Origin: Desulfosporosinus nitroreducens
GTDB lineage: Bacteria; Bacillota; Desulfitobacteriia; Desulfitobacteriales; Desulfitobacteriaceae
DNA: 64,000 nucleotides
Reading direction: 5' to 3'
Assembly (NCBI RefSeq): GCF_023897015.1
Contig: NZ_JAMHFY010000003.1
Span: 124,001-188,000 of the forward strand
The position numbers were made by a program, and so were the translations under genes. The notes below the pieces were generated by a model that was not told where the DNA came from, searched no databases, and saw only the letters and a list, made by a program, of their open reading frames with translations. Numbering within the stretch: position 1 is the first letter of the stretch; the number at the start of each line of letters is the position of its first letter. Positions 1-64,000 of the stretch are shown in pieces.

Positions 1-1
1 A

Positions 2-328
2 TTTTATACCGCGGAGATTTTCAAAGGAGTATTTAATTTATCTCGCAATCTAATCATTAATTGGGAAAAAGTACAGAGAGAAAACGAGGAAAAGATTAGG
101 GAACTGAAATCCTTATTAGATAAAGTGAGTATATTTTGTCCACAATGTGACGAAGCTCTGAAAAAGACTAGAGAAGTGACTAAAGCAAAAAAATATTTTG
201 CTCATGGTTACTGTGATAAGTGTAACCTCCCTATAAGACACATTTCAAGAATCACTCATAACGGTGATGGGGAGTATAGTATTCTTTCTAAGAATTCAAT
301 TTATAAGACGGAAGAAGCATCAGAGTAG
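2..328 (+). CDS. 3' part of a zinc-ribbon protein (partial)
   Basis: The reading frame is open from the first bases of the window, so the gene begins upstream and only its last 108 residues are seen. An internal GTG at 125 has no clear ribosome binding site, so I do not take it as the start. The visible part opens with a charged stretch rich in Lys, Glu and Arg that could form a coiled coil. It is followed by two Cys-x2-Cys pairs (FCPQC and YCDKC) about 30 residues apart, the usual spacing of a zinc ribbon. I do not recognise the family. A nucleic-acid or protein-binding role is a guess from the ribbon alone. Confidence 0.55.
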   Translation, partial: FYTAEIFKGVFNLSRNLIINWEKVQRENEEKIRELKSLLDKVSIFCPQCDEALKKTREVTKAKKYFAHGYCDKCNLPIRHISRITHNGDGEYSILSKNSIYKTEEASE

Positions 329-408
329 GGCTATCTTTATAGTGATAAATTTTTTCTGGAATACTTTCAAGGTTACAATAAGAGAGAACAACAGGGAACT
401 AAAAAGCC

Positions 409-437
409 TTGCAAAATATCCATTTATTGTTTATAAT
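409..437 (+). promoter_or_regulatory. Promoter of the bza operon
   Basis: TTGCAA and TATAAT are separated by 17 bases, a good sigma-A type promoter. It lies about 20 bases upstream of the cobalamin aptamer, as expected for the start of a riboswitch leader. Confidence 0.7.
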
Positions 438-458
438 GTGTTTAGAAAATTCAATAAC

Positions 459-612
459 TACAGGTGCCTCATTGTGAGGAGAATAGGGAAGTCGGTGTAA
501 GTCCGGCGCGGTCCCGCCACTGTAAACGGGAAGCAAGAAGCATATTACCACGGGTTAGTTCCCGGAAGGTGCTTCGAAGTGTTGATCCGTAAGCCAGGAG
601 ACCTGCCTTGTA
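459..612 (+). promoter_or_regulatory. Cobalamin (B12) riboswitch
   Basis: The segment carries the conserved cobalamin aptamer signatures: a paired acaggtgcc/gcctgt base, the AAGTCGGTGTAAGTCC-type core, the B12 box GCCACTG near 517, and the closing segment AAGCCAGGAGACCTGCC. It is followed 60 bases later by an intrinsic terminator, so the likely logic is transcription termination when adenosylcobalamin is abundant. The genes downstream make the lower ligand of cobalamin, which fits feedback control by the end product. Confidence 0.95.
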
Positions 613-670
613 GTTAAGCTAAGCCTACCTTGTCGAAGAACCAAGAGTAGTGTGGATGAGATTATGGAAA

Positions 671-706
671 AGTCTCTAGTCACGTTGTGATTAGAGACTT
701 TTTTTA
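671..706 (+). terminator. Riboswitch expression-platform terminator
   Basis: Arms AGTCTCTAGTCAC and GTGATTAGAGACT enclose a 3-base loop and are followed by a run of seven T. It sits between the cobalamin aptamer and bzaA and is the obvious off-state hairpin. Confidence 0.9.
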
Positions 707-770
707 TTTTCACTACAGCTTGTTCTTTTCAAGGAATGAGTCAAACATAGAAAGGAGAGATTGTGAAGTT

Positions 771-2057
771 TTGACGTTAATGGAAATGGCCCAAAGGGGT
801 CAAGAAACCCCGTTGTTTACCTTAGTAGCCCGCAACGAACAAATCAATGTCCAACTCCTTATGGAACGGGTTGCTGCCGGACGAATTGTTATTCCCTATA
901 ACGGTCATCACAAGCCCCAAAAGCCTCAAGGGTTTGGGCTGGGCCTAAGTACCAAGGTTAGTGCCAGTATTGGCCTGGCCGCAGACGAGGATAGTCTAAC
1001 GGATGAACTATTTAAAGTGGATGAGGCCATCAGGGCAGGAACCAATGCCATCATGGATTTGAGTACAGCGGGAAATATGGATGAAGCAAGGCGGACAATT
1101 ATAAAAAGAGTACCGTTACCTTTAGGTACACTACCTGTGTATCAGGCTTTTGCTGAGGCTGTATGTACTAAGGGTTCAGCTTTAGCACTTGAGCCAGAAG
1201 ACTTTTTTAAGATTATGGAACGCCAAGCTGCCGATGGAGTTGATTTTATGGCCTTACACAGCGCCCTGCACTCTGGTTTATTTAAAACGGCCAAGGCAGA
1301 TCAGCGAGTTCTGAATCTGGTTAGTCGAGGTGGGTCCTTGTTGATGGGCTGGATGCTCTATCATGGTAAGGACAACTTTTTGTATACCATGTTCGACCGC
1401 ATCCTTGAAATTGCCCAAAAATACGAAGTTACTTTAAGCTTAGCTGATGCAATGAGACCGGGTGCAGGAGCTGATTCATTATGTCGTTCTCAAGCTGAAG
1501 AGCTCGTCGTTCTAGGCGAGCTGGTAAAGCGCAGCAGACAAGCGGGGGTTCAAATCATGATTAAGGGACCTGGTCACACTCCACCTAATCAAATTGCGAC
1601 AACTGTTAAATTGGAAAAACAAGTATGTCAAGGTGCTCCGTATTTTGTCTTCGGACCGGTATCGACGGATGTAGCCCCAGGATATGACGAAATTACGGCT
1701 GCTATCGGAGGAGCGATGGCTGGTGCTGCTGGAGCGGATATTCTCTGCTATGTTACACCCGCCGAACATATAGGTTATCCCGATGCGCAGGATGTCTATC
1801 GGGGAGTGGTGGCTGCACGTATTGCTGCTCATGTGGCTGATCTGGCAAAAGGGTACCCCGGAGCAGTAAATTGGGACCTTAAAATGAGTCAAGCACGTCG
1901 GGAGCAGAATATAGAAGCCCAGAAAACGTTAGCCTTAGATCGAGAAAGGCTTACGGGGTTCCAATCGGGCGAAAAACCTTTCTGCAAAAAATGTAAAAAC
2001 GCTTGTGCCATGGCTGTAGCAGGTGAGTTCTTTCAAGAACTGCCGTGGGAGTGCTGA
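771..2057 (+). CDS. bzaA: 5-hydroxybenzimidazole synthase subunit BzaA (ThiC paralogue)
   Basis: ThiC-family radical SAM enzyme. In the anaerobic B12 lower-ligand pathway, BzaA and BzaB together turn 5-aminoimidazole ribotide into 5-hydroxybenzimidazole. The protein has ThiC-like blocks (SRGGSLLMGWM, DAMRPG, GPGHTPPNQI, CYVTPAEH) and ends with a Cys-x2-Cys-x3-Cys motif (CKKCKNAC) for the 4Fe-4S cluster. It is more diverged than the ThiC paralogue that follows. The annotated start is TTG at 771, 13 bases after AAGGAG; ATG at 780 is an alternative. It is the first gene after the cobalamin riboswitch and is followed by a second ThiC paralogue, the known bzaA-bzaB arrangement. A plain thiC is unlikely because of the pairing, the B12 riboswitch and the downstream genes. 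The A/B assignment follows gene order and is inferred. Confidence 0.88.
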   Translation: MTLMEMAQRGQETPLFTLVARNEQINVQLLMERVAAGRIVIPYNGHHKPQKPQGFGLGLSTKVSASIGLAADEDSLTDELFKVDEAIRAGTNAIMDLSTAGNMDEARRTIIKRVPLPLGTLPVYQAFAEAVCTKGSALALEPEDFFKIMERQAADGVDFMALHSALHSGLFKTAKADQRVLNLVSRGGSLLMGWMLYHGKDNFLYTMFDRILEIAQKYEVTLSLADAMRPGAGADSLCRSQAEELVVLGELVKRSRQAGVQIMIKGPGHTPPNQIATTVKLEKQVCQGAPYFVFGPVSTDVAPGYDEITAAIGGAMAGAAGADILCYVTPAEHIGYPDAQDVYRGVVAARIAAHVADLAKGYPGAVNWDLKMSQARREQNIEAQKTLALDRERLTGFQSGEKPFCKKCKNACAMAVAGEFFQELPWEC

Positions 2058-2169
2058 CAGAAGTCAGTTGTCAGAGGCCGGAGGTCAGATTATAAATTTA
2101 TTTCAATAGAAAATAATGTTACTGTCATAGCTAAAATTAAAAGTTTAATTAAGAAATGGAGAGATTAGA

Positions 2170-3468
2170 ATGACACAATTAATTAAAGCGAGACAAGGAA
2201 TTATTACGCCTGAGGTAGAGAGATTAGCAAAGGTAGAAGGGCTTAGGGCAGAAGAGTTATGTGAGAAGGTTGCTCAAGGTCGGGCAGTGATCTTAAAGAA
2301 CAAACAACGTAAGAACTCGGTCTCAATCGCCATAGGGGAAGGACTCCGTACTAAAGTAAATGCTAATATCGGGACGTCACCGGACTGTGTGGATTTTTCC
2401 GATGAGCTGCATAAAATAAAGGTTGCCGTCGCGGCTGGAGCGGATTCCATTATGGAACTAAGTATTGGCGGAGATGTGGATGCTTTCCACCGTCAGGTGC
2501 TGGATACTTTTACATTACCTGTCGGCTCTGTCCCCACCTACCAAACAGGCATGGAAAGTATTTCCAAGCATGGAAGCGTTGTCGGTATGACGGCTGAGGA
2601 TATGTTCGAAATGATTGAACGTCAGGCAGAACGTGGGATTGATTTTATGGCAATTCATGCTGCATTAAACATGTCTATCGTTGAAAGGTTAAAAAATCAA
2701 GGGCGAATTACAGATATTGTTAGTCGCGGCGGAGCCTTTTTAACGGGTTGGATGTTCCACCATGAGCAAGAGAATCCACTCTACACACAATTTGATCGCG
2801 TGCTAGAGATTTGTAAAAAATATGATGTAACTCTAAGTGTTGGAGATGCAATCCGACCTGGTTGTATCGAAGATTCTCTGGACCGGGCCCAGGTCCAAGG
2901 GTTGATTGTGGCTGGGGAATTGGTACAACGGGCTCTGGCGGCTGGAGTCCAAGTGATGGTAGAAGGTCCAGGCCATGTACCTGTTGATCAGATCCCCGCA
3001 ACGATCTTGCTCCAAAAACAACTTTGCCATCATGTTCCTTACTATATTCTGGGCAATTTGGTCACGGATATTGCACCGGGCTATGACCATATCACAGGAG
3101 CAATAGGCGCTACAGCGGCTGCTATGGCAGGTGCCAACTTCATTTGCTATGTTACACCAGCAGAACATCTGCGTTTACCAACTGTTGAAGATGTACATGC
3201 AGGGGTAATTGCTACACGTATAGGAACTCATGCTGCAGATATCGTTAATGGTGTTAAGGGTGCGCGAGAATGGGACTTAGCCATGGCTCATGCTCGCAAA
3301 GCTCTAGATTGGAACAAACAAATTGAATTATCAATTGATCCCCCAACGGCTCAGCGAATCCGTGGAGAGCGTAACGAGGAGGGCGCTGAAGCCTGCTCAA
3401 TGTGTGGTGGTTTCTGTGCTATGAAATTAGTGGGAGAACACTTAGGAAAAACGGGAGGAACTTGTTAA
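2170..3468 (+). CDS. bzaB: 5-hydroxybenzimidazole synthase subunit BzaB (ThiC paralogue)
   Basis: Second ThiC-family radical SAM protein, 432 residues, the usual size of the short ThiC/Bza group. Key blocks are visible: TKVNANIGTS near residue 62, SRGGAFLTGWM, GDAIRPG, VEGPGHVPVDQI, CYVTPAEHL and a C-terminal CSMCGGFC (Cys-x2-Cys-x3-Cys) for the iron-sulfur cluster. It keeps more canonical ThiC residues than the preceding gene. It is expected to act with BzaA on AIR to give 5-hydroxybenzimidazole. The ribosome binding site GGAGAG lies 7 bases before ATG. The 112-base gap from bzaA holds no gene. A role as the cell's thiamine ThiC cannot be fully excluded, but the operon argues against it. Confidence 0.9.
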   Translation: MTQLIKARQGIITPEVERLAKVEGLRAEELCEKVAQGRAVILKNKQRKNSVSIAIGEGLRTKVNANIGTSPDCVDFSDELHKIKVAVAAGADSIMELSIGGDVDAFHRQVLDTFTLPVGSVPTYQTGMESISKHGSVVGMTAEDMFEMIERQAERGIDFMAIHAALNMSIVERLKNQGRITDIVSRGGAFLTGWMFHHEQENPLYTQFDRVLEICKKYDVTLSVGDAIRPGCIEDSLDRAQVQGLIVAGELVQRALAAGVQVMVEGPGHVPVDQIPATILLQKQLCHHVPYYILGNLVTDIAPGYDHITGAIGATAAAMAGANFICYVTPAEHLRLPTVEDVHAGVIATRIGTHAADIVNGVKGAREWDLAMAHARKALDWNKQIELSIDPPTAQRIRGERNEEGAEACSMCGGFCAMKLVGEHLGKTGGTC

Positions 3469-3499
3469 CAAAGAAGATATGGATACGGAGGGAAAGCAA

Positions 3500-3991
3500 A
3501 TGAGCCAAATTGGGGTCATTATGGGAAGTGATTCAGATTATCAAGTCATGGAAGAAGCTTTAGAAGTCCTCCAGCAATTTGAAGTTCAATTTGAAGTTAT
3601 CATTTCTTCTGCCCAAAGGACCTTGAAACGAACGGTCGATTGGGTGAAAGGTTTTGAAACGCAAGGTGGAATGCTGATTATCGCTGCTGCTGGTTTAGCT
3701 GCTCATTTGCCTGGGATTGTGGCGGGGACAACGAAGCTTCCGGTCATCGGTGTTCCGATGAGCAGTGGAGCCATGGAAGGAATCGATGCTCTTTACTCCA
3801 TTGTACAAATGCCTTCGGGAATTCCAGTTGCGACCGTAGGAATTGGTGCTGCCCGAAATGCTGCACTGCTGGCAGTGCAGATTCTAGCAATTCAAGATCA
3901 AGCATTGAGTATCAAGGTTAATGACTATCGAGCTCAGATGTTAAAAGAAATTGAGGAGAAGGACGAAGCATTGCAGAAGCAGTTAAGTTAA
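3500..3991 (+). CDS. PurE paralogue with catalytic His replaced by Gln (bza operon)
   Basis: Close paralogue of PurE (N5-CAIR mutase or AIR carboxylase), 163 residues, about four in five residues identical by eye to the housekeeping PurE encoded at 12141. The nucleotide-binding loop GSDSDY and the AAHLPG block are kept. The catalytic histidine of the SSAHRT motif (E. coli His45) is glutamine here: codon CAA at 3614-3616, residue 39. E. coli His45 is the general acid/base, so normal mutase activity is doubtful. The frame is intact and the start at 3500 has a strong site (GGAGGGAAAGCAA-ATG), which argues that the protein is made. It lies between bzaB and a PurF paralogue under the B12 riboswitch. 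AIR is the substrate shared by PurE and BzaA/B, so a role in AIR handling is plausible but unproven. Confidence 0.85.
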   Translation: MSQIGVIMGSDSDYQVMEEALEVLQQFEVQFEVIISSAQRTLKRTVDWVKGFETQGGMLIIAAAGLAAHLPGIVAGTTKLPVIGVPMSSGAMEGIDALYSIVQMPSGIPVATVGIGAARNAALLAVQILAIQDQALSIKVNDYRAQMLKEIEEKDEALQKQLS

Positions 3992-4029
3992 AAAACTTGA
4001 AGGCGGAGCACAACTCGGAGGGGGCAAAC

Positions 4030-5424
4030 ATGTTCGAATTAGGAGAAGACAAACCAAAAGAGGAATGCGGGGTTTTGGGGATTTATGCCCCCACTCAGGA
4101 AGTTGCCCGTTTAACTTACTACGGACTCTATACTCTGCAACACCGAGGGCAAGAAAGTGCAGGAATCGCAGTTTCCGAAGGATTAAGTATTAATGTGCAT
4201 AAAGGAATGGGCTTGGTGTCGGAAGTATTTTCAGATAGTGTTGTGGATTGTTTGAAGGGGAAAATGGCAATTGGACATGTATGTTACTCTCCAACAGGCT
4301 CAGGCTTGCCCGCCAATGCTCAGCCCATAGTAGTACACTACCAAAAAGGCATGATGGCCTTAGCTCATAATGGAAGTATAACCAATGCCCTGGAACTACG
4401 TGAGGAACTTGGAAAAAAAGGGGCGGTTTTCCAAACGACGATTGACAGCGAAGTAATTATTAACCTGATTACACGCTATCGCCAGAAGTCCTTGGAAGAT
4501 TCCCTGGTTAAGACTATGCGGGATCTACGTGGGGCGTATGCCTTGGTTATCTTGGCGGAAGATAAAGTTATAGGACTCAGAGATCCTCACGGAGTCCGTC
4601 CCTTATGTATTGGACGGATGAGGGAGGGGTATTGCTTAGCCTCAGAAAGTTGTGTTCTTGATATTACGGGGGCAGAGTTTGTGCGGGATGTAGAACCCGG
4701 TGAAATTGTGGTGATCGATGAAGAGGGACTGCACTCATACCGAGGATACTCCAAACTTGAGCGTAGGTCTTGCGCCTTTGAATATATCCATATTGCCCGT
4801 CCGGATAGTACAATTGATCAGCTGAGTGTATCGGAAAGCCGACGTCGCATGGGGGTTGAATTGGCTCGCGAATATCCACTGGATGTAGATCTTGTGATAG
4901 CGGTCCCAGACTCCGGGACCGCTTCTGCCCTAGGGTATGCTACAACACTGGGGATTCCCTTCGGAGATGGAATTATAAAAAACCGTTATATTCATCGAAC
5001 CTTCATCCGACCAACTCAAGAAATGAGAGAAGTGGACGTTCAGCTGAAGCTCAATGCTAATGCAAGTGTCCTTAAAAATAAGCGCATTGTTATGGTTGAT
5101 GACTCGATTATTCAAGGTACCACCAGTTCTAAACTGGTGGCGATGGTTAGAAATGCAGGAGCCAAAGAAGTCCATTTCTTGATTAGTTCTCCTCCGGTAG
5201 TCTATCCATGTTTCTATGGAATTGACACGGTAAAACCAGAAAAACTCATTGCCAATCAATTTGATTTAGAAGGAATTCGAGAGTTTGTCGGAGCAGGTTC
5301 ACTACACTACATTTCTAAGGAAGGTTTGCTGCGAGCACTTGGGACGGACTGCGTTTGCTTAGCTTGTTTTGACGGAGTGTATCCAATTCCGATTTGGGCT
5401 TTATCGAAGCCAAACGAATTTTAA
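4030..5424 (+). CDS. PurF paralogue with altered Gln- and PRPP-binding residues (bza operon)
   Basis: Paralogue of amidophosphoribosyltransferase (first step of purine synthesis, PRPP + glutamine to phosphoribosylamine), 464 residues, close in sequence to the PurF at 14928. The nucleophile Cys13 after a short propeptide, the NG of the oxyanion hole and the four cysteines expected for a 4Fe-4S cluster are present. Conserved positions have changed. The Arg of HVRYST, which binds the glutamine carboxylate in E. coli (Arg73), is Cys85 (TGT at 4282-4284). The PRPP motif DDSIVRG reads DDSIIQG (Gln362). In the flexible loop the Gly of YVGRTF is His322 and the Arg of AVRLK is Gln338. Activity with glutamine or PRPP may be impaired or changed. 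The start at 4030 follows GGAGGGGG. Confidence 0.85.
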   Translation: MFELGEDKPKEECGVLGIYAPTQEVARLTYYGLYTLQHRGQESAGIAVSEGLSINVHKGMGLVSEVFSDSVVDCLKGKMAIGHVCYSPTGSGLPANAQPIVVHYQKGMMALAHNGSITNALELREELGKKGAVFQTTIDSEVIINLITRYRQKSLEDSLVKTMRDLRGAYALVILAEDKVIGLRDPHGVRPLCIGRMREGYCLASESCVLDITGAEFVRDVEPGEIVVIDEEGLHSYRGYSKLERRSCAFEYIHIARPDSTIDQLSVSESRRRMGVELAREYPLDVDLVIAVPDSGTASALGYATTLGIPFGDGIIKNRYIHRTFIRPTQEMREVDVQLKLNANASVLKNKRIVMVDDSIIQGTTSSKLVAMVRNAGAKEVHFLISSPPVVYPCFYGIDTVKPEKLIANQFDLEGIREFVGAGSLHYISKEGLLRALGTDCVCLACFDGVYPIPIWALSKPNEF

Positions 5425-5474
5425 TACTTTGTTATTTATGAACTCAATTGAAATCCCGAGGGGAGGTAATAAAG

Positions 5475-7037
5475 ATGGGACTAGCACCTTTTCTTCGGTA
5501 TAATCCCCATGAAGAAGGGTCTCAGTATTTGGAAGACTTGGCAACTGGGTACTGGTTTTCCGAGGTGCTATTTACAGCCGTTGAACTGGACGTCTTTACG
5601 TTTCTGGAGCGTAGAGGTATGACGACTCATGAAATTGCTGGAGCACTGGATATGCCTCCTATTGGTTGGGGGCGATTTCTTCAAGCCCTTTGTGCTATAG
5701 GGCTCGTAGTTTATGATGCAGGTCGTTATTATAATACCAAACTTGCAAGCGACTATCTTGTCATAGGTAAATCTAAATATCAAGGAGATTCGATCCTTTG
5801 GCGAAAAGGCCTTAGGCTTGGGTGGCAGGACCTTACCGAGTGCCTTAAGGCCGGCGGCAGAGTGAATTTTCCAGTCGAAGAAGAGGGGCCAGAGGAGTTT
5901 GCTCAGCGGATTCACAAGTATATCAATGCTATGGACAATATAGCTAGAACAAAGGTAGCAGAGATTCTGCCCTTCTTCCAGGGGATTGAACTCAAGGGGG
6001 AAATACTCGATATTGGGACAGGCTCTGGGGCGATTGCTGTCGGTTTTCTAGAAAGCTTTACTTCTCTATCGGCAACATTAGTGGATATTCAGGAAGTCCT
6101 TAACTATACTCAGGAGTTGATGGATAAGAAAGGGTTGAAAAAACGGGTTTCCTATATTCCTACTAATATTTTAGAACCTTGGTTAATAGCTAAGGAAGGG
6201 TTTGACCTGGTCGTTCTTTCAAATATCATCCACGCTTATTCAGAAGAAGAGATCCCTCGGATCTTGGATCGAGCTGCAAATTGTCTTAAGTCGGACGGGT
6301 TCCTGGTTATTCATGATTTCTTTCCTGAGCACTGCTCTGCCAAGTCGGCTTTGCTCGATCTAAATATGTTTATCAATACCTACAATGGCAGGATCTTTTC
6401 TGGAAAATGGGTAAAAGAACAATTAGCCATGTCAAAACTGTACACAACTGAGCTCATCCCTCTAGCGACGGACACTGCTCTGATCTTCGCGGCTAAGGAT
6501 AAAAAGAAACTATCGAGTCTCTGCTTGGATGAGAAAACCCGTTTGATTGCTAGGATCAAAGCGATGGGATTTGGGGAGGTCCTGCCTATCGATAAAGCAA
6601 ATATCCAGGTTGTTGACTGGACAGATTTACGTTGCCAGTACGGCTGTGATCGGTACGGAGATGGTCATTGCCCGCCCAATAGTCCCTCTCCTCAAAAAAC
6701 GAGAGAGGTACTCAAAGACTTTTCCTATGCTCTGCTTCTGGAAGGGGAACCTCCAGGAAAAGTGTTTCAGAGAAAGGTTTTAGACGCCGAGAGAGAGGGG
6801 TTTTTAGCTGGATTTCATAAAGCGTTTGCCTATTGGGCCGGCCCATGTGTTCTTTGTACTACCTGCAGTGTGGCAGATAACAATGGGTTGTGTCGAAATA
6901 CAAGGGATGCTAGGCCATCTATGGAGGGCTCAGGTATTGATGTTTACGAGACCGTCAGACGGGCGGGTCTTAATCTTCAGATTTTGCGCGACAAGGGTGA
7001 GTATGTTAGATATTTTGCCCTGTTGCTATTGGAGTGA
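5475..7037 (+). CDS. bzaC: BzaC-like O-methyltransferase fused to a DUF2284 cysteine domain
   Basis: About 520 residues. Residues 20-110 resemble the winged-helix dimerisation domain of class I plant-type/hydroxyindole O-methyltransferases. Residues 170-340 are the SAM-dependent methyltransferase fold with LDIGTGSGA near 178-186. The last 170 residues form a DUF2284-like metal-binding domain with cysteines at about 387, 391, 399, 458, 461, 464 and 473. BzaC is known to O-methylate 5-hydroxybenzimidazole, and the position after bzaA/bzaB supports that role. What the cysteine-rich tail does is not known to me; an iron-sulfur cluster for electron supply or metal binding is an inference. The start at 5475 follows GGGGAGGTAATAAAG. 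The next gene begins 6 bases after the stop. Confidence 0.8.
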   Translation: MGLAPFLRYNPHEEGSQYLEDLATGYWFSEVLFTAVELDVFTFLERRGMTTHEIAGALDMPPIGWGRFLQALCAIGLVVYDAGRYYNTKLASDYLVIGKSKYQGDSILWRKGLRLGWQDLTECLKAGGRVNFPVEEEGPEEFAQRIHKYINAMDNIARTKVAEILPFFQGIELKGEILDIGTGSGAIAVGFLESFTSLSATLVDIQEVLNYTQELMDKKGLKKRVSYIPTNILEPWLIAKEGFDLVVLSNIIHAYSEEEIPRILDRAANCLKSDGFLVIHDFFPEHCSAKSALLDLNMFINTYNGRIFSGKWVKEQLAMSKLYTTELIPLATDTALIFAAKDKKKLSSLCLDEKTRLIARIKAMGFGEVLPIDKANIQVVDWTDLRCQYGCDRYGDGHCPPNSPSPQKTREVLKDFSYALLLEGEPPGKVFQRKVLDAEREGFLAGFHKAFAYWAGPCVLCTTCSVADNNGLCRNTRDARPSMEGSGIDVYETVRRAGLNLQILRDKGEYVRYFALLLLE

Positions 7038-7043
7038 ATTAAT

Positions 7044-8378
7044 GTGCGTGTTCTGATGATTCAAACCCCTTCAGTAGAAGAAATTTCTCAGGAAAGAGTC
7101 TATCCCATTGGGATTGTCCTGCTGGCCAGTCGCCTCCAAGAGGGTGGTCATGAGGTGAGTATCTTGGACATGAACCGAGAAAGAGACCCTTATGGAGCTC
7201 TGAAGGAGAAGCTTCTGACGTTTCAACCTGAAGTGGTAGGTTTATCCCTTCGTAATATTGATCCGCTGGGCAATAAGACGAGCTCTCTAATTTCGCCCTT
7301 TATTGTCACAGTTCGCTTGATTGATGCTGTTCTGCCCCAAGCTTGGTTAATTGTGGGCGGTACCGGCTTTTCCCTCTTTCCAAAACGACTGATGCTTGAA
7401 GTACCAGAATTGGATTATGGAATTGTAGGAGAAGCAGAAGTAACTTTTCCTGCTCTTCTCCACACTATAGAGAATCCGCCGCCAATGCCTGGGCTCTGTC
7501 TGCGAGAGGGCTTGAAGGTACACGTTTCTCCGCCTGCGACTAATTTTGACATGGCAAATTATGTTCCTGCGAATCGACTGTTGCTGGACCCGGAGCTTTA
7601 TATAGGGATCAACAACTACGTTCCCACCATTGGAATTGAGGCTAAACGGGGGTGTGGGCTTAACTGTGCTTATTGTGTCTATCCTCAGCTTCAAGGGAGG
7701 AGATTGCGGTGCCGACCGACTGTTGCTGTTGTGGATGAAATGGAAATCTTGCATAAAGAGTATGGTATTGAGAGTTTTCATTTTACCGATCCTGTACTTA
7801 ACGTTCCCAGCGGTCACCTTGAGGGAATCTGTGAGGAGATACTAAGCAGAAAGCTCAAGATTCGCTGGGACGGTTTCATGAGGGAAGATCAGCTTAATGA
7901 AAAGAATGTCGCTTTGTTTGAACGGGCTGGGTGTGAATGTTTTTCCTTCTCCCCTGATGGTTTGTGTCAAGAATCATTGGATGTCTTAGGCAAAAACCTT
8001 AGTGAGGCACAAATTTTAAAAGCAGCCAATCTCGTTGCGCAAACGGAGGTGGTCAGTGTCTATCATTTTATGGTCAATGTGCCTGGAGAGACGGAAAAGA
8101 CTTGCGAGAAAAGTATTCAGTTTGTGGAACGACTTTATGAATTACACAGCAAGAAAAAGAATCTGGGAACCATCATATTGAATAATATTCGCATTCTACC
8201 AGGCACAGCGATCGAAAGGATAGCTAGAGCGCAAGGGGTTATTAACTCAGAAACAGATTTGCTCTATCCGACTTATTACAACCCAAAACCGTTTGATACG
8301 TTCAGATATAAGCTGGAAACGCTTCAGCAGTGCAGAAATGTCTTTATGTGGCAGGAAGTGAGGAGAAAGCTGAAATGA
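7044..8378 (+). CDS. bzaD: BzaD-like radical SAM, B12-binding-type methyltransferase
   Basis: Radical SAM protein, 444 residues. Residues 1-140 form a Rossmann-like B12-binding-type N-terminal domain, and the cluster motif CGLNCAYC (Cys204, Cys208, Cys211) opens the radical SAM barrel. In the characterised pathway BzaD adds a methyl group at C6 of 5-methoxybenzimidazole, an unactivated-carbon methylation typical of B12-dependent radical SAM enzymes. Start GTG at 7044 with GGAG 10 bases upstream. The stop overlaps the ATG of the next gene (ATGA), so the two are translationally coupled. Assignment of D versus E follows gene order and is less certain than membership in the pathway. Confidence 0.8.
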   Translation: MRVLMIQTPSVEEISQERVYPIGIVLLASRLQEGGHEVSILDMNRERDPYGALKEKLLTFQPEVVGLSLRNIDPLGNKTSSLISPFIVTVRLIDAVLPQAWLIVGGTGFSLFPKRLMLEVPELDYGIVGEAEVTFPALLHTIENPPPMPGLCLREGLKVHVSPPATNFDMANYVPANRLLLDPELYIGINNYVPTIGIEAKRGCGLNCAYCVYPQLQGRRLRCRPTVAVVDEMEILHKEYGIESFHFTDPVLNVPSGHLEGICEEILSRKLKIRWDGFMREDQLNEKNVALFERAGCECFSFSPDGLCQESLDVLGKNLSEAQILKAANLVAQTEVVSVYHFMVNVPGETEKTCEKSIQFVERLYELHSKKKNLGTIILNNIRILPGTAIERIARAQGVINSETDLLYPTYYNPKPFDTFRYKLETLQQCRNVFMWQEVRRKLK

Positions 8379-9868
8379 AGATACTCTTATTAGAGCACCC
8401 GCGAATTGTCTGCCCGGAACGATGTAATGACATCGCCAATACGCCTCTTTCCTCTTGTCTGCATTCTGGTTATATTGCCGGTATGCTCACAAGTGAAGGG
8501 CATGAGGTCGTAATTGTTGAAGGTTTCCTAGATGGACTGGACTACCAAGAAATAGAGCGCAGGGTAAAAGACATACAACCGGACATACTGGGAGTTCATA
8601 TGGTCTACCATTGGCAGACGGACACGGCCTTGTACGCTTTTCTCAGCAAAGTAAAAGCTGAACGACTCTCCTATATTACAGCATACGGGTATTATCCGAC
8701 CACTGACTTCGAAGACATCTTAAAGCAGTGCCCGGATCTTGATTCAGTCATTCTAGGTGAACCGGAACTGACCTTTGCTAGGTTGGCCAAAGCTTTAACT
8801 GATAAAGATAGTCTGAACAAATTTCCAGGTCTTGCTCAGAGGGATGATTCAGCTACAGTCGTTTCACAACGTCGCGAACTGGTGAGTGATCTGAACGCCC
8901 TCCCATTTCCTGTACGAACGGAAGCCCTTTTTCGTCTGCCGGAAGTAAACCTGCAGGGGAGTAGGGGATGCTATGGGGGATGTACTTTTTGCTATATCAA
9001 CCCTTTTTATGGACAAGGGTCTCAGTGGCGGGGACGAACTCCGGAAAACATTATCGCGGAAATCGATGAGTTAATTGCTGAGCATAAAATTGAGGACTTC
9101 TATTTTACTGATCCCAATTTCTTTGGTCCGGGTGAAAGGGGCCAGCAACGGGCCATGCGCTTGGCCGCTCTTCTTAAATCCAGAAATATTCGCTTCGGCA
9201 TCGAGGCTCGGGTTAATGATATTCATGAAGAAACTATAAGTTCCTTGGTAGAAGCAGGCTTGCGCCATATTCTCATAGGACTGGAGAGTGGTAGTGACAG
9301 TTCGCTAAAACGGATCAATAAGATGACCACGGTCGCTCAGAACGAGAGGGCGATCAAAATCCTCCGTAAATATGGAATTGAGCCTAATATTGGGTTTATC
9401 ATGTTTGAGCCGGATTCATCCTTGGTAGATATCCGAGTCAACTTTGAATTTCTAAAGCGCAATGACCTATTGAATAATCTGGCGATTACGGCGAACATGC
9501 TCTATCATCACCTGATTGTTTTAAAAGGAACGAAGGCGCACCGAGATCTACAAAAGGCTGGGCGTCTGGAGGTCCAAGCATCATCGTATGAAAGCGTAGT
9601 GACTCTTACGGATCCTAAAGTAGCAGTCTTAGCCATGATCATGAGGAGAATTACCAACTTTCTTTTCGACTGTATGGCTGGGATATGGGGTGGCCAGGTT
9701 GCGGAACATGAGAATGCTCAAGAACAATATTCAACTATAAATGGTTTGTTGGCCAATTTATTTGAGTATACTTTGGAGACTTTAGAGGCTGGGGGACAGT
9801 TTACGGAGGAAAAGGTAGAGAGTTTGGTTAAGAGGACTGAGAAAGAAATAGCTGGGATTTTGGCATGA
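8375..9868 (+). CDS. bzaE: BzaE-like radical SAM, B12-binding-type enzyme
   Basis: Radical SAM protein of 497 residues. Residues 1-140 look like a B12-binding-type domain and are followed by CYGGCTFC (Cys199, Cys203, Cys206), the CX3CX2C motif. Further radical SAM blocks include FTDPNFF and GLESGSD. In the known pathway BzaE completes 5,6-dimethylbenzimidazole from the methoxy-methyl intermediate. It starts at 8375 inside the stop of the preceding gene (ATGA overlap). It is the last gene of the operon here. No cobT lies in the cluster, although cobT is part of some described bza operons. No clear terminator follows directly; the next recognisable sequence is a truncated gene on the other strand. 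Confidence 0.8.
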   Translation: MKILLLEHPRIVCPERCNDIANTPLSSCLHSGYIAGMLTSEGHEVVIVEGFLDGLDYQEIERRVKDIQPDILGVHMVYHWQTDTALYAFLSKVKAERLSYITAYGYYPTTDFEDILKQCPDLDSVILGEPELTFARLAKALTDKDSLNKFPGLAQRDDSATVVSQRRELVSDLNALPFPVRTEALFRLPEVNLQGSRGCYGGCTFCYINPFYGQGSQWRGRTPENIIAEIDELIAEHKIEDFYFTDPNFFGPGERGQQRAMRLAALLKSRNIRFGIEARVNDIHEETISSLVEAGLRHILIGLESGSDSSLKRINKMTTVAQNERAIKILRKYGIEPNIGFIMFEPDSSLVDIRVNFEFLKRNDLLNNLAITANMLYHHLIVLKGTKAHRDLQKAGRLEVQASSYESVVTLTDPKVAVLAMIMRRITNFLFDCMAGIWGGQVAEHENAQEQYSTINGLLANLFEYTLETLEAGGQFTEEKVESLVKRTEKEIAGILA

Positions 9869-9904
9869 ATGTTATCGCTAGGAGCGGGGGGCTGCCCTGA
9901 ACAT

Positions 9905-10531
9905 TTAACGTAGCAATGGCCAGAACAGGTAAAATTGTTCTTCTACAGCCAAAGACCACAGATGGCCCAATGGGGAAGGTGGGCCGAAGCTGGCAAAGTA
10001 GGAGACATGGTGAAATATGAACCACCAGTTGCTCACATAGAACACCGCTGCCAGTGCATCCTCCCAAAGGGATGTCAACTGGGCAGGGCTAAATAGCGCA
10101 GTCCAAGCCATTACTCCTGCCATCATGAAAAATAAGGCGGGCAACAGCCGTCGAGCTCGCCGCAGCCAGAAGTCTTTTAGATCCATGCGTCTGGAAAGAC
10201 TCCATTGCACAACCAGAAGATCTGTAATGAGGTAACCGGACAACACAAAGAACAAACATACACCTAAGAGTCCTCCAGGAGCCCAGCTAGAGTTGAGGTG
10301 GTAAGCAATCACCGCGAATACGGCCATGGCTCGCAGCCCATCTAATTCTGGCATGTAGCGACGAGGTTTTGGCCGATTATGCTCGTATTGCCCATGAGCC
10401 TGGGCCACTTCAGGAACAGACATTTGTCGATTTTTAATTCGTTGGTTTCTTTGGTATGCTCTATCAGTACGGCTCACATCATTCCACTCTCCAACCCTAC
10501 ATAAACTTCTAATCCTCCATTCTCCATGCAC
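9905..10531 (-). pseudogene. Truncated acyltransferase-3 (OatA-like) fragment
   Basis: The protein reads as the N-terminal third of an acyltransferase-3/OatA membrane enzyme: PELDGLRAMAVFAVIAYH, FFVLSGYLITDLL, the FWLRRARRLLP block and VEEQFYLFWPLL. It then stops after 208 codons, where family members continue for several more membrane segments. The first 60 residues are not typical, so the true start may be a later codon. Such enzymes O-acetylate cell-wall or exopolysaccharide. The missing C-terminal region makes function unlikely. I read it as a remnant left by deletion next to the end of the bza operon. Confidence 0.75.
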
Positions 10532-10801
10532 TTAGCCGCAGAAGAATAATGGAGGTTCTTTTCTTACGATACCAAGTTTCTTGGTTTAGTGCTTTACAAA
10601 ATACTTAAGAATGCTTACGAAAAAGTTACACGTAAAAAGAAACTCAAATATAAGGACATAAGGAAACCCTCATGTCGAAATACGAGGGTAGAATAGATAT
10701 TCTAACAAATTATAAATAGCTCTTGTAGCGCAAGATTTATGCTCAAATAGCTATCTTTACCATTTTGTCGTTTGGGGCGAAATGGATTTTAAATTGTTTA
10801 G
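10532..10801. other. Non-coding stretch with small stem-loops
   Basis: No convincing gene is seen. Two short hairpins stand out: ACCCTC/GAGGGT at 10666-10689 and CCATTTTGTC/GGGGCGAAATGG at 10760-10784. They match no RNA family that I recognise. With gene fragments on both sides, decayed sequence is the simplest reading. Confidence 0.4.
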
Positions 10802-10978
10802 GTTGTCTCAAATTTCAAAGCGATTCCTAATAAAGATGCTTTGATTCTCGTTCACTGTGCAGTTGGAGCACGTGCTAAAGTTGCTCAGGCACATCTTAAG
10901 TCAGAAGGGTACACTAATGTCCTAGCGCTTGACAATAAGGTTATGATTGACAAAGACGGCAACGTTAAATACGAGTAA
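10802..10978 (+). pseudogene. Rhodanese-like domain fragment
   Basis: The frame opens directly after an in-frame TAG and encodes 58 residues matching the C-terminal half of a rhodanese domain. The active-site loop HCAVGARA contains the catalytic Cys, followed by KVAQAHLKSEGYTNV and a terminal stretch ending at TAA. No start codon or ribosome binding site is present and the N-terminal half of the domain is missing. This is a 5'-truncated remnant. Intact relatives transfer sulfane sulfur, often as secreted single-domain proteins. Confidence 0.75.
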
Positions 10979-10985
10979 ACTAGAA

Positions 10986-11022
10986 GTAAAGGGCCACCGT
11001 AAAATTTGCGGTGACCCTTTAC
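10986..11022 (+). terminator. Hairpin after the rhodanese fragment
   Basis: Arms GTAAAGGGCCACCG and CGGTGACCCTTTAC, with one mismatch, enclose an A/T-rich loop. A weak T-rich stretch follows. It is probably the original terminator of the now truncated rhodanese gene. Confidence 0.6.
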
Positions 11023-11028
11023 TTTATT

Positions 11029-11134
11029 CATCAATTCCGAGATTCCCACTTCTTCAAGTGGCTGTTCCTTATTCTACTTCGGTCGGGGTAGACTCCCCCA
11101 CAGAAGTCTCGATGTTCAGCTTTAGCTGAACGAG
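11029..11134. repeat. IS200/IS605-like end remnant, copy 1
   Basis: Two short hairpins, CCCACTT-cttc-AAGTGG near 11046 and TTCAGC-ttta-GCTGAA near 11117, mark left and right ends. The same flanks (TCAATTCCGAGA at left, GCTGAACGAGTTCACT at right) recur at 54774-55086. Subterminal hairpins without terminal inverted repeats or target duplication are typical of the IS200/IS605 group. No transposase or TnpB lies between the ends, so this is a non-autonomous or deleted copy. Its right end touches the stop codon of the neighbouring gene. Confidence 0.65.
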
Positions 11135-11135
11135 T

Positions 11136-11612
11136 TCACTTGATGGTATTCTTATCGTTACCTTCTATATAATTATTTAATTTGTAAAAACCCAATGTGG
11201 CAATTGTAAACCAACCAATAAAAGAAATTAGAGGTAATAGAATTCTGCTATAGGATTTAAATATGCCCAAATCAATAACCAAATTGGCATATAATATAGC
11301 AAACATGATTCCGACACTTGCGTATAAATAAGCTAATGGCTTTTTAGAGGGTAAAAAATAGAAATATAATATGAAGAATATCGCCCATGAAACATTAGAA
11401 AATAAAGGTATACCCATAAAACCTAAAGGTCCGTAATTAATCCATCCGTATAAACCTGTGACTTTTCCAAGAATAAGCATAAGAACATCCATTATTCCAC
11501 CGAAAATAATTCCATAAATAGCCAAACGCTGGATTTCTTTTTTCGGTACAGTTGCTATTAGAATCAAGGCAAAGATTGTTGTATAGATTAGATATATAAA
11601 GTACTTTGGCAT
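11136..11612 (-). CDS. Small integral membrane protein (CBO0543-like)
   Basis: 158 residues with about five hydrophobic segments, a short Lys-rich first loop and a charged C-terminus. The pattern resembles the CBO0543 family of clostridial and Bacillus membrane proteins of unknown role; this match is by memory and only moderately certain. The ribosome binding site AAGGGGAT precedes the ATG on the minus strand. The last codons run into the IS200/IS605-like remnant, so the C-terminus may have been changed by that insertion. No operon partner is visible. Confidence 0.6.
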   Translation of the reverse strand: MPKYFIYLIYTTIFALILIATVPKKEIQRLAIYGIIFGGIMDVLMLILGKVTGLYGWINYGPLGFMGIPLFSNVSWAIFFILYFYFLPSKKPLAYLYASVGIMFAILYANLVIDLGIFKSYSRILLPLISFIGWFTIATLGFYKLNNYIEGNDKNTIK

Positions 11613-11819
11613 TTTTAGCTATCCCCTTATATCTTCAGTTAACTATTTAATAGAGTTTCCACTATTATAGCTTAGTATGCCAGCGGTGGTATTTTGGCTG
11701 GGCTCATTTTTTACTGATAAAACTTTTCTGAAAAGATAGTAGGAATAAAACATGAGCCTGGTCCATTTGACACTAATCGAACGTTTTTATAAGAATTTAA
11801 ATTAATGTTCGATTTTCTA

Positions 11820-11848
11820 TTGACCTTAGTGATACCTTCTTGTAAAAT
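11820..11848 (+). promoter_or_regulatory. Promoter of the purine operon
   Basis: TTGACC and TAAAAT are separated by 17 bases. The guanine aptamer begins about 20 bases downstream, so transcription would start just before the tandem riboswitch. Confidence 0.75.
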
Positions 11849-11868
11849 GAACTTATTAAAATTTCATA

Positions 11869-11942
11869 CGTGTTCATATAACCGCGGAGATATGGTCCGC
11901 AAGTTTCTACCAGGCCGCCGTAAATGGTCTGACTATGAGCGA
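11869..11942 (+). promoter_or_regulatory. Guanine riboswitch aptamer
   Basis: The conserved purine aptamer is present: P1 arms GTTCAT/ATGAGC, the TATAA junction, GATATGG, AGTTTCTACC, a GCCGTAAATGG loop and GACTATG. The base before the closing TATG is C, which by the known xpt/add comparison marks guanine or hypoxanthine rather than adenine. It lies upstream of purE and would lower expression when guanine is plentiful. Confidence 0.92.
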
Positions 11943-12060
11943 AAGTGTACCTAGGGCAAATGTATTTGTATTATTTTCTTAGTCCGAGTGGTACAGGTTT
12001 GATTGCGAAATCAAATCACACCGAAGGGATAAAAGCCCAGGCGGGTAGGTTTCACTCTGT
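11943..12060 (+). promoter_or_regulatory. PRPP riboswitch (ykkC subtype 2b), in tandem with the guanine aptamer
   Basis: The segment carries ykkC-class landmarks: GTGTACCTAGGGC near 11945, TAGTCCGAGTGGTACAGG near 11980-11998, and CACCGAAGGGATAAAAGCCCAG at the 3' side. The ykkC subtype upstream of purine genes senses PRPP. A guanine aptamer directly followed by a PRPP aptamer is a known tandem arrangement in which PRPP permits expression unless guanine is bound. The 3' part overlaps the terminator arm. I assigned the ligand from motif memory and gene context, not from a covariance model. Confidence 0.82.
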
Positions 12061-12096
12061 TTTAATGGGGGTGTAATCTGCCTTGCCTGGTTTTTT
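12037..12096 (+). terminator. Shared terminator of the tandem riboswitch
   Basis: CCAGGCGGGTAG pairs with CTGCCTTGCCTGG across a loop and is followed by six T. The 5' arm lies within the PRPP aptamer, so ligand binding and terminator formation exclude each other. This gives an on-switch for PRPP. Confidence 0.85.
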
Positions 12097-12140
12097 AATA
12101 TTGTTTTTAAGGAAAATGTAAGGGGAGAGGGGCAACTTAA

Positions 12141-12638
12141 ATGAGCCAGATTGGGGTTATTATGGGAAGTGATTCGGATTACAAGGTCATGGAGGAATCC
12201 ATCAAAGTTCTTCGTGAGTTTGAACTTGATTTTGAAGTCAAAATTTCTTCTGCGCATAGGACTTTAGAGAGAACCGTCGACTGGGTAGAAGCTTTTGAAG
12301 CCCAAGGAGGTAAACTAATCATCGCGGCGGCAGGGTTAGCGGCCCATTTGCCGGGGGTTGTAGCAGGGGCAACAACTTTACCTGTGATCGGTGTTCCTCT
12401 AAGCAGTGGCGCCATGGAGGGTATTGATGCCCTTTACTCCATCGTGCAAATGCCCCCGGGAATTCCGGTGGCAACTGTAGGCATTGGTGCGGCACGCAAT
12501 GCAGCCTTGCTTGCGGTACAGGTTCTAGCCGTTGAGGATAAACCCCTGAGTATAAAGGTTAAAAACTATCGAGCTCAGATGATGAAAGATATTGAAGCGA
12601 AGGACGAAGCACTGCAAAAAAGATTAAGTGAAGGTTAA
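12141..12638 (+). CDS. purE: PurE, N5-CAIR mutase or AIR carboxylase
   Basis: Housekeeping PurE, 165 residues, with GSDSDY, the catalytic SSAHRT histidine (residue 39), AAGLAAHLPG and the PVATVGIGAARNAALLA block. It makes carboxyaminoimidazole ribotide in the purine pathway. No purK follows. Either PurK is elsewhere, or this PurE uses AIR and CO2 directly (class II type); the sequence alone does not settle it. First gene of the pur operon after the tandem riboswitch. The ribosome binding site AGGGGAGAGGGGC lies upstream of ATG. The bza-operon paralogue at 3500 looks like a duplicate of this gene. Confidence 0.95.
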   Translation: MSQIGVIMGSDSDYKVMEESIKVLREFELDFEVKISSAHRTLERTVDWVEAFEAQGGKLIIAAAGLAAHLPGVVAGATTLPVIGVPLSSGAMEGIDALYSIVQMPPGIPVATVGIGAARNAALLAVQVLAVEDKPLSIKVKNYRAQMMKDIEAKDEALQKRLSEG

Positions 12639-12652
12639 AGGAGAATGTAAAT

Positions 12653-13948
12653 ATGATTGAACGCTATACCCTTCCTCAAATGGGTGGGATTTGGACAGAC
12701 GAGCATCGCCTCGAACTATGGCTGAAAATTGAAATTGCCGCTTGCGAAGGATGGTCCAAGCTAGGAAAAATTCCGAATGAAGCTGTCGAAGTTATTCGGA
12801 AGAAGGCTTCCTTCTCTTGGGAAAGGGTACAAGCGATTGAAGAAGTGACTCAACATGATGTGTTGGCGTTTTTGACCAATGTAGCAGAAAATGTGGGAGA
12901 TGAAGCAAAACACATTCATCTCGGCCTTACTTCTTCTGATGTCCTTGATACGGCACTCTCCCTGCAATTAGTGGAAGCGTCTGATATTTTGTTGACTAAG
13001 CTAGAGGGACTGGAAGCGGTTCTGAACCGCAGAGCGATTGAACATCGGGACACCTTGATGATGGGACGCACTCATGGAATTCACGCAGAACCAATTACCT
13101 TAGGATTGAAGTTTGCATTGTGGTACGATGAAATTAGACGTCAAAAAAAGCGCCTAGTTTTCGCTCGAGAGGAAATAAGGGTAGGAAAAATTTCCGGTGC
13201 GGTAGGGACGTTTGCCAATGTAGATCCTCGGGTTGAAGCGCATGTATGCCAAGTGCTTGGTTTAGAGCCGGCTTTGATTTCCACCCAAATCCTTCAACGT
13301 GACCGACATGCCTTTTTCATGACAACCCTTGCTGGTATTGCAAGTTCACTTGATAAAATGGCAACTGAACTTCGCAACTTACAACGAACCGATGTTCATG
13401 AGGTGGAAGAAGCCTTTGGAAAAGGGCAGAAAGGTTCCTCTGCGATGCCTCACAAGAAAAACCCGATTACTCCTGAACGTATCTGCGGCATGGCCAGGGT
13501 TATTCGTGCCAATGCTCAAGTAGCACTAGAAAACGTTGCCTTATGGCATGAGAGAGATATATCACATTCTTCTGCGGAACGGATGATCTTACCGGATAGC
13601 ACAATTGCTTTAGACTATATGCTTCATAAGATGACACAGCTTATAGATCGGCTCGAAGTATTCCCAGAACAAATGAAGTTGAATATCGACAAAGGATTTG
13701 GCTTGATTTTTTCTCAACGAGTTATGTTAGCCTTGGTTGATAAGGGTGTCAGTCGGGAGATGGCATACTCCTTGGTTCAACGCAATGCTATGGAAGCTTG
13801 GAATACTAAAGAGCAATTTCAGCACTTAATTAGCAGAGACCTAGGTATTCGAAATTATTTAGATGAAAAAGAAATAAGCGACCTGTTTGATTATGCTTAT
13901 CATACAAAGCATGTAGCAGACATTTTTCAACGTTTAGAACTTGTCTAG
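12653..13948 (+). CDS. purB: Adenylosuccinate lyase
   Basis: 431 residues, the usual length. It cleaves SAICAR to AICAR and adenylosuccinate to AMP, both with loss of fumarate. Family signatures are visible: LTSSDVLDTA, the MGRTHGIHAEP region with the catalytic His, and the superfamily motif GSSAMPHKKNP near residue 265. The fold is a homotetrameric fumarase/aspartase type. It follows purE by 14 bases with AAAGGAG before ATG. A 112-base gap with an inverted repeat separates it from purC. Confidence 0.96.
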   Translation: MIERYTLPQMGGIWTDEHRLELWLKIEIAACEGWSKLGKIPNEAVEVIRKKASFSWERVQAIEEVTQHDVLAFLTNVAENVGDEAKHIHLGLTSSDVLDTALSLQLVEASDILLTKLEGLEAVLNRRAIEHRDTLMMGRTHGIHAEPITLGLKFALWYDEIRRQKKRLVFAREEIRVGKISGAVGTFANVDPRVEAHVCQVLGLEPALISTQILQRDRHAFFMTTLAGIASSLDKMATELRNLQRTDVHEVEEAFGKGQKGSSAMPHKKNPITPERICGMARVIRANAQVALENVALWHERDISHSSAERMILPDSTIALDYMLHKMTQLIDRLEVFPEQMKLNIDKGFGLIFSQRVMLALVDKGVSREMAYSLVQRNAMEAWNTKEQFQHLISRDLGIRNYLDEKEISDLFDYAYHTKHVADIFQRLELV

Positions 13949-13960
13949 GTGAATAAAAGC

Positions 13961-13988
13961 AGTTGAACGGAAGTGAACTCGTTCAACT
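13961..13988. repeat. Inverted repeat between purB and purC
   Basis: AGTTGAACG and CGTTCAACT form a perfect 9-base stem around a 10-base loop. No T run follows, so it is not a typical terminator; it may stabilise mRNA or slow polymerase. Fifteen bases (minus strand TGAACGAGTTCACTT) match the right end of the IS200/IS605-like remnant at 11120-11136, which may be chance or a trace of an old insertion. Confidence 0.5.
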
Positions 13989-14060
13989 AAAGATGAAATG
14001 TTTAAATACTTGCAACAGATACTTGGCATACTTCACCAAATATGAAAGGGGTTATACTTA

Positions 14061-14774
14061 ATGGAAAAGTTAGAATTACGATACGAGGGAAAAGCTAAGA
14101 GAGTGTATGACACTGATCAAAATGAATATTTCTGGGTAGCCTATAAAGATGATGCCACTGCCTTCAACGGGGAGAAAAAAGGACAAATCGTGGATAAGGG
14201 ATTGGTCAATAACCAGTTATCAGCACTGTTCTTTGAGGAAATTGAAAAAGCGGGTATTCCAACCCATTATGTTAAATTGTTAAGCGATCGGGATATGCTT
14301 GTACATCGTTTAGAAATGATTCCACTTGAAGTTGTTGTGCGCAACATCGTGGCCGGAAGTCTGTCAAAGCGTCTCGGAGTAGAGGAAGGTTTTGTACTTT
14401 CACGCCCGGTTGTAGAATTATATTATAAAGATGATGCGTTGGGAGACCCGATGGTTAATGAATCTCACGTCGAGGCGATGGGCTGGGCGAGTATGGATGT
14501 TGCGCGAGAAATTCAAGCCATGGGCTTAAAAGTCAACTCGATTTTACAGTCTATCTTAGTAAAAGCGGGTATCGAATTGATCGACTTTAAACTGGAATTC
14601 GGAGTGCGTGATGGAAAAGTTTATCTTGGTGATGAGATTTCTCCAGACACTTGCCGTTATTGGGATATTGAAACACGCGAAAAGCTGGACAAGGATCGCT
14701 TCCGACGTGATTTGGGAAAAGTCGAAGAAGCGTATCAAGAAGTCTATCGCAGGGTCAAGGCGGTCCTTGCATAG
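14061..14774 (+). CDS. purC: SAICAR synthetase
   Basis: 237 residues, typical for bacterial PurC. It joins CAIR and aspartate with ATP. Visible motifs are YEGKAKRVY at the N-terminus (phosphate loop), [29 protein letters not shown] and the closing RVKAVL region. ATG at 14061 follows AAAGGGG. In Bacillus and many Clostridia, purSQL come after purC; here a 153-base spacer leads straight to purF. Confidence 0.96.
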
Positions 14775-14846
14775 ACCCTTAAGCAAGCATGCTATGGCAA
14801 GTAAGCTTAGGAGTGAGAATAGTATTCAATCATCTCTTAAAATGAC

Positions 14847-14893
14847 GCGGTGAAGTACTGATATCTTTATATGATCTAGACGTACTTCGCCGC
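14847..14893. repeat. Inverted repeat between purC and purF
   Basis: GCGGTGAAGTAC and GTACTTCGCCGC pair over 12 positions with one mismatch, around a 23-base A/T-rich loop, 35 bases before purF. There is no T run. It occupies the place where purSQL sit in related operons and could be a processing site or a mark of past rearrangement. Confidence 0.5.
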
Positions 14894-14927
14894 AAGCGCG
14901 GAACTAAGGGGGAGAGAGGGGCGGAAA

Positions 14928-16346
14928 ATGTTCGAATTTGGAGAGGACAAACCGAAAGAGGAATGTGGAGTCTTTGGTATTTATGCTCCCGATCAAGAGG
15001 TTGCCCGTCTTACTTACTACGGGCTTTATGCTTTACAGCACCGTGGTCAAGAAAGCGCTGGAATCGCAGTTTCGAATGGCTTGAGCATCAATGTGCATAA
15101 AGGAATGGGTTTAGTGTCGGAAGTTTTTTCTGACAGCATAGTGGAAGGCTTGAAAGGGAAAATGGCCATCGGTCATGTGCGATATTCCACGACGGGATCA
15201 AGTCTGCTGGCAAATGCTCAGCCTTTAGTGGTACACTATCAAAAAGGTATGATGGCTTTAGCACATAATGGGAATTTGACAAACGCATCAGATCTTCGAG
15301 AAGAACTAGGAAAAAACGGTGCGGTTTTCCAAACGACGGTTGACAGTGAAGTGATTATTAACCTTATAACTCGGTATCGCCGAGAATCATTAGAAGACGC
15401 GCTAGTTAAGACCATGATGGATCTGCGCGGGGCATATGCCTTGGTTATCTTAGCGGAGGATAAGCTTTTTGGAATCAGGGATCCCCTTGGCGTTCGCCCT
15501 TTATGTATTGGGAAGCTAGGGAGTTGGTATTGTCTAGCTTCGGAAAGTTGTGCCCTTGATACTATTGGCGCAGAGTTTGTAAGAGATGTAGAACCTGGTG
15601 AAATTGTTGTAATTGACAAAGAAGGATTACACTCACGTCGGGGGTTGAACAAAACTAAGCGGGCGTGCTGTGCTTTTGAATATATCTATTTCGCTCGACC
15701 AGACAGTACGATGGATCAGTTAAATATAGCTGAGAGCCGACGGCAGATGGGTATAGAACTGGCCCATGAATGTCCGATTGAAGCAGATCTTGTAATTGCA
15801 GTTCCAGATTCCGGAACTGCTTCGGCCTTAGGGTATGCGACGGCATTGGGAATACCGTTTGGAGAAGGACTTATTAAAAATCGTTATGTGGGCAGAACCT
15901 TTATTCAACCGACTCAGGCAATGAGAGAAGTTGCAGTTCGTCTTAAACTTAATGCTAATGCGAGCGTTCTGAAAGATAAACGTGTCGTGATGATCGATGA
16001 TTCTATCGTCCGAGGAACGACTAGTTCTAAGCTTGTGGAAATGGTCAAGAAGGCGGGAGCTAAAGAAGTACATTTTTTAATCAGTTCTCCTCCAGTGGCC
16101 TACCCGTGTTTCTATGGAATTGACACTGCAGAACGGGAAAAGCTCATTGCCAATCAATTGGATGTCGATGGAATTCGACAGTATGTTGGGGCAGATTCAT
16201 TGCACTATATTTCTGAGGAGGGCTTGCTTCGCGCACTGGGGACAGAGGCTGTTTGCCTGGCTTGCTTTAATGGAGCGTATCCTATTCCAGTTTCGAGTTT
16301 AAACCGAGGTAAGAGCAATTTTGAATCTCATAATTCTTGTGGATGA
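14928..16346 (+). CDS. purF: Amidophosphoribosyltransferase
   Basis: 472 residues. It makes 5-phosphoribosylamine from PRPP and glutamine. Cys13 is the N-terminal nucleophile exposed after removal of a short propeptide. HVRYST keeps the glutamine-binding Arg85. AHNGNLTN holds the oxyanion residues. YVGRTFI and [12 protein letters not shown] form the PRPP loop and motif. Cysteines near residue 249, YPCFYG and CLAC fit the Bacillus-type 4Fe-4S cluster. ATG follows GGGGGAGAGAGGGGCGG. The gene end overlaps the upstream region of purM. This is the intact partner of the altered paralogue at 4030. Confidence 0.96.
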
Positions 16347-16374
16347 GCTTAATATACGGAAGGAGGAAGTATTG

Positions 16375-17421
16375 TTGGGATATTCATATCGAGACGCAGG
16401 GGTTGATATCCAAGCGGGAAATGAAGTTGTAGAACGTATCAAACCAGCGGTTGCTCGGACTCTTCGACCAGAAGTCCTCGGTGGGCTAGGCGGATTTGGC
16501 GGGCTCTTTAAATTAGATTTGGCTAAATATCCAAATCCAGTTCTTGTTTCTGGAACAGATGGAGTAGGAACTAAGCTGCGCCTTGCTTTTCAAATGAATA
16601 AGCACGATAGCATCGGACAAGATGCGGTAGCTATGTGTGTTAATGATATCTTGGTACAAGGGGCAGAACCTTTGTACTTTCTCGATTACCTGGCTGTTGG
16701 AAAAGTGGAACCGAAACGACTGGCCGAGGTCATTGGCGGGATTGCCAGTGGGTGTGAAATGGCCGGCTGTGCCTTAATTGGGGGAGAAACGGCAGAAATG
16801 CCTGGTTTCTATGCAGAAGACGAATATGATATTGCAGGATTTTCAGTGGGAGTGGTGAATGAAGATAAGTTAATCGACGGCTCAAAGATTCAAGCAGGAG
16901 ATACACTTATCGGTTTACCTTCGTCTGGTCTTCACAGCAATGGGTACTCCTTAGCCCGAAAAATCTTCGAATCCTATTCCTTAGATGAAGAATTCCCGGA
17001 GTTAGGGGAATCTCTTGGGGAGGCACTGCTTCGCCCAACCCGCATTTACGTCAAGTCAATTTTGTCGCTTCTTTCTGGTGCAGAGATACTTGGCATGGCC
17101 CATATTACGGGTGGAGGTTTAACGGATAACGTTCCCAGAATATTGCCCGCAGGTTTGGGGGTTCAAATTAATACATCTGCTTGGAAACGACCGCCAATTT
17201 TTCCGTTGTTGCAACGCCTGGGAGATGTGGCCTGGTCAGAAATGTATCGGACTTTTAATATGGGAATTGGTTATGTCCTGATTGTCCGTTCAGAGGCTGA
17301 GGGATTGGTTAGACATAAACTTGATGAGTTAGGTGAGAAAAGCTTTGTTATTGGAAGCGTCGTTACTGGAGAAGGGGTGGCTTATGAGGACGGCAATACT
17401 GGCATCAGGTCGTGGGAGTAA
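16375..17421 (+). CDS. purM: AIR synthetase (phosphoribosylformylglycinamidine cyclo-ligase)
   Basis: 348 residues from a TTG at 16375, chosen because AAGGAGGA lies 8 bases upstream and the product starts [11 protein letters not shown] as in relatives. It closes FGAM to AIR with ATP. Motifs include [49 protein letters not shown] and [10 protein letters not shown]. The product AIR is the branch point between purines and the bza pathway in this same window. It overlaps purN by 38 bases. Confidence 0.95.
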
Positions 17422-18001
17422 TCTCCAAGCTTTGATTGCAACCTGCCAAAGAGGCAACCTACCTATCGAGATAGTGGCTGTTGGATCAGACCTTCCAGGG
17501 GCTGGTGCATTAATGCTGGCTGAGGAGGCTGGAATTCCTGCCCGTGTTTTTCCGATCAGTAATTACCAGCATCGTCAAGCGCAAGAGGAAGATATCTTGA
17601 TCTGGATGCAAAATAATGAGGTGGAGCTGTTACTTTTGGCAGGGTATATGAGGGTTTTGAGTCCTTATTGTATGAGTCAAATAAATTTTCCGGTCCTGAA
17701 TATCCATCCTTCATTACTGCCCGCTTTTCCAGGGCTCCACGCCCAACGTCAAGCACTGGAATATGGAGTCAAAGTTAGTGGGTGTACTGTACACTTTGTT
17801 GATGAAGGCTTGGATAGCGGTCCAATTATTTTACAAGAGGCAGTGCCTGTGTTGTCAGAGGATACAGAAGAAAGCTTGTCTCAGAGAATTTTAGCAGTGG
17901 AACATCGTCTCTATTCCGATGCTGTTCGCTTGTTAGCTTTAGGGAAAGTAGAGCGGACTGGGCGTAGAGTACATATTTTGCAACAGGAGGAATTGGGATG
18001 A
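17384..18001 (+). CDS. purN: Phosphoribosylglycinamide formyltransferase
   Basis: 205 residues starting at ATG 17384 inside the end of purM. It transfers a formyl group from 10-formyltetrahydrofolate to GAR. The N-terminus [17 protein letters not shown] is the GAR-binding loop. [10 protein letters not shown], the catalytic [12 protein letters not shown] with Asn and His, and [11 protein letters not shown] carrying the catalytic Asp are all seen. The stop overlaps the ATG of purH (GATGA), so translation is coupled. Confidence 0.95.
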
Positions 18002-19542
18002 AGCGAAGAGCTCTCATAAGCGTTTCCGACAAGAAGGGAATTGTAATTTTTGCGCGTGAACTTGCAGATTTAGGTTTCGAGTTGATTTCAACCGGGGGGA
18101 CCTACAAAGCACTTGATGAAGCTAATATCCCGGTGAAATATGTGAGTGAGGTCACGGGATTTCCTGAAGTTTTAGATGGTCGAGTCAAGACACTTCACCC
18201 TTTAATTCACGGTGGGATTTTGGCGAGGGACAGTGTCAAACATATGGAACAAATGGAACAGAACGGAATTTTTTATATTGACTTAGTAGTGGTTAATCTT
18301 TATCCATTTCGAGAGACTATTGCTAAGCCTGGAGTGACCTTTGAAGAGGCCATAGAAAATATAGACGTTGGCGGGCCAACTATGGTTCGAGCTGCAGCTA
18401 AGAATCATGGGCGGGTTACTGTGTTGGTCAATCCAGAATCTTACGAAGAAGTTTTAAGTGTATTGCGTGAAACAGGGAATGTTCCTGCGGGCATGCGCAA
18501 GCGACTAGCTGCTGAAGCTTTTGCTCATACCGCTGAATATGACCGACTGATTGCCGGGTATCTAGAGCGGCAGATTGAACCGCCGGATACTTTCCCGGAG
18601 ACGCTTCGCATAACTGCTCAAAAGGTTCAAGAACTGCGTTATGGCGAAAACCCACAGCAGAAGGCAGCCTTCTATATTAGTTCAGAGGCCGGAGTGGGGA
18701 CCCTCGCAAATGGCAAACAGCTTCAAGGGAAAGAACTCTCGTACAATAATTGGATAGATATGAATGCCGCTTGGAAACTTGTGCGTGAATTTGAATTGTG
18801 CGCGACGACGATCATTAAACACACTAACCCCTGTGGAGTGGCAATGGGCAAGACACCGCTTGAGGCTTATGAAAATGCATTTGCTGCAGATCCGGTTTCC
18901 GCTTTTGGCGGCATTATCGCCTTTAATCGTGTCGTTGATACAGCATGTGCTGAAGCCCTTAAAGAACGTTTCTATGAAGTCATTATAGCGCCAGATTTTA
19001 GTCCGGAAGCTCGCGAGATTCTAAGTGCTAAAACAAATCTTCGACTCTTTGTGGTTGGCAGAGGGGAAGTGGGCAAGGTTATGCCCGGTTGGGTTTCCAG
19101 AAGTATTGAAGGTGGATATCTTGTTCAAGAGGTCGATCAGGGGACCGCTTCAGTTAGCGAATGGGATGTTGCGTCAGAACAAAAACCTACGGAAGAAGAT
19201 CTGGTAGCGCTTGATTTTGCGTGGCGTATTGTGAAACATGTCAAGTCAAATGCTATCGTAGTCACAGATCATAAACAGACGCTGGGCGTTGGAGCGGGGC
19301 AAATGAATAGAGTTGGGTCAGTCAAGATTGCGCTTGAACAGGCCGGAGATAAAGCTAAAGGGGCTTATCTGGCATCGGATGCCTTCTTTCCTTTCCCTGA
19401 TTCGATCGAAGAGGCTGCAAAAGCGGGTATTCGTGCGATCGTTCAGCCAGGGGGGTCTCGCAATGATCCTTCGGTTATCGAAGCCGCTAATCGCTTAAAT
19501 ATAATTATGGTCTTTACACATCGCCGGCATTTTCAGCATTAA
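17998..19542 (+). CDS. purH: Bifunctional AICAR transformylase/IMP cyclohydrolase
   Basis: 514 residues, the usual length. The N-terminal 200 residues are the IMP cyclohydrolase (MGS-like: SVSDKKGI, STGGTYKAL, GRVKTLHP, NIDVGGPTMVRAAAKN). The rest is AICAR formyltransferase with LRYGENPQQKAA, KHTNPCGVA with the catalytic Lys-His pair, and SDAFFPFPDSIE. It performs the last two steps to IMP. It overlaps purN by 4 bases with AGGAGG in the purN end. Confidence 0.96.
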   Translation: MKRRALISVSDKKGIVIFARELADLGFELISTGGTYKALDEANIPVKYVSEVTGFPEVLDGRVKTLHPLIHGGILARDSVKHMEQMEQNGIFYIDLVVVNLYPFRETIAKPGVTFEEAIENIDVGGPTMVRAAAKNHGRVTVLVNPESYEEVLSVLRETGNVPAGMRKRLAAEAFAHTAEYDRLIAGYLERQIEPPDTFPETLRITAQKVQELRYGENPQQKAAFYISSEAGVGTLANGKQLQGKELSYNNWIDMNAAWKLVREFELCATTIIKHTNPCGVAMGKTPLEAYENAFAADPVSAFGGIIAFNRVVDTACAEALKERFYEVIIAPDFSPEAREILSAKTNLRLFVVGRGEVGKVMPGWVSRSIEGGYLVQEVDQGTASVSEWDVASEQKPTEEDLVALDFAWRIVKHVKSNAIVVTDHKQTLGVGAGQMNRVGSVKIALEQAGDKAKGAYLASDAFFPFPDSIEEAAKAGIRAIVQPGGSRNDPSVIEAANRLNIIMVFTHRRHFQH

Positions 19543-19584
19543 TGATAAATTCAAATGGTTATAAATGGGAAGCGGGGTCAGACA

Positions 19585-20850
19585 GTGAAGAAGCATCGTG
19601 TGTTAATTATAGGCAACGGCGGACGAGAACATGCTTTAGCTTGGAAGTTGGCGCAAAGCCCTGAACTTGAACGCTTATATGTAGCACCGGGAAATGCCGG
19701 GACAGTTATCTGGAATGTCCCAATTTCTGTTCAGGATATTGCCGGGCTAGTGGAATTTGCCGTTAAGGAGAAGATTGATCTAACGGTTGTCGGTCCAGAA
19801 GACCCCTTGAGTTTAGGCATTGCAGATGCTTTTCAGGAGGCGGGTCTGAGAATCTTTGGGCCGACTCAGGCTGCAGCTCAGTTGGAGGGAAGCAAGTCGT
19901 TTGCCAAAATGATTATGGAAGGCGCTAAGATTCCTACAGCAGAGTGGCAAGTATTTGAAGATCCGGTCCGAGCCAAAAAGTACATTGAAACTATAGGCGC
20001 TCCTTGTGTTTTGAAAGCGGATGGCTTAGCGGCGGGTAAAGGTGTTATAGTAGCGATGGATTTGGAGACTGCCCTCCAAGCGGTGGATGAAATAATGGAC
20101 GGCAACTTTGGTTCAGCAGGTAAAAAATTGCTTATCGAGGAGTTCTTAGAGGGGCAAGAAGTTAGCTTACTGTGTTTTTCGGATGGGGTTACAGCTTTAC
20201 CTATGGTTCCTGTTCAGGATCACAAGCGGGCCTTAGAGGGTGACCTGGGGCTTAACACTGGAGGTATGGGTACGTATAGCCCTCCTCCAATTTGGACGAC
20301 TGAACTTGAAGCAATCGTCATGCGCGACCTTGTTTCGCCGACTCTTAAGATAATGCAAGAACGAGGGACTCCCTTTGTAGGTGTACTTTTCTTGGGGTTG
20401 ATGATAACTAAGCAGGGCCCTAAACTTTTGGAATATAATGTTCGGTTTGGCGATCCCGAAACCCAAGTGGTGATGAAACGACTTAAGTCAGATCTTCTGC
20501 CAGTTCTTTGGGCGTGTACAGAAAAAAATCTTTCCGAAGTTCAGTTGGAGTGGAAAAATGAAGTTGCAGTTTGTGTTGTTATGGCTGCTGAAGGCTATCC
20601 TTTAGCTTACACAAAGGGGGTTCCGATCCGATTGCCGTTGGAGAGTGGTCAAGATGCAGTTATCTTTCACGCCGGAACAGGAATTCATGAAGGACAGCTT
20701 CTGAGTACCGGCGGACGGGTCTTGGGAATAACTGCTGAAGGACAAACCCTTCAAAAGGCTCGAGAGAAGGCGTATGCTCTGGTAGATGAAATTGATTTCC
20801 CAAAATCACATTTTCGACGGGATATTGGAGTGAAAGGGTTAGGAATTTAA
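19585..20850 (+). CDS. purD: Phosphoribosylamine-glycine ligase
   Basis: GAR synthetase with an ATP-grasp fold, about 421 residues. It joins phosphoribosylamine and glycine. The N-terminus reads HRVLIIGNGGREHALAWKL. VGPEDPLSLGIAD, LKADGLAAGKGVI, LNTGGMGTYSPP and YNVRFGDPETQ are family blocks. I prefer the GTG at 19585, with GCGGGG just upstream, over an ATG at 19555 that has no ribosome binding site. It is the last gene of the operon. A terminator lies about 155 bases downstream. Confidence 0.95.
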   Translation: MKKHRVLIIGNGGREHALAWKLAQSPELERLYVAPGNAGTVIWNVPISVQDIAGLVEFAVKEKIDLTVVGPEDPLSLGIADAFQEAGLRIFGPTQAAAQLEGSKSFAKMIMEGAKIPTAEWQVFEDPVRAKKYIETIGAPCVLKADGLAAGKGVIVAMDLETALQAVDEIMDGNFGSAGKKLLIEEFLEGQEVSLLCFSDGVTALPMVPVQDHKRALEGDLGLNTGGMGTYSPPPIWTTELEAIVMRDLVSPTLKIMQERGTPFVGVLFLGLMITKQGPKLLEYNVRFGDPETQVVMKRLKSDLLPVLWACTEKNLSEVQLEWKNEVAVCVVMAAEGYPLAYTKGVPIRLPLESGQDAVIFHAGTGIHEGQLLSTGGRVLGITAEGQTLQKAREKAYALVDEIDFPKSHFRRDIGVKGLGI

Positions 20851-21005
20851 AATTTCCATAATAAGGTTTAACATATTCTTCACACAAAGTTCATGGCAAT
20901 GTAACACTGATGCTCTATACTAAGAGTCAGTTAGTAATGATTACCCGTTATTATAACGGTTAACATATATTCTTCTCATTTTTCTCCCCTTCTTTTCTTT
21001 CTTTT

Positions 21006-21037
21006 TCCCCCTCCTTTGACGGGAGGGGATTTCTTTT
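21006..21037 (+). terminator. Terminator after the purine operon
   Basis: CCCCCTCC and GGGAGGGG form a strong GC stem with a short loop, followed by a T-rich run. No gene is seen between purD and this point. Confidence 0.8.
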
Positions 21038-21079
21038 TCTTTGATAGACTAATCCCCACTAAACTCTCGCACTCGTTTC

Positions 21080-21164
21080 ATGGCGACTACCATCCATGGC
21101 GGTGCTCTAGACTCGAACATCCTTGTTCGAGTCATGGCTGCAGCGACACTAGGTCATCCCTGAC
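21080..21164. repeat. Palindromic repeat family A, copy 1
   Basis: This stretch shares a core with 39138-39229: CCATCCATGGCGG, GCTCTA, CTCGAAC..TCCT..GTTCGAGTC, TGGCT.CAG.GACACT.GG. The core contains the inverted pair CTCGAAC/GTTCGAG and a CCATGG palindrome. There is no coding frame. It looks like a small dispersed, structured repeat of unknown origin. Confidence 0.7.
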
Positions 21165-21191
21165 CGTCGGTCGATAAAGTTAGTTTTTTAT

Positions 21192-21241
21192 AAGAGCAAG
21201 AATCCTGCCTCACAAATAATTGAGGCAGGATTCTTGCTCTT
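21192..21241. terminator. Perfect 21-base inverted repeat, probable bidirectional terminator
   Basis: The arms, beginning AAGAGCAAGAATCC and ending GGATTCTTGCTCTT, match perfectly over 21 bases around an 8-base loop. A T-rich tract flanks the upstream side. It would end transcription from both the pur side and the small minus-strand gene. Confidence 0.8.
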
Positions 21242-21273
21242 TGGACACGATGGACGTTAATTTAAGTAGCCTT

Positions 21274-21453
21274 CTAATGGTTAATTCTGGGCAAGACTCT
21301 GCTGGGAGAGGTATTAAAACATTTTGGACAGACATAAACCGGATTTTTAGCTGCTGGGATTATGTTCATTTTTAGGGTTTGAGCCGTATATTGAATCCAT
21401 TTGCTCAAATGATCCAGGCTCTGACAATTAGGACAACATAATAACACTTTCAT
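21274..21453 (-). CDS. Very small zinc-ribbon protein (59 aa)
   Basis: On the minus strand, an ATG at 21453 preceded by AGAGGAAG opens a 59-residue frame ending in TAG at 21274. The product begins MKVLLCCPNC and has a second pair VCPKC near residue 42, giving two Cys-x2-Cys knuckles 32 residues apart, as in zinc ribbons. The middle (SLDHLSKWIQYTAQTLKM) is a plausible helix. I do not know the family. The good ribosome binding site and the paired knuckles support a real gene. It ends beside the perfect terminator at 21192 and is divergent from the Mn catalase. Confidence 0.6.
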   Translation of the reverse strand: MKVLLCCPNCQSLDHLSKWIQYTAQTLKMNIIPAAKNPVYVCPKCFNTSPSRVLPRINH

Positions 21454-21568
21454 TCACTTCCTCTGAGCAGTTTATGAATGACAGAGGAGAAGTGTTATTC
21501 ATTCGCTTGTGACCACATGGATTCTATCGCCATATAATAAAGGCAGGATTCTTTTAATAGAGGGTGGG

Positions 21569-22129
21569 ATGGAAGTGTTTAATTATCACAAGCGTTTGTT
21601 TTATCCGATCCACGTTGAACGTGAAGATCCAGCGTTTGCAAAAGTGCTGACAGAACATTATTCAGGAATTGACAGTGAGTTGTCATCAGCCTTACAATAC
21701 TTTAACCAACGCTCGAATATATTAAATCGACATATTCGGGAACTGCTGGGGATAATCTCTGCAGAAGAATTTGGACATATGGAATTGATTTCAGTAGCGA
21801 TTAATAAACTGGGAGGACCGCCCTTAACTCTGGTTAATACCCAGGGTGCTTTATGGGGAATCACGCAGATTAACCAAAGCCTCGACGTTATTAAAATGCT
21901 TCAGATGGATATCCAGACGGAAACTAGAGTGATTCGTCTATATCAGCAACAGCTGAAATTGACAGATGATCTAAATATGAAGAAAATGATTAGGTTTTTA
22001 ATTACTAGGGGTGAAGTACATAAATACTTATTTAAAAAAGCACAGAAGTTACTTCGTGAAAACGGTTCGCCAGAGGAATTTAATGAGTTGATTTACGACT
22101 ATAAGATGAGTTTGCAAGTTTTGAAATAA
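21569..22129 (+). CDS. Manganese catalase-like protein (CotJC type)
   Basis: 186 residues from ATG 21569. The four-helix ferritin-like fold carries the ligands of a dimanganese site: Glu in SGIDSELSSALQYF, Glu and His in AEEFGHMELI, Glu in IQTETRVIR and His in RGEVHKYLF. Such proteins break down hydrogen peroxide. CotJC of Bacillus is a spore-coat member, which suits a spore former. The start sits close to GAGGGTGG; an upstream GTG is possible. No cotJA/cotJB neighbours are seen, so the coat role is only a possibility. Confidence 0.85.
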   Translation: MEVFNYHKRLFYPIHVEREDPAFAKVLTEHYSGIDSELSSALQYFNQRSNILNRHIRELLGIISAEEFGHMELISVAINKLGGPPLTLVNTQGALWGITQINQSLDVIKMLQMDIQTETRVIRLYQQQLKLTDDLNMKKMIRFLITRGEVHKYLFKKAQKLLRENGSPEEFNELIYDYKMSLQVLK

Positions 22130-22165
22130 TAGTGAATGGATTGGATTAACTTCTGACTAGTATGA

Positions 22166-22190
22166 AAAAGTCGGCCAAAGGCCGACTTTT
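22166..22190. terminator. Bidirectional terminator
   Basis: AAAAGTCGGCC and GGCCGACTTTT form a perfect 11-base stem with an AAA loop between two convergent genes, with A and T runs on both sides. Confidence 0.9.
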
Positions 22191-22509
22191 AATATTTAAT
22201 AACCCAATCAGAAACCATTAATCGTTCGGACAAGCCCAGCCCTTCAGTATCGATGGTTAATTCCGACTTCGGGATTAAATCGCGATCATAATACACCGTG
22301 ATTCCGTCAAAAATAAACTCATGAAAATCCTCAGGCTTCCGTGGGCTTCCTTTTCGTACGGCAGGGGGAGTAGAGAGCGGGATGCAACACTGAGTGACTA
22401 CAATGCGCTTTATGTAAAGCTTATTTTTTTTAGCCTTCTGAAGGAATTTCATTGCTTTCTGTGTAATGTTAATATTCATGTTCGTACTCATTTTAAGGTT
22501 AGGATCCAA
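22189..22509 (-). CDS. HesB/IscA-like protein
   Basis: 106 residues from a TTG at 22509, 11 bases after AAGGAGG; a GTG at 22521 overlaps that site and is excluded. The sequence resembles the HesB-like branch of the A-type iron-sulfur scaffold fold: an N-terminal INITQKAMKFL helix, a VVTQCCIPLS segment with paired cysteines, and the FDGITVYYD turn. The C-terminal Cys-x-Cys of classical IscA is absent, so it is not a standard scaffold. Function unknown. The convergent neighbour is a Mn catalase, and divergent WYL regulators start 80 bases away. Confidence 0.6.
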   Translation of the reverse strand: MDPNLKMSTNMNINITQKAMKFLQKAKKNKLYIKRIVVTQCCIPLSTPPAVRKGSPRKPEDFHEFIFDGITVYYDRDLIPKSELTIDTEGLGLSERLMVSDWVIKY

Positions 22510-22590
22510 CCGTGGATTCACCTCCTTAATGTTGCCATATCTATTCTATCATTTCTTTTTTCGGTTGCAAGGGATTGGAGGATTACAAGT

Positions 22591-23787
22591 TTGGATAAGT
22601 TAACACGCCAACGCGAAATCGTCAAAAATGTTGCCACAGAACCATGGGTGCATTCCCTTCAAGGTTTAGCTAAAAAATTCGGAGTAAATCAAATCACTCT
22701 GCAAAGAGATTTGGAAGAAATGAAAGATAATGGCTTTCAATTTAAGAAGGATGGAACAGAAAGACTTTATCTGCATTTGAGTGGTTGGAATGGGGTAGTG
22801 CCTGTCAAGGCAGCAACCCTTCGGCAAATGGAGATCTTGCGCATGCTCACTGCCACTCCTCAAGGATTAACCGTAACCGAAATCTACAAACGCTTTAATC
22901 GACGGGATGAAGAAGAAGTCAGCAGTAAAACGCTCGAACGGGCTATAAAGGACTTGGCCAAAAAAAATATCCTCAAACATAGAGGGGAAGAGTATGTAAT
23001 TTGCTCTGAACAAATGCTCCCTCCTCTCCAGTTAGCCGAACAGGAGAAGACGCTTCTTCTGGAAGCGCTAAACGTTGCCCGTGCTCTGGCACCTTTTCCA
23101 GATGAAATGAAAACACTTGAAGCCAAACTCAAACTGTGGATAGGGCAGAACACCCATTCGAGGGAGACAATATTTGTCCATGGAAGAACTCCTACTCAGG
23201 ATGTTCATCGCAGTCAGTGCTGTTTTCAACTCGAAGAAGCGGCTCAGAATAAAAAACAAGTTTCCATCCTGTATCGAAAAGAAGAGGAGCCTGCAAGGCA
23301 ACTTAGACTAAACCCTCTGGGGATAGTCTATTACTGGGTGCTTGATAATTGGTATCTTATTGCTCAGGATGAGAGGGATAAGAGGATTAAGACATATTTG
23401 GTAAACCGTATTTTAGATGTTACAAGGTTACCCGAATCATTTGCTCCAATAGAAGGATTTGATTTAAAGACTTGGTATCAATATGCCTGGGGGGTCTACC
23501 GAGATCAGAATCCAATCCCCGTAAGAATTAAGTTTCATAATTATTACTCAACCTTAAATCGCGTGCGAGCGGAGTTAGCTAAACGTAAAACTTGCACTCT
23601 GGTGGAGGATGGAGAAGGCCTGCTCATGGAAGATCAGGTTGAAGGACTGGACGAATTAGCGGTTTGGTTACGAGGGTTTGGGGCGGGGGCAGAGGTTCTC
23701 GAGCCTCCGTCTCTTAGAGAAAAAGTTACTGAAGAATTTTCCCGACTCCAGCAAATGTATGGAGGTGACTCGCATGGACTCGATTAA
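22591..23787 (+). CDS. WYL-domain transcriptional regulator, first of a pair
   Basis: 398 residues from TTG 22591, where TTGGAGG is 8 bases upstream. An upstream open frame lacks support because it runs through the divergent gene. Residues 1-60 form a DeoR-like helix-turn-helix (LAKKFGVNQITLQRDLEEM). A second winged-helix stretch follows (LTVTEIYKRFNRR). The WYL region includes LRLNPLGIVYYWVLDNWYLIAQ and the C-terminal WCX extension. WYL domains often sense nucleic acid or small ligands and are common near defence genes, but none is seen here. It overlaps a second WYL gene by 14 bases. Confidence 0.82.
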   Translation: MDKLTRQREIVKNVATEPWVHSLQGLAKKFGVNQITLQRDLEEMKDNGFQFKKDGTERLYLHLSGWNGVVPVKAATLRQMEILRMLTATPQGLTVTEIYKRFNRRDEEEVSSKTLERAIKDLAKKNILKHRGEEYVICSEQMLPPLQLAEQEKTLLLEALNVARALAPFPDEMKTLEAKLKLWIGQNTHSRETIFVHGRTPTQDVHRSQCCFQLEEAAQNKKQVSILYRKEEEPARQLRLNPLGIVYYWVLDNWYLIAQDERDKRIKTYLVNRILDVTRLPESFAPIEGFDLKTWYQYAWGVYRDQNPIPVRIKFHNYYSTLNRVRAELAKRKTCTLVEDGEGLLMEDQVEGLDELAVWLRGFGAGAEVLEPPSLREKVTEEFSRLQQMYGGDSHGLD

Positions 23788-24736
23788 TCGTATGGGGAAA
23801 ATCATGGCCTTAATTGAAATCCATCCAGAGGGGTTATCCGGAAGTGGCTTAGCCGATGCCTGCGGTGTTCCTTGGGGGACTATGAAACAGGATCTGAAAG
23901 TGTTGGTTTCTTCTATTGAAAACTCGTTTCCGTTGTACACGGATCATGATGAAGGAAATGATGCCGAAGAGGATTTGTTTCAGCCGGAGGTTAAATGGTT
24001 TATGGCTGCGGCAGAAAAACGATATACTCCAGTCCATTTGAACGTCCGCGAGGCGATAGGGGTTTTAGGTACCTTAGATTATTTGCAGGAGGAAAATGCG
24101 CTGAAAGAAGGGCTAAGACAAAAGATCTTGTCTGGCTTTAACTTAGGAGAGGAGGGAAATTACCGTTACATTAAAGGAGAACTAACACCATTAGAGCCTA
24201 TCCAAGTAAAAACATTTCCCTTGATTGAAAACGCAATTAGGGAAACTCGACGAATTAGGATTTTATTTAATGGCAGAGAAGTAACGGCAGACCCCTTGGG
24301 AATTGTTTACTACTCACGTCTAAGGTATTGGTATTTGGTTGCTCGACAGGGAGAGGTGATAAAGACTTATCATTTAAACAATGTCCAGGAAGTCAACGAA
24401 ACCGCTGAGTCCTTTGTTTACCCGGACGGGTTTTCTCTAAAGGATTGGTTTGGTCCGCGTTGGGGGATGGAATATGGAGATTTATTGAGGGTTAAAGTAC
24501 GCTTTCTTAATCGTTCTCAAACTTTTGCTAAGGTACGAAAAGATGTAGCCCATCGCAACAGTAAATTGACGATATTAGAGGATGGATCAATGCTCTTTCA
24601 AGATGAGATCATAGGGGTCAATGAATTTATTACCTGGGTATTAGGGTTTGGTTCAGCTGGTGAAATCTTAGAACCAATGGAACTTCGTCAACTTATTCTC
24701 AAAAGAATTCGCGAGACGTTGAGTAACTATGCCTGA
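23774..24736 (+). CDS. WYL-domain transcriptional regulator, second of a pair
   Basis: 320 residues from ATG 23774, with GGAGGTGACTCGC just upstream inside the end of the first WYL gene. The N-terminus (GLSGSGLADACGVPWGTMKQDLKVL) is a helix-turn-helix, and the WYL core is DPLGIVYYSRLRYWYLVARQ. The overall order matches the preceding protein, so the two are probably a co-translated pair, perhaps a heteromer. This is like PafB/PafC, which also are paired WYL proteins, but identity with those is not claimed. No target is evident from the neighbours. Confidence 0.82.
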   Translation: MDSINRMGKIMALIEIHPEGLSGSGLADACGVPWGTMKQDLKVLVSSIENSFPLYTDHDEGNDAEEDLFQPEVKWFMAAAEKRYTPVHLNVREAIGVLGTLDYLQEENALKEGLRQKILSGFNLGEEGNYRYIKGELTPLEPIQVKTFPLIENAIRETRRIRILFNGREVTADPLGIVYYSRLRYWYLVARQGEVIKTYHLNNVQEVNETAESFVYPDGFSLKDWFGPRWGMEYGDLLRVKVRFLNRSQTFAKVRKDVAHRNSKLTILEDGSMLFQDEIIGVNEFITWVLGFGSAGEILEPMELRQLILKRIRETLSNYA

Positions 24737-24969
24737 TCATACTCAGTTTGTAATAGGAATAATATTTCTTTTATCAATTCCATTTTCGCTGTCCACTCTT
24801 AATTGTATTTTTTAATTATTTTATTGTTCCCAAGAACCATCCAAATATGGGATATAAAAACAAAGCTCGACTCGAGATCTTTAGTAAAACACCTTTTCAT
24901 CCGAATGTCTCCCCAGTTTGTTATGATATGATAAAAGATGCTGTGATAAAGAAAGGAAGTATTTAATAT

Positions 24970-25899
24970 ATGCTAAGTGACTGTAAAGCTGGGGAACGAT
25001 TTGAAGGGATATTGCTGGTTAATGAATGGAAAGAGGTGCCCTTTCGCCAAAAACCAGGGGCATACCTTTCCATGACGTGCCAAGATCGTTCAGGAATGAT
25101 TCAAGGGAAGATGTGGAATTATGATCCACAAGTTCTTGTATGGCTGAAAGATCAGGACATCTTTCGGGTCAAAGGAGTTGCTTCTGAGTACCGTGGTACT
25201 ATTGATCTAACAATTGAAGCTATCCAGATAGTTTCAAAAGAGAAAGTAGACTTATCAGATCTCTTACCAAGTTCCCCGTTTACTGCAGACGAGTTGGAAA
25301 AACGTTTAGCTGTTCTTATAGAGAAGATAATCCAACCGGAGTTCAAAATGCTGATGGAGATGATTTTAGGGCATCCGGAATGGGGAAAGGCTTACCGCAA
25401 AGCTCCGGCTGCCATGAAAATTCATCAAGCGTATCTCCGTGGACTTTGGGAGCACAGTGTTAGAGTGGCTGAGCTTGCAGAAGGAATTGCCAAGCATTAC
25501 CCCGGAATAAATCGTGATTTAGTTGTGACGGGAGCGCTTTTGCATGATATCGGCAAGATTGGTGAGTATTCCTACGATCGGGGAGTTAAATTTACAACAG
25601 AAGGACGGTTGCTGGGGCATATTATCATAGGGATCGAACTCTTAACTGAGGAAATTGCTAAAATCCCAAGTTTTTCGCGGGAACAGCGTTCTAAGTTGTT
25701 GCATATTATTACAAGCCACCACGGGAAATATGAATGGCAATCACCAAAGCGTCCAAAATTGATGGAAGCGTTAGTGATTCACTATGCAGATGCCATGGAT
25801 GCAGAACTCTATCAGTTTGAGCAAGCGAAAGAGAACCACCCACAAGATGAATGGTCCCCATATATTCCAAGTATGGAACGGTTCATTTATCTAAAGTAG
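24970..25899 (+). CDS. yhaM: 3'-5' exoribonuclease YhaM family
   Basis: 309 residues. Residues 1-90 are an OB-fold nucleic-acid binding domain (FLAV-like start, MTCQDRSGMIQGKMW). Residues 155-290 form an HD phosphohydrolase with LWEHSVRVAELA, the LLHDIGKI motif and ITSHHGKYEW, which carry the metal-binding His and Asp residues. YhaM trims RNA and single-stranded DNA from the 3' end. A promoter-like TATGATA region and GAAAGGAAG lie upstream. Confidence 0.88.
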   Translation: MLSDCKAGERFEGILLVNEWKEVPFRQKPGAYLSMTCQDRSGMIQGKMWNYDPQVLVWLKDQDIFRVKGVASEYRGTIDLTIEAIQIVSKEKVDLSDLLPSSPFTADELEKRLAVLIEKIIQPEFKMLMEMILGHPEWGKAYRKAPAAMKIHQAYLRGLWEHSVRVAELAEGIAKHYPGINRDLVVTGALLHDIGKIGEYSYDRGVKFTTEGRLLGHIIIGIELLTEEIAKIPSFSREQRSKLLHIITSHHGKYEWQSPKRPKLMEALVIHYADAMDAELYQFEQAKENHPQDEWSPYIPSMERFIYLK

Positions 25900-25965
25900 G
25901 GGAGGATAAATAATTAAATGGACTAAACTGACTCATACTTCAAGCGATGAAAAGAGGATGCCCGA

Positions 25966-26784
25966 ATGTTTTTTGAACCAGGATTCGGCTGCCAAGAGGA
26001 AGAAAATGAAACGGTATATTGGTTGTTGTTCAAAGGGAATAAGTTTCTTGTCATAGAGAATAACGGACAATTTACTTTACCTGACATTAATCTAGATCAG
26101 TTAAATATAAGACCAATTAGGAAACAATATGTTGGTCAATTAGACGGACGTCCATGTTATGTTGCTGAACTTTCTCCAAATACTGTTGCACCGGATGGCA
26201 TGTCATTTTGTAATTTAAGGCGCTTATTTGATCACATCCCAGAAGATTTGTTTGTTTTGGCGGGAAAAGCTTATCAAATTATGCATTGGGATCGTTCCCA
26301 TCAGTATTGCAGTCAGTGCGGAACACAGACAGAAAACAAAATGGATGAAAGGGCCAAACGTTGTCCCTCCTGTGGATTTGTCAATTATCCACGGATTTCC
26401 CCGGCGATCATTGTGGCCATTACTCGGGGAAATGAAATATTGTTGGCTAAGGGGAGTCGTTTTCAAACTGGCTTTTACAGTGTTTTAGCTGGTTTTGTTG
26501 AGCCGGGAGAAACATTTGAGGAGTGCGTGCAAAGGGAAGTAGCAGAGGAGGTGGGCATAAAAGTTAAAAATATTAAATATTTCGGCAGCCAGCCATGGCC
26601 CTTCCCAGATTCCTTAATGGCAGGTTTTACAGCTGATTACGACAGTGGAGATTTAAATATTGACAAAAAAGAAATCTTAGATGCACGATGGTTTACTGCC
26701 GATCAACTTCCACTGATTCCGAGCAGTGGAAGTATAGCCCGGCAATTAATAGATTGGTTTAGCCAAGCTAACGATAGCAAGTAA
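25966..26784 (+). CDS. nudC: NADH pyrophosphatase / deNADding Nudix hydrolase
   Basis: 272 residues with the three NudC parts in order: a variable N-terminal domain, a zinc ribbon (YCSQCG and RCPSCG near residues 110-130), and a Nudix domain with GFVEPGETFEECVQREVAEEVG. The NudC-specific SQPWPFPDSLM follows, which sets the NADH preference. It cleaves NAD(H) to NMN and AMP and can remove NAD caps from RNA. The gap to yhaM is 66 bases. The stop lies 19 bases from a convergent gene. Confidence 0.93.
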   Translation: MFFEPGFGCQEEENETVYWLLFKGNKFLVIENNGQFTLPDINLDQLNIRPIRKQYVGQLDGRPCYVAELSPNTVAPDGMSFCNLRRLFDHIPEDLFVLAGKAYQIMHWDRSHQYCSQCGTQTENKMDERAKRCPSCGFVNYPRISPAIIVAITRGNEILLAKGSRFQTGFYSVLAGFVEPGETFEECVQREVAEEVGIKVKNIKYFGSQPWPFPDSLMAGFTADYDSGDLNIDKKEILDARWFTADQLPLIPSSGSIARQLIDWFSQANDSK

Positions 26785-26803
26785 AAAGAGCGCGGTTATG
26801 CTT

Positions 26804-27496
26804 CTATAGTTTTCTTTTTTTATTATCCCAAAAACGATTGGCGATTAGGCGAACACAAAAAGGATGATTTCCCCAGATGTCAGGGTTATCGAGTGACAGC
26901 ATAAGGGCATAGGCCTGACGACAAGTAGATATCAGGGGGTAATTCTTAGTAATATATGCCAAGACAGATAGAATAGCTTCACGCCTTTCAGGGTGGAATA
27001 GATTCTGAATATAACGGCGGCTGTGTGGAGTTAGCCGAAAACGAGTTAAATCAGAAGAGAGGGGCTTAATCTCGTTCGCAGAAAATGATACGACCTCTAG
27101 TTCTGGAAGATCAGCTAAAATATCAGAAGACTTTAAAAAATTAATGAGGTTTTCTTGAATTTCTGTGGCGGGAAAGGAAATAATTCCGGGCGTTGAGGCT
27201 AAAATTCGTATGCGTAAGAGGTTAGCTAGGATAATTTTCTGGTTTTTTATAAAACTTAGGGATTGCTGAGACATGTACTGGATAAGTCCGGCTAGTACCT
27301 CATTACCTTCTAAGGCTTGCTGTTCCCAAGAAGGTAACAGGCGAAGGATGTCGTCTGCAAGGGTTGGACTGGCCTGTTCAAAGAGTTGGTATTCAATAAT
27401 CGTACTTAAGGATTCTTGAGTTGGGTTTTTGAGTAAAATACGTCGTAGTCCTGGGTGGACAGCTACTGATATGGGTTTTTTATCCTGTTTATACAT
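26804..27496 (-). CDS. Hypothetical protein
   Basis: 230 residues from ATG 27496, with GGAGGAGG seven bases upstream. The composition is that of a soluble, helix-rich protein, with many Leu/Ile and no obvious membrane segment, signal peptide or metal motif. Segments such as GLRRILLKNPTQESL and FHPERREAILSVLAYI hint at helical repeats. I do not recognise a family. It is convergent with nudC and divergent from the DtxR-type regulator, with a 17-base palindrome between. Confidence 0.6.
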   Translation of the reverse strand: MYKQDKKPISVAVHPGLRRILLKNPTQESLSTIIEYQLFEQASPTLADDILRLLPSWEQQALEGNEVLAGLIQYMSQQSLSFIKNQKIILANLLRIRILASTPGIISFPATEIQENLINFLKSSDILADLPELEVVSFSANEIKPLSSDLTRFRLTPHSRRYIQNLFHPERREAILSVLAYITKNYPLISTCRQAYALMLSLDNPDIWGNHPFCVRLIANRFWDNKKRKL

Positions 27497-27578
27497 CGAA
27501 GGGCCTCCTCCGCAGCTTATTATCGTTAATTCTATCTGTGTTGTAGTGTATGTTTTTTGTAGGGTTCTATCCAAATAA

Positions 27579-27595
27579 TTTAGGTTGTACCTAAA
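27579..27595. promoter_or_regulatory. Palindrome upstream of the DtxR-type regulator
   Basis: TTTAGGT-tgt-ACCTAAA is a perfect 7-base inverted repeat between two divergent genes. The half-sites resemble the outer parts of IdeR/DtxR operators, so self-regulation by the adjacent metal regulator is possible, although the spacing differs from the classical box. Confidence 0.45.
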
Positions 27596-27765
27596 AATAA
27601 ACAGAAAACTCAGATAATTATACTTTAGGAAGAAAGCTTTTTAGGGGCACACCCTCTGGCAGTATAGTAAAGTCCGATTTGTAAACTGGGTACTCTTTGG
27701 GAGTTGGAAAGTTCTGAGACAATATCGCATAAGTATTAAAAAAAGACCTTTAAAAAGGAGTAGTG

Positions 27766-28197
27766 ATGGGTATTCTCACCCCCAGTTTAGAGGACTATCT
27801 TGAAGAGCTATACCGTTTTTCTCTATCTGCAGATACTGTTCGGGTCACTGACCTCAGTATTAAACTGGGGGTTTCTTTGCCATCGGTAACGAAAGCGTTG
27901 CGCAAATTGAAAAATGGTCAATATATTTATTATCAACGTTATGGGGAGATTACCCTTACAGAAAAAGGAAAAAAACTCGGCGATTTCTTAGTGAAACGCA
28001 ATCGATTGTTACAGGAATTTCTGGTGCTCATTAATACTGACTGCGATATTGCAGCAGAAGCCGAGGCGATGGAACACTATCTTTCGGAAGCTACCATCCG
28101 CTCTATCCAAGCAATCGTCACATTTCTAAATCAAAACCCAGAATGGCATAAGGTTTTACTGGAATACATAATGTCTTCCAGTAAAACCAATGTGTAG
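27766..28197 (+). CDS. DtxR/MntR-family metal-dependent regulator
   Basis: 143 residues, the short MntR-like form with a winged helix (residues 1-65, LSIKLGVSLPSVTKALRKL) and a dimerisation domain, but no SH3 domain. Asp10 and Glu13 and the EAMEHYLS segment match MntR metal ligands. The residue matching MntR His77 appears to be Asn (VKRNRLLQEF), so metal preference may differ. It is convergent with the feo operon and is a candidate controller of ferrous-iron uptake. ATG 27766 follows AAAAGGAG. Confidence 0.82.
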   Translation: MGILTPSLEDYLEELYRFSLSADTVRVTDLSIKLGVSLPSVTKALRKLKNGQYIYYQRYGEITLTEKGKKLGDFLVKRNRLLQEFLVLINTDCDIAAEAEAMEHYLSEATIRSIQAIVTFLNQNPEWHKVLLEYIMSSSKTNV

Positions 28198-28208
28198 AAT
28201 CTATTATG

Positions 28209-29609
28209 TTAAACTAAGCCTAAGAATCGAACCACTTGAGTAAGAATGAAGCAAGCAGTAAATCCGATAAGTGTCGGAATCAGAAAAGATAGAAAGGCCC
28301 ATTTTTTACTGCCTGTTTCCTTGTAGGTTGTCAGGAGGGTGGTAGCACAAGGCCAATGCAACAACGAGAAGAGCATGACATTTATCGCTGTTAGCCAGGT
28401 CCATCCGTTGCTTACTAAAACGTTTCGCAACTCCTCTAAACTGGAGTAATCCTGTAGAGAGCCAGTGGAGAGATAACTCATTATGAGAATTGGTAAAACG
28501 ATTTCGTTTGCTGGCAAACCCAGAATAAAAGCCATTAAAATAAATCCATCCAGTCCAATTAACTGTCCAAAGGGATTAAGTACATGCGCAACAGACGATA
28601 GAATGTTTTGGTCCCCAATATAGACGTTGGCTAGGATCCAGATCACTGCTCCGGCAGGAGCGGCTATCATGATCGAACGTCTTAATACAAACAGGGTACG
28701 ATCAAGCATGGACCGATAGATCACTGCGCCAAACTTAGGTCGGCGGTATGACGGCAATTCCAAGACCAGTGAAGAGGGTTCTCCCTTTAAAATTGTCACG
28801 GACAATAACCAGGAGACGGACAATGTAACAGCGACTCCCAGCAGGATTATTGCGGAAATAACCAACGCATTGATTAACCCTGAATAGGATGCAATTGCAC
28901 CGCCAATAAAAATGGAGGTAATCGCTATCAATGTTGGAAATCTGCCATTGCAAGGGACAAAATTGTTGGTTAGAATCGCGATTAAGCGTTCACGAGGAGA
29001 GTCGATGATTCTACATGAGGTAACCCCGGCTGCATTGCACCCGAACCCCATACACATTGTCAGACTCTGTTTACCACAGGCCTTTGCCCTTTTGAAAATA
29101 TGATCGAGATTAAAAGCAATGCGGGGCAGATAACCGGAGTCTTCTAAGAGAGTAAATAAGGGAAAAAAGATAGCCATAGGAGGCAGCATTACCGCGACAA
29201 CCCAAGCCAGAGTACGGTAAACTCCCAGAACGAGAACTCCATGTACCCAATTCGGTGCCCCTGCCCATTGAAACCAAAGAGTAAGCTGATCCTGAAATGC
29301 AAAGAGGACGGTGGCAAGGAGTTCAGAAGGGAAATTCGCCCCTTCTATTGTTAGCCAAAAGACGCCAACCAATAAGAGAATCATGAGCGGATAGCCAAAC
29401 CACTTTGAAGTTACAAGGTTATCGATAGTTAGATCAAAGCTAATTCGTTGGCTTTCTTTTTTTGAGAGAACGTGCTTCGTAATTTGCTCAGCATTTCCAT
29501 AAATATCTGCAACGATCTGATCGCTGAATGACTTTAGATTGGAATTACGAACACATTCAGCTTGACCATAAACTTCACTTAGAATTCTAGAAGGGCTCAT
29601 TGCGCACAT
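28209..29609 (-). CDS. feoB: FeoB membrane permease part (split FeoB)
   Basis: 466 residues holding the membrane half of FeoB: an N-terminal linker like the end of the FeoB GDI region, then about eight membrane segments with the two GATE domains. FPLFTLLEDSGYLPRIAF, TMCMGFGCNAAGVTSCRII and NNFVPCNGRFPT are typical FeoB permease motifs. It has its own ATG with GGGAGGA six bases upstream and overlaps the G-protein gene by 13 bases in another frame. So this looks like a genuine two-gene FeoB rather than a random frameshift. It imports Fe(II) into the cytoplasm. Confidence 0.88.
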   Translation of the reverse strand: MCAMSPSRILSEVYGQAECVRNSNLKSFSDQIVADIYGNAEQITKHVLSKKESQRISFDLTIDNLVTSKWFGYPLMILLLVGVFWLTIEGANFPSELLATVLFAFQDQLTLWFQWAGAPNWVHGVLVLGVYRTLAWVVAVMLPPMAIFFPLFTLLEDSGYLPRIAFNLDHIFKRAKACGKQSLTMCMGFGCNAAGVTSCRIIDSPRERLIAILTNNFVPCNGRFPTLIAITSIFIGGAIASYSGLINALVISAIILLGVAVTLSVSWLLSVTILKGEPSSLVLELPSYRRPKFGAVIYRSMLDRTLFVLRRSIMIAAPAGAVIWILANVYIGDQNILSSVAHVLNPFGQLIGLDGFILMAFILGLPANEIVLPILIMSYLSTGSLQDYSSLEELRNVLVSNGWTWLTAINVMLFSLLHWPCATTLLTTYKETGSKKWAFLSFLIPTLIGFTACFILTQVVRFLGLV

Positions 29610-30349
29610 TTAGATTCCTCCCAATCTTGAAATTGAAATGAAGCTTGGTCTATATCTAAATAATTGCTTAGACTTCTTAGAAAACTTTGGTCTCCGTCCA
29701 AAAGCCTTAAAGCTATCCAACGGGGGGACAACGTATTGTTTGCTATGTTTTCTACTAAGGGCAGCAATTCTTTGAGAGCATTTTCAACATCTGAAGAATA
29801 TTTAATTTGACGAGGACTTGGCTGCAAAGATCCTGAAGCAACCTGGAATATTTTCTTGCGAAGTTCTAAAAGTCCCATTCCTTGACGGGCGGCGGTTGCC
29901 ACTACTGGAACACCCAACTCACGTTCTAATGAGGGCACATCAATTACGAGATCTTTTTTAGTAGCCTCATCCATCAGATTCAGACAGACAATGACTTTGG
30001 ATGTTATCTCAAAGACTTGAAGAGCTAAATTTAGATTTCTTTCCAGGCAAGTTGCGTCTAAGACTACCACTGTAACGTCTGGGTTTGCAAAACACAGATA
30101 ATCTCGGGCTATTTGTTCCTCAACTGTATGAGCTAATAATGAATAAGTACCAGGCAAATCAACTATTAAAAACGATTTTTTCTGATGTTCATAGATTCCC
30201 TGGGCATTATCTACCGTCTTACCGGGCCAATTACCAGTATGCTGATGGAGCCCGGTCAGCGCGTTGAAAATTGTACTCTTTCCAACGTTTGGATTACCTG
30301 CTAAGGCAACGGTGAATTGGTTGTTCTTTTTTTCTGCAGACAGAATCAT
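29597..30349 (-). CDS. feoB: FeoB G-protein part (split FeoB)
   Basis: About 250 residues: GTPase domain with G1 GNPNVGKST, a G2 region near TGNWPGKTVD, G3 DLPG, G4 NLMD and a helical GDI-like tail. It ends where the linker of full-length FeoB begins. The preferred ATG is at 30349, overlapping the feoA stop (ATGA) with GGAGAGG upstream. FeoB normally carries G domain and permease in one chain of about 650-750 residues; here they are separate coupled genes. GTP binding would gate the permease encoded next. Confidence 0.88.
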   Translation of the reverse strand: MILSAEKKNNQFTVALAGNPNVGKSTIFNALTGLHQHTGNWPGKTVDNAQGIYEHQKKSFLIVDLPGTYSLLAHTVEEQIARDYLCFANPDVTVVVLDATCLERNLNLALQVFEITSKVIVCLNLMDEATKKDLVIDVPSLERELGVPVVATAARQGMGLLELRKKIFQVASGSLQPSPRQIKYSSDVENALKELLPLVENIANNTLSPRWIALRLLDGDQSFLRSLSNYLDIDQASFQFQDWEESKCAQ

Positions 30350-30612
30350 ACACATTCCTCTCCATTCGATAACTTTCTCACAAAAATTTGGGCAGCATCT
30401 TCGCTGCGCAAAGCAATGAGTGTTCCCCTCACCATATAAGCGGTTGGATCACCAGAAGGTCCACGTCGAATACAGCGTATTAACGTTCCAGGAACGATTC
30501 CTAAGTCAAGAATACGGCGCCGTAAGAGTCCGCTCAACTCTAAGGAAACTATCTGACAGTCCGAACCCAGAGACAAGTCTGATAATGAATTGATTCGTTC
30601 TGCACCCTTCAC
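30346..30612 (-). CDS. feoA: FeoA ferrous iron transport accessory protein
   Basis: 88 residues with the SH3-like FeoA fold: LSDLSLGSDCQIVSLE, RRRILDLGIVPGTLI and ALRSEDAAQIFV. FeoA supports FeoB in Fe(II) uptake. It is the first gene of the minus-strand feo operon and overlaps the G-protein gene by four bases. A 20-base palindrome lies 50 bases upstream. Confidence 0.9.
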   Translation of the reverse strand: MKGAERINSLSDLSLGSDCQIVSLELSGLLRRRILDLGIVPGTLIRCIRRGPSGDPTAYMVRGTLIALRSEDAAQIFVRKLSNGEECV

Positions 30613-30660
30613 ACTATGTACCCCCTTTTCGTTGCCAAGCTAATCTACTTTCTGATCCAT

Positions 30661-30680
30661 AGGTTAGCCGAGGCTAACTT
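30661..30680. promoter_or_regulatory. Candidate metal-regulator operator upstream of feoA
   Basis: AGGTTAGCC-GA-GGCTAACTT is an inverted repeat with 8 of 9 matching positions. The AGGTTAG/CTAACTT halves resemble DtxR/IdeR family boxes. Its position before feoA suggests iron-dependent repression by the nearby DtxR-type protein. Assignment is by resemblance only. Confidence 0.55.
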
Positions 30681-30874
30681 TTAGTTAAAGTTCATTTTGA
30701 ATAGATTATGTTGAGGAGTTTCTTTTGTTCCCACGGATGCTTATACTTATTTGGTTCTTTTAAAATTAGGGGCATGATCCTAAGCTGTTATTCCTCTTAG
30801 TTGGGCTAGGAAGATGTAGCAGGCGTGGGACAGTGTGTTTGTGACTCGTGTTCCTTTCTAATGGGAACAACTAT

Positions 30875-30882
30875 GCTATAAT
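30875..30882 (+). promoter_or_regulatory. Extended -10 promoter of the ABC exporter gene
   Basis: TGcTATAAT is an extended -10 element, about 37 bases before the probable GTG start. No good -35 is seen. A GTTCC/GGGAAC inverted repeat sits just upstream. The rest of the 300-base gap between feoA and this gene holds the operator and nothing else that I can name. Confidence 0.5.
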
Positions 30883-30918
30883 TGTAAAGGGAGTTAGCTC
30901 GTCAAAGCTTAGGAGTTG

Positions 30919-32754
30919 GTGGATACTATGAAACAGGGAATCGGCAGATTGAGATTTGCAGAAGAAGAAATGCCTCAGGTTACCAGAAAGATGCTTGCAA
31001 GAATAATGAGCTATTTCTTGCCTTATTGGAAGAAAATGCTTCTCGTGATTGGCATAATAATAATTATCTCAATACTGGGGCTTGTACCACCGATGCTAAT
31101 TAGGAATATCATTGACAATGCTTTACCACAAAAAGATTTGATGCTCTTAAGTGTGTTGATTTTTGTTTCTATAGGGGTTACAGTGATCTTAGGATTGTTG
31201 CAAGTAGCCCAGTCTTATCTCAGCATTTGGATTTCTAAACATATAATTCTAAATATGAAAAATCAAATGTACGCGCATTTACAGAACATGTCCCTAAATT
31301 TCTATACCGATGCCAAGCCAGGCGAGATTATTACTAGAATAACGAGTGACATTGATGGAATTCAGGATATATTTAACACAACCATAGTCAATGCCTTAAC
31401 CAGCTTTGTTGTGCTTATTTCAACTGCGGCAGTTTTAATAATAATGAACTGGAAATTAGCAATTGTTGGCATGATCATACTGCCTGCCTTTATCATCCCT
31501 ACGAGAAAAGTAGGGAAGCTTAGATGGAAAATAGCCACAAAGAGTCAAGAGAAAATTAGTGACCTTAACCAGATTATTCAGGAAGCCTTTAGTGTTAGCG
31601 GAGCGCTGCTCACTAAGATTTTTACTAAGGAAAAAGATGAATTAGCGAGATTTGAAAAAACTAATAAAGAAGTTATAACCTTGCAACTTAGGGAATCGGT
31701 TGTAGGGCGCTGGTTCAGAATGACAATAACCACTTTTATAGCAATTGGGCCGATGCTTATTTATTTTTATGGCGGCTATTTATTTATCAAAGGTGAAATC
31801 TCCATTGGAAGCATAATTGCTTTCGTAGCTCTTTTGGGGAGGTTGTATTTACCAGTTTCGCAACTCTCTAATATTCACATAGATGTCACCAGATCCTTAG
31901 CCTTGTTTCAGAGAATCTTTGAGTATTTAGATCAGAAACAAGAGATAAAAGATAAACCTGGTGCTGCGAAATTTGAAGTAATTAAAGGGAAGGTAGACTT
32001 TGAAAAGGTATATTTTTCATATAACAGCAAGGTCAAAGTGTTAGAAAATATTAGTTTTTCCATAAATCCAGGCACGATGGTTGCCTTAGTTGGCTCCAGT
32101 GGTGTGGGGAAAACCACCATTACAAACTTGATTCCAAGATTATATGAGGTGAACAGAGGGAGCATTAAGATCGACGACCGGGATATTAGAGATGTTACCC
32201 TGGAATCGCTTAGGAACCAGATTGGGATCGTTATACAAGAACCGTATCTTTTTAATGATACTATTGAAGAGAATCTAAGATATGGGAAAAAAGATGCTAC
32301 AGAGCAAGAGATGATCGAGGCTTGCCAAGCCGCCTATATTCATGATTTTATTATGACTTTACCAGATCACTACAAAACAATTGTTGGAAATAGAGGTATC
32401 AAGTTATCCGGTGGAGAAAAGCAAAGAGTGTCTATTGCCAGAGTTATTTTGAGAGACCCAAGAATTATTATTCTAGATGAAGCTACATCTTCTTTAGATT
32501 CTGTGTCGGAAATGTATATTCAAAAGGCGATGGTACCCTTGTTGCGAGATAGGACAAGTTTTGTTATTGCCCATCGACTGTCAACAGTCTTAGCGGCTGA
32601 TCAAATTTTTGTTATCGAGAATGGAACTATTGCTGAAAGTGGAAATCATGAGGAATTACTTAGGAAGAAAGGTCTTTATCGACAAATCTTCGACACACAA
32701 TTCAAAGGAGGAAATTTATTGGGAGGGAGTTCCACTCCATCCGAAGTTAGTTGA
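30919..32754 (+). CDS. ABC exporter, fused membrane and ATPase domains
   Basis: About 611 residues in the MsbA/LmrA arrangement: six membrane segments in residues 20-320, then an ATPase with Walker A GSSGVGKTT, Q-loop VIQEPYLF, signature LSGGEKQR, Walker B IIILDEATSS and the switch His in AHRLST. It probably works as a homodimer exporting a lipid, drug or peptide; the substrate cannot be read. The start could be GTG 30919 or ATG 30928 near AGGAG. A thioesterase gene follows after 58 bases. Confidence 0.88.
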   Translation: MDTMKQGIGRLRFAEEEMPQVTRKMLARIMSYFLPYWKKMLLVIGIIIIISILGLVPPMLIRNIIDNALPQKDLMLLSVLIFVSIGVTVILGLLQVAQSYLSIWISKHIILNMKNQMYAHLQNMSLNFYTDAKPGEIITRITSDIDGIQDIFNTTIVNALTSFVVLISTAAVLIIMNWKLAIVGMIILPAFIIPTRKVGKLRWKIATKSQEKISDLNQIIQEAFSVSGALLTKIFTKEKDELARFEKTNKEVITLQLRESVVGRWFRMTITTFIAIGPMLIYFYGGYLFIKGEISIGSIIAFVALLGRLYLPVSQLSNIHIDVTRSLALFQRIFEYLDQKQEIKDKPGAAKFEVIKGKVDFEKVYFSYNSKVKVLENISFSINPGTMVALVGSSGVGKTTITNLIPRLYEVNRGSIKIDDRDIRDVTLESLRNQIGIVIQEPYLFNDTIEENLRYGKKDATEQEMIEACQAAYIHDFIMTLPDHYKTIVGNRGIKLSGGEKQRVSIARVILRDPRIIILDEATSSLDSVSEMYIQKAMVPLLRDRTSFVIAHRLSTVLAADQIFVIENGTIAESGNHEELLRKKGLYRQIFDTQFKGGNLLGGSSTPSEVS

Positions 32755-32811
32755 ACCTAACCGAGGGCTTAGCGCCTTAAGCTTTTATGATTAACGAAGG
32801 TGGATCAGAGA

Positions 32812-33579
32812 ATGGAAAATAGAAAGTATAGAATGGAATTCGAAGTTCATTATCATGAAGTGAACCCGTATGAGAAGGCAACTCCCCTGACCATACTTCA
32901 TTACTTAGAAGATGCTGCAATTTCCCATTCTGAAGCAGTGGGACAAGGAGTTAAGAGGTTAAGATTCAAAAAACAAGCTTGGATCTTAAATAAGTGGCAG
33001 CTTGAGATGGAACGCTATCCTGTACTGGGTGAAAAGGTAACGATAGAAACTTGGTCTGCTGGGTTTGAACGTTTTTATGGAACGAGAGATTTCTTGATTA
33101 TTGACAAGGACCAGAAGATTATCGGCAGAGCCACGTCTTTGTGGATCTTTTATAATACAGAAAGCAAGCGTCCCTCCAGAATTCCCCCGGATTTTGAAGA
33201 TGCTTATGGAGTTGACTCGCTGCGAGCGATTAAAGAGTCTTTAGAGGACCCTACGATAGGGGAAGGTGAACAGGAAGAAGGGAATGAACAGATATTTGCG
33301 GTTAGACGCAGTGATATTGATACTAACGGACATGTCAATAATGCTAACTATCTTCAATGGATGCTAGAAGTGGTTCCTGAGGATATTTACCAGAATAATC
33401 ATCTAACTGCCCTGGTAATCACCTATAAGAAGGCAACGACGTATGGAACCAGTATTTGCTCAAAATGCTATGTTACTAATCCAAGGGACAACAACTCAGC
33501 GTATAGGCATGTTGTACTCGGGAACGATGACCGTCAAGAACTTGCAATAGCTAAAACTGTTTGGGGGCCTCTAAAATAA
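32812..33579 (+). CDS. Acyl-ACP thioesterase
   Basis: About 255 residues with two hot-dog folds in tandem, as in the bacterial FatA/FatB-like family. The first half contains HYHEVNPYEKATPLTILHY and KQAWILNKWQLEM. The second contains RRSDIDTNGHVNNANYLQWM with the catalytic Asp/Asn/His region. It hydrolyses acyl-ACP to free fatty acid. ATG 32812 follows GAAGGTGG. It is probably cotranscribed with the ABC exporter. Confidence 0.88.
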   Translation: MENRKYRMEFEVHYHEVNPYEKATPLTILHYLEDAAISHSEAVGQGVKRLRFKKQAWILNKWQLEMERYPVLGEKVTIETWSAGFERFYGTRDFLIIDKDQKIIGRATSLWIFYNTESKRPSRIPPDFEDAYGVDSLRAIKESLEDPTIGEGEQEEGNEQIFAVRRSDIDTNGHVNNANYLQWMLEVVPEDIYQNNHLTALVITYKKATTYGTSICSKCYVTNPRDNNSAYRHVVLGNDDRQELAIAKTVWGPLK

Positions 33580-33683
33580 AAACGGAGGGTGGCTGTCTCT
33601 AACCGTCGAAGCAAGTAAAAATTTCTAGAATCCTGTAGGAAATGATCATTACGTTAATAAAAGAATATGAAAAGAGGCAAAAC

Positions 33684-34136
33684 ATGCGTAGAAGTGATAA
33701 GGAAATAACTGATCAGAATTTAATGGATGAGATCCTAAAGAAGGCTCAGGTGTGCCGATTAGCGGTATCCTTTAAGGATATGCCTTATATTGTTCCGATG
33801 AACTTTGGTTATGCAGATAGGGTTTTGTATTTTCATTCTGCGCATGAGGGGCTAAAAGTTATGATTCTGCGCGAAAATCCTCAGGCATGCTTTGAAGTTG
33901 AGATCAATACAGAACTAGTGCCGAGCGAGCAGGGGTGTGAATGGACGATGCGGTATCAGAGTGTTGTCGGTTTTGGAGAAGTTGAATTCATCGATGACAT
34001 TGCGGCGAAGCGAGAAGGAATGAAAATAATCATGCAACAATATTCAAATGAGCAACCTTTCCCTGCTGATGCTGTGTTAGCAGGAGTTACTCTTTTTAAG
34101 TTGAAGGTAAATACTATGACTGGTAAACAATCGTAG
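33684..34136 (+). CDS. Pyridoxamine 5'-phosphate oxidase-like flavin protein
   Basis: 150 residues of the split-barrel flavin-binding type (NimA/PNPOx-like): RRSDKEITD, CRLAVSFKDMPYIVPMNFGY, LYFHSAHEGLKV and SVVGFGEVEFIDD. These small proteins bind FMN or heme, and some reduce nitro compounds. The substrate is unknown here. I use ATG 33684 with AAAGAGG upstream; an ATG at 33642 has no ribosome binding site. Confidence 0.8.
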   Translation: MRRSDKEITDQNLMDEILKKAQVCRLAVSFKDMPYIVPMNFGYADRVLYFHSAHEGLKVMILRENPQACFEVEINTELVPSEQGCEWTMRYQSVVGFGEVEFIDDIAAKREGMKIIMQQYSNEQPFPADAVLAGVTLFKLKVNTMTGKQS

Positions 34137-34158
34137 TATGTAATTTATCTAATGATAA

Positions 34159-34194
34159 GACTCCCGCTTTGAGCAAGTGGGAGTTCGTTTTTTC
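34159..34194 (+). terminator. Terminator after the flavin protein gene
   Basis: ACTCCCgCTT and AAGtGGGAGT form the stem and are followed by TTCGTTTTTT. Confidence 0.8.
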
Positions 34195-34335
34195 TGCTTT
34201 GAGGGGGGTCAAGTCCTTCCGCGCGAGTGTAGGTTTTAGTGTGAACAAAGTTTCGATTTTTGGCTTTCGCTTTATTTAAAGGGAGAAACAGTTATTATTT
34301 TTAAAGTGCTTGCATAAGAAGGAATAGAGGAGATA

Positions 34336-34384
34336 TTTGTCGAAGAGAAACTTATTGACATCACTATAATGATAGGGATATCTT
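34336..34384 (+). promoter_or_regulatory. Spo0A-box-like site and promoter before the PAS kinase
   Basis: TTTGTCGAAGA at 34336-34346 closely matches the 0A box (TTTGTCGAAAA, core TGTCGAA). It is followed by TTGACA at 34355 and a weak TATCTT 18 bases further on. This suggests that the sensor kinase is controlled by the sporulation regulator. It is a single motif match and could be chance. Confidence 0.5.
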
Positions 34385-34435
34385 AGTCAGTTCCATGGAC
34401 ATGACCGCAATCTAATAAGAAAAGTGGTATGAATA

Positions 34436-36355
34436 ATGTCAACTGAAGAGATCATGGAATTAAAACAAAAAGTTGCTTTACTGGAAGCAACTTTAGCGGA
34501 TGTTCGAGAAGAAAACGGAATTTGGGAACGGATTTTCCTTGAAATTCGTTGGGGAATGGTCGTAGCTGATGCCAGTAATGGAAAAATACTAAAGGTCAAT
34601 CCTCACTATGCTGAAATGCACGGGTACAGCATCTCAGAATTAATAGGTAAATGCATGTATGATCTACTTTGTGCACCAGGACATCAAAAAGACCTTTTGG
34701 ATGAAGTTGGTCCAAGGGTACAGGATGATCGTTATGAATATCACTCCGTGCATATGAAGAAAGATGGAAGCTCTTTTCCTGTTCGAATTCATAATCATGA
34801 AATTACAGTAAATTCGCGGTGCTTTCGGATTGTCTCTACCTGGGACATTACGGATAGTCAGCTTAAACAAAAGGAATTAAATCAATACCATGAATGCTTA
34901 GAGGAATTAGTCAAATTTCGTACGGATGAACTAGAGAAAACAAATGAACAACTTCGAAGCGAAATCATCCAAAAAGAAACTGCCGAAAATGAATTAGCAA
35001 AAGCCCATCAAGAGATGATCAGTATTATAGAAAGTATTGGGGACTGCTTTAAGGCGGTAAATCGTGAATGGATCATAACGTACGCTAATCAGGCTATGGT
35101 TAAAGCGCGCGAGGCTAATGGATTATATGGAGATATTGTAGGAACTGATTATTGGGAGACTCACAGGGTATCGAATAAAACGATTAATGACGCTTGTCTA
35201 AAGGTTATGAATGACGGGATTCCAACCCGATTTGAGACCTATGCTCTAACGATGGGGCAGTGGGTTGAAGTCAGTATTTACCCAACTGTAAGCGGAATCT
35301 CGATTTTTCTTCGCAATATAGAGGAGAGAAGGAAGATTGAAAAGGCCGTAGAGGAAGAGCATCACCGTTTGTATTCGTTATTTAACAGCTTTCCTGGATT
35401 AATATATCTTCAAGAAGAAAATCACAATATACGCTTTGCGAACAATAGCTTTCAAGCAAAATTTGGTTCAGGCTTGGACCAACCTTGCTTTGAAGTTATA
35501 GCAGGCTTGCCGTTTCCATGTCCTGATTGTATGTCCTCGATGGTTCTTAGAAACGACACTGCTGTATGGAAAGAGATGGTTTTTGATAATCGCATATACG
35601 AGATATATTCTCAACCCTTCATTGATGCAGATGGTTCTAGGCTGGTTTTCAAGGTTCTTATTGATATAACCGACAGAAGAAGTGCTGATCGTGAATTGGC
35701 GCGTTTAGAGCGACTTAATATGGTGGGGGAAATGGCGGCGGGTATAGCTCACGAGGTTAGGAATCCGCTGACGACGGTTCGCGGTTTCCTTCAGTTGCTC
35801 CAATCTAAGAAAGAGACGTTGGAATATCATGACTATTTCCAATTAATGACAGACGAGCTGGACCGAGCGAATTTGATCCTTACCGATTTTTTGAGCTTAG
35901 CCAAAGATAAGTCAATCGGCTTTGAGTTAATCAATATATCCAAGATTGTAACAACTCTGGCCCCACTCTTAACAGCTGATGCAACCAATCAAGACAAAAC
36001 AATTATTCTTCAGCTTGAAGAGGTTCCCGACTCTCTTGGAAATGGAAACGAGCTTCGACAGTTGATTCTGAACTTAGCACGAAATGGATTGGAGGCAATG
36101 CGAGCGGGCACGACTCTAACCATTCGAACTTATAAATTTGAAGATTATATCCTTCTTAAGGTTTGCGACCAAGGCGGAGGAGTCGATCCTAAAATACTCG
36201 ATAGATTAGGCACCCCGTTCTTAACAACAAAAGAACGAGGGACTGGATTAGGGCTTGCAATATGTCAAAGTATAGCTGTTCGACATAATGCGAAAATTAG
36301 TTTTGAGTCGGGGAATACTGGAACAACGGTTTCAGTTAAGTTCCCAGTCAAGTAA
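34436..36355 (+). CDS. Multi-PAS sensor histidine kinase
   Basis: 639 residues without membrane segments, so probably cytoplasmic. A short coiled coil is followed by PAS domains at about 30-140, 190-300 and 310-415. Then come the HisKA dimerisation helix with the phospho-acceptor His in GIAHEVRNPLTT and a HATPase domain with N box (ARNGLEAM), GGGVD and GTGLGLAICQS. Domain order resembles sporulation kinases of the KinA type. No response regulator lies beside it, as is usual for kinases feeding Spo0F/Spo0A. The true target is inferred. Confidence 0.85.
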   Translation: MSTEEIMELKQKVALLEATLADVREENGIWERIFLEIRWGMVVADASNGKILKVNPHYAEMHGYSISELIGKCMYDLLCAPGHQKDLLDEVGPRVQDDRYEYHSVHMKKDGSSFPVRIHNHEITVNSRCFRIVSTWDITDSQLKQKELNQYHECLEELVKFRTDELEKTNEQLRSEIIQKETAENELAKAHQEMISIIESIGDCFKAVNREWIITYANQAMVKAREANGLYGDIVGTDYWETHRVSNKTINDACLKVMNDGIPTRFETYALTMGQWVEVSIYPTVSGISIFLRNIEERRKIEKAVEEEHHRLYSLFNSFPGLIYLQEENHNIRFANNSFQAKFGSGLDQPCFEVIAGLPFPCPDCMSSMVLRNDTAVWKEMVFDNRIYEIYSQPFIDADGSRLVFKVLIDITDRRSADRELARLERLNMVGEMAAGIAHEVRNPLTTVRGFLQLLQSKKETLEYHDYFQLMTDELDRANLILTDFLSLAKDKSIGFELINISKIVTTLAPLLTADATNQDKTIILQLEEVPDSLGNGNELRQLILNLARNGLEAMRAGTTLTIRTYKFEDYILLKVCDQGGGVDPKILDRLGTPFLTTKERGTGLGLAICQSIAVRHNAKISFESGNTGTTVSVKFPVK

Positions 36356-36385
36356 ATAATGGGCTAGATCAGGAATGGATATGTG

Positions 36386-36419
36386 AAAGCCACCCCATCT
36401 TAAAAAGTGGGGTGGCTTT
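36386..36419. terminator. Terminator between the kinase and metQ
   Basis: AAAGCCACCCCA and TGGGGTGGCTTT form a 12-base stem between convergent genes and can serve both directions. Confidence 0.88.
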
Positions 36420-36438
36420 ACTCATGAAATAAGGTTTT

Positions 36439-37290
36439 TTAGAATGCAGGAACAATGGACCCTTTATATTTGTCTTCGATGAACTTCTTGACGTCAGGGG
36501 AGGTTAAAGCTTTGGCGAGCTTTTGAAGAGCGGGATCGTCCTTTTTACTTTCTTTGACAACAAGAATATTTGCGTAGGGCGACTCTTTGTCTTCCATAAT
36601 GATAGAATCATTGAGCGGGTTGAGTCCACCTTCTAAAGCGTAATTCGTATTGATCACTGCAGCAACAACTTTAGGATCTTGGAGTACTCTGGGAAGCTGA
36701 GGAGCATCGAGCGGGGTAATTTTGAGTTGCTTGGGGTTATCCTGGATGTCATTAACCGTTCCCTTAATTCCAATTCCATCTTTTAGTTGGATGAGACCGG
36801 CTTTGGCTAGCAGAGCCAGGGCTCGACCGGCATTAGATGGATCATTAGGAATGGCTATAGTATCCCCGTTTTTGAGGTCATCGAGTTTGGTGATTTTCTT
36901 AGAGTAGATTCCCATTGGCTCAATGTGCACGTTAGCAATTGAAACATTCTTTAAGGAATGGTCTTGGTTAAAGGAATCCAGGTAAGGGGTGTGTTGGAAG
37001 AAGTTGGCATCGATATCTCCAGTATCCAAGTCTAAGTTGGGGCGGACATAATCAGTGTAGTTAACGATTTGGAGGTCAACACCTTCTTTGAGGAGAGCTG
37101 GTTTAATGTACTCTAGGATTTCGGCGTGGGGAATTGGAGTTGCGCCAACTTTCAGTACGGTGTTTGAGGGTGTGTCGGATCCGGCTTTCGGTGCATCGGT
37201 CTTACTGCCACAGCCTGAGAGTACGAGGGAAAGAGTGACTAAAACAGCGAGTGATAAAGCAAGGTAACGGTGATTCTTAAGTTTAAACAT
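36439..37290 (-). CDS. metQ: Methionine ABC transporter binding lipoprotein
   Basis: 283 residues of the NlpA/MetQ family. The signal peptide ends in the lipobox LSGCG. GATPIPHAEIL, YVRPNLDLDTGDIDANFFQHTPYL and AIPNDPSNAGRAL are family landmarks. It captures D- or L-methionine outside the membrane and delivers it to MetI/MetN. It is the last gene of the minus-strand metN-metI-metQ operon, 103 bases from metI. Confidence 0.93.
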   Translation of the reverse strand: MFKLKNHRYLALSLAVLVTLSLVLSGCGSKTDAPKAGSDTPSNTVLKVGATPIPHAEILEYIKPALLKEGVDLQIVNYTDYVRPNLDLDTGDIDANFFQHTPYLDSFNQDHSLKNVSIANVHIEPMGIYSKKITKLDDLKNGDTIAIPNDPSNAGRALALLAKAGLIQLKDGIGIKGTVNDIQDNPKQLKITPLDAPQLPRVLQDPKVVAAVINTNYALEGGLNPLNDSIIMEDKESPYANILVVKESKKDDPALQKLAKALTSPDVKKFIEDKYKGSIVPAF

Positions 37291-37393
37291 GATTTCTTCC
37301 TCCTATTTGTTGAGTTTGGTTGGAACATTGACTAATACGGTTTTCTTTGTGCTTCGTAGCAGATGAAGCGCTGGTGAGGGTAACAGCCTTGGT

Positions 37394-38080
37394 TTAATGA
37401 GTAAGTTTGCGTGCCAGTGCAGTTCCTAGAGATTGTATGATCTGAACGATCACGACTAGAATGACGACGGTGACGATCATAATATCGGTTCGGAAACGAT
37501 TGTAGCCATATTGAATGGCTAAGTCTCCTAACCCACCCCCGCCAACGGTACCGGCCATTGCAGTGTAGCCGATGACACTAATCGTCGTGATGGCGACGCC
37601 TAGAATAAGTGAAGCTTTCGCTTCAGGTAGAAGAACTTTTTGAATAATTTGTTTGGGGGATGCCCCCATGGATAAAGCTGCTTCGATCACGCCGTAGGGC
37701 ACTTCTTTAAGGGAACTTTCCACGACTCGGGCCACAAAAGGAGCAGCGGAGATAACAAGTGGGACAATTGCAGCTGTAGTGCCAATGGACGTGCCAACAA
37801 CTGATTTAGTGAATGGGATTAAGGCTACTAAAAGGATGATGAACGGAGCGGAACGTAAGATGTTGACAAGGGTTCCTAAAGTTCGTTCTACCCACGGGTT
37901 GGGCATAATGTGTCCGGGAGAGGTGACAACCAAAATAATGCCTAAAGGGAGTCCTAACAGGTAAGCAAATATCGTAGAGGCGGCAACCATATAGAGGGTT
38001 TCGCCGGTTGCCGGGATAATAAGTCGGAGTAAATCAGTCCAAAAAGTGACTTGAAAAAGCAGGGATGAATCAAAGGGCAT
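37394..38080 (-). CDS. metI: Methionine ABC transporter permease
   Basis: 228 residues with five membrane segments and the cytoplasmic EAA loop (EAALSMGASPKQIIQKVLLPEA) that contacts MetN. ATG is preceded by GGAGGTGATTC, which overlaps the end of metN by 11 bases, so the two are coupled. Confidence 0.93.
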   Translation of the reverse strand: MPFDSSLLFQVTFWTDLLRLIIPATGETLYMVAASTIFAYLLGLPLGIILVVTSPGHIMPNPWVERTLGTLVNILRSAPFIILLVALIPFTKSVVGTSIGTTAAIVPLVISAAPFVARVVESSLKEVPYGVIEAALSMGASPKQIIQKVLLPEAKASLILGVAITTISVIGYTAMAGTVGGGGLGDLAIQYGYNRFRTDIMIVTVVILVVIVQIIQSLGTALARKLTH

Positions 38081-39095
38081 GTTGAATCACCTCCACTTTT
38101 AATTCCCGAGATGCTAAATAGCGGTGAGCCTCTTTAAGCTGTGCGGGGTTTCCCAGTAGTTCCAGGGTTAGAGTGCCAAAGAGCGTAGATCTCAAATGGT
38201 CGATACTCCCATAGAGGATGTTTGCGCGAACGTCGCAAGAACGTAATAAATCGGTAATAATTGGGTCTGAGGCTCGTGAGCCAAGAAATTGAATGCGAAC
38301 AATTTCTGAGTCTCGATGTGTTGAAAGCTCCTTTAACAGGTCGGCAGGAAGTTCGTTCGGAAAAACCGTAGAGATAAACTGGCGAGCGATATCTGATTGC
38401 GGTTTTATGAAGACAGACTCGACAGGGCCATTTTCCACAATGCGGGCTTCGTGAATAACTGCAACATCCGTGCAGATTTCTTTGACCACTTTCATTTCAT
38501 GGGTAATCATTACTATCGTTAAACCGAGTTTTTGGTTAATATCGCGAAGCAGGTTCAAGATTGAAAGAGTGGTTTGTGGATCTAACGCTGAAGTGGCTTC
38601 GTCACACAGAAGGACTTGAGGCTTCGTGGCGAGCGCTCGCGCGATGCCGACTCGCTGTTTTTGGCCCCCACTTAATTGAGCGGGGTAAGCAGATGATTTG
38701 TCATCCAGACCGACGAGATGGAGTAACTCTTTTACCCGTATGGAGATTTCTTTCTTTGGTACTCCGGCAATTTCTAAAGGAAAGGCAATGTTTTCTGCAA
38801 CGGTCCGCGATTGAAGGAGATAAAAGTGTTGAAAGATCATTCCGATATTCTGACGCGCTTGACGAAGTTCTTGGTTAGAAAGCTTGGTTAAGTCTTGTCC
38901 GGCAACGACGATTTGACCGCTTGTAGGTTTCTCAAGAAGGTTTAAGCAACGCACCAGCGTGCTTTTCCCTGCACCGCTTAATCCAATAATACCGTAGATG
39001 GCTCCCTGCAATATGTTCAAGGATACATTATCAATGGCTATGATGGTTCCTTGGCGGGAGGAGTACTTTTTGACTAATTGATTAATCTGAATCAA
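38070..39095 (-). CDS. metN: Methionine ABC transporter ATPase
   Basis: 341 residues from a TTG at 39095 with AAGGAGGT just upstream. A longer frame back to 39272 runs through a repeat and the riboswitch terminator and is not real. Walker A GLSGAGKST, signature LSGGQKQR, Walker B VLLCDEATSALD and a C-terminal NIL domain of about 80 residues (IQFLGSRASDPIITDLL) are seen; the NIL domain senses methionine in E. coli MetN. Expression is governed by the SAM riboswitch upstream. Confidence 0.94.
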   Translation of the reverse strand: MIQINQLVKKYSSRQGTIIAIDNVSLNILQGAIYGIIGLSGAGKSTLVRCLNLLEKPTSGQIVVAGQDLTKLSNQELRQARQNIGMIFQHFYLLQSRTVAENIAFPLEIAGVPKKEISIRVKELLHLVGLDDKSSAYPAQLSGGQKQRVGIARALATKPQVLLCDEATSALDPQTTLSILNLLRDINQKLGLTIVMITHEMKVVKEICTDVAVIHEARIVENGPVESVFIKPQSDIARQFISTVFPNELPADLLKELSTHRDSEIVRIQFLGSRASDPIITDLLRSCDVRANILYGSIDHLRSTLFGTLTLELLGNPAQLKEAHRYLASRELKVEVIQHAL

Positions 39096-39137
39096 AGGCT
39101 TACCTCCTTTATCTGAATTTCTGGAAGGTCCCTTCTC

Positions 39138-39229
39138 GCCATCACGGCGCCTTGCCATCCATGGCGGCGCTCTAATCTCGAACGTCCTGTTCGAGTCTTG
39201 GCTACAGGGACACTTGGCCGTCCATGGCC
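39138..39229. repeat. Palindromic repeat family A, copy 2
   Basis: It shares its core with 21080-21164: CCATCCATGGCGG, GCTCTA, CTCGAAC/GTTCGAG, TGGCT.CAGGGACACTTGG. It lies in the 5' leader of the met operon, between the SAM-riboswitch terminator and metN, so it would be part of the mRNA and fold into hairpins. Confidence 0.7.
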
Positions 39230-39237
39230 AGCGCACA

Positions 39238-39267
39238 ACAAAACTCCGCGAAGAAAACCCGCGGAGT
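39238..39267 (-). terminator. SAM riboswitch terminator
   Basis: On the minus strand ACTCCGCG and CGCGGAGT enclose a 9-base loop and are followed by TTTGTTG. It is the off-state hairpin of the met leader. Confidence 0.85.
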
Positions 39268-39280
39268 ACCATTTGGTTTT

Positions 39281-39381
39281 CCTCTTATCTCCCAGATTTC
39301 TCTGCAGGAGTTAGCACCGTGCATAAATGCCGGTTGCCGGGCTTCATCGGGCCAGTCCCTCCACCTACTCTGAATAAGAGT
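39281..39381 (-). promoter_or_regulatory. SAM-I (S-box) riboswitch
   Basis: Read on the minus strand: the P1 arms CTCTTAT/ATAAGAG, AGGTGGAGGGACTGGCCC, GATGAAGCCCGGCAACC, then a GCACGGTGCTAA segment and CTGCAGA. This is the S-box consensus almost base for base. S-adenosylmethionine binding would favour the terminator and switch off methionine import. Confidence 0.96.
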
Positions 39382-39426
39382 CTTCTATGAAGTTTTCTTG
39401 TGTCAGTTGTACTTATGAATGTTTAT

Positions 39427-39456
39427 ATTTTAGCATAGGGGGAGAGACATTTGCAA
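39427..39456 (-). promoter_or_regulatory. Promoter of the met operon
   Basis: On the minus strand TTGCAA and TAAAAT are 18 bases apart, about 45 bases before the SAM aptamer. Confidence 0.55.
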
Positions 39457-39488
39457 GAGGTAATCTTGATCCGAAAATATAAAAAAGC

Positions 39489-39517
39489 TTGACAATAGCA
39501 CATCGCTTTAATAAATT
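39489..39517 (+). promoter_or_regulatory. Promoter of yerC-hisZ
   Basis: TTGACA and TAAATT are 17 bases apart, about 40 bases before yerC. It is divergent from the met promoter. Confidence 0.7.
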
Positions 39518-39558
39518 AAAGGGAGACAGTGATTTTGTTCTATTAAGGAGGAAAATGC

Positions 39559-39891
39559 ATGTCAAGTGATGAGCGTTTACAGAATCCCTTAACGGATGCC
39601 CTAGTTGAAGCTGTTTTGTTGCTTAAAAACAAAGAAGAGTGTTATCGGTTCTTTGAAGATATTGCGACAGTTGCAGAAATTAAGGCTTTGGCTCAACGTC
39701 TGGAAGTTGCTAAAATGTTACAAAGGAATGAAACCTATACGGCGATTGCTGAAGTGACGGGAGTTAGTACCGCGACGATCAGCCGGGTAAAACGCTGTTT
39801 GAATTTCGGAGCAGATGGATACCAACTCATCTTGCGGCGTCTGAAAGAACAGCGCATACAGAAAATAGACACCAATGAAGGAGAATCATGA
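39559..39891 (+). CDS. YerC/YecD family TrpR-like regulator
   Basis: 110 residues of the TrpR/YerC/YecD family with a helix-turn-helix (YTAIAEVTGVSTATISRVKRCL) in its second half and the RFFEDIATVAEIKALAQRL block in its first. In B. subtilis and many Clostridia such a gene stands at or near the head of his genes, which is the case here. Control of histidine synthesis is therefore likely but inferred. The stop overlaps the hisZ start (ATGATG). AGGAGGAAAATGC leads the ATG. Confidence 0.85.
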   Translation: MSSDERLQNPLTDALVEAVLLLKNKEECYRFFEDIATVAEIKALAQRLEVAKMLQRNETYTAIAEVTGVSTATISRVKRCLNFGADGYQLILRRLKEQRIQKIDTNEGES

Positions 39892-41042
39892 TGCTAAGAA
39901 CAAATTTAGGACTTCGTATACCAAAGGGCATGCGCGATCTGTTACCTGAGGAGATCGCCGTGCAAGAGGGTTTAGAGGTAAAAATTCTTAAACTTTTTCG
40001 ACAGTGGTCTTATCAAAAGGTACTGACTCCCACACTGGAATATTCTGCTTGCGTTCAACCAGATGTTGAACAAGAGGATTCGTTATACAAATTCTTTGAC
40101 CGCGAAGGGCGTATATTAACGTTACGACCAGAACTGACGATACCAATTGCGCGTCTTGTCAGCACACGTATGCGCGGTGGAGAATTTCCACTGCGCTTAT
40201 GTTATAGTGCAGATGTCTATCGAAACACTACCGTTAGACACAGGGAGTTCCGTCAAGTCGGTGTAGAGCTTGTAGGTTCTGATCAGGAACTTGCCGATGC
40301 AGAAGTAATTGCCCTCGCAGTAGAAGCTATTGCTGGATTAGGCCTGGATAATTATCAGTTTAACCTGGGGCATATGGGGATCTTTTCAGGGCTCATGCTG
40401 GAAGCAGGGGTCGATGAAGGGATACAGACTCAGCTGGAGGAAGCGTTAGCCCGCAAAGATATGGTGGGTGTAGAAAGCTGTGTCAGACAAAGCGGCCTGC
40501 CAGCGCGAGTCCAGGAGCTGTTACTTCGGTTACCCCATTTTCACGGAGGAGAGGAAATTCTCGACGAAGTCCTCGCTTGGAGTGAGCGTCCAGCGATTCG
40601 GGAAGCCGTCGAAAGTCTCAGAAGAATTTATCAGTATTTAAAATATTTCGGAGTTCAAGCAAATGTATCCTTAGATTTAGGTATACTTCGTGGTTTTTCA
40701 TATTATACTGGAGCGGTGTTTGAAGGGTATGTTCCAGGAATGGGTTTTCCAGTCGTTGAAGGCGGACGTTATGATGCTTTATATGGTGACTTTGGGATTC
40801 CCCAACCAGCAACTGGGTTCGCTATCCACCTGGGTAATTTATTGGAGCAATTCCCACTTCCAGCAGTCAAGGGAGCAGATGTGTTGGTATATGGTTCTGA
40901 TGCGAAGCAGATCATTAGTCAGTGCCAAGCTTTAAGATCCCAGGGGAAAAGAGTCGAGATGGCGCTGGGAGCATTAGGAAAAGACGAAGCTCAGAAAATG
41001 ATGCTTCAAAAGAATATTACGCAACTTTTATATGTCGAATAA
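39888..41042 (+). CDS. hisZ: ATP phosphoribosyltransferase regulatory subunit
   Basis: 384 residues, a catalytically inert relative of histidyl-tRNA synthetase. PKGMRDLLPEE, TLRPELTIPIARL and YNTTVRHREFRQVGVE-type motif 2 and ILRGFSYYTGAVFEGY are seen. It pairs with the short HisG encoded at 43192 to form the active, feedback-regulated hetero-octamer. It overlaps yerC by four bases with GAAGGAG upstream. It is separated from hisG by pfkA and a fragment gene. Confidence 0.92.
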   Translation: MMLRTNLGLRIPKGMRDLLPEEIAVQEGLEVKILKLFRQWSYQKVLTPTLEYSACVQPDVEQEDSLYKFFDREGRILTLRPELTIPIARLVSTRMRGGEFPLRLCYSADVYRNTTVRHREFRQVGVELVGSDQELADAEVIALAVEAIAGLGLDNYQFNLGHMGIFSGLMLEAGVDEGIQTQLEEALARKDMVGVESCVRQSGLPARVQELLLRLPHFHGGEEILDEVLAWSERPAIREAVESLRRIYQYLKYFGVQANVSLDLGILRGFSYYTGAVFEGYVPGMGFPVVEGGRYDALYGDFGIPQPATGFAIHLGNLLEQFPLPAVKGADVLVYGSDAKQIISQCQALRSQGKRVEMALGALGKDEAQKMMLQKNITQLLYVE

Positions 41043-41214
41043 GGAAAGTTAGACCGGGATGTTTCCCTTATCCAAATCTTTGTACAGGCGTTGCTTGCGT
41101 TGTTGAAATAAATACGTGAGTATTTGGAATGCGGAAAACGTTTAGCATACTTTTGGGTTGGAATATTATATAATAACGTAATAAATACATCTAAATAAAA
41201 GGGGGGTGTAATGA

Positions 41215-42294
41215 TTGCGTAAACTTGCGGTACTTACTGGCGGAGGAGATTGCCCGGGGCTTAATGCAGTGATTAGGGCAATTGCTAAGAGCGCTCATGG
41301 ATATGGAATTGAAGTGCTTGGGATTAGGGATGGCTTCCGTGGAGCTGTAGAAGGAGATTTTATGTCTCTTTCGCTGAAGGATGTCTCGGGTATTTTACCA
41401 CGGGGGGGTACTATTCTCGGAACTACGAATCGCGACAACCCTTTTGCTTATGAAATGAAACTAAATGGGATGACTCAACCTGTAGATCGCTCAGATGACG
41501 TTATCCGAAATCTGCAGGAGCACGGAGTAGATGCCCTGTTAGCCATCGGTGGGGACGGGAGTTTGAACATCGCTCTTAAGTTTGCGAATAAAGGACTTAA
41601 AGTTATTGGAATTCCTAAAACTATCGATAATGATTTAATGGCCACAGATCAAACATTTGGTTTTCAAACGGCGGTGGATACAGCCCAAGAAGCGTTGGAC
41701 CGTTTGCATACCACAGCAGAATCTCATCATAGGGTCATGGTTCTTGAAGTCATGGGTCGTTATGCTGGCTGGATAGCTTTGTACGCTGGTGTCGCAGGAG
41801 GAGCAGATGTCATCCTAATTCCGGAGATTCCGTATAATCTTAATCGGGTTGCCTTAAGTATTCAGAAACGAGCCAAGCAAGGAAAGAAATTCAGTATTAT
41901 CGTCGTGGCAGAAGGTGCTAAGCCCTTAGGTGGCGAAATGGTAGTTGAACGAATGATGACAGGGCGAGTTGACCCGATTAAATTAGGAGGGATTGGCGCT
42001 AAAATAGGCCATGATCTTGAAGATCATTACGGGATGGAAACCCGAGTGACAGTGCTCGGACATCTGCAACGCGGAGGGTCCCCTAATGCATATGATCGAG
42101 TACTGTCTACTCGCTATGGGGCAGCGGCGGTAGATGCTGCGTTGGAAGAAGAATTTGGGATTATGGTTGCACTGCAAGGCAGGGAGATTGTTAGAGTTCC
42201 CCTCCGTGAAGCAGTGGATCAAATTAAACTTGTGCCCTTAAATGATCCCTTATTGTTAGCGGCGCGCACTCTGGGGATGGAGATGGGAGATTGA
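41215..42294 (+). CDS. pfkA: 6-phosphofructokinase, group III type
   Basis: 359 residues, longer than the 319 of classic bacterial PfkA. GGDGS retains the Gly that marks ATP use at E. coli position 104. PKTIDND has Lys at position 124, where ATP enzymes have Gly and PPi enzymes have Lys. This Gly/Lys pair defines the mixed-substrate group III. The start TTG at 41215 follows AAGGGGGGTG. It phosphorylates fructose 6-phosphate in glycolysis. Its location between hisZ and hisG is unusual; no functional link is claimed. Confidence 0.9.
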   Translation: MRKLAVLTGGGDCPGLNAVIRAIAKSAHGYGIEVLGIRDGFRGAVEGDFMSLSLKDVSGILPRGGTILGTTNRDNPFAYEMKLNGMTQPVDRSDDVIRNLQEHGVDALLAIGGDGSLNIALKFANKGLKVIGIPKTIDNDLMATDQTFGFQTAVDTAQEALDRLHTTAESHHRVMVLEVMGRYAGWIALYAGVAGGADVILIPEIPYNLNRVALSIQKRAKQGKKFSIIVVAEGAKPLGGEMVVERMMTGRVDPIKLGGIGAKIGHDLEDHYGMETRVTVLGHLQRGGSPNAYDRVLSTRYGAAAVDAALEEEFGIMVALQGREIVRVPLREAVDQIKLVPLNDPLLLAARTLGMEMGD

Positions 42295-42319
42295 ACCTTG
42301 AAAGATAGGAGGCTGAAAA

Positions 42320-42802
42320 ATGAGTGGCAAATTATCTCTAGATCAGCTCGAAAGTTTTTTGGATGAGACTTGCGATTCTTTACGAGGGGATCGGGAAGCT
42401 ACGGAATTTAAAGAATATGTCATTGCAATTCTTTTTTTAAAGCGTTTAAACGACCGATTTAAACTCGAACGCGAGGTTAGGCGTAAAAAACTTACGATGA
42501 AAGGGTTGTCTCAAGGTCAAATAGAAGAAGAGTTAGAAAAAAGGGAATCCTATCGTTTGTTTGTACCGAAGATGGCGCGTTGGGACATGGTAAAACTAGA
42601 AAAACAAGACTTAGGTTCCTATCTGGCTAAGGCCTTTGCAGAGATTGATGATAAAAACAGGGGTTGCTTGGGCGTTTTAAACACTGTTGACTTTAGTAAG
42701 ACTACTGAAACGGGCGAGAGGTATATTACTAATGACGAGTTAGCTCAGCTATTTAAAGATTTTGAGGAATTGAAGTTATCGGATGATCACTTAGCCTTTT
42801 AA
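42320..42802 (+). CDS. HsdM N-terminal domain only (type I methyltransferase fragment)
   Basis: 160 residues matching the N-terminal helical domain of type I restriction-modification methyltransferases (HsdM_N): LESFLDETCDSLRG, EFKEYVIAILFLKRLNDRF and the LVPKMARWD-like FVPKMARWD. It stops just before the linker to the catalytic domain, so there is no SAM motif or NPPF. It has an excellent ribosome binding site (ATAGGAGGCTGAAAA-ATG) and an intact frame. Either it is a truncated remnant that is still translated, or a stand-alone domain with a new role. No hsdS, hsdR or rest of hsdM is nearby. Confidence 0.75.
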   Translation: MSGKLSLDQLESFLDETCDSLRGDREATEFKEYVIAILFLKRLNDRFKLEREVRRKKLTMKGLSQGQIEEELEKRESYRLFVPKMARWDMVKLEKQDLGSYLAKAFAEIDDKNRGCLGVLNTVDFSKTTETGERYITNDELAQLFKDFEELKLSDDHLAF

Positions 42803-42904
42803 TCCTGAAAGAGATAAAAAGTTTAAACCTAAAGAACTAATGATTCAGATAAGAATAATGAGTAAATTTGTTTTTTATCTATAAAATGAGCTTTAAAATA
42901 TATG

Positions 42905-42942
42905 AGCAGAGAGAATGTCAGCTTGACTACTCTCTGCTTTTT
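42905..42942 (+). terminator. Terminator between the HsdM fragment and hisG
   Basis: AGCAGAGAG and CTCTCTGCT form the stem, followed by five T. It separates the upstream group from hisG. The rest of the 390-base gap holds only the hisG promoter. Confidence 0.8.
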
Positions 42943-43064
42943 AGTTCGGTTTTCACCATGCCCCACGTGAATATCACCAATTTAAAGGGTTTTAAATTTC
43001 TATTCTGATAAATTCTTAGGAAAAATTCGGAGGATTAGGACTTATTTAAATTTATGATAAGGGG

Positions 43065-43093
43065 TTGCCAGAGTTAAGGTGCATTGATATAAT
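43065..43093 (+). promoter_or_regulatory. Promoter of hisG operon
   Basis: TTGCCA and TATAAT are 17 bases apart, about 100 bases before hisG. A TTTAATTAACTAAAG palindrome-like stretch follows, which could bind a regulator such as the YerC-type protein; that is a guess. Confidence 0.65.
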
Positions 43094-43191
43094 TAATATG
43101 TTAGTACTTTAATTAACTAAAGCACTAAAACGAATTTGACTGAAAAGCTAAAAGTATAGTGTTTTTGTGACATTTGAGAGGGGATGCCAAG

Positions 43192-43866
43192 TTGGATAAA
43201 GAATTCTTGACGATTGCCTTACCTAAAGGAAAGTTGCTTATTGATTCGATTCAATTGTTGAGTCGGGTTGGGATAGAATGCAGCCATGTTAATGAAGATT
43301 CACGGAAGCTATTCTTTGATCTTCCGAACAGCAAAGTAAAGATCATAATTTGCCGACCTACTGATATTCCGACGTATGTAGAATATGGGGCAGCGGATCT
43401 GGGTTTCGTGGGGAAGGATACCCTGCTGGAAGAGAACAAGGATGTGGCTGAATTACTGGACCTGAAATTTGGCTATTGTCGTTTTGTGGTGGCAATGTTG
43501 GAGGCGAGTGTTCCGCCTAAACTTCCGAGCGGAGAGTACGATTTAAGTGGACTGAACCATCAACGTGTTGCCACGAAGTTCCCTCGGGTAACAGAGACCT
43601 ATTTTAGCGGAATTGGCATGCAGGTGACTCCCATTAAACTGCACGGAAATATGGAGTTAGCTCCGTGTGTTGATCTGGCAGAAATGATAGTCGATATTGT
43701 TTCCACGGGAAAAACGCTCAAGGAAAACCATTTAGTCGAGGTGGCTCCGATTCTTGAAGCGACTACACGCCTAATTGCTAATCGAGTAGCCTACCGCATG
43801 AAATACGAGCGGATTCGGGATTTGGTCGAGTGTTTACGCAAAGATTTACTAACATATGGGGGATGA
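43192..43866 (+). CDS. hisG: ATP phosphoribosyltransferase, short form
   Basis: 224 residues from TTG 43192, which has GAGAGGGG 9 bases upstream. It lacks the C-terminal regulatory domain of the long form, so it depends on HisZ. It joins ATP and PRPP in the first step of histidine synthesis. [38 protein letters not shown] and [15 protein letters not shown] are family motifs. It competes for PRPP with the pur operon. Confidence 0.94.
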
Positions 43867-43873
43867 GCGATTT

Positions 43874-45169
43874 ATGAAAGTTGAGAAGCTAACTGATCTT
43901 AATTTACAACGTCTTACTCGAAAGTCGTATGGGGAGGATGAAGTTCTAGAGCAACGTGTTACAGCAATACTCAAACGTGTTCGGGAAGAGGGAGAAGACG
44001 CAATTTATCAACTAACTGAAGAATTTGATCATGTTAACCTGCGGCAAAACGGTTTGCGTGTCTCGGATGAGGAGATTCAAGAGGGCTATCAAGAGGTGAG
44101 TGAAGATTTCTTACAGGCCTTGCGTACCGCTAAAGCAAATATTTTAAGGTACCATGAAAAACAAAAACGAATCTCTTGGCTAGAACCGGATTCAGATGGG
44201 AGCATTCTTGGACAATTGTTGCTTCCGCTTAAGCGAGTGGGTATTTATGTGCCCGGGGGAACAGCGTCTTATCCGTCGTCGGTTTTGATGAATGCTTTAC
44301 CGGCAATTGTAGCTGGAGTGCGGGAAATCGTGATGGTTAGTCCCCCTAGAGTTGATGGAACTCTTCTTCCAGAGGTTTTGGTTGCGGCGGCTGAAGCAGG
44401 AGTGACCGAAGTGTACAAAGTGGGCGGAGCTCAAGGAATTGCCGCCTTAGCCTATGGAACGGAGAACATCTTTCCGGTTGATAAGATAACCGGACCTGGG
44501 AACATTTACGTGACTTTAGCTAAAAAGCAAGTCTTCGGAACAGTGGATATTGACATGCTGGCCGGACCAAGTGAAATCTTAATCCTAGCGGATGAGAGCG
44601 GATGCCCGGAAGAATTAGCCGCGGATTTACTCTCTCAGGCCGAGCATGATCGTTTAGCCTCGGCAATCTTGGTCTCGCCATCTCGAGAACTCCTTGAACA
44701 GACAATCGTTGCTGTGGAAAGACAACTGGAAAGTTTACCCCGTGTTGAGATTGCTCGAGCGTCTTGGGAAACGTATGGAGCGGCGATTCTTGTCTCAGAT
44801 CTCCAAGAAGGAATGGATTTGGCTAATAAAATAGCTCCAGAGCATTTTGAACTAGTCGTCAAAGATCCGTATTCCTGGTTGGGTCAAGTCCGCAATGTTG
44901 GGGCGGTCTTTCTAGGACGATATTCTCCTGAACCTGTCGGAGATTACTTTGCAGGGCCAAACCATGTATTGCCCACCGGAGGCTCGGCACGTTTTTATTC
45001 TCCACTTAATGTGGATATGTTTATGAAAAAGGTTAGTGTGATCGGATATTCGGAAGCAGCCCTTAAGAGAGGCGCCAAGCAGATTGCTTTACTCGCCCGC
45101 AGTGAGGGGTTAGAAGCACATGCCCGCGCTGTAGAAGTGCGGTTTAGAGAAAAAGAAGGCGAAAATTAG
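43874..45169 (+). CDS. hisD: Histidinol dehydrogenase
   Basis: 431 residues from ATG 43874 with GGGGGATGAG upstream, 7 bases after hisG. It oxidises histidinol to histidine with two NAD. VGIYVPGGTASYPSSVLMN, GGAQGIAALAYG, VDKITGPGNIYV, LAGPSEILI, LLSQAEHD with catalytic Glu/His and GPNHVLPTGGSARF are clear. Confidence 0.95.
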   Translation: MKVEKLTDLNLQRLTRKSYGEDEVLEQRVTAILKRVREEGEDAIYQLTEEFDHVNLRQNGLRVSDEEIQEGYQEVSEDFLQALRTAKANILRYHEKQKRISWLEPDSDGSILGQLLLPLKRVGIYVPGGTASYPSSVLMNALPAIVAGVREIVMVSPPRVDGTLLPEVLVAAAEAGVTEVYKVGGAQGIAALAYGTENIFPVDKITGPGNIYVTLAKKQVFGTVDIDMLAGPSEILILADESGCPEELAADLLSQAEHDRLASAILVSPSRELLEQTIVAVERQLESLPRVEIARASWETYGAAILVSDLQEGMDLANKIAPEHFELVVKDPYSWLGQVRNVGAVFLGRYSPEPVGDYFAGPNHVLPTGGSARFYSPLNVDMFMKKVSVIGYSEAALKRGAKQIALLARSEGLEAHARAVEVRFREKEGEN

Positions 45170-45260
45170 AGGGGAAAAGATTAAGTTAGGGGCAGAGAAA
45201 GTTAGAGAAGCAACAATAAAAGCAGTTGCCAAGAAATTCTATACAAGGGAGATGTAATCG

Positions 45261-46337
45261 ATGGAAACTGAGTTAAGTAATCCTGAACAGTTTGTTCGCC
45301 CTGCTGTTCGTGAGCTGGTTCCCTACGAAACGAACTATATGCCGGAGTGCATTAAACTAGATGCCAACGAAAATCCCTTTCCTTGGCCTGAGGAAATGCG
45401 GGAAGCGTTGCTCGCCGAGAAATTAGCGTTTAACCGCTATCCGGATGGAATGGGTCAGGATCTCAAGAATCGTATTTCTAGGTATACTTCAACCTCTCCG
45501 GAAAGTATTCTAATTGGAAACGGCTCGGATGAGTTGATCCAAATGATTCTGCTCACTTTTGGTGGTGCGGGGAAATCTTTGATCATCCATCCACCGACAT
45601 TCGGCATGTATCAGATCTATGCTCGCTTGACGGAAACTGCAGTTGTGCAAGTGCCCTTGTTAAACGGCCTGGACTTGGATACGGAGCAAATGTTAACAGC
45701 AGCCCAAGCCCCAGAGGCTCAGGTAATCATTGTTTGTAATCCCAACAATCCTACGGGATCGCTCTTTCCAAGGAATGAAATTCTTAGACTTGTAAGGGAA
45801 AGCGGCAAAATAGTCGTAGTAGATGAGGCCTACGCTGAGTTTTCAGAGGAAACTCTGATTCCTGAGCTAGAAAATTACCCTAACTTAGTGATCATGCGAA
45901 CATTTTCTAAGGCTTTTGGAATGGCAGGACTTCGCTTAGGGTATCTATTGGGACAACCGAAAACCATTGCCTTAATCAACAGAGTACGGCCACCCTTCAA
46001 CGTCAACTCTTTTAGTCAGAGAGCCGGAATCCTGGCCTTGGATTATTTAAATGAGTACCAAGGGCAAATCCAGGAAATTAAAGCAGAAACACAAAAATTA
46101 CAAGCCGCCTTAAATCTGGTTCCGAATCTAACGGTTTACCCGACGCGGGCAAATTTCATTCTCTTTAAACCGGAAGATCCTGATCAGTGGGCGTCAGAAT
46201 TGCTAAAACGAGGTTTTCTAGTCCGGAACATGGGCATGCTTCCTTCTCTCGGCAAATGCCTGCGTATCAGCGCGGGACTGCCAGAGGAAAATGAAAAATT
46301 TATTCGTGCAGTTCGAGAGATTAGCGTCGGATCATAA
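45261..46337 (+). CDS. hisC: Histidinol-phosphate aminotransferase
   Basis: 358 residues, fold type I PLP enzyme. KLDANENPF, NGSDELIQM, NPNNPTGS, VVDEAYAEF and the PLP-lysine motif TFSKAFGMAGLRLGY are seen. It converts imidazole acetol phosphate to histidinol phosphate. ATG is preceded by AGGGAGATGTAATCG. Confidence 0.94.
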   Translation: METELSNPEQFVRPAVRELVPYETNYMPECIKLDANENPFPWPEEMREALLAEKLAFNRYPDGMGQDLKNRISRYTSTSPESILIGNGSDELIQMILLTFGGAGKSLIIHPPTFGMYQIYARLTETAVVQVPLLNGLDLDTEQMLTAAQAPEAQVIIVCNPNNPTGSLFPRNEILRLVRESGKIVVVDEAYAEFSEETLIPELENYPNLVIMRTFSKAFGMAGLRLGYLLGQPKTIALINRVRPPFNVNSFSQRAGILALDYLNEYQGQIQEIKAETQKLQAALNLVPNLTVYPTRANFILFKPEDPDQWASELLKRGFLVRNMGMLPSLGKCLRISAGLPEENEKFIRAVREISVGS

Positions 46338-46476
46338 CCAACTTTCGGCAGATAAAATTAATGTGGGAAGACTCAAAAAGAAAGTCCGAATCCCTGTAAC
46401 CGTAAATGATTTTTAGGTATTGCGGCTATAATTGATTAGATATGAATTAAACCGGAGTGTAGAAAGGATAGAATAA

Positions 46477-47061
46477 ATGCGAGAAGCTTGTATTGAACGG
46501 AAAACTAAGGAAACAGAAATCCGTGTGCGCTTGAATCTTGATGGTACCGGAGAGGCTCAAGTAAAGACGGGAATTGGTTTCTTTGATCATATGCTGACAG
46601 CGTTTGCCCGATTTGCCTATCTGGATCTCATTCTTGAGGCCAGCGGGGATTTGGAGGTGGATGTCCACCATACGATTGAGGATTGTGGGATCGTGCTGGG
46701 GCAAGCATTGCGGGAGGCTTGCGGCGATAAAGCAGGGATTGAACGACTTGGTGAGGCCCTGCTTCCTATGGACGAAGCCCTTGTTCAAGTGGCATTGGAC
46801 CTCTCGAATCGGCCCTATCTAGTTTGGGATGTGGGTTGTTCAGATGGTATGGTCGGTGAGTTTCCAGTCGAGATGGCAGAAGAGTTTTTCAGAGCGTTAG
46901 CGGTACAGAGCGGGCTCACTTTGCATGTGAGGAAGCTTTCTGGGAAGAACCGACATCATATTTTAGAAGCTGCCTTTAAAGGGGCAGGGAGAGCTCTGGG
47001 GCTGGCTCTACGCCAGAACACTCGGTATCGTGGTATCCTTTCAACCAAAGGAGTTTTATAA
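46477..47061 (+). CDS. hisB: Imidazoleglycerol-phosphate dehydratase
   Basis: 194 residues, single-function form. GIGFFDHMLTAFARF, DVHHTIEDCGIVLGQA and GKNRHHILEAAFKGAGRAL carry the two manganese-binding His clusters. The stop abuts the hisH ATG (TAAATG), giving coupled translation. Confidence 0.95.
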   Translation: MREACIERKTKETEIRVRLNLDGTGEAQVKTGIGFFDHMLTAFARFAYLDLILEASGDLEVDVHHTIEDCGIVLGQALREACGDKAGIERLGEALLPMDEALVQVALDLSNRPYLVWDVGCSDGMVGEFPVEMAEEFFRALAVQSGLTLHVRKLSGKNRHHILEAAFKGAGRALGLALRQNTRYRGILSTKGVL

Positions 47062-47697
47062 ATGATTGGAATTGTAGATTATGGACGAGGAAACTTAAGA
47101 AGTGTGGAGAAGGCTTTAGAAAAGGTTGGTTTTGAGGCAACTATTATGGCTTCCCCAACGGAACTAAGCACTGTGAATGGTCTTATACTTCCAGGTGTTG
47201 GGGCGTTTGCTGATGCAATGCAGGCGTTGGGGCAAGGGGGATGGATTGAACCACTTACCCAGTTCGCTCGCTCCGGGCGCCCTTTCTTGGGAATCTGTCT
47301 GGGAATGCAGATTCTCTTTGAGATTGGGGAAGAGCACGGTGAACACGCCGGGTTAGGGCTCTTAACTGGCCGAGTGGTCAAATTTCCGCGGGGTAGGAAG
47401 GTTCCCCATATGGGGTGGAATAGTTTGCGGTTAGAGCAACCTTCTCATCTACTGGAAGGGATTCCGAATGAATCCTACTTTTATTTTGTTCATTCCTATT
47501 ATGCGGAACCTGGTGAGAAGAAGGATATTGTAGCGACCAGTGACTATGGAGTCGTTGTCCCTGCCGTTGTAGGCAAGGACAATGTTTGGGGAGCACAATT
47601 TCACCCAGAGAAATCAAGTCCTTGGGGACTTCAGATACTAACGAATTTTGGAAAGTGGGTGAATGAGGATGATACTCTTTCCAGCCATCGATCTTAA
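47062..47697 (+). CDS. hisH: Imidazole glycerol phosphate synthase, glutaminase subunit
   Basis: 211 residues, class I glutamine amidotransferase. IVDYGRGNLRSVEKAL, LPGVGAF, the nucleophile in FLGICLGMQ and WGAQFHPEKS with catalytic His-x-Glu are present. It passes ammonia to HisF. The end overlaps hisA by 35 bases. Confidence 0.95.
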   Translation: MIGIVDYGRGNLRSVEKALEKVGFEATIMASPTELSTVNGLILPGVGAFADAMQALGQGGWIEPLTQFARSGRPFLGICLGMQILFEIGEEHGEHAGLGLLTGRVVKFPRGRKVPHMGWNSLRLEQPSHLLEGIPNESYFYFVHSYYAEPGEKKDIVATSDYGVVVPAVVGKDNVWGAQFHPEKSSPWGLQILTNFGKWVNEDDTLSSHRS

Positions 47698-48457
47698 AGA
47701 GGGAAAAGCGGTACGCCTTTTACAGGGACGGATGGAAGATTCTACGATTTACGCAGATAACCCTGTTGATGTTGCTAAAGAATTTGAAAATCAAGGTGCC
47801 GAGTATTTACATATAGTTGATCTGAATGGTGCATTTTCTGGAAAACCGATGAATGATGAAACCATACGGCGGATTGTGAGAAGTGTATCGATGAAAATTC
47901 AGGTAGGTGGTGGAATCCGCACGATGGAGCGGATTACAGAGCTTTTAGAGTTAGGGGTTGAACGGGTTATTCTAGGAACAATTGCCGTCAAAAACCCGGA
48001 ATTGGTCGCCGAAGCAGCACGCCGGTATGGGAAACGAGTTATTGTGGGGATTGATGCCAAGGATGGCTGGGTTGCGGTTCAAGGTTGGGCGGAAGCCACA
48101 GAAATGCAAGCAGTAGACTTAGGGAAGGCTATGAAAGCAGTGGGAATCGAAAGCGTGGTTTTCACAGATATTTCGCGTGACGGAATGCTCCAAGGACCTA
48201 ATATCGAGAGCACTGTACAGATGGCCCAGGAAACTGGCCTATCCGTGATCGCCTCTGGTGGAATTTCTACGTTAGATGATCTGCGAAAGTTGGAGGCCGA
48301 GGCGCTTAGAGGAGTTTCTATCGAGGGTGCTATTACAGGAAAAGCTCTCTATAGCGGAGCTTTCACTTTGAGGGAAGCTATAGAGTCCGCTGGTGGAAGA
48401 TCGAGTGATACGAAACAGAAATATGTAGCACCAAGCGAATCAGTAAAACAGGATTGA
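47663..48457 (+). CDS. hisA: ProFAR isomerase
   Basis: About 264 residues, TIM barrel. FPAIDLKEGKAVRLLQG with the catalytic Asp, VGGGIRTMERI, DISRDGMLQGPN and IASGGISTLDDL are seen. The start may be ATG 47663 or ATG 47669; both read the same frame inside the end of hisH. The C-terminal 20 residues extend beyond the usual end of the family and are polar. Confidence 0.94.
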   Translation: MRMILFPAIDLKEGKAVRLLQGRMEDSTIYADNPVDVAKEFENQGAEYLHIVDLNGAFSGKPMNDETIRRIVRSVSMKIQVGGGIRTMERITELLELGVERVILGTIAVKNPELVAEAARRYGKRVIVGIDAKDGWVAVQGWAEATEMQAVDLGKAMKAVGIESVVFTDISRDGMLQGPNIESTVQMAQETGLSVIASGGISTLDDLRKLEAEALRGVSIEGAITGKALYSGAFTLREAIESAGGRSSDTKQKYVAPSESVKQD

Positions 48458-48471
48458 GGAGGGGATGAGAC

Positions 48472-49233
48472 ATGTTAAGCAAGCGGATCATTCCCTGTTT
48501 AGACGTCCATGAGGGGCGTGTGGTTAAGGGAACTAATTTTGTGCAGTTACGTGATGCGGGGGACCCAGTGGAACTCGCAGCTCTCTATGACCAAGAAGGC
48601 GCTGATGAGTTGATTTTCTTAGATATAACCGCTTCGTCTGATAACCGAGAAACAATGGTTGATGTAGTACGCCGAACAGCCGAGCAAGTTTTCATTCCCT
48701 TCACAATTGGGGGCGGACTGCGGACTATCGAGGATATTCGCCGCATGCTTAGGGCAGGGGCGGATAAGATTGCTTTAAATACTTCTGCGGTTCAGAACCC
48801 CAGGCTTATTCAAGAAGGGGCCCATGCTTTCGGGAGTCAGTGTATTGTCGTGGCTATTGATGCTCGAACCAGCGCACCAGGTCAATGGGAAGTGTATATT
48901 CATGGTGGAAGAACAGCGACCGGCAAGGATGTCTTGGAATGGGCCGCAGAGGCGGAAGCTCTTGGTGCGGGAGAAATCCTCTTAACTTCCATGGATCGCG
49001 ACGGTACTAAGATTGGCTACGAATTAGAATTGACTCGGGCTGTTAGTCGAGCCGTGTCCCTGCCCGTCATAGCGAGCGGCGGGGTAGGAACCTTAGAACA
49101 TTTAGCGGAAGGGCTCACCTTAGGGGAAGCGGACGCCGTCTTAGCGGCTTCGATCTTTCATTACAAGGAGTACAGCATTGAGGAAGCCAAACGGTATTTG
49201 GCGCAACGGGGAATTTTGGTACGACATTCGTAG
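48472..49233 (+). CDS. hisF: Imidazole glycerol phosphate synthase, cyclase subunit
   Basis: 253 residues, TIM barrel partner of His[59 protein letters not shown] and [11 protein letters not shown] are all typical. It closes the imidazole ring and releases AICAR, which returns to the purine pathway through PurH. GAGGAGGGGATGAGAC precedes ATG. Confidence 0.95.
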
Positions 49234-49276
49234 TTCGATATTCGAACTGCGATATAGATAGAAAGGTTTGAGATAT

Positions 49277-49948
49277 ATGGATGCAAATGAAATACAAGCT
49301 TTAGACTTATTGAAGATCCGCTGGGATGCTCACGGGCTTGTTCCTGCGATTGTTCAGGATGTGGAGACTAGGGAAGTCTTAATGTTGGCATATATGAATG
49401 AAGAGTCCTTGCGAAGGACTCTGCTTGAAGGGAAGGCTTGTTATTACAGCCGAAGTCGACAATCCCTGTGGCTGAAAGGGGAAACCTCAGGACATTTCCA
49501 GGAGATCGTGGATATTAAATTTGACTGTGATCAGGACGCCTTACTTCTGACTGTGAAGCAGATAGGTATGGCTTGCCATGAAGACTATTTCTCGTGTTTT
49601 CACTACGATCTGACCAGCGAAGGATTTAAGGGAATTGGAGAGCCTGAAGTGAGGCCTGAGCCTACACTGGGAAGGACTCTAGAGCTGCTGACAGATGTGA
49701 TTCATTCCAGAAATCAGGAACGGCCTGAAGGGGCTTATACGACCTATCTATTTGAAAAAGGAATTGATAAGATTCTTAAAAAAGTCGGAGAAGAAAGCGC
49801 GGAAGTGATTATCGCCGCTAAGAATGCCGATCCAGAAGAGATTAGGTGTGAAGTATCGGATTTGTTCTATCATGTGTTAGTGATGCTGGAAGAGCGCGGG
49901 GTTAGAGTCAGTGAAGTAGCCAGGGAGTTGCTTGAGAGGCGTAAGTAG
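49277..49948 (+). CDS. hisIE: Bifunctional phosphoribosyl-AMP cyclohydrolase / phosphoribosyl-ATP pyrophosphatase
   Basis: 223 residues from ATG 49277. The first 115 are HisI ([38 protein letters not shown] with metal-binding residues). The rest are HisE ([36 protein letters not shown]). It performs the second and third steps of histidine synthesis. A terminator follows 30 bases after the stop. Confidence 0.94.
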
Positions 49949-49976
49949 GATGTCTTAATTTAATATACTGAAACAA

Positions 49977-50010
49977 ACAAAGCTGGAGGAGAGTTCCAGC
50001 TTTGTTTTGT
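49977..50010 (+). terminator. Terminator of the his operon
   Basis: CAAAGCTGGA and TTCCAGCTTTG form the stem, followed by TTTTGTTT. Confidence 0.88.
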
Positions 50011-50131
50011 TTCAGATACATATTGGTTTATTAAACACCGATAAGCGGTATTACTAGATTATCTTTAAATATTGTATTACAGGGTGTACAATATTTAAGG
50101 TACATATGACATTAATAATGGAGTATAAAAT

Positions 50132-51134
50132 ATGCAAACTTTTTTAACTGAGTTTAACCAATGGTTAAATAGGTATATGTTTGTAATGGTAACAGCTGGA
50201 ATCGCCGCTGGATTCTTCATTCCGCTTATAAATTCACCGCTTATCAGTGCCTTAGCAACAGGTTTATTTGCCTATATGACCTTTATGAGCGCCTTACGTA
50301 CAACCTTTCAGGATGTCGTCCGTATTTTAACGAAACCTCTTGTTCCTTTATGGAGCATGTTCTTGATCCATGGCATTTCACCGCTAGTTGCATGGGGGGT
50401 AGGACTCTGGATCTACCCAGATAATTTCTACATGCGCTTAGGTCTTTTGCTTGGTTCCACTATCCCGATTGCGGTCACTTCGGTTATTTGGACCACGATT
50501 GCTAATGGAGATATTGCACTCGCATTGGTGACGGTGACTCTGGATACTTTACTGATCCCTATCTTATTTCCAGCCTTTTTTATAATTATACTTGGAACAA
50601 GTATTGTCATCGATTATGGAAACATGATATTGCGGTTGCTCTTAATGGTTACCATCCCAAGCATCCTTGGAATGGTAATTAATGAAATAACAAAAGGGAG
50701 GTTGGAGAACTTCGCTGTTTCAGTAGGGGGAGTGACTTCGAAGATTGCTAGCTTTTTCGTTGTCTTTCTCAATTCTGCTGTTGTTCTTCCAAATATAAAA
50801 TGGGATATTTCGGCAGTCAAAATGATGATCGTCGTTGTGGGATTAGTTTCTGTTAATTATTTAATTGGGTTTTGCGGGAGCTATCTTTTAAAAGATCGGC
50901 GGCAAGGTCGTAACTGCCATGATCTTTAATGTAGGAATGCGCAATACAGGCTTTGGTTCTGTTATAGCCATTTCTTATTTTCCAGCTACTGTTGCCTTAC
51001 CTATTGTCTTAACACTCCTCTTTCAACAACCGATTGCGGCGATTGTTTCGAAGATTATAATGAAATTTGATCATCAGGATCGTAAAATAAGACCAGAGGC
51101 CGGCACACTAACCAGTCCAGTTAGAGATCTTTGA
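50132..51134 (+). pseudogene. Bile acid:sodium symporter-like transporter, frameshifted
   Basis: Two frames together make one transporter of the SBF/bile acid:sodium symporter superfamily. The first (50132-50929) gives 265 residues with about eight membrane segments. Near 50906, in CAAGG, an extra base shifts the frame. The second frame continues with VTAMIFNVGMRNTGFGSVIAI and TVALPIVLTLLF, the typical last two segments, to 51134. Without the shift the protein would be about 333 residues, normal for the family. It is either an inactivated gene, a sequencing error, or a very young frameshift, since the downstream part is otherwise intact. Confidence 0.75.
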
Positions 51135-51226
51135 ATATCACATGCCCTATGTGCCCATAGAGACCATATGATGTATTTTAGAAGATTGAACGACTATCTC
51201 CTTTGAACAATAACATTGAGCTTTTT

Positions 51227-51829
51227 TTAGATAAAATACTTTACGTCTATCTGTAATGAATCTAAGATTTGTTGTATTACATTATCCAACTTATTTGGGA
51301 AGTCGACCGTATCTGATAGAAGAGATATTCTAACGACTTCGTCAGTATTGTTAATTTTCAACCAATATTCTTTTCCACTTATTGATTCTTGTCCAAATTC
51401 AGCAGTCCATTCGATTATGAATCCTTGATATTCACTTTTTAGAACATTACTTACCTTATAAGACCTGAAATCAAAAGGACTTAAGGATTTGCTATAGCTA
51501 AGAAAACGCTCTAAATCCTTGATCTTCCATAACTGTATATAGCCCCTGAAAGCCAATTCATTGTTTACTAAATATGTACTAAATTGCATCTCATTTCCCA
51601 TGTCAGAGCTAACGTAGACCTCGGTGGCATCCGGTACTGAAAATGTTATAGTATAGTCGTCTATATCATATTGCAAAGGCTTGTAACTGGTCATTATAGT
51701 TGCATAACTCTGTATTGGAAAATAACCATGTTTAATAGTTTTTACCGACCCTCTTAACAAAAGGCTCAGAGATATAAGCACTGCAATAATTAAAGTTGTA
51801 CCTATAAGGATAAGCGTTTTTTTTCTCAT
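51227..51829 (-). CDS. Membrane-anchored hypothetical protein
   Basis: 200 residues. An N-terminal Arg/Lys-Lys start and one hydrophobic segment (residues 6-25) suggest a signal anchor, with the rest outside the cell. There is no lipobox Cys. The outer part is rich in beta-strand-like segments with Tyr and Phe (YDIDDYTITFSVPDATEVYV). AAGGGGAAAAAG precedes ATG. I do not recognise a family. Confidence 0.6.
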   Translation of the reverse strand: MRKKTLILIGTTLIIAVLISLSLLLRGSVKTIKHGYFPIQSYATIMTSYKPLQYDIDDYTITFSVPDATEVYVSSDMGNEMQFSTYLVNNELAFRGYIQLWKIKDLERFLSYSKSLSPFDFRSYKVSNVLKSEYQGFIIEWTAEFGQESISGKEYWLKINNTDEVVRISLLSDTVDFPNKLDNVIQQILDSLQIDVKYFI

Positions 51830-51996
51830 CTTTTTCCCCTTCTTTTGTTTTCTACCTTATAATCTATTGAAATGCATGAACAATAATTACCTAACAACTT
51901 TTCTTATACTCCTGAATGGTTTTGACAGCGCTGGCGACTTATTTATGGAAAGGCTTTTTGCTAAATTTCTAATTTCCGTAAATGTATGCTAAATAA

Positions 51997-52047
51997 TTAA
52001 AGCACCCTATCGTGACTTTTACAGTCTAACTCGATAGGGTGCTTTAA
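51997..52047. terminator. Long inverted repeat, bidirectional terminator
   Basis: TTAAAGCACCCTATCG and CGATAGGGTGCTTTAA form a perfect 16-base stem around a 19-base loop, about 28 bases after the stop of the minus-strand glycosyltransferase-like gene. Confidence 0.8.
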
Positions 52048-52075
52048 TGCATCTGGGAGGGTTATTGTTTTAGAT

Positions 52076-53320
52076 TCAAGGCCTTGCAAAGTGTTCCATG
52101 ATTTTTGCCCAAATACGTTGTGTTTCAAGGAATTCGCTATTATGTTTTTTAACATTTTTATGGTATTTCTCCAATTCAGCTAAGACTTTAATAAAATCCT
52201 GCTTCCCGAAATAAGCGCATATTTTGGGTAATATCTCGTTAAGTTGTTCCCGCATCTCTTCAATCTTTTCCTCGTAATGATCTCTTTGTGTGATGTAGAG
52301 CAGTAATGGCTTATAACGAATCCAACCTATACAGGCCTTGTAAAAGCGAGTGGTAATTTGCTCGGTATCAGCCTTTATAAATTTTAATCGGAGTGGGAGA
52401 ACACCTTCTAGAAGGTCATTATAAGTTGAGAACCCGTCATGAAATGTGTAACATGGCACGCGCAAAACTTTTCGTTCGCTAAGGCAGGTACTTAAAAAGG
52501 TATCCTCGCCTCTAGCTCCTGGCGGATTGTAAAATGGAAAAATACGACGAGAATCGGTAAGGTTGATACACAGATTAGCACCTGAGATGAATTTGGAATG
52601 GTTTATTTCCTGAACCTCTATGGCATCAGCGCTAGTCAATATCTTTGTATCAGCGTAGGTTACTCCGCCATTTTCCATAACAGTTTTCAAAGTATCCCAG
52701 TTAATGATATCATTGCTGATTGCCTCGATGAATGAACGGAAATCAGCTTCGGTCATAGTGTCATTAAACTCTATATGGGGAATAGGGGATATATATCCGC
52801 AATGATTCCCATGGGTGATGTCCGCTTGAGCAATATATTTAAGATGCCCTGTCAGGACCTCCTGGCCTCCCCAAATTGCTGTATTACGAGTATTGGTCAC
52901 TGCCAGCGGGTATTCGTCGTCGTCCAGAAAAACCAGATAATCCATATTGTGCTTAATAGCGTTATATAGCACAGCGTTACGTTTGGCTGCATACCCCTTA
53001 CCAAAGATCAAGGGAACTTCACTAAAATTGATGACGTTTTCTCGAATTAAATAGTCAATTTCTTCTTTTATAGCAATGCTCCCAATAAAATTGCTGCTAT
53101 CAATCTGCTCTGCTAGTTCTGGGTGTACATTGGTGTAATCAGTTATTTTAGTTTTATGATAATCAAGATCATATGCTACAAAAAGATTTAAACTAATACT
53201 TTTGTTTTCAACCAACCCGGATTCCTTCCAGGTGTGTATATAAGTTCTCAGCACCTTTTGAAAGCTCTTTCTCCCAGTCGCAAAACCGATGCCAACTTTA
53301 ATGATTTTGTCCTCGTGCAA
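52076..53320 (-). CDS. Glycosyltransferase-like protein
   Basis: 414 residues from a TTG with AAGGAAGTG upstream. The middle has GKGYAAKRNAVLYNAI followed by YLVFLDDDEYPL, resembling the acceptor loop and DXD-type metal site of GT-A glycosyltransferases. GARGEDTFLSTCL may supply the catalytic acid. The C-terminal 80 residues are helical and charged. No signal peptide is seen. The sugar and target are unknown. No other polysaccharide genes surround it. Confidence 0.6.
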   Translation of the reverse strand: MHEDKIIKVGIGFATGRKSFQKVLRTYIHTWKESGLVENKSISLNLFVAYDLDYHKTKITDYTNVHPELAEQIDSSNFIGSIAIKEEIDYLIRENVINFSEVPLIFGKGYAAKRNAVLYNAIKHNMDYLVFLDDDEYPLAVTNTRNTAIWGGQEVLTGHLKYIAQADITHGNHCGYISPIPHIEFNDTMTEADFRSFIEAISNDIINWDTLKTVMENGGVTYADTKILTSADAIEVQEINHSKFISGANLCINLTDSRRIFPFYNPPGARGEDTFLSTCLSERKVLRVPCYTFHDGFSTYNDLLEGVLPLRLKFIKADTEQITTRFYKACIGWIRYKPLLLYITQRDHYEEKIEEMREQLNEILPKICAYFGKQDFIKVLAELEKYHKNVKKHNSEFLETQRIWAKIMEHFARP

Positions 53321-53538
53321 TTAATCACTTCCTTTTGAAATAAATCTTTCATAAAGTCTCGTTATATTGCTATAAATAATAGCAAAAAGTTATAAAGTTT
53401 AAGTGTCGCCAACATATTCTTTACTTGAATAATTAATGTATATCTGCACCGCTTTTTCTAAAGTAAAGTAATCAGTTCCACAAAAGTTAAAGTAGGTGCT
53501 CTCCTTGCTGCCGTTGACAAGAGCTTAAGATTGGAGCA

Positions 53539-53664
53539 TTACGGCAATAAACTTATACCCACAAGTAATGAAGCTGATAAACCAAGGAATATCAATACAT
53601 GCTTTAAGTCCTTAATAGTTTTCATGATAAACACGATTCTTTCGCCCGCCTTTCGTAACCTCAT
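53539..53664 (-). CDS. Small single-span membrane protein (41 aa)
   Basis: ATG at 53664 (minus) lies 10 bases after TTAAGGAGG. The 41-residue product has a basic N-terminus (MRLRKAGERI) and one hydrophobic segment (HVLIFLGLSASLLVGISLLP), then TAA. It is downstream of a 71-residue gene and probably cotranscribed with it. Function unknown. The strong ribosome binding site is the main support. Confidence 0.5.
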   Translation of the reverse strand: MRLRKAGERIVFIMKTIKDLKHVLIFLGLSASLLVGISLLP

Positions 53665-53697
53665 GTCTGAAGCATCCTCCTTAAAGAATACTAAAAA

Positions 53698-53913
53698 CTA
53701 ACATTTACTTGATTTCAAAGGATAAAGATTAGTTCGCTTTTCTAAGTGAGCTTTCATTATGCCCGTTAAAACATGATCTGTCTTCGTACAAATTCTCTTT
53801 ACCTTGTACTGGTCCCCTATCACACCGCTAGTATCGACATGAGCTTGTACAATTCCATTTTTGATAATGTTCAAACTAGTGTCAGGGCTAGTTTCCTTGA
53901 TAGCTTTGGCCAT
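53698..53913 (-). CDS. Small hypothetical protein (71 aa)
   Basis: 71 residues with AAAGGAGG nine bases before ATG. It is soluble, rich in Thr, Lys and Ile, with one Cys near position 42 and one at the last residue. There is no membrane segment and no family that I know. It lies 24 bases downstream of the DUF1836-like gene and 33 bases upstream of the 41-residue membrane protein, so the three may form one small operon. Confidence 0.55.
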   Translation of the reverse strand: MAKAIKETSPDTSLNIIKNGIVQAHVDTSGVIGDQYKVKRICTKTDHVLTGIMKAHLEKRTNLYPLKSSKC

Positions 53914-53937
53914 TGAATAATGCCTCCTTTAGTCATT

Positions 53938-54546
53938 CTATACCCCATCAATTGAGGGCGATTCAATCCACTTCAGAATAAGCTCCCTCGTAAAACTTGC
54001 CCACTTGGATATTGTCAAAAATGTCACAAAGGTTGATGCCTTAATATCATCTTCTGATGGATCTCTTTTAGCTCTAATTATTTCTAATGCTCTACCGTAA
54101 AGTACATTTAGACTTGGGGTAAGTTTCTCAATCTCACTAAATAGAGATAAATGATATTCATATAACTCAACTAACGTAAAATTTGATATCGACTCCCCAT
54201 AGTCGATAATTTCTTTGGCCTCTTTTAATTCAAACAACACTTTAAGATCGTTAGTCATAAGGATTCTAGCCACTTGTTGTGGTGGATACTTCTTACCGTC
54301 TGGACTCTCAATGATGCCCCGTTTTACCCAGTTTTGAATTGTTGCAACCTCGAAAGCTTGATCATTTACACCAATTATGGACCCAATGGAGTTACTTGTA
54401 CCTAATTTAACGATTTGTGATGCCATTAATTCTATATCGGGTATGCCTTTATTGTTACTAAACTTAGAAAACAAAGGACTTTCTGCACCCTTTATAATCA
54501 TTTCTACGGGTCCCAAGAGTTTTTCTTCTATTTCATCATTTGACAT
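53938..54546 (-). CDS. DUF1836-like protein with MerR-type helix-turn-helix
   Basis: About 202 residues. Residues 35-105 (MASQIVKLGTSNSIGSIIG, then TIQNWVKRGIIESPDGKKYPPQQVARILM) look like a MerR-like winged helix that recognises DNA, in the arrangement seen in DUF1836 proteins. The C-terminal 90 residues are helical. It may regulate the two small genes that follow. Family assignment is tentative. The ribosome binding site is weak. Confidence 0.55.
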   Translation of the reverse strand: MSNDEIEEKLLGPVEMIIKGAESPLFSKFSNNKGIPDIELMASQIVKLGTSNSIGSIIGVNDQAFEVATIQNWVKRGIIESPDGKKYPPQQVARILMTNDLKVLFELKEAKEIIDYGESISNFTLVELYEYHLSLFSEIEKLTPSLNVLYGRALEIIRAKRDPSEDDIKASTFVTFLTISKWASFTRELILKWIESPSIDGV

Positions 54547-54725
54547 CAAAACACAACCTTAAATCAATATAGTATAACTATAATACGTGAAATATATTTA
54601 TTGTATTACATAAAGAGTTCAATTGACTGTATTAATATTTATAATAGCTCTTTAATAGTATAAAGTCAAATAAAGATTATTGTTTTATACAAATTTATCC
54701 ACCTAAAATTGATCGAAGAAGAAAA

Positions 54726-54769
54726 AACCCTATAGGGTTAGACCTTTTATCAGTCCACTCTATAGGGTT
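54726..54769. terminator. Inverted repeat at the edge of the IS-like remnant
   Basis: AACCCTATAG and CTATAGGGTT flank a 24-base loop; the left arm is itself part of the palindrome AACCCTATAGGGTT. It is probably a terminator, with A and T runs outside. Confidence 0.6.
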
Positions 54770-54773
54770 CACT

Positions 54774-55086
54774 TTATCAATTCCGAGACACCCACTTCTT
54801 CAAGTGGGTGTTCCTTATTCTACTTCGGTGACGATAGTCTCCAGTGGAGAGTATGGACGAGCGCCTTTCCCAATAGGAACACTTGGCGCGAAGGAGGTAG
54901 ACTCCATCCTACGCCGCGAATGTATTCGTCTGTGCATATGCGCCTTCGGCATAAGTCTATCCTCAGCGCAATTGTATTCGTTACGGGCCGTGCGCTTTCG
55001 GCGATAATTTCCACCGGAGACTATCGTACTGGAGACTTATGCCACCGAAGTCTCGATGTTCAGCTTTAGCTGAACGAGTTCACTAG
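54774..55086. repeat. IS200/IS605-like end remnant, copy 2 (about 310 bp)
   Basis: The left end (TCAATTCCGAGACACCCACTT-cttc-AAGTGGG) and right end (TTCAGC-ttta-GCTGAA, ending CGAGTTCACT) match copy 1 at 11029-11134. The interior is nested palindromes: GATAGTCTCC near 54833 pairs with GGAGACTATC near 55016, and several GCGC/GCCTTCGGC hairpins lie inside. There is no plausible gene; open frames here are chance. It fits a non-autonomous, palindrome-rich IS200/IS605 derivative. Confidence 0.68.
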
Positions 55087-55171
55087 TTGCATCTAGATCT
55101 TTGTTCTTTCTTTACAAATACAGGTTTTAGACACTATCGTATAAGGGCTAATTAGAGGATTATGGGTTACC

Positions 55172-56473
55172 CTAAGAGTTCTGCCCTGATAAATCTTTAA
55201 ATCCCTGATAAATTAGATCATAGAGGTCTTTCAGTTCATCTTCCTCGACACAAGAAAAGGCTACTCGAATATCCCCTTCACCAAGTGAGATGACTCCAAC
55301 ACCGTATTTCTCAAGTAGATGAATGCGCAAGGCTTCGGCATTGATCCCTTTAAGTTTAAGACACATGAAATACCCTGAATTAAATGGATAGTAGTCCCAA
55401 GCGTCAGCAAAATCACCTTGATCAAGTATCTGTTTAACTTTAAAAGCTCGTTTCTTTAATACTTCAAACTTTTCTTGTTTTTGAGCTTGAAATTCTGTCG
55501 AACGAATTGTATTTAAAACAAATGTTTGGGCTGGGTGAGAAGCACTGGAAATTGTTCCCCTAAGGATGCCTTGAGTCTTCTTTTCCAAGCCATCCAGTAC
55601 AGCAGGAAATTCAGAGCCAAAGGTGATAAAGCCTACACGAAAGCCCCACATATAGTCTTCTTTCGTTGCTCCATCTACCTTAATGGCTAAAATTCTTGGA
55701 TGTATGTTAGCGACTCGGCCAAACAGTGATTCCTTGATGGTATTTTCATAGAATAATCCAAAATAAGCATCATCGCTAATCACGACTAAGTTCATTCCTT
55801 GTTCAGCGACTTCTTTTAAAGCTTCAACAATGTCCGTTGCTTCTTGTTCCGTGGGGGTATACCCTGTCGGATTATTTGGGAAATTAAGCAGTAAAATAGC
55901 TTTTCCATGGTCTTTTTTAGAAAGTAGAGCTTCTTTCATGCCTTTAGTATTGAAGGTCCCTTCCTCTGTATAGAAAGGAAAAGAGATGTTTTTTGCTCCT
56001 CTGCGGATCCCAAAGATGAAGGTATAATTCCCCCATAATTTATCCGGTAAAACAAGAGGGTCGTTCTCGTCAATAAATAAGTCCGCGATAATACTTAAAC
56101 CATGGGTTAAGGCATTAGTAACGATGGGATAACTAAATGATTTATTGGTTAGTGAAGGGTTTTCTATTATCATTTTTTCTCGCCAGAGCTTTCTAAGCTC
56201 GGGTTTTCCTGCAGGAGGGGCATATGGATAAAGGTCCTTAGGATCGTAGTCAGCTAGAGTTTCTTGGATTAACGGTAAGAACATTGGGCGGTCTTTCTCA
56301 GTTGCAATCCCTATCGTGGCGTTAAAACGGTAGGCTTTCTGCTTAGCTTCAGCAGTTTGAGTTAAGATCCCCTTGGGATAGTACAGTTCTTTTCCGAGAG
56401 TTGATAATAATTCATAAACATAGGGATTTTCCTGTTGTATTTTGTTATTTAAGTCTTGGGCAATCTCATTCAT
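55172..56473 (-). CDS. Class I/II PLP aminotransferase
   Basis: 433 residues, fold type I. YPYAPPAGKPELRKLWREK, LLNFPNNPTGYTPTEQEA, VVISDDAYFGLFY and the PLP-lysine region KVDGATKEDYMWGFRVGF are clear. It is longer than AspC. The substrate, probably an aspartate-like or aromatic amino acid, cannot be fixed from sequence. GGGAGTAATATT precedes ATG. It stands alone, divergent from the Nudix gene. Confidence 0.85.
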   Translation of the reverse strand: MNEIAQDLNNKIQQENPYVYELLSTLGKELYYPKGILTQTAEAKQKAYRFNATIGIATEKDRPMFLPLIQETLADYDPKDLYPYAPPAGKPELRKLWREKMIIENPSLTNKSFSYPIVTNALTHGLSIIADLFIDENDPLVLPDKLWGNYTFIFGIRRGAKNISFPFYTEEGTFNTKGMKEALLSKKDHGKAILLLNFPNNPTGYTPTEQEATDIVEALKEVAEQGMNLVVISDDAYFGLFYENTIKESLFGRVANIHPRILAIKVDGATKEDYMWGFRVGFITFGSEFPAVLDGLEKKTQGILRGTISSASHPAQTFVLNTIRSTEFQAQKQEKFEVLKKRAFKVKQILDQGDFADAWDYYPFNSGYFMCLKLKGINAEALRIHLLEKYGVGVISLGEGDIRVAFSCVEEDELKDLYDLIYQGFKDLSGQNS

Positions 56474-56711
56474 AATATTACTCCCTTGCTTAATCTTGGT
56501 GTCATTTTTAATAAGTATTGCGAAGCAATTAAATTGTACACTAAAATAGTTTTTTCCTCCACTATTTATGATATAAGACTGAAGGAATTTTTTGAATTTG
56601 TACAGAATTATTACATATGCTGTATAGATTCAAACCTATGTAATGCTAGTTTGATGGCGTGTTCAGATTTAAGGTATTGAAGATTTATGAGAGGATAAGT
56701 GGAACTGAGAT

Positions 56712-57374
56712 ATGAATAAATCTATGCTAGAAGATTTAAAGGGAAAGATGCCTGCAGTGCCTGGAATAAATGGCAAAGAAGAGTATTTTAATTCAGCTGT
56801 TTTAGCGTTACTAATACTAATCGATGAAGAATATCATTTTATTTTTCAAAAAAGATCTGCCGCTATAAGACAAGCAGGACAGATTTGCTTTCCGGGCGGT
56901 AAATTTGATCCCCATAAAGATGCTGACTTTAAAGAGACTGCTATAAGAGAAACTGCAGAAGAATTAGGCGTTGCCTCTGATAAGATAAGTATCATTGGTA
57001 CGCTTGATACCATTTTTTCAGTGATGGGCACCACTGTAGACGCATTTCTGGGCGTCATAGATATTAGCAGTCTGGATGACCTAAACATTAATCCGCATGA
57101 AGTCGAGAGAGTTTTCTCCATTCCAGTCTCTTACTTTGAAAGAACTGAACCCGAGGTATATCAGGTAAGTATTACTGCCAATCCGTCATACATCAACAAG
57201 GCGGGGGAAGAAGTTATTCTCTTGCCTGCGAAAGAACTAGGGTTAGAAGAGCAGTATACCAAGCCATGGGGAAACATTATGAATAATATTTATGTCTATA
57301 GGGTTGAAGGAGTGACTATATGGGGGATAACTGCAAGATTAATTAGAGATGTTATAGCAAAAATCAAGGCGTAG
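56712..57374 (+). CDS. CoA pyrophosphatase-type Nudix hydrolase
   Basis: 220 residues. QKRSAAIRQAGQICFPGGKFDP is the motif that marks the CoA-cleaving Nudix group and is followed by the Nudix box ending in AIRETAEELG. Such enzymes cut coenzyme A to phosphopantetheine and 3',5'-ADP. ATG 56712 follows GAGGATAAGTGGAACTGAG. It lies upstream of the T-box leader, without a strong terminator between. Confidence 0.85.
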   Translation: MNKSMLEDLKGKMPAVPGINGKEEYFNSAVLALLILIDEEYHFIFQKRSAAIRQAGQICFPGGKFDPHKDADFKETAIRETAEELGVASDKISIIGTLDTIFSVMGTTVDAFLGVIDISSLDDLNINPHEVERVFSIPVSYFERTEPEVYQVSITANPSYINKAGEEVILLPAKELGLEEQYTKPWGNIMNNIYVYRVEGVTIWGITARLIRDVIAKIKA

Positions 57375-57444
57375 CGGAGCGACTGGATCTATTGAGCCAG
57401 CAAGGTATTCCGCTTGCCTGCAGGATTGAGGAAGAAAGTTGCTC

Positions 57445-57473
57445 TTGAAATCCACTTGATGGAGTGCTATTAT
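57445..57473 (+). promoter_or_regulatory. Promoter of the T-box operon
   Basis: TTGAAA and TATTAT are 17 bases apart, immediately before the T-box leader. Confidence 0.6.
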
Positions 57474-57482
57474 TATATAAAC

Positions 57483-57740
57483 CGTTGAAGGGGAAGTAAA
57501 ACCGCATGACCAACCTCATAGAGAGTCGAGCAGGGTGGAAGCTTGGCAGGTAACGGAGCGTGTAAATGGGCCCCTGAGGGTGGAGCGAAAAAGCTTAGGC
57601 TTTAGTAGTTGCCAACGCAAGGCCAGCGTTATTGGGCTAAGGGTGTGTTGGCACTCTGCATGAGAGGATGCAATTTATGCATCAACTAAGGTGGTACCGC
57701 AGATTAACGTCTGTCCTTATTTTAGGATAGGCGTTTTATT
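57483..57740 (+). promoter_or_regulatory. T-box leader, probable tryptophan specifier
   Basis: The stem I features are GAAGTAAAACC, ATAGAGAGTCGAG, GGGTGGAAGC and CCTGAG. The T-box AAGGTGGTACCGC is at 57688, and the terminator AACGTCTGTCCT/AGGATAGGCGTT plus T run ends the leader. The specifier, placed by spacing to CCTGAG as in glyQS, is TGG at 57567-57569, so uncharged tRNA-Trp would induce. ATG at 57566, overlapping, is the alternative. The T in TGGT would pair with discriminator A, or by wobble with the G of tRNA-Trp. Confidence 0.88.
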
Positions 57741-57843
57741 TTTGTGTGTCCCACGCTTCGTCCCATTCAGAACCGCGAACTGAATGAGACGTGCAGAGAA
57801 GGAAACCCTCAAATTTTTTAATTAGAATGGGGAGGTATCTTCT

Positions 57844-58848
57844 ATGAAAAAGCAATTGGCGGCAGTAATCTCAGCGTTTATGACCTTGGCCCTGGTTTTT
57901 TCCTTAACGGCTTGTGCGCCCAGCAAAACAGAAAACACAGGCAACGCCGATGCAAAAAAGAAAATCGGTATCGTGCAAATTGTTGAACATCCTTCACTAA
58001 ATACCATTAGAGAGTCTTTGATAGCGGAGTTACAGGCCCAAGGCTATAAAGATGGCGAAACTATTACGATTGATTATCAAAATGCCCAAGGAGACCAGAC
58101 TAACTTAAAAACCATAGCTCAAAAATTTGTAAGTAATAAATATGACCTTATTGTTGCTATTGCAACTCCTTCAGCTCAGGCAGTCGTCAGTGAGACGAAG
58201 GATATTCCCATTCTTTTCTCAGCATGTACTGATCCTCTGGGATCTGGATTGGTTACCGATATGGAGAAACCGGGCGGTAATGTTACGGGTACATCGGATG
58301 CTGTATCAGCAGAAAAAATTATGGAGCTTGGCAAGCGCATTACTCCTGATATCAAAACAATTGGGGCATTATATAATTCGAGTGAGACAAATTCTGTATC
58401 CGTGATCAATGAACTTAAAGAGTATGCTCAGAAAAACAATATGACGGTAGTTGATGCTACTGTAACTAATTCCTCTGAAGTTCAGCAGGCAGTTACTTCT
58501 CTTGTAGATAAGGTCGATGCTCTTTTCTCGCCCATTGATAACACCGTCGCCTCCGCTATGCCTCTAGTGACTCAAATAGCGAATAGAGCGAAAAAACCTA
58601 TCTACGTTGGAGCTGATTCTATGGTTAAAGATGGAGGGCTTGCAACTTACGGAATTAATTATCAAGTATTAGGTAAAGAGACTGGAATTATGGCTGTGGA
58701 AATCTTGAAGGGTAAAAAGGCTGGAGATATTCCAGTCAAAACCATGAAGGATATGGATATTTATCTTAATAAGACAACTGCAAAAGCAATCGGAATTAAT
58801 CTGTCAGATGATGTGTTGAAAGAAGCGGCTCAGGTATTCGAAAATTAA
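57844..58848 (+). CDS. trpX: ABC transporter binding lipoprotein (TrpX type)
   Basis: 334 residues of the ABC_sub_bind family. The signal peptide ends in lipobox LTAC. KIGIVQIVEHPSLNTIRES, ATPSAQAV, FSACTDPLGSG and GADSMVKDGGLATYGINY are family blocks. Proteins of this type with a T-box leader and the two partner genes below have been predicted to bind tryptophan; the specifier TGG agrees. GGGGAGGTATCTTCT precedes ATG. Confidence 0.83.
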   Translation: MKKQLAAVISAFMTLALVFSLTACAPSKTENTGNADAKKKIGIVQIVEHPSLNTIRESLIAELQAQGYKDGETITIDYQNAQGDQTNLKTIAQKFVSNKYDLIVAIATPSAQAVVSETKDIPILFSACTDPLGSGLVTDMEKPGGNVTGTSDAVSAEKIMELGKRITPDIKTIGALYNSSETNSVSVINELKEYAQKNNMTVVDATVTNSSEVQQAVTSLVDKVDALFSPIDNTVASAMPLVTQIANRAKKPIYVGADSMVKDGGLATYGINYQVLGKETGIMAVEILKGKKAGDIPVKTMKDMDIYLNKTTAKAIGINLSDDVLKEAAQVFEN

Positions 58849-58866
58849 GAAACAAGGGGTTTAAAT

Positions 58867-59736
58867 ATGAGTGTCATGGTGTTACTGGGTTCCATTGAAT
58901 TGGGAATCATTTATGCAATTATGGCTTTAGGGGTTTTTGTATCTTTTAGAACCCTTAATATGCCTGACCTAAGTGTGGACGGCAGTTTTGTGCTTGGTGC
59001 GGCGGTGTCTGCCGTCATGAGTCTTAACGGGCATCCGTTTCTGGGCTTGGGGATCGCATTTATAGCGGGATGTGGAGCAGGGTCTATCACTGCCTTGTTG
59101 CATACCAAACTAAAGATTCAACCGCTTTTAGCTGGAATCCTAACCATGCTGGCTTTATATTCTTTGAACCTAAAGGTTATGAGTGGGCGGGCCAATATCC
59201 CCCTGATTAATAAAGCAACTGTTTTTAAACCTTTTGAAGGAATAATTCTGGGCGGGTATGATTATAGCAAGTTGTTATTTTCCCTAGCCGTGTTGACTCT
59301 GTTACTCCTTTTACTGTTCCTCTTTTTGAAGACAAGACTGGGGTTCGTTTTAAGAGCGACAGGGGACAATGATCAAATGGTAAGAGCCCTGGGAGTTAAT
59401 ACGGATTTGGTGATTCTAGTGGGATTAGCTCTTTCCAATGGTTTAGTTGCCGTGGCTGGTGCGCTGATTGCTCAGTCTCAATCGTTCGTAGATGTTGGGA
59501 TGGGGATTGGTATGGTGGTTATCGGACTAGCCTCAGTGATTATCGGGGAAGTAGTATTTGGGGTAAGTTCCCTCCTGAGAAGGCTGATTGCGGTTATTCT
59601 GGGATCTATTCTCTATCGCTTGATTATTGCCTTTGCGCTTGAAATAGGGATGCCCCCTACTGACTTAAAACTTGTCTCAGCGGTGATCGTGGCCTTAGCG
59701 ATGTCTATGCCTATTCTTAAGAAACGTTTTCTGTAG
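58867..59736 (+). CDS. trpY: ABC transporter permease (TrpY type)
   Basis: 289 residues with about eight membrane segments, branched-chain-type permease fold: LGIIYAIMALGVFVSFR, DLSVDGSFVLGAA, LGFVLRATGDNDQMVRALGVN (the ATPase-contact loop) and ASVIIGEVVFG. It forms the channel for the binding protein encoded just upstream, 18 bases away. Confidence 0.83.
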   Translation: MSVMVLLGSIELGIIYAIMALGVFVSFRTLNMPDLSVDGSFVLGAAVSAVMSLNGHPFLGLGIAFIAGCGAGSITALLHTKLKIQPLLAGILTMLALYSLNLKVMSGRANIPLINKATVFKPFEGIILGGYDYSKLLFSLAVLTLLLLLLFLFLKTRLGFVLRATGDNDQMVRALGVNTDLVILVGLALSNGLVAVAGALIAQSQSFVDVGMGIGMVVIGLASVIIGEVVFGVSSLLRRLIAVILGSILYRLIIAFALEIGMPPTDLKLVSAVIVALAMSMPILKKRFL

Positions 59737-59784
59737 TAAAACGGAAATTATCGTATACACCTCATGAAAGGAGCAAATAACCTG

Positions 59785-60579
59785 ATGCTTAGAGTTGAGT
59801 CGTTAAGTAAAACGTTCGGAAAAGGGAGCACCAATGAAAAACTCGCTCTTAATGAGGTTAACCTGTCACTTCAGGAAGGCGAATTTGTAACGATCATTGG
59901 TGGCAATGGCGCTGGAAAATCGACGCTTCTGAATTGTATCTCAGGAGTATATGAAATTGATGAAGGCAGGATCATTCTTGACTCGAAGGATGTCACCTCT
60001 GATCCAGAGTATAAACGCTCTAGAAACATTGGAAGGGTTTTTCAGGATCCACTGAAGGGAACGGCCCATGATATGACCATTGAAGAAAACTTGGCTATTG
60101 CCTTTGCTAAGGGAAAATCTGTAGGTTTACAATCTGGAGTGACAAAAAAGGATACCACTCTTTTCAAGGAACGACTTGAACTGTTAGACCTTGGTCTAGA
60201 AAATAGAATCAAGCAGAAGGTGGGCCTTCTTTCTGGAGGACAGCGTCAAGCCCTTACGCTTCTGATGGCCACAATTATAAAACCTCGGCTCTTACTTCTC
60301 GATGAACACACCGCGGCGCTTGACCCTACTATAGCCCGCAAGGTATTGAGTTTAACTCGTAAACTTGTCTCTGAGGAAAAACTGTGTACTTTAATGATCA
60401 CGCATAATATGAAGGCTTCCTTAGAATACGGGACAAGAACGATTATGATGCATGGGGGAAAGATCATGATGGATCTTCAGGGCGAAGAAAGAAAAGACAT
60501 GACCGTGGATCGACTGATCGAGCAGTTTGAGAAAAGAAGCGGAGCCGAGTTGGATAATGATAGAATGTTATTAGGCTAA
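59785..60579 (+). CDS. trpZ: ABC transporter ATPase (TrpZ type)
   Basis: 264 residues from ATG 59785, with AAAGGAG 11 bases upstream; ATG 59764 is a weaker choice. Walker A GGNGAGKSTLL, Q-loop FQDPLKGTAHDMT, signature LSGGQRQALTLLMA and Walker B LLLLDEHTAALDP are typical of the partner of ABC_sub_bind systems. It powers uptake. A terminator follows at 60614. Confidence 0.83.
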   Translation: MLRVESLSKTFGKGSTNEKLALNEVNLSLQEGEFVTIIGGNGAGKSTLLNCISGVYEIDEGRIILDSKDVTSDPEYKRSRNIGRVFQDPLKGTAHDMTIEENLAIAFAKGKSVGLQSGVTKKDTTLFKERLELLDLGLENRIKQKVGLLSGGQRQALTLLMATIIKPRLLLLDEHTAALDPTIARKVLSLTRKLVSEEKLCTLMITHNMKASLEYGTRTIMMHGGKIMMDLQGEERKDMTVDRLIEQFEKRSGAELDNDRMLLG

Positions 60580-60613
60580 GTTTCAAGCATGTTTAATAGT
60601 AATTTAGTAGATC

Positions 60614-60650
60614 AAAGCCGCTAACAGATGTGAAGTTAGCGGCTTTTTAA
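60614..60650 (+). terminator. Terminator of the T-box operon
   Basis: AAAGCCGCTAAC and GTTAGCGGCTTT make a perfect 12-base stem followed by a T run. Confidence 0.9.
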
Positions 60651-60805
60651 CGGGGTTAATGTTGAATATTTCTTGCTATAACATATAATAGAAGATGATT
60701 AAGCTAGATCCCAAAATACCATCCTTCGTAATTCTATTCCCGCTGATCTAGGACATGAAACTTGATGAAACAGAGGAGTGTCATAAGAGGAAGGGTGTAT
60801 CTATT

Positions 60806-61477
60806 TTGAAAAAACGTCTAAAAAAGATATTAGTTTCATTGATTTTGATAATGATTATTGGATCTGCAACTGTCTTAATTATCAACAATAGTGTAGAATC
60901 AATCGGGGAAAGCTACATATTAAGTCCCAATGAGGTTCCCAAAGCAGATGCTATTCTAGTTTTAGGTGCGTATGTTTTTCCAAGCGGAACTGTGTCCACT
61001 ATGCTTAATGATCGTTTAACTGCAGGTTATGAACTGTATGAGTTGGGGAAAGCGCCCAAACTATTAGTGAGCGGAGATCACGGACAAAAAGATTATGACG
61101 AAGTTAATTCGATGAAGAGCTTTTTGAGAGATAAAGGGGTGCCAAGTTCGGACGTATTTATGGATCATGCCGGCTTTAGCACTTATGAGAGTGTATACCG
61201 AGCCAGAGATATTTTTAAGGTTCAGAAGGTTATTATTGTTACTCAGGAATATCATCTAAAGCGAGCAGTTTTTGTGGCGAGGGAGCTAGGCTTAGAAGCC
61301 TATGGAGTTGTTTCCGACAAACGTGATTATGGACAGGCCATGCATATATATAACCTGAGAGAAATAGCAGCTAGGAATAAAGACTTTTTATGGGCAAAGA
61401 TCATAAAACCAGAACCAACATTTTTAGGGGATTCAATCCCTGTTTTCGGTGATGGCAAAGCCACGGATGATAAGTAG
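60806..61477 (+). CDS. YdcF/SanA-like DUF218 protein
   Basis: 223 residues from TTG 60806 with GAGGAAGGGTG upstream. One membrane anchor (residues 8-30) is followed by a DUF218 domain: ADAILVLGAYVFPSG, MLNDRLTAGYELY, LLVSGDHGQKDYDEV, STYESVYRARDIF and VTQEYHLKRAVFVA. SanA affects envelope barrier function in enteric bacteria; YdcF binds SAM. The exact role is unknown. Monocistronic. Confidence 0.85.
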   Translation: MKKRLKKILVSLILIMIIGSATVLIINNSVESIGESYILSPNEVPKADAILVLGAYVFPSGTVSTMLNDRLTAGYELYELGKAPKLLVSGDHGQKDYDEVNSMKSFLRDKGVPSSDVFMDHAGFSTYESVYRARDIFKVQKVIIVTQEYHLKRAVFVARELGLEAYGVVSDKRDYGQAMHIYNLREIAARNKDFLWAKIIKPEPTFLGDSIPVFGDGKATDDK

Positions 61478-61786
61478 GTTTATTTGTTTAATTTGGACGA
61501 ACTATTCTCTTAGAAAGCTGGGGGCTTATTTACAGCCTCTAGCTTTTTACATTTAATCTGCCTAGTAATAATTCATGTGTTTACTGCAAGGGAGTATAGA
61601 AGCACCTGTTCAACACGAAATAGGATGTGTCCCTTTATAATTGAAATTTTGATTAGAAAAATAGAGGATTATAATAAAATTCGGCGAATTTGAATTATCA
61701 GAATATGAATAGCAATTCATATATAGTTAGAGGAATTTTATTTTAGACTTCATTCTTACAGTCTCAAGAAAGGTGGAAAGAAAAAT
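61478..61786. other. Non-coding gap with a terminator
   Basis: At 61513-61548 AAAGCTgGGGGCT and AGCCTCtAGCTTTTT form a terminator for the DUF218 gene. The rest is A/T-rich. I see no gene and no RNA element that I can name. Confidence 0.65.
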
Positions 61787-62572
61787 ATGGATTGGAAAAC
61801 TGTTAAACTAGAAATCATGGACACTGGAGTTGCAGTACTTACATTGAATCGACCTGACACAATGAATTCAGTCAATGACCAACTTTGTTCAGATGTTCAG
61901 GCTGCTTGTAAGGAGGCATCTGAAAATGATGCGGTAAAGATCATAGTTATTACTGGAGCGGGCAAGGGGTGGTCTAGCGGGGGAGATATTTCTATGCTCG
62001 CTAAAATAAAAGACCCTATCAGCGCTAAGGAGACTTATGATGCGTCAGGCGCACTTGTAACAGCGATCTATGAAATGAAAAAACCGGTCATAGCGGCACT
62101 TAATGGAGTGGTAGCAGGTGCTTCCGTAGCCGCATGTATGGCTTGTGACTTGATTATTGCCTCTGAAAAAGCGCGTATTGGTTTTACCTTTATGCAATTG
62201 GCATTTTGTCCGGATAGTGGTGCCTCGCATTTTCTAATTCAGAAAGTAGGCTATCATAAAGCTCTGGAATTACTGTGGTTCGGTAAAATCATTAATGCCG
62301 AGGAAGCAGAAAAGTTGGGATTAATAAACAAGGTGGTCCCGCATGAAGAGTGCTTGCCTGAAGCTATAAGATGGGCAGAAAGGTTAGCTTTGCAACCATT
62401 AATGGCAGTAAGTCTGGATAAGAAATTATTGCGCGAGGCCGGCAAAAATGATTATTATCAACAGACTGAGTTGGAGGCAATGTATCAAGTTCTGACTTGG
62501 TCTTCCGAGGATTTTAAAGAAGGCTGTGCGGCATTTGCCGAGAAACGAAAACCCGTGTTTAAGAATAGATAG
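61787..62572 (+). CDS. Enoyl-CoA hydratase/isomerase family protein (PaaG-like)
   Basis: 261 residues, crotonase fold. The oxyanion hole is formed by GKGWSSGGDI and GVVAGASVAAC. FCPDSGASHFL carries Asp where the PaaG and enoyl-CoA isomerase branch has its catalytic acid, and the Glu of hydratases in the preceding strand is missing (FTFMQL). Isomerase rather than hydratase activity is therefore more likely. It acts on acyl-CoA thioesters. AAAGGTGGAAAG precedes ATG. No other fatty-acid genes are adjacent, so its pathway is unknown. Confidence 0.82.
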   Translation: MDWKTVKLEIMDTGVAVLTLNRPDTMNSVNDQLCSDVQAACKEASENDAVKIIVITGAGKGWSSGGDISMLAKIKDPISAKETYDASGALVTAIYEMKKPVIAALNGVVAGASVAACMACDLIIASEKARIGFTFMQLAFCPDSGASHFLIQKVGYHKALELLWFGKIINAEEAEKLGLINKVVPHEECLPEAIRWAERLALQPLMAVSLDKKLLREAGKNDYYQQTELEAMYQVLTWSSEDFKEGCAAFAEKRKPVFKNR

Positions 62573-62636
62573 CATAGCAAACTTGAAAAGCAGATTGATT
62601 TAATGGACTCATTTATGAACTAATCCCTAGATAGTG

Positions 62637-62699
62637 TAAGGACCCGCAAAACTACAGTTGCCCATTAATTATGGGTAACTGTAGTTTTGCGGGTCCTTA
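62637..62699. terminator. Long inverted repeat after the crotonase gene
   Basis: 29-base arms starting TAAGGACCCGCAAAACTAC match with a single mismatch around a 5-base loop. It may be a strong bidirectional terminator; its length would also suit a miniature element. No second copy was noticed in the window. Confidence 0.75.
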
Positions 62700-62851
62700 A
62701 TTATTTAATCATACTAAGTAGAAAGGGCTATGGAATCCAATCGATGTTTTAAGTTGTGCAAAGAGTGGGAAGAGTATCGGGATTTACTTTAGGGGAAGTT
62801 AAGGGTATATTTAGGTTCGAGCGTATGTCATAGGATATCAAGGAGGAAAAC

Positions 62852-63496
62852 ATGAAAGTAACTGATTTAACGCATATAATTTATTCGAGTATGCCTGTTT
62901 TCCCAGGAACTGAAGGACCACTCTTTCAGAAAGCAAACACGATAGAAAAGGATGGTTTTCAAGAGGTAAAAATCACAATGTACTCCCATACAGGTACACA
63001 TATAGACGCACCAGCACACATGCTCCAGAATGGATTGTATTTAGATGATTTCGAAATTGATAAGTTTATTGGGAAAGGTGTTATTCTTGACTTTTCAGAT
63101 TCCAAAGAATCATCAATAGAACTTGATAGTTTAAGATCCTATGAAGAAAAAATAAAGAATGCAGAATTTATTATATTAAAAACAGGATGGAGTAATTATT
63201 GGGGAGACGAAAAATACTATGCAGATTTTCCTGCTTTAAGTGAAGAAGCCGCCAAATGGTTAGCCCGATTTAAGTTAAAGGGAATTGGTATAGATGCAAT
63301 TTCAATTGATAATATGAATACAGAGACATTTCCAGTTCACAAAATATTCTTGGCGGAAAACATCCTAATTATTGAAAACCTTACGAACTTAGAATCAATT
63401 ATGGAAGAAGCCTTTATTTTAAGTATCATGCCGCTGAAAAACAAAGCTGCAGATGGTTCACCAGTTCGAGCATTTTGTATCGAAGACGAAGTTTAA
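62852..63496 (+). CDS. Cyclase family metalloprotein (kynurenine formamidase-like)
   Basis: 214 residues. The signature HTGTHIDAPAH near residue 48 binds the metal in this family, and FPGTEGP and the C-terminal GSPVRAFCI are also typical. Members hydrolyse N-formylkynurenine, isatin or other amides. With no kynurenine genes nearby, the substrate is unknown. AAGGAGGAAAAC precedes ATG. Confidence 0.83.
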   Translation: MKVTDLTHIIYSSMPVFPGTEGPLFQKANTIEKDGFQEVKITMYSHTGTHIDAPAHMLQNGLYLDDFEIDKFIGKGVILDFSDSKESSIELDSLRSYEEKIKNAEFIILKTGWSNYWGDEKYYADFPALSEEAAKWLARFKLKGIGIDAISIDNMNTETFPVHKIFLAENILIIENLTNLESIMEEAFILSIMPLKNKAADGSPVRAFCIEDEV

Positions 63497-63605
63497 GTTA
63501 TTAGGGATAACTCAAAATTAACATAATATAACTTAGATGTTCATAGGAGGATATAAACCTTTATTTTACAAGTGCATAGTAGAGATAAGTATTCACCTTC
63601 CTGGA

Positions 63606-63635
63606 GATTTTAAATTTAGATCTAAATTTAAAATC
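63606..63635. promoter_or_regulatory. Perfect 30-base palindrome before the vanX-like gene
   Basis: GATTTTAAATTTAGA is followed at once by its reverse complement, with no spacer. It lies 5 bases before the ribosome binding site of the next gene. It could be an operator for a dimeric repressor or, as RNA, a hairpin that controls access to the ribosome site. Confidence 0.55.
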
Positions 63636-63653
63636 AAAGGGGGGTGATCTTTT

Positions 63654-64000
63654 GTGTTTAACCGATTCTTAGCTTTCCCCATAACTTTAATTCTCGTTTT
63701 TGGGTTTTCTGCCCAAGTTCGAGCAGAAGATACAATTACGCTCAGCCAAACAGGTGATGTCAAACAAAAAACGGATTTTGTAGATATCCAGCAAATAATA
63801 CCTAATATAGAGTTAGATATAAAGTATGCGACCACTGACAATTTTACTCATTCGAAACTTTATGATAGTCCACAAGCGCTTCTCCGCCAAGGGACCGCCG
63901 AGAAACTTAAAAAGGTTGCCGACGAAGTAGGAGAAAAGGGATATCGATTAAAGATTTGGGATGCTTACAGGAGTCCTGATGCCCAGTTTGCGATGTGGAA
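63654..64000 (+). CDS. Secreted D-Ala-D-Ala dipeptidase, VanX-like (partial)
   Basis: The gene starts at GTG 63654 after AAAGGGGGGTGAT and runs off the window, so 115 residues are seen. A signal peptide (FLAFPITLILVFGFSAQVRA, cleavage near AEDT) is followed by the start of a VanX/DdpX-type domain: IELDIKYATTDNFT and LKIWDAYRSPDAQF, which match conserved family blocks. The metal ligands lie beyond the edge. Secreted members are usually cell-wall dipeptidases rather than vancomycin-resistance enzymes. Confidence 0.78.
   Translation, partial: MFNRFLAFPITLILVFGFSAQVRAEDTITLSQTGDVKQKTDFVDIQQIIPNIELDIKYATTDNFTHSKLYDSPQALLRQGTAEKLKKVADEVGEKGYRLKIWDAYRSPDAQFAMW

Follow-up and report, generated by a model that had tools for sequence, protein, structure and literature searches.

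A PurE paralogue with glutamine in place of the catalytic histidine, fixed and kept under selection in the bza operon of Desulfosporosinus

A duplicate copy of PurE, encoded by a gene designated here purE', lies behind a cobalamin riboswitch in the B12 ligand (bza) operon of Desulfosporosinus nitroreducens and carries glutamine in place of the catalytic histidine; the substitution has a single origin, is fixed among the bza-linked PurE proteins of the genus, and has been held under purifying selection. The observation, made in a first-pass annotation of the window (the whole stretch of 64,000 nucleotides that was analysed), is thereby confirmed and proves stronger than first stated, this being the natural, fixed, and selected equivalent of the laboratory-made H45Q mutant of E. 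coli PurE. The chances are judged about even that PurE' is a non-catalytic paralogue that binds AIR (5-aminoimidazole ribonucleotide) and favours synthesis of the B12 ligand under cobalamin shortage. The relevant features of the window, all on the plus strand, are listed below.

445 to 625, plus strand: cobalamin riboswitch aptamer upstream of the bza operon (Rfam RF00174, 123.8 bits)
780 to 2057, plus strand: bzaA-like ThiC-family gene, with its reading frame open from a GTG at 687 (Pfam ThiC_Rad_SAM; named by gene order)
2170 to 3468, plus strand: bzaB (TIGR04386, 729.7 bits, cut-off 700)
3500 to 3991, plus strand: purE', PurE paralogue with Gln39 (E. coli His45) and Ile34 (TIGR01162, 193.8 bits, cut-off 149.6)
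3614 to 3616, plus strand: CAA codon giving Gln for the catalytic His (from the sequence, SSAQRT motif)
4030 to 5424, plus strand: purF', PurF paralogue with R85C, T88P, N116S, and R362Q among its changes (TIGR01134, 498 bits, cut-off 350)
5448 to 7037, plus strand: SAM methyltransferase fused to DUF2284, in the bzaC position (Pfam; BzaC name by gene order)
7044 to 8378, plus strand: bzaD (TIGR04385, 785.2 bits, cut-off 450)
8330 to 9868, plus strand: B12-binding radical SAM gene in the bzaE position (Pfam B12-binding and Radical_SAM; name by gene order)
11854 to 11955, plus strand: purine riboswitch upstream of the housekeeping purE (RF00167, 84.7 bits)
12141 to 12638, plus strand: housekeeping purE, with SSAHRT (TIGR01162, 196.2 bits)
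14928 to 16346, plus strand: housekeeping purF (TIGR01134, 549.3 bits)

The coding sequence of purE' at 3500-3991 counts the stop codon and gives a product of 163 residues; an alternative in-frame ATG at 3479 would add seven residues, and the start at 3500 is the one that agrees with the orthologues. The first-pass reading of SSAQRT in this copy against SSAHRT in the housekeeping copy, at about 80% identity, was accurate, with 132 of 163 aligned residues (81%) being identical between the two. The place of Gln39 is that of E. coli His45, since the PDB entry 2nsh is titled “E. coli PurE H45Q mutant complexed with nitro-AIR” and the sequence common to 2nsh and 2nsj holds glutamine at the matching place; the mutant of these two entries thus bears the identical substitution, made in the laboratory in the one case and natural in the other. 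An AlphaFold monomer of PurE' (mean pLDDT 79.5, built with only ten close sequences) confirmed the PurE fold and located residue 34 in the strand just ahead of the active-site loop, octamer contacts not being visible from a monomer. PurE' shares with class I PurE (TIGR01162; N5-CAIR mutase/AIR carboxylase) its fold, length, GSDSD, Ser37, Arg40, and AAHLPG, and differs from it in the Gln for His, in K34I, in its place within a B12 ligand operon, and in belonging to a genome in which no PurK was found.

The search for PurE in the window genome (G000; completeness 99.99%, contamination 4.61%) returned two PurE genes and a weak third match, which is LarB (291.6 bits against the NF033503 cut-off of 175) and has His at the place aligned with Gln39 of PurE'. 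LarB, which serves nickel-pincer cofactor synthesis, is a sequence relative of PurE with another job; PurE', unlike it, scores 53.5 bits with the LarB model NF033503, under the cut-off.

The operon runs in the order bzaA-like gene, bzaB, purE', purF', methyltransferase-DUF2284 gene (bzaC position), bzaD, and radical SAM gene (bzaE position). The bzaA-like product scores 514.9 bits with TIGR04386, below the cut-off of 700, and is above cut-off with two general ThiC models; no NCBIfam model is above cut-off for the bzaC-position methyltransferase, and none of those listed is for the bzaE-position gene. As no model named BzaA, BzaC, or BzaE is above cut-off in the window operon, these three were assigned by order and domains. 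DUF2284, the fusion partner of the methyltransferase, is a metal-binding domain. A cobalamin riboswitch was found upstream of the operon in all seven of the other purE' loci scanned, out of ten such loci. The arrangement resembles the bza operons of Eubacterium limosum, Acetobacterium woodii, and Moorella thermoacetica in having bzaA-bzaB first and a methyltransferase in the bzaC position, and those of E. limosum and A. woodii in having the bzaD and bzaE positions next (PMC8123684, in extract). It departs from the published operons in the slot between bzaB and bzaC, which holds purE' (and purF') and not cobT. The cobT of G000 is on a separate contig (C10), and in G041, of the same family, cobT sits in that very slot; purE' is therefore in the place where cobT is expected.

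Fixation of the glutamine was surveyed across 45 genomes of the family, 43 of which yielded 57 PurE rows. A PurE directly 3' of bzaB occurs in 11 genomes, all of one genus, and has Gln at the catalytic place in every case (11/11), against none of the 42 housekeeping copies, all of which have His; the divergent extra PurE copies of the family likewise have His (3/3). The row of G026 is unreadable because an N gap crosses the gene, and the hybrid purE entertained for that genome was dropped on the same ground. The question put in the first-pass annotation, whether Gln is fixed among bza-linked PurE proteins, is thus answered in the affirmative, and random residues at this position in orthologues, which would have told against its reading, were not seen. 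The glutamine is encoded by CAA in six and by CAG in five of the 11 genes, so that synonymous change has occurred at the codon without loss of the residue. When the 74 alignment columns that are invariant in 32 housekeeping PurE proteins were inspected, 62 were unchanged in all 11 bza-linked copies and 10 varied in some; the two columns replaced in all 11 are Lys34, now Ile, and His39, now Gln.

A wider collection, in which 84,980 species are represented by a single genome each, was scanned for S-(A/P)-Q-R followed at a fixed distance by AAHLPG. The 26 stretches retrieved resolved, after translation, into eight Desulfosporosinus purE' genes, one Lachnospiraceae purE, and 17 chance occurrences; the eight loci are identical to eight of the 11 family loci and add no further cases. 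The pattern is blind to other replacements of the His and to a differing motif, its sensitivity was checked on local genes only (11/11 Gln copies, and 32/32 for the His version), and the collection may omit records of or near the window genome. As far as the scan shows, Gln-bearing PurE is confined to one genus. The Lachnospiraceae case is a purE in a metagenome-assembled genome (L116 3-407) with Gln at the catalytic place, where the codon falls almost at the start of the contig and may be a sequence error; the gene, which lies at the contig edge and precedes genes identified by eye as purM/N/D-like, was treated as doubtful. In the collection of mainly open-access papers that was searched, no title or abstract opening among those listed points to a PurE in a bza locus or to a PurE pseudoenzyme, nor was Desulfosporosinus found together with bza terms; PMC10378866 reports a Desulfosporosinus with a core B12 gene set and no bza terms.

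The 11 bza-linked sequences form one clade with a split support of 100 in both DNA and protein trees, and of 99 when codons 34 and 39 are left out; a support of 36 seen for this clade was discarded as a re-rooting artefact of the same unrooted split of 100. Selection was estimated with a purpose-written codon model on the DNA tree, in which branch lengths were fixed from the nucleotide tree and scaled per class, giving omega values of 0.076 for housekeeping branches, 0.111 for the bza crown, and 0.13 for the bza stem. A neutral crown was rejected by some 258 units (lnL -9812.7 vs -9554.3). One omega for all branches fitted worse by 5.2 log-likelihood units, so constraint on the bza-linked copies is somewhat relaxed relative to the housekeeping ones, at an omega of 0.113 against 0.076. 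The neutral expectation of about 10.6 substitutions per codon across the clade means that retention of Gln in 11/11 without constraint has a rough p of 0.0002. Mean pairwise identity is 86% among the bza-linked proteins and 88% among the housekeeping copies of the same genomes. As one clade under purifying selection, purE' is not a product of decay.

The chemical consequence of the substitution can be judged from work on PurE elsewhere. According to a computational study of human PAICS (PMC9376930, cited throughout from extracts), the catalytic His is shared universally by class I and class II PurE and serves as general base in converting isoCAIR to CAIR, in keeping with the acid/base role assigned to it in the first-pass annotation; its replacement by Asn, Gln, or Trp inactivates E. 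coli PurE, and A. aceti PurE retains mere traces of activity with Gln or Asp. The isoCAIR carboxylate is held in the human model by the backbone NH of Ala302 (Ala38 here) and Gly334. In the bza-linked family, the His of the SAH(R/K) motif is missing throughout, Gln standing in its place, and GSDSD, S37, R40, A64, G65, and AAHLPG are intact in 11/11, so that the claim of an otherwise conserved pocket stands for most of it. Residue 38 is Pro in 4/11 and Ala in 32/32 housekeeping copies; as Pro has no backbone NH, one carboxylate contact is lost in those four besides the base that is lost in all. Near the pocket motifs, residue 63 is Val in 1/11 and Met8 is Ile in 1/11. Loss of the base with retention of the pocket motifs would favour an AIR binder over a CAIR decarboxylase.

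No match to TIGR01161 (PurK) was obtained in G000, and across the 45 family genomes the model gave two matches above cut-off and two weaker ones, with 13 of 14 controls matching and 11 of them above cut-off. With no PurK found, the reaction lost is probably AIR carboxylation and not N5-CAIR mutation; the “mutase” step of the first-pass annotation was probably the wrong reaction. Its proposal of binding without the usual chemistry survives as the best reading, given the fixed Gln and a pocket that is mostly kept. For PurK-less archaea with class I-like PurE, the use of CO2 with AIR, the non-enzymatic formation of N5-CAIR, or an unknown enzyme has been discussed (PMC3261824, in extract). The two PurK genes above cut-off, the only such in these 45 genomes, are in G019:C59 and G027:C21 (L056, L063), each beside a second, divergent His-bearing PurE, and possibly represent an acquired purEK pair.

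The neighbouring purF' was scored against residues invariant in 16 housekeeping PurF proteins. It is full-length in four genomes (G000, G015, G030, and G021), whose purF' genes form one clade with a split support of 100, a value of 93 being again a re-rooting artefact of the unrooted split. T88P, N116S, and R362Q are among the changes in all four, and R85C is confined to G000. The omega of purF', 0.163 against 0.045 for housekeeping purF, indicates purifying selection. Suspected decay in G015 and G021 was dismissed, since the internal-looking stops sit at the C-terminal end and the genes are merely slightly shorter. When a 12-residue propeptide is subtracted, Arg85 becomes residue 73, which we take to be the glutamine-binding Arg of E. 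coli PurF. With Cys at Arg85 and Ser at Asn116, the PurF' of the window may be an ammonia-using or otherwise altered PurF. A 48-residue piece of purF' persists in G028.

Other PurF paralogues were encountered beside cofactor genes. G008, G019, and G017 each have a separate PurF paralogue (L078 9802-8444, L079 8763-7393, and L080 5300-6670) that shares about 50% identity with PurF' and is flanked by a cobalamin riboswitch on one side and a bzaAB-like pair on the other; it was apparently recruited to the B12 ligand branch independently. In G009 (L081 5487-6827), a PurF of this kind lies between two TPP riboswitches, upstream of a ThiC-family gene, and is apparently dedicated to thiamin synthesis. 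These placements would support an AIR supply tied to cofactor demand, and purE' would follow the same logic on the consumption side.

Among 16 same-genus genomes with a close BzaB (at least 87%), purE' is intact in 11. G018, with a BzaB that matches the window copy at 98% identity, has wrecked purE' and purF' remnants (L090 10300-11080, minus strand) beside a retained bzaA, bzaB, and three downstream genes; G022 has a short purE' remnant, G021 has lost purE' and kept purF', in G013 the operon has collapsed, and G026, with its N gap, is the one unreadable case. Given that some close relatives have lost it, purE' is dispensable and its role modulatory; if the operon of G018 works, purE' is not essential to the pathway.

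The reading preferred here starts from AIR, which is the common start of the ThiC and bza branches (PMC11117688 and PMC8123684, both in extract) and from which the bza branch is described as departing (PMC8123684; for BzaF, PMC11117688; extracts likewise). The fixed His-to-Gln change would have switched off the carboxylation chemistry, after which PurE' was retained for a different job. Most likely it still binds AIR, common to the purine and benzimidazole B12 branches. Through the cobalamin riboswitch it would be made when cobalamin is short, and it would then shift AIR towards BzaA and BzaB, either as a carrier that holds it for them or as a member of PurE octamers that slows purine synthesis; in genomes that retain PurF', this paralogue would increase the supply of AIR. 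We infer AIR binding, lack of activity, a partner, and an effect on flux from the evidence above. The account leaves K34I without explanation, sits less easily with the somewhat weaker constraint on the bza-linked copies, and in its braking mode faces the objection that housekeeping subunits might work at their usual rate within a mixed octamer.

The main rival, to be regarded as unlikely, is new chemistry, in which Gln39 and Ile34 would reshape the site to accept a different substrate from the branch, such as a benzimidazole precursor or its ribotide. That a single short strand-loop carries two fixed replacements, most other positions being conserved, looks like a change of function, and LarB, the scoring relative, provides a PurE-like protein of another pathway; the LarB of G000, however, retains the His, G018 has its bza genes without purE', and in other anaerobes bzaABCDE/F are described as making up the whole bza pathway (PMC8123684, in extract). 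Less probable again is a weakly active PurE', acting as a slow AIR/CAIR interconverter that returns CAIR to AIR when B12 is short. AIR carboxylation without PurK is in principle reversible, which speaks for this possibility. So do the traces of activity left in the A. aceti Gln mutant, set against the reported inactivity of E. coli H45Q (PMC9376930). The suggestion in the first-pass annotation that only decarboxylation back to AIR is catalysed is likewise unlikely, because by microscopic reversibility the same His should serve both directions and because 4/11 copies have Pro at residue 38, where the human model relies on the backbone NH of Ala to bind the carboxylate; both points also weigh on the slow interconverter.

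A purely structural or dosage role, with mixed octamers of PurE' and housekeeping PurE serving no ligand-related purpose, appears improbable to a further degree: the 81% identity of the two proteins and the octameric state of E. coli N5-CAIR mutase (PMC11451730, a preprint, in extract) are compatible with it, but GSDSD, S37, R40, and AAHLPG would not obviously be required for such a role and are conserved in 11/11. That purE' is a decaying duplicate with a drifted catalytic site is scarcely credible, in that the remnants in G018 and G022, the slightly relaxed constraint, and the missing Arg85 in PurF' of G000 are opposed by an omega of about 0.11 with the neutral crown strongly rejected, by Gln in 11/11 under both codons, and by an identity within the clade close to that of the housekeeping copies. 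As a general account, decay is rejected by the codon model and the fixation of Gln, and holds for G018 and G022 only.

The non-catalytic AIR-binding reading is directly testable, because the protein is small and its relatives have been crystallised and assayed. A His described as universal in PurE has been replaced in a duplicate copy behind a B12 riboswitch, and that copy has been kept under selection. If the reading is true, PurE' would be a pseudoenzyme whose equivalent mutant is already crystallised in E. coli, and a metabolic switch would have been built from the silenced copy of a competing enzyme. With somewhat less than even confidence, this natural pseudoenzyme may be seen as a holder of AIR, or a brake, that is under B12 control and divides a single metabolite between the purine and cobamide pathways. 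The finding points to an extra layer of control in anaerobic B12 ligand synthesis, concerned with the sharing of AIR among purines, thiamin, and benzimidazoles.
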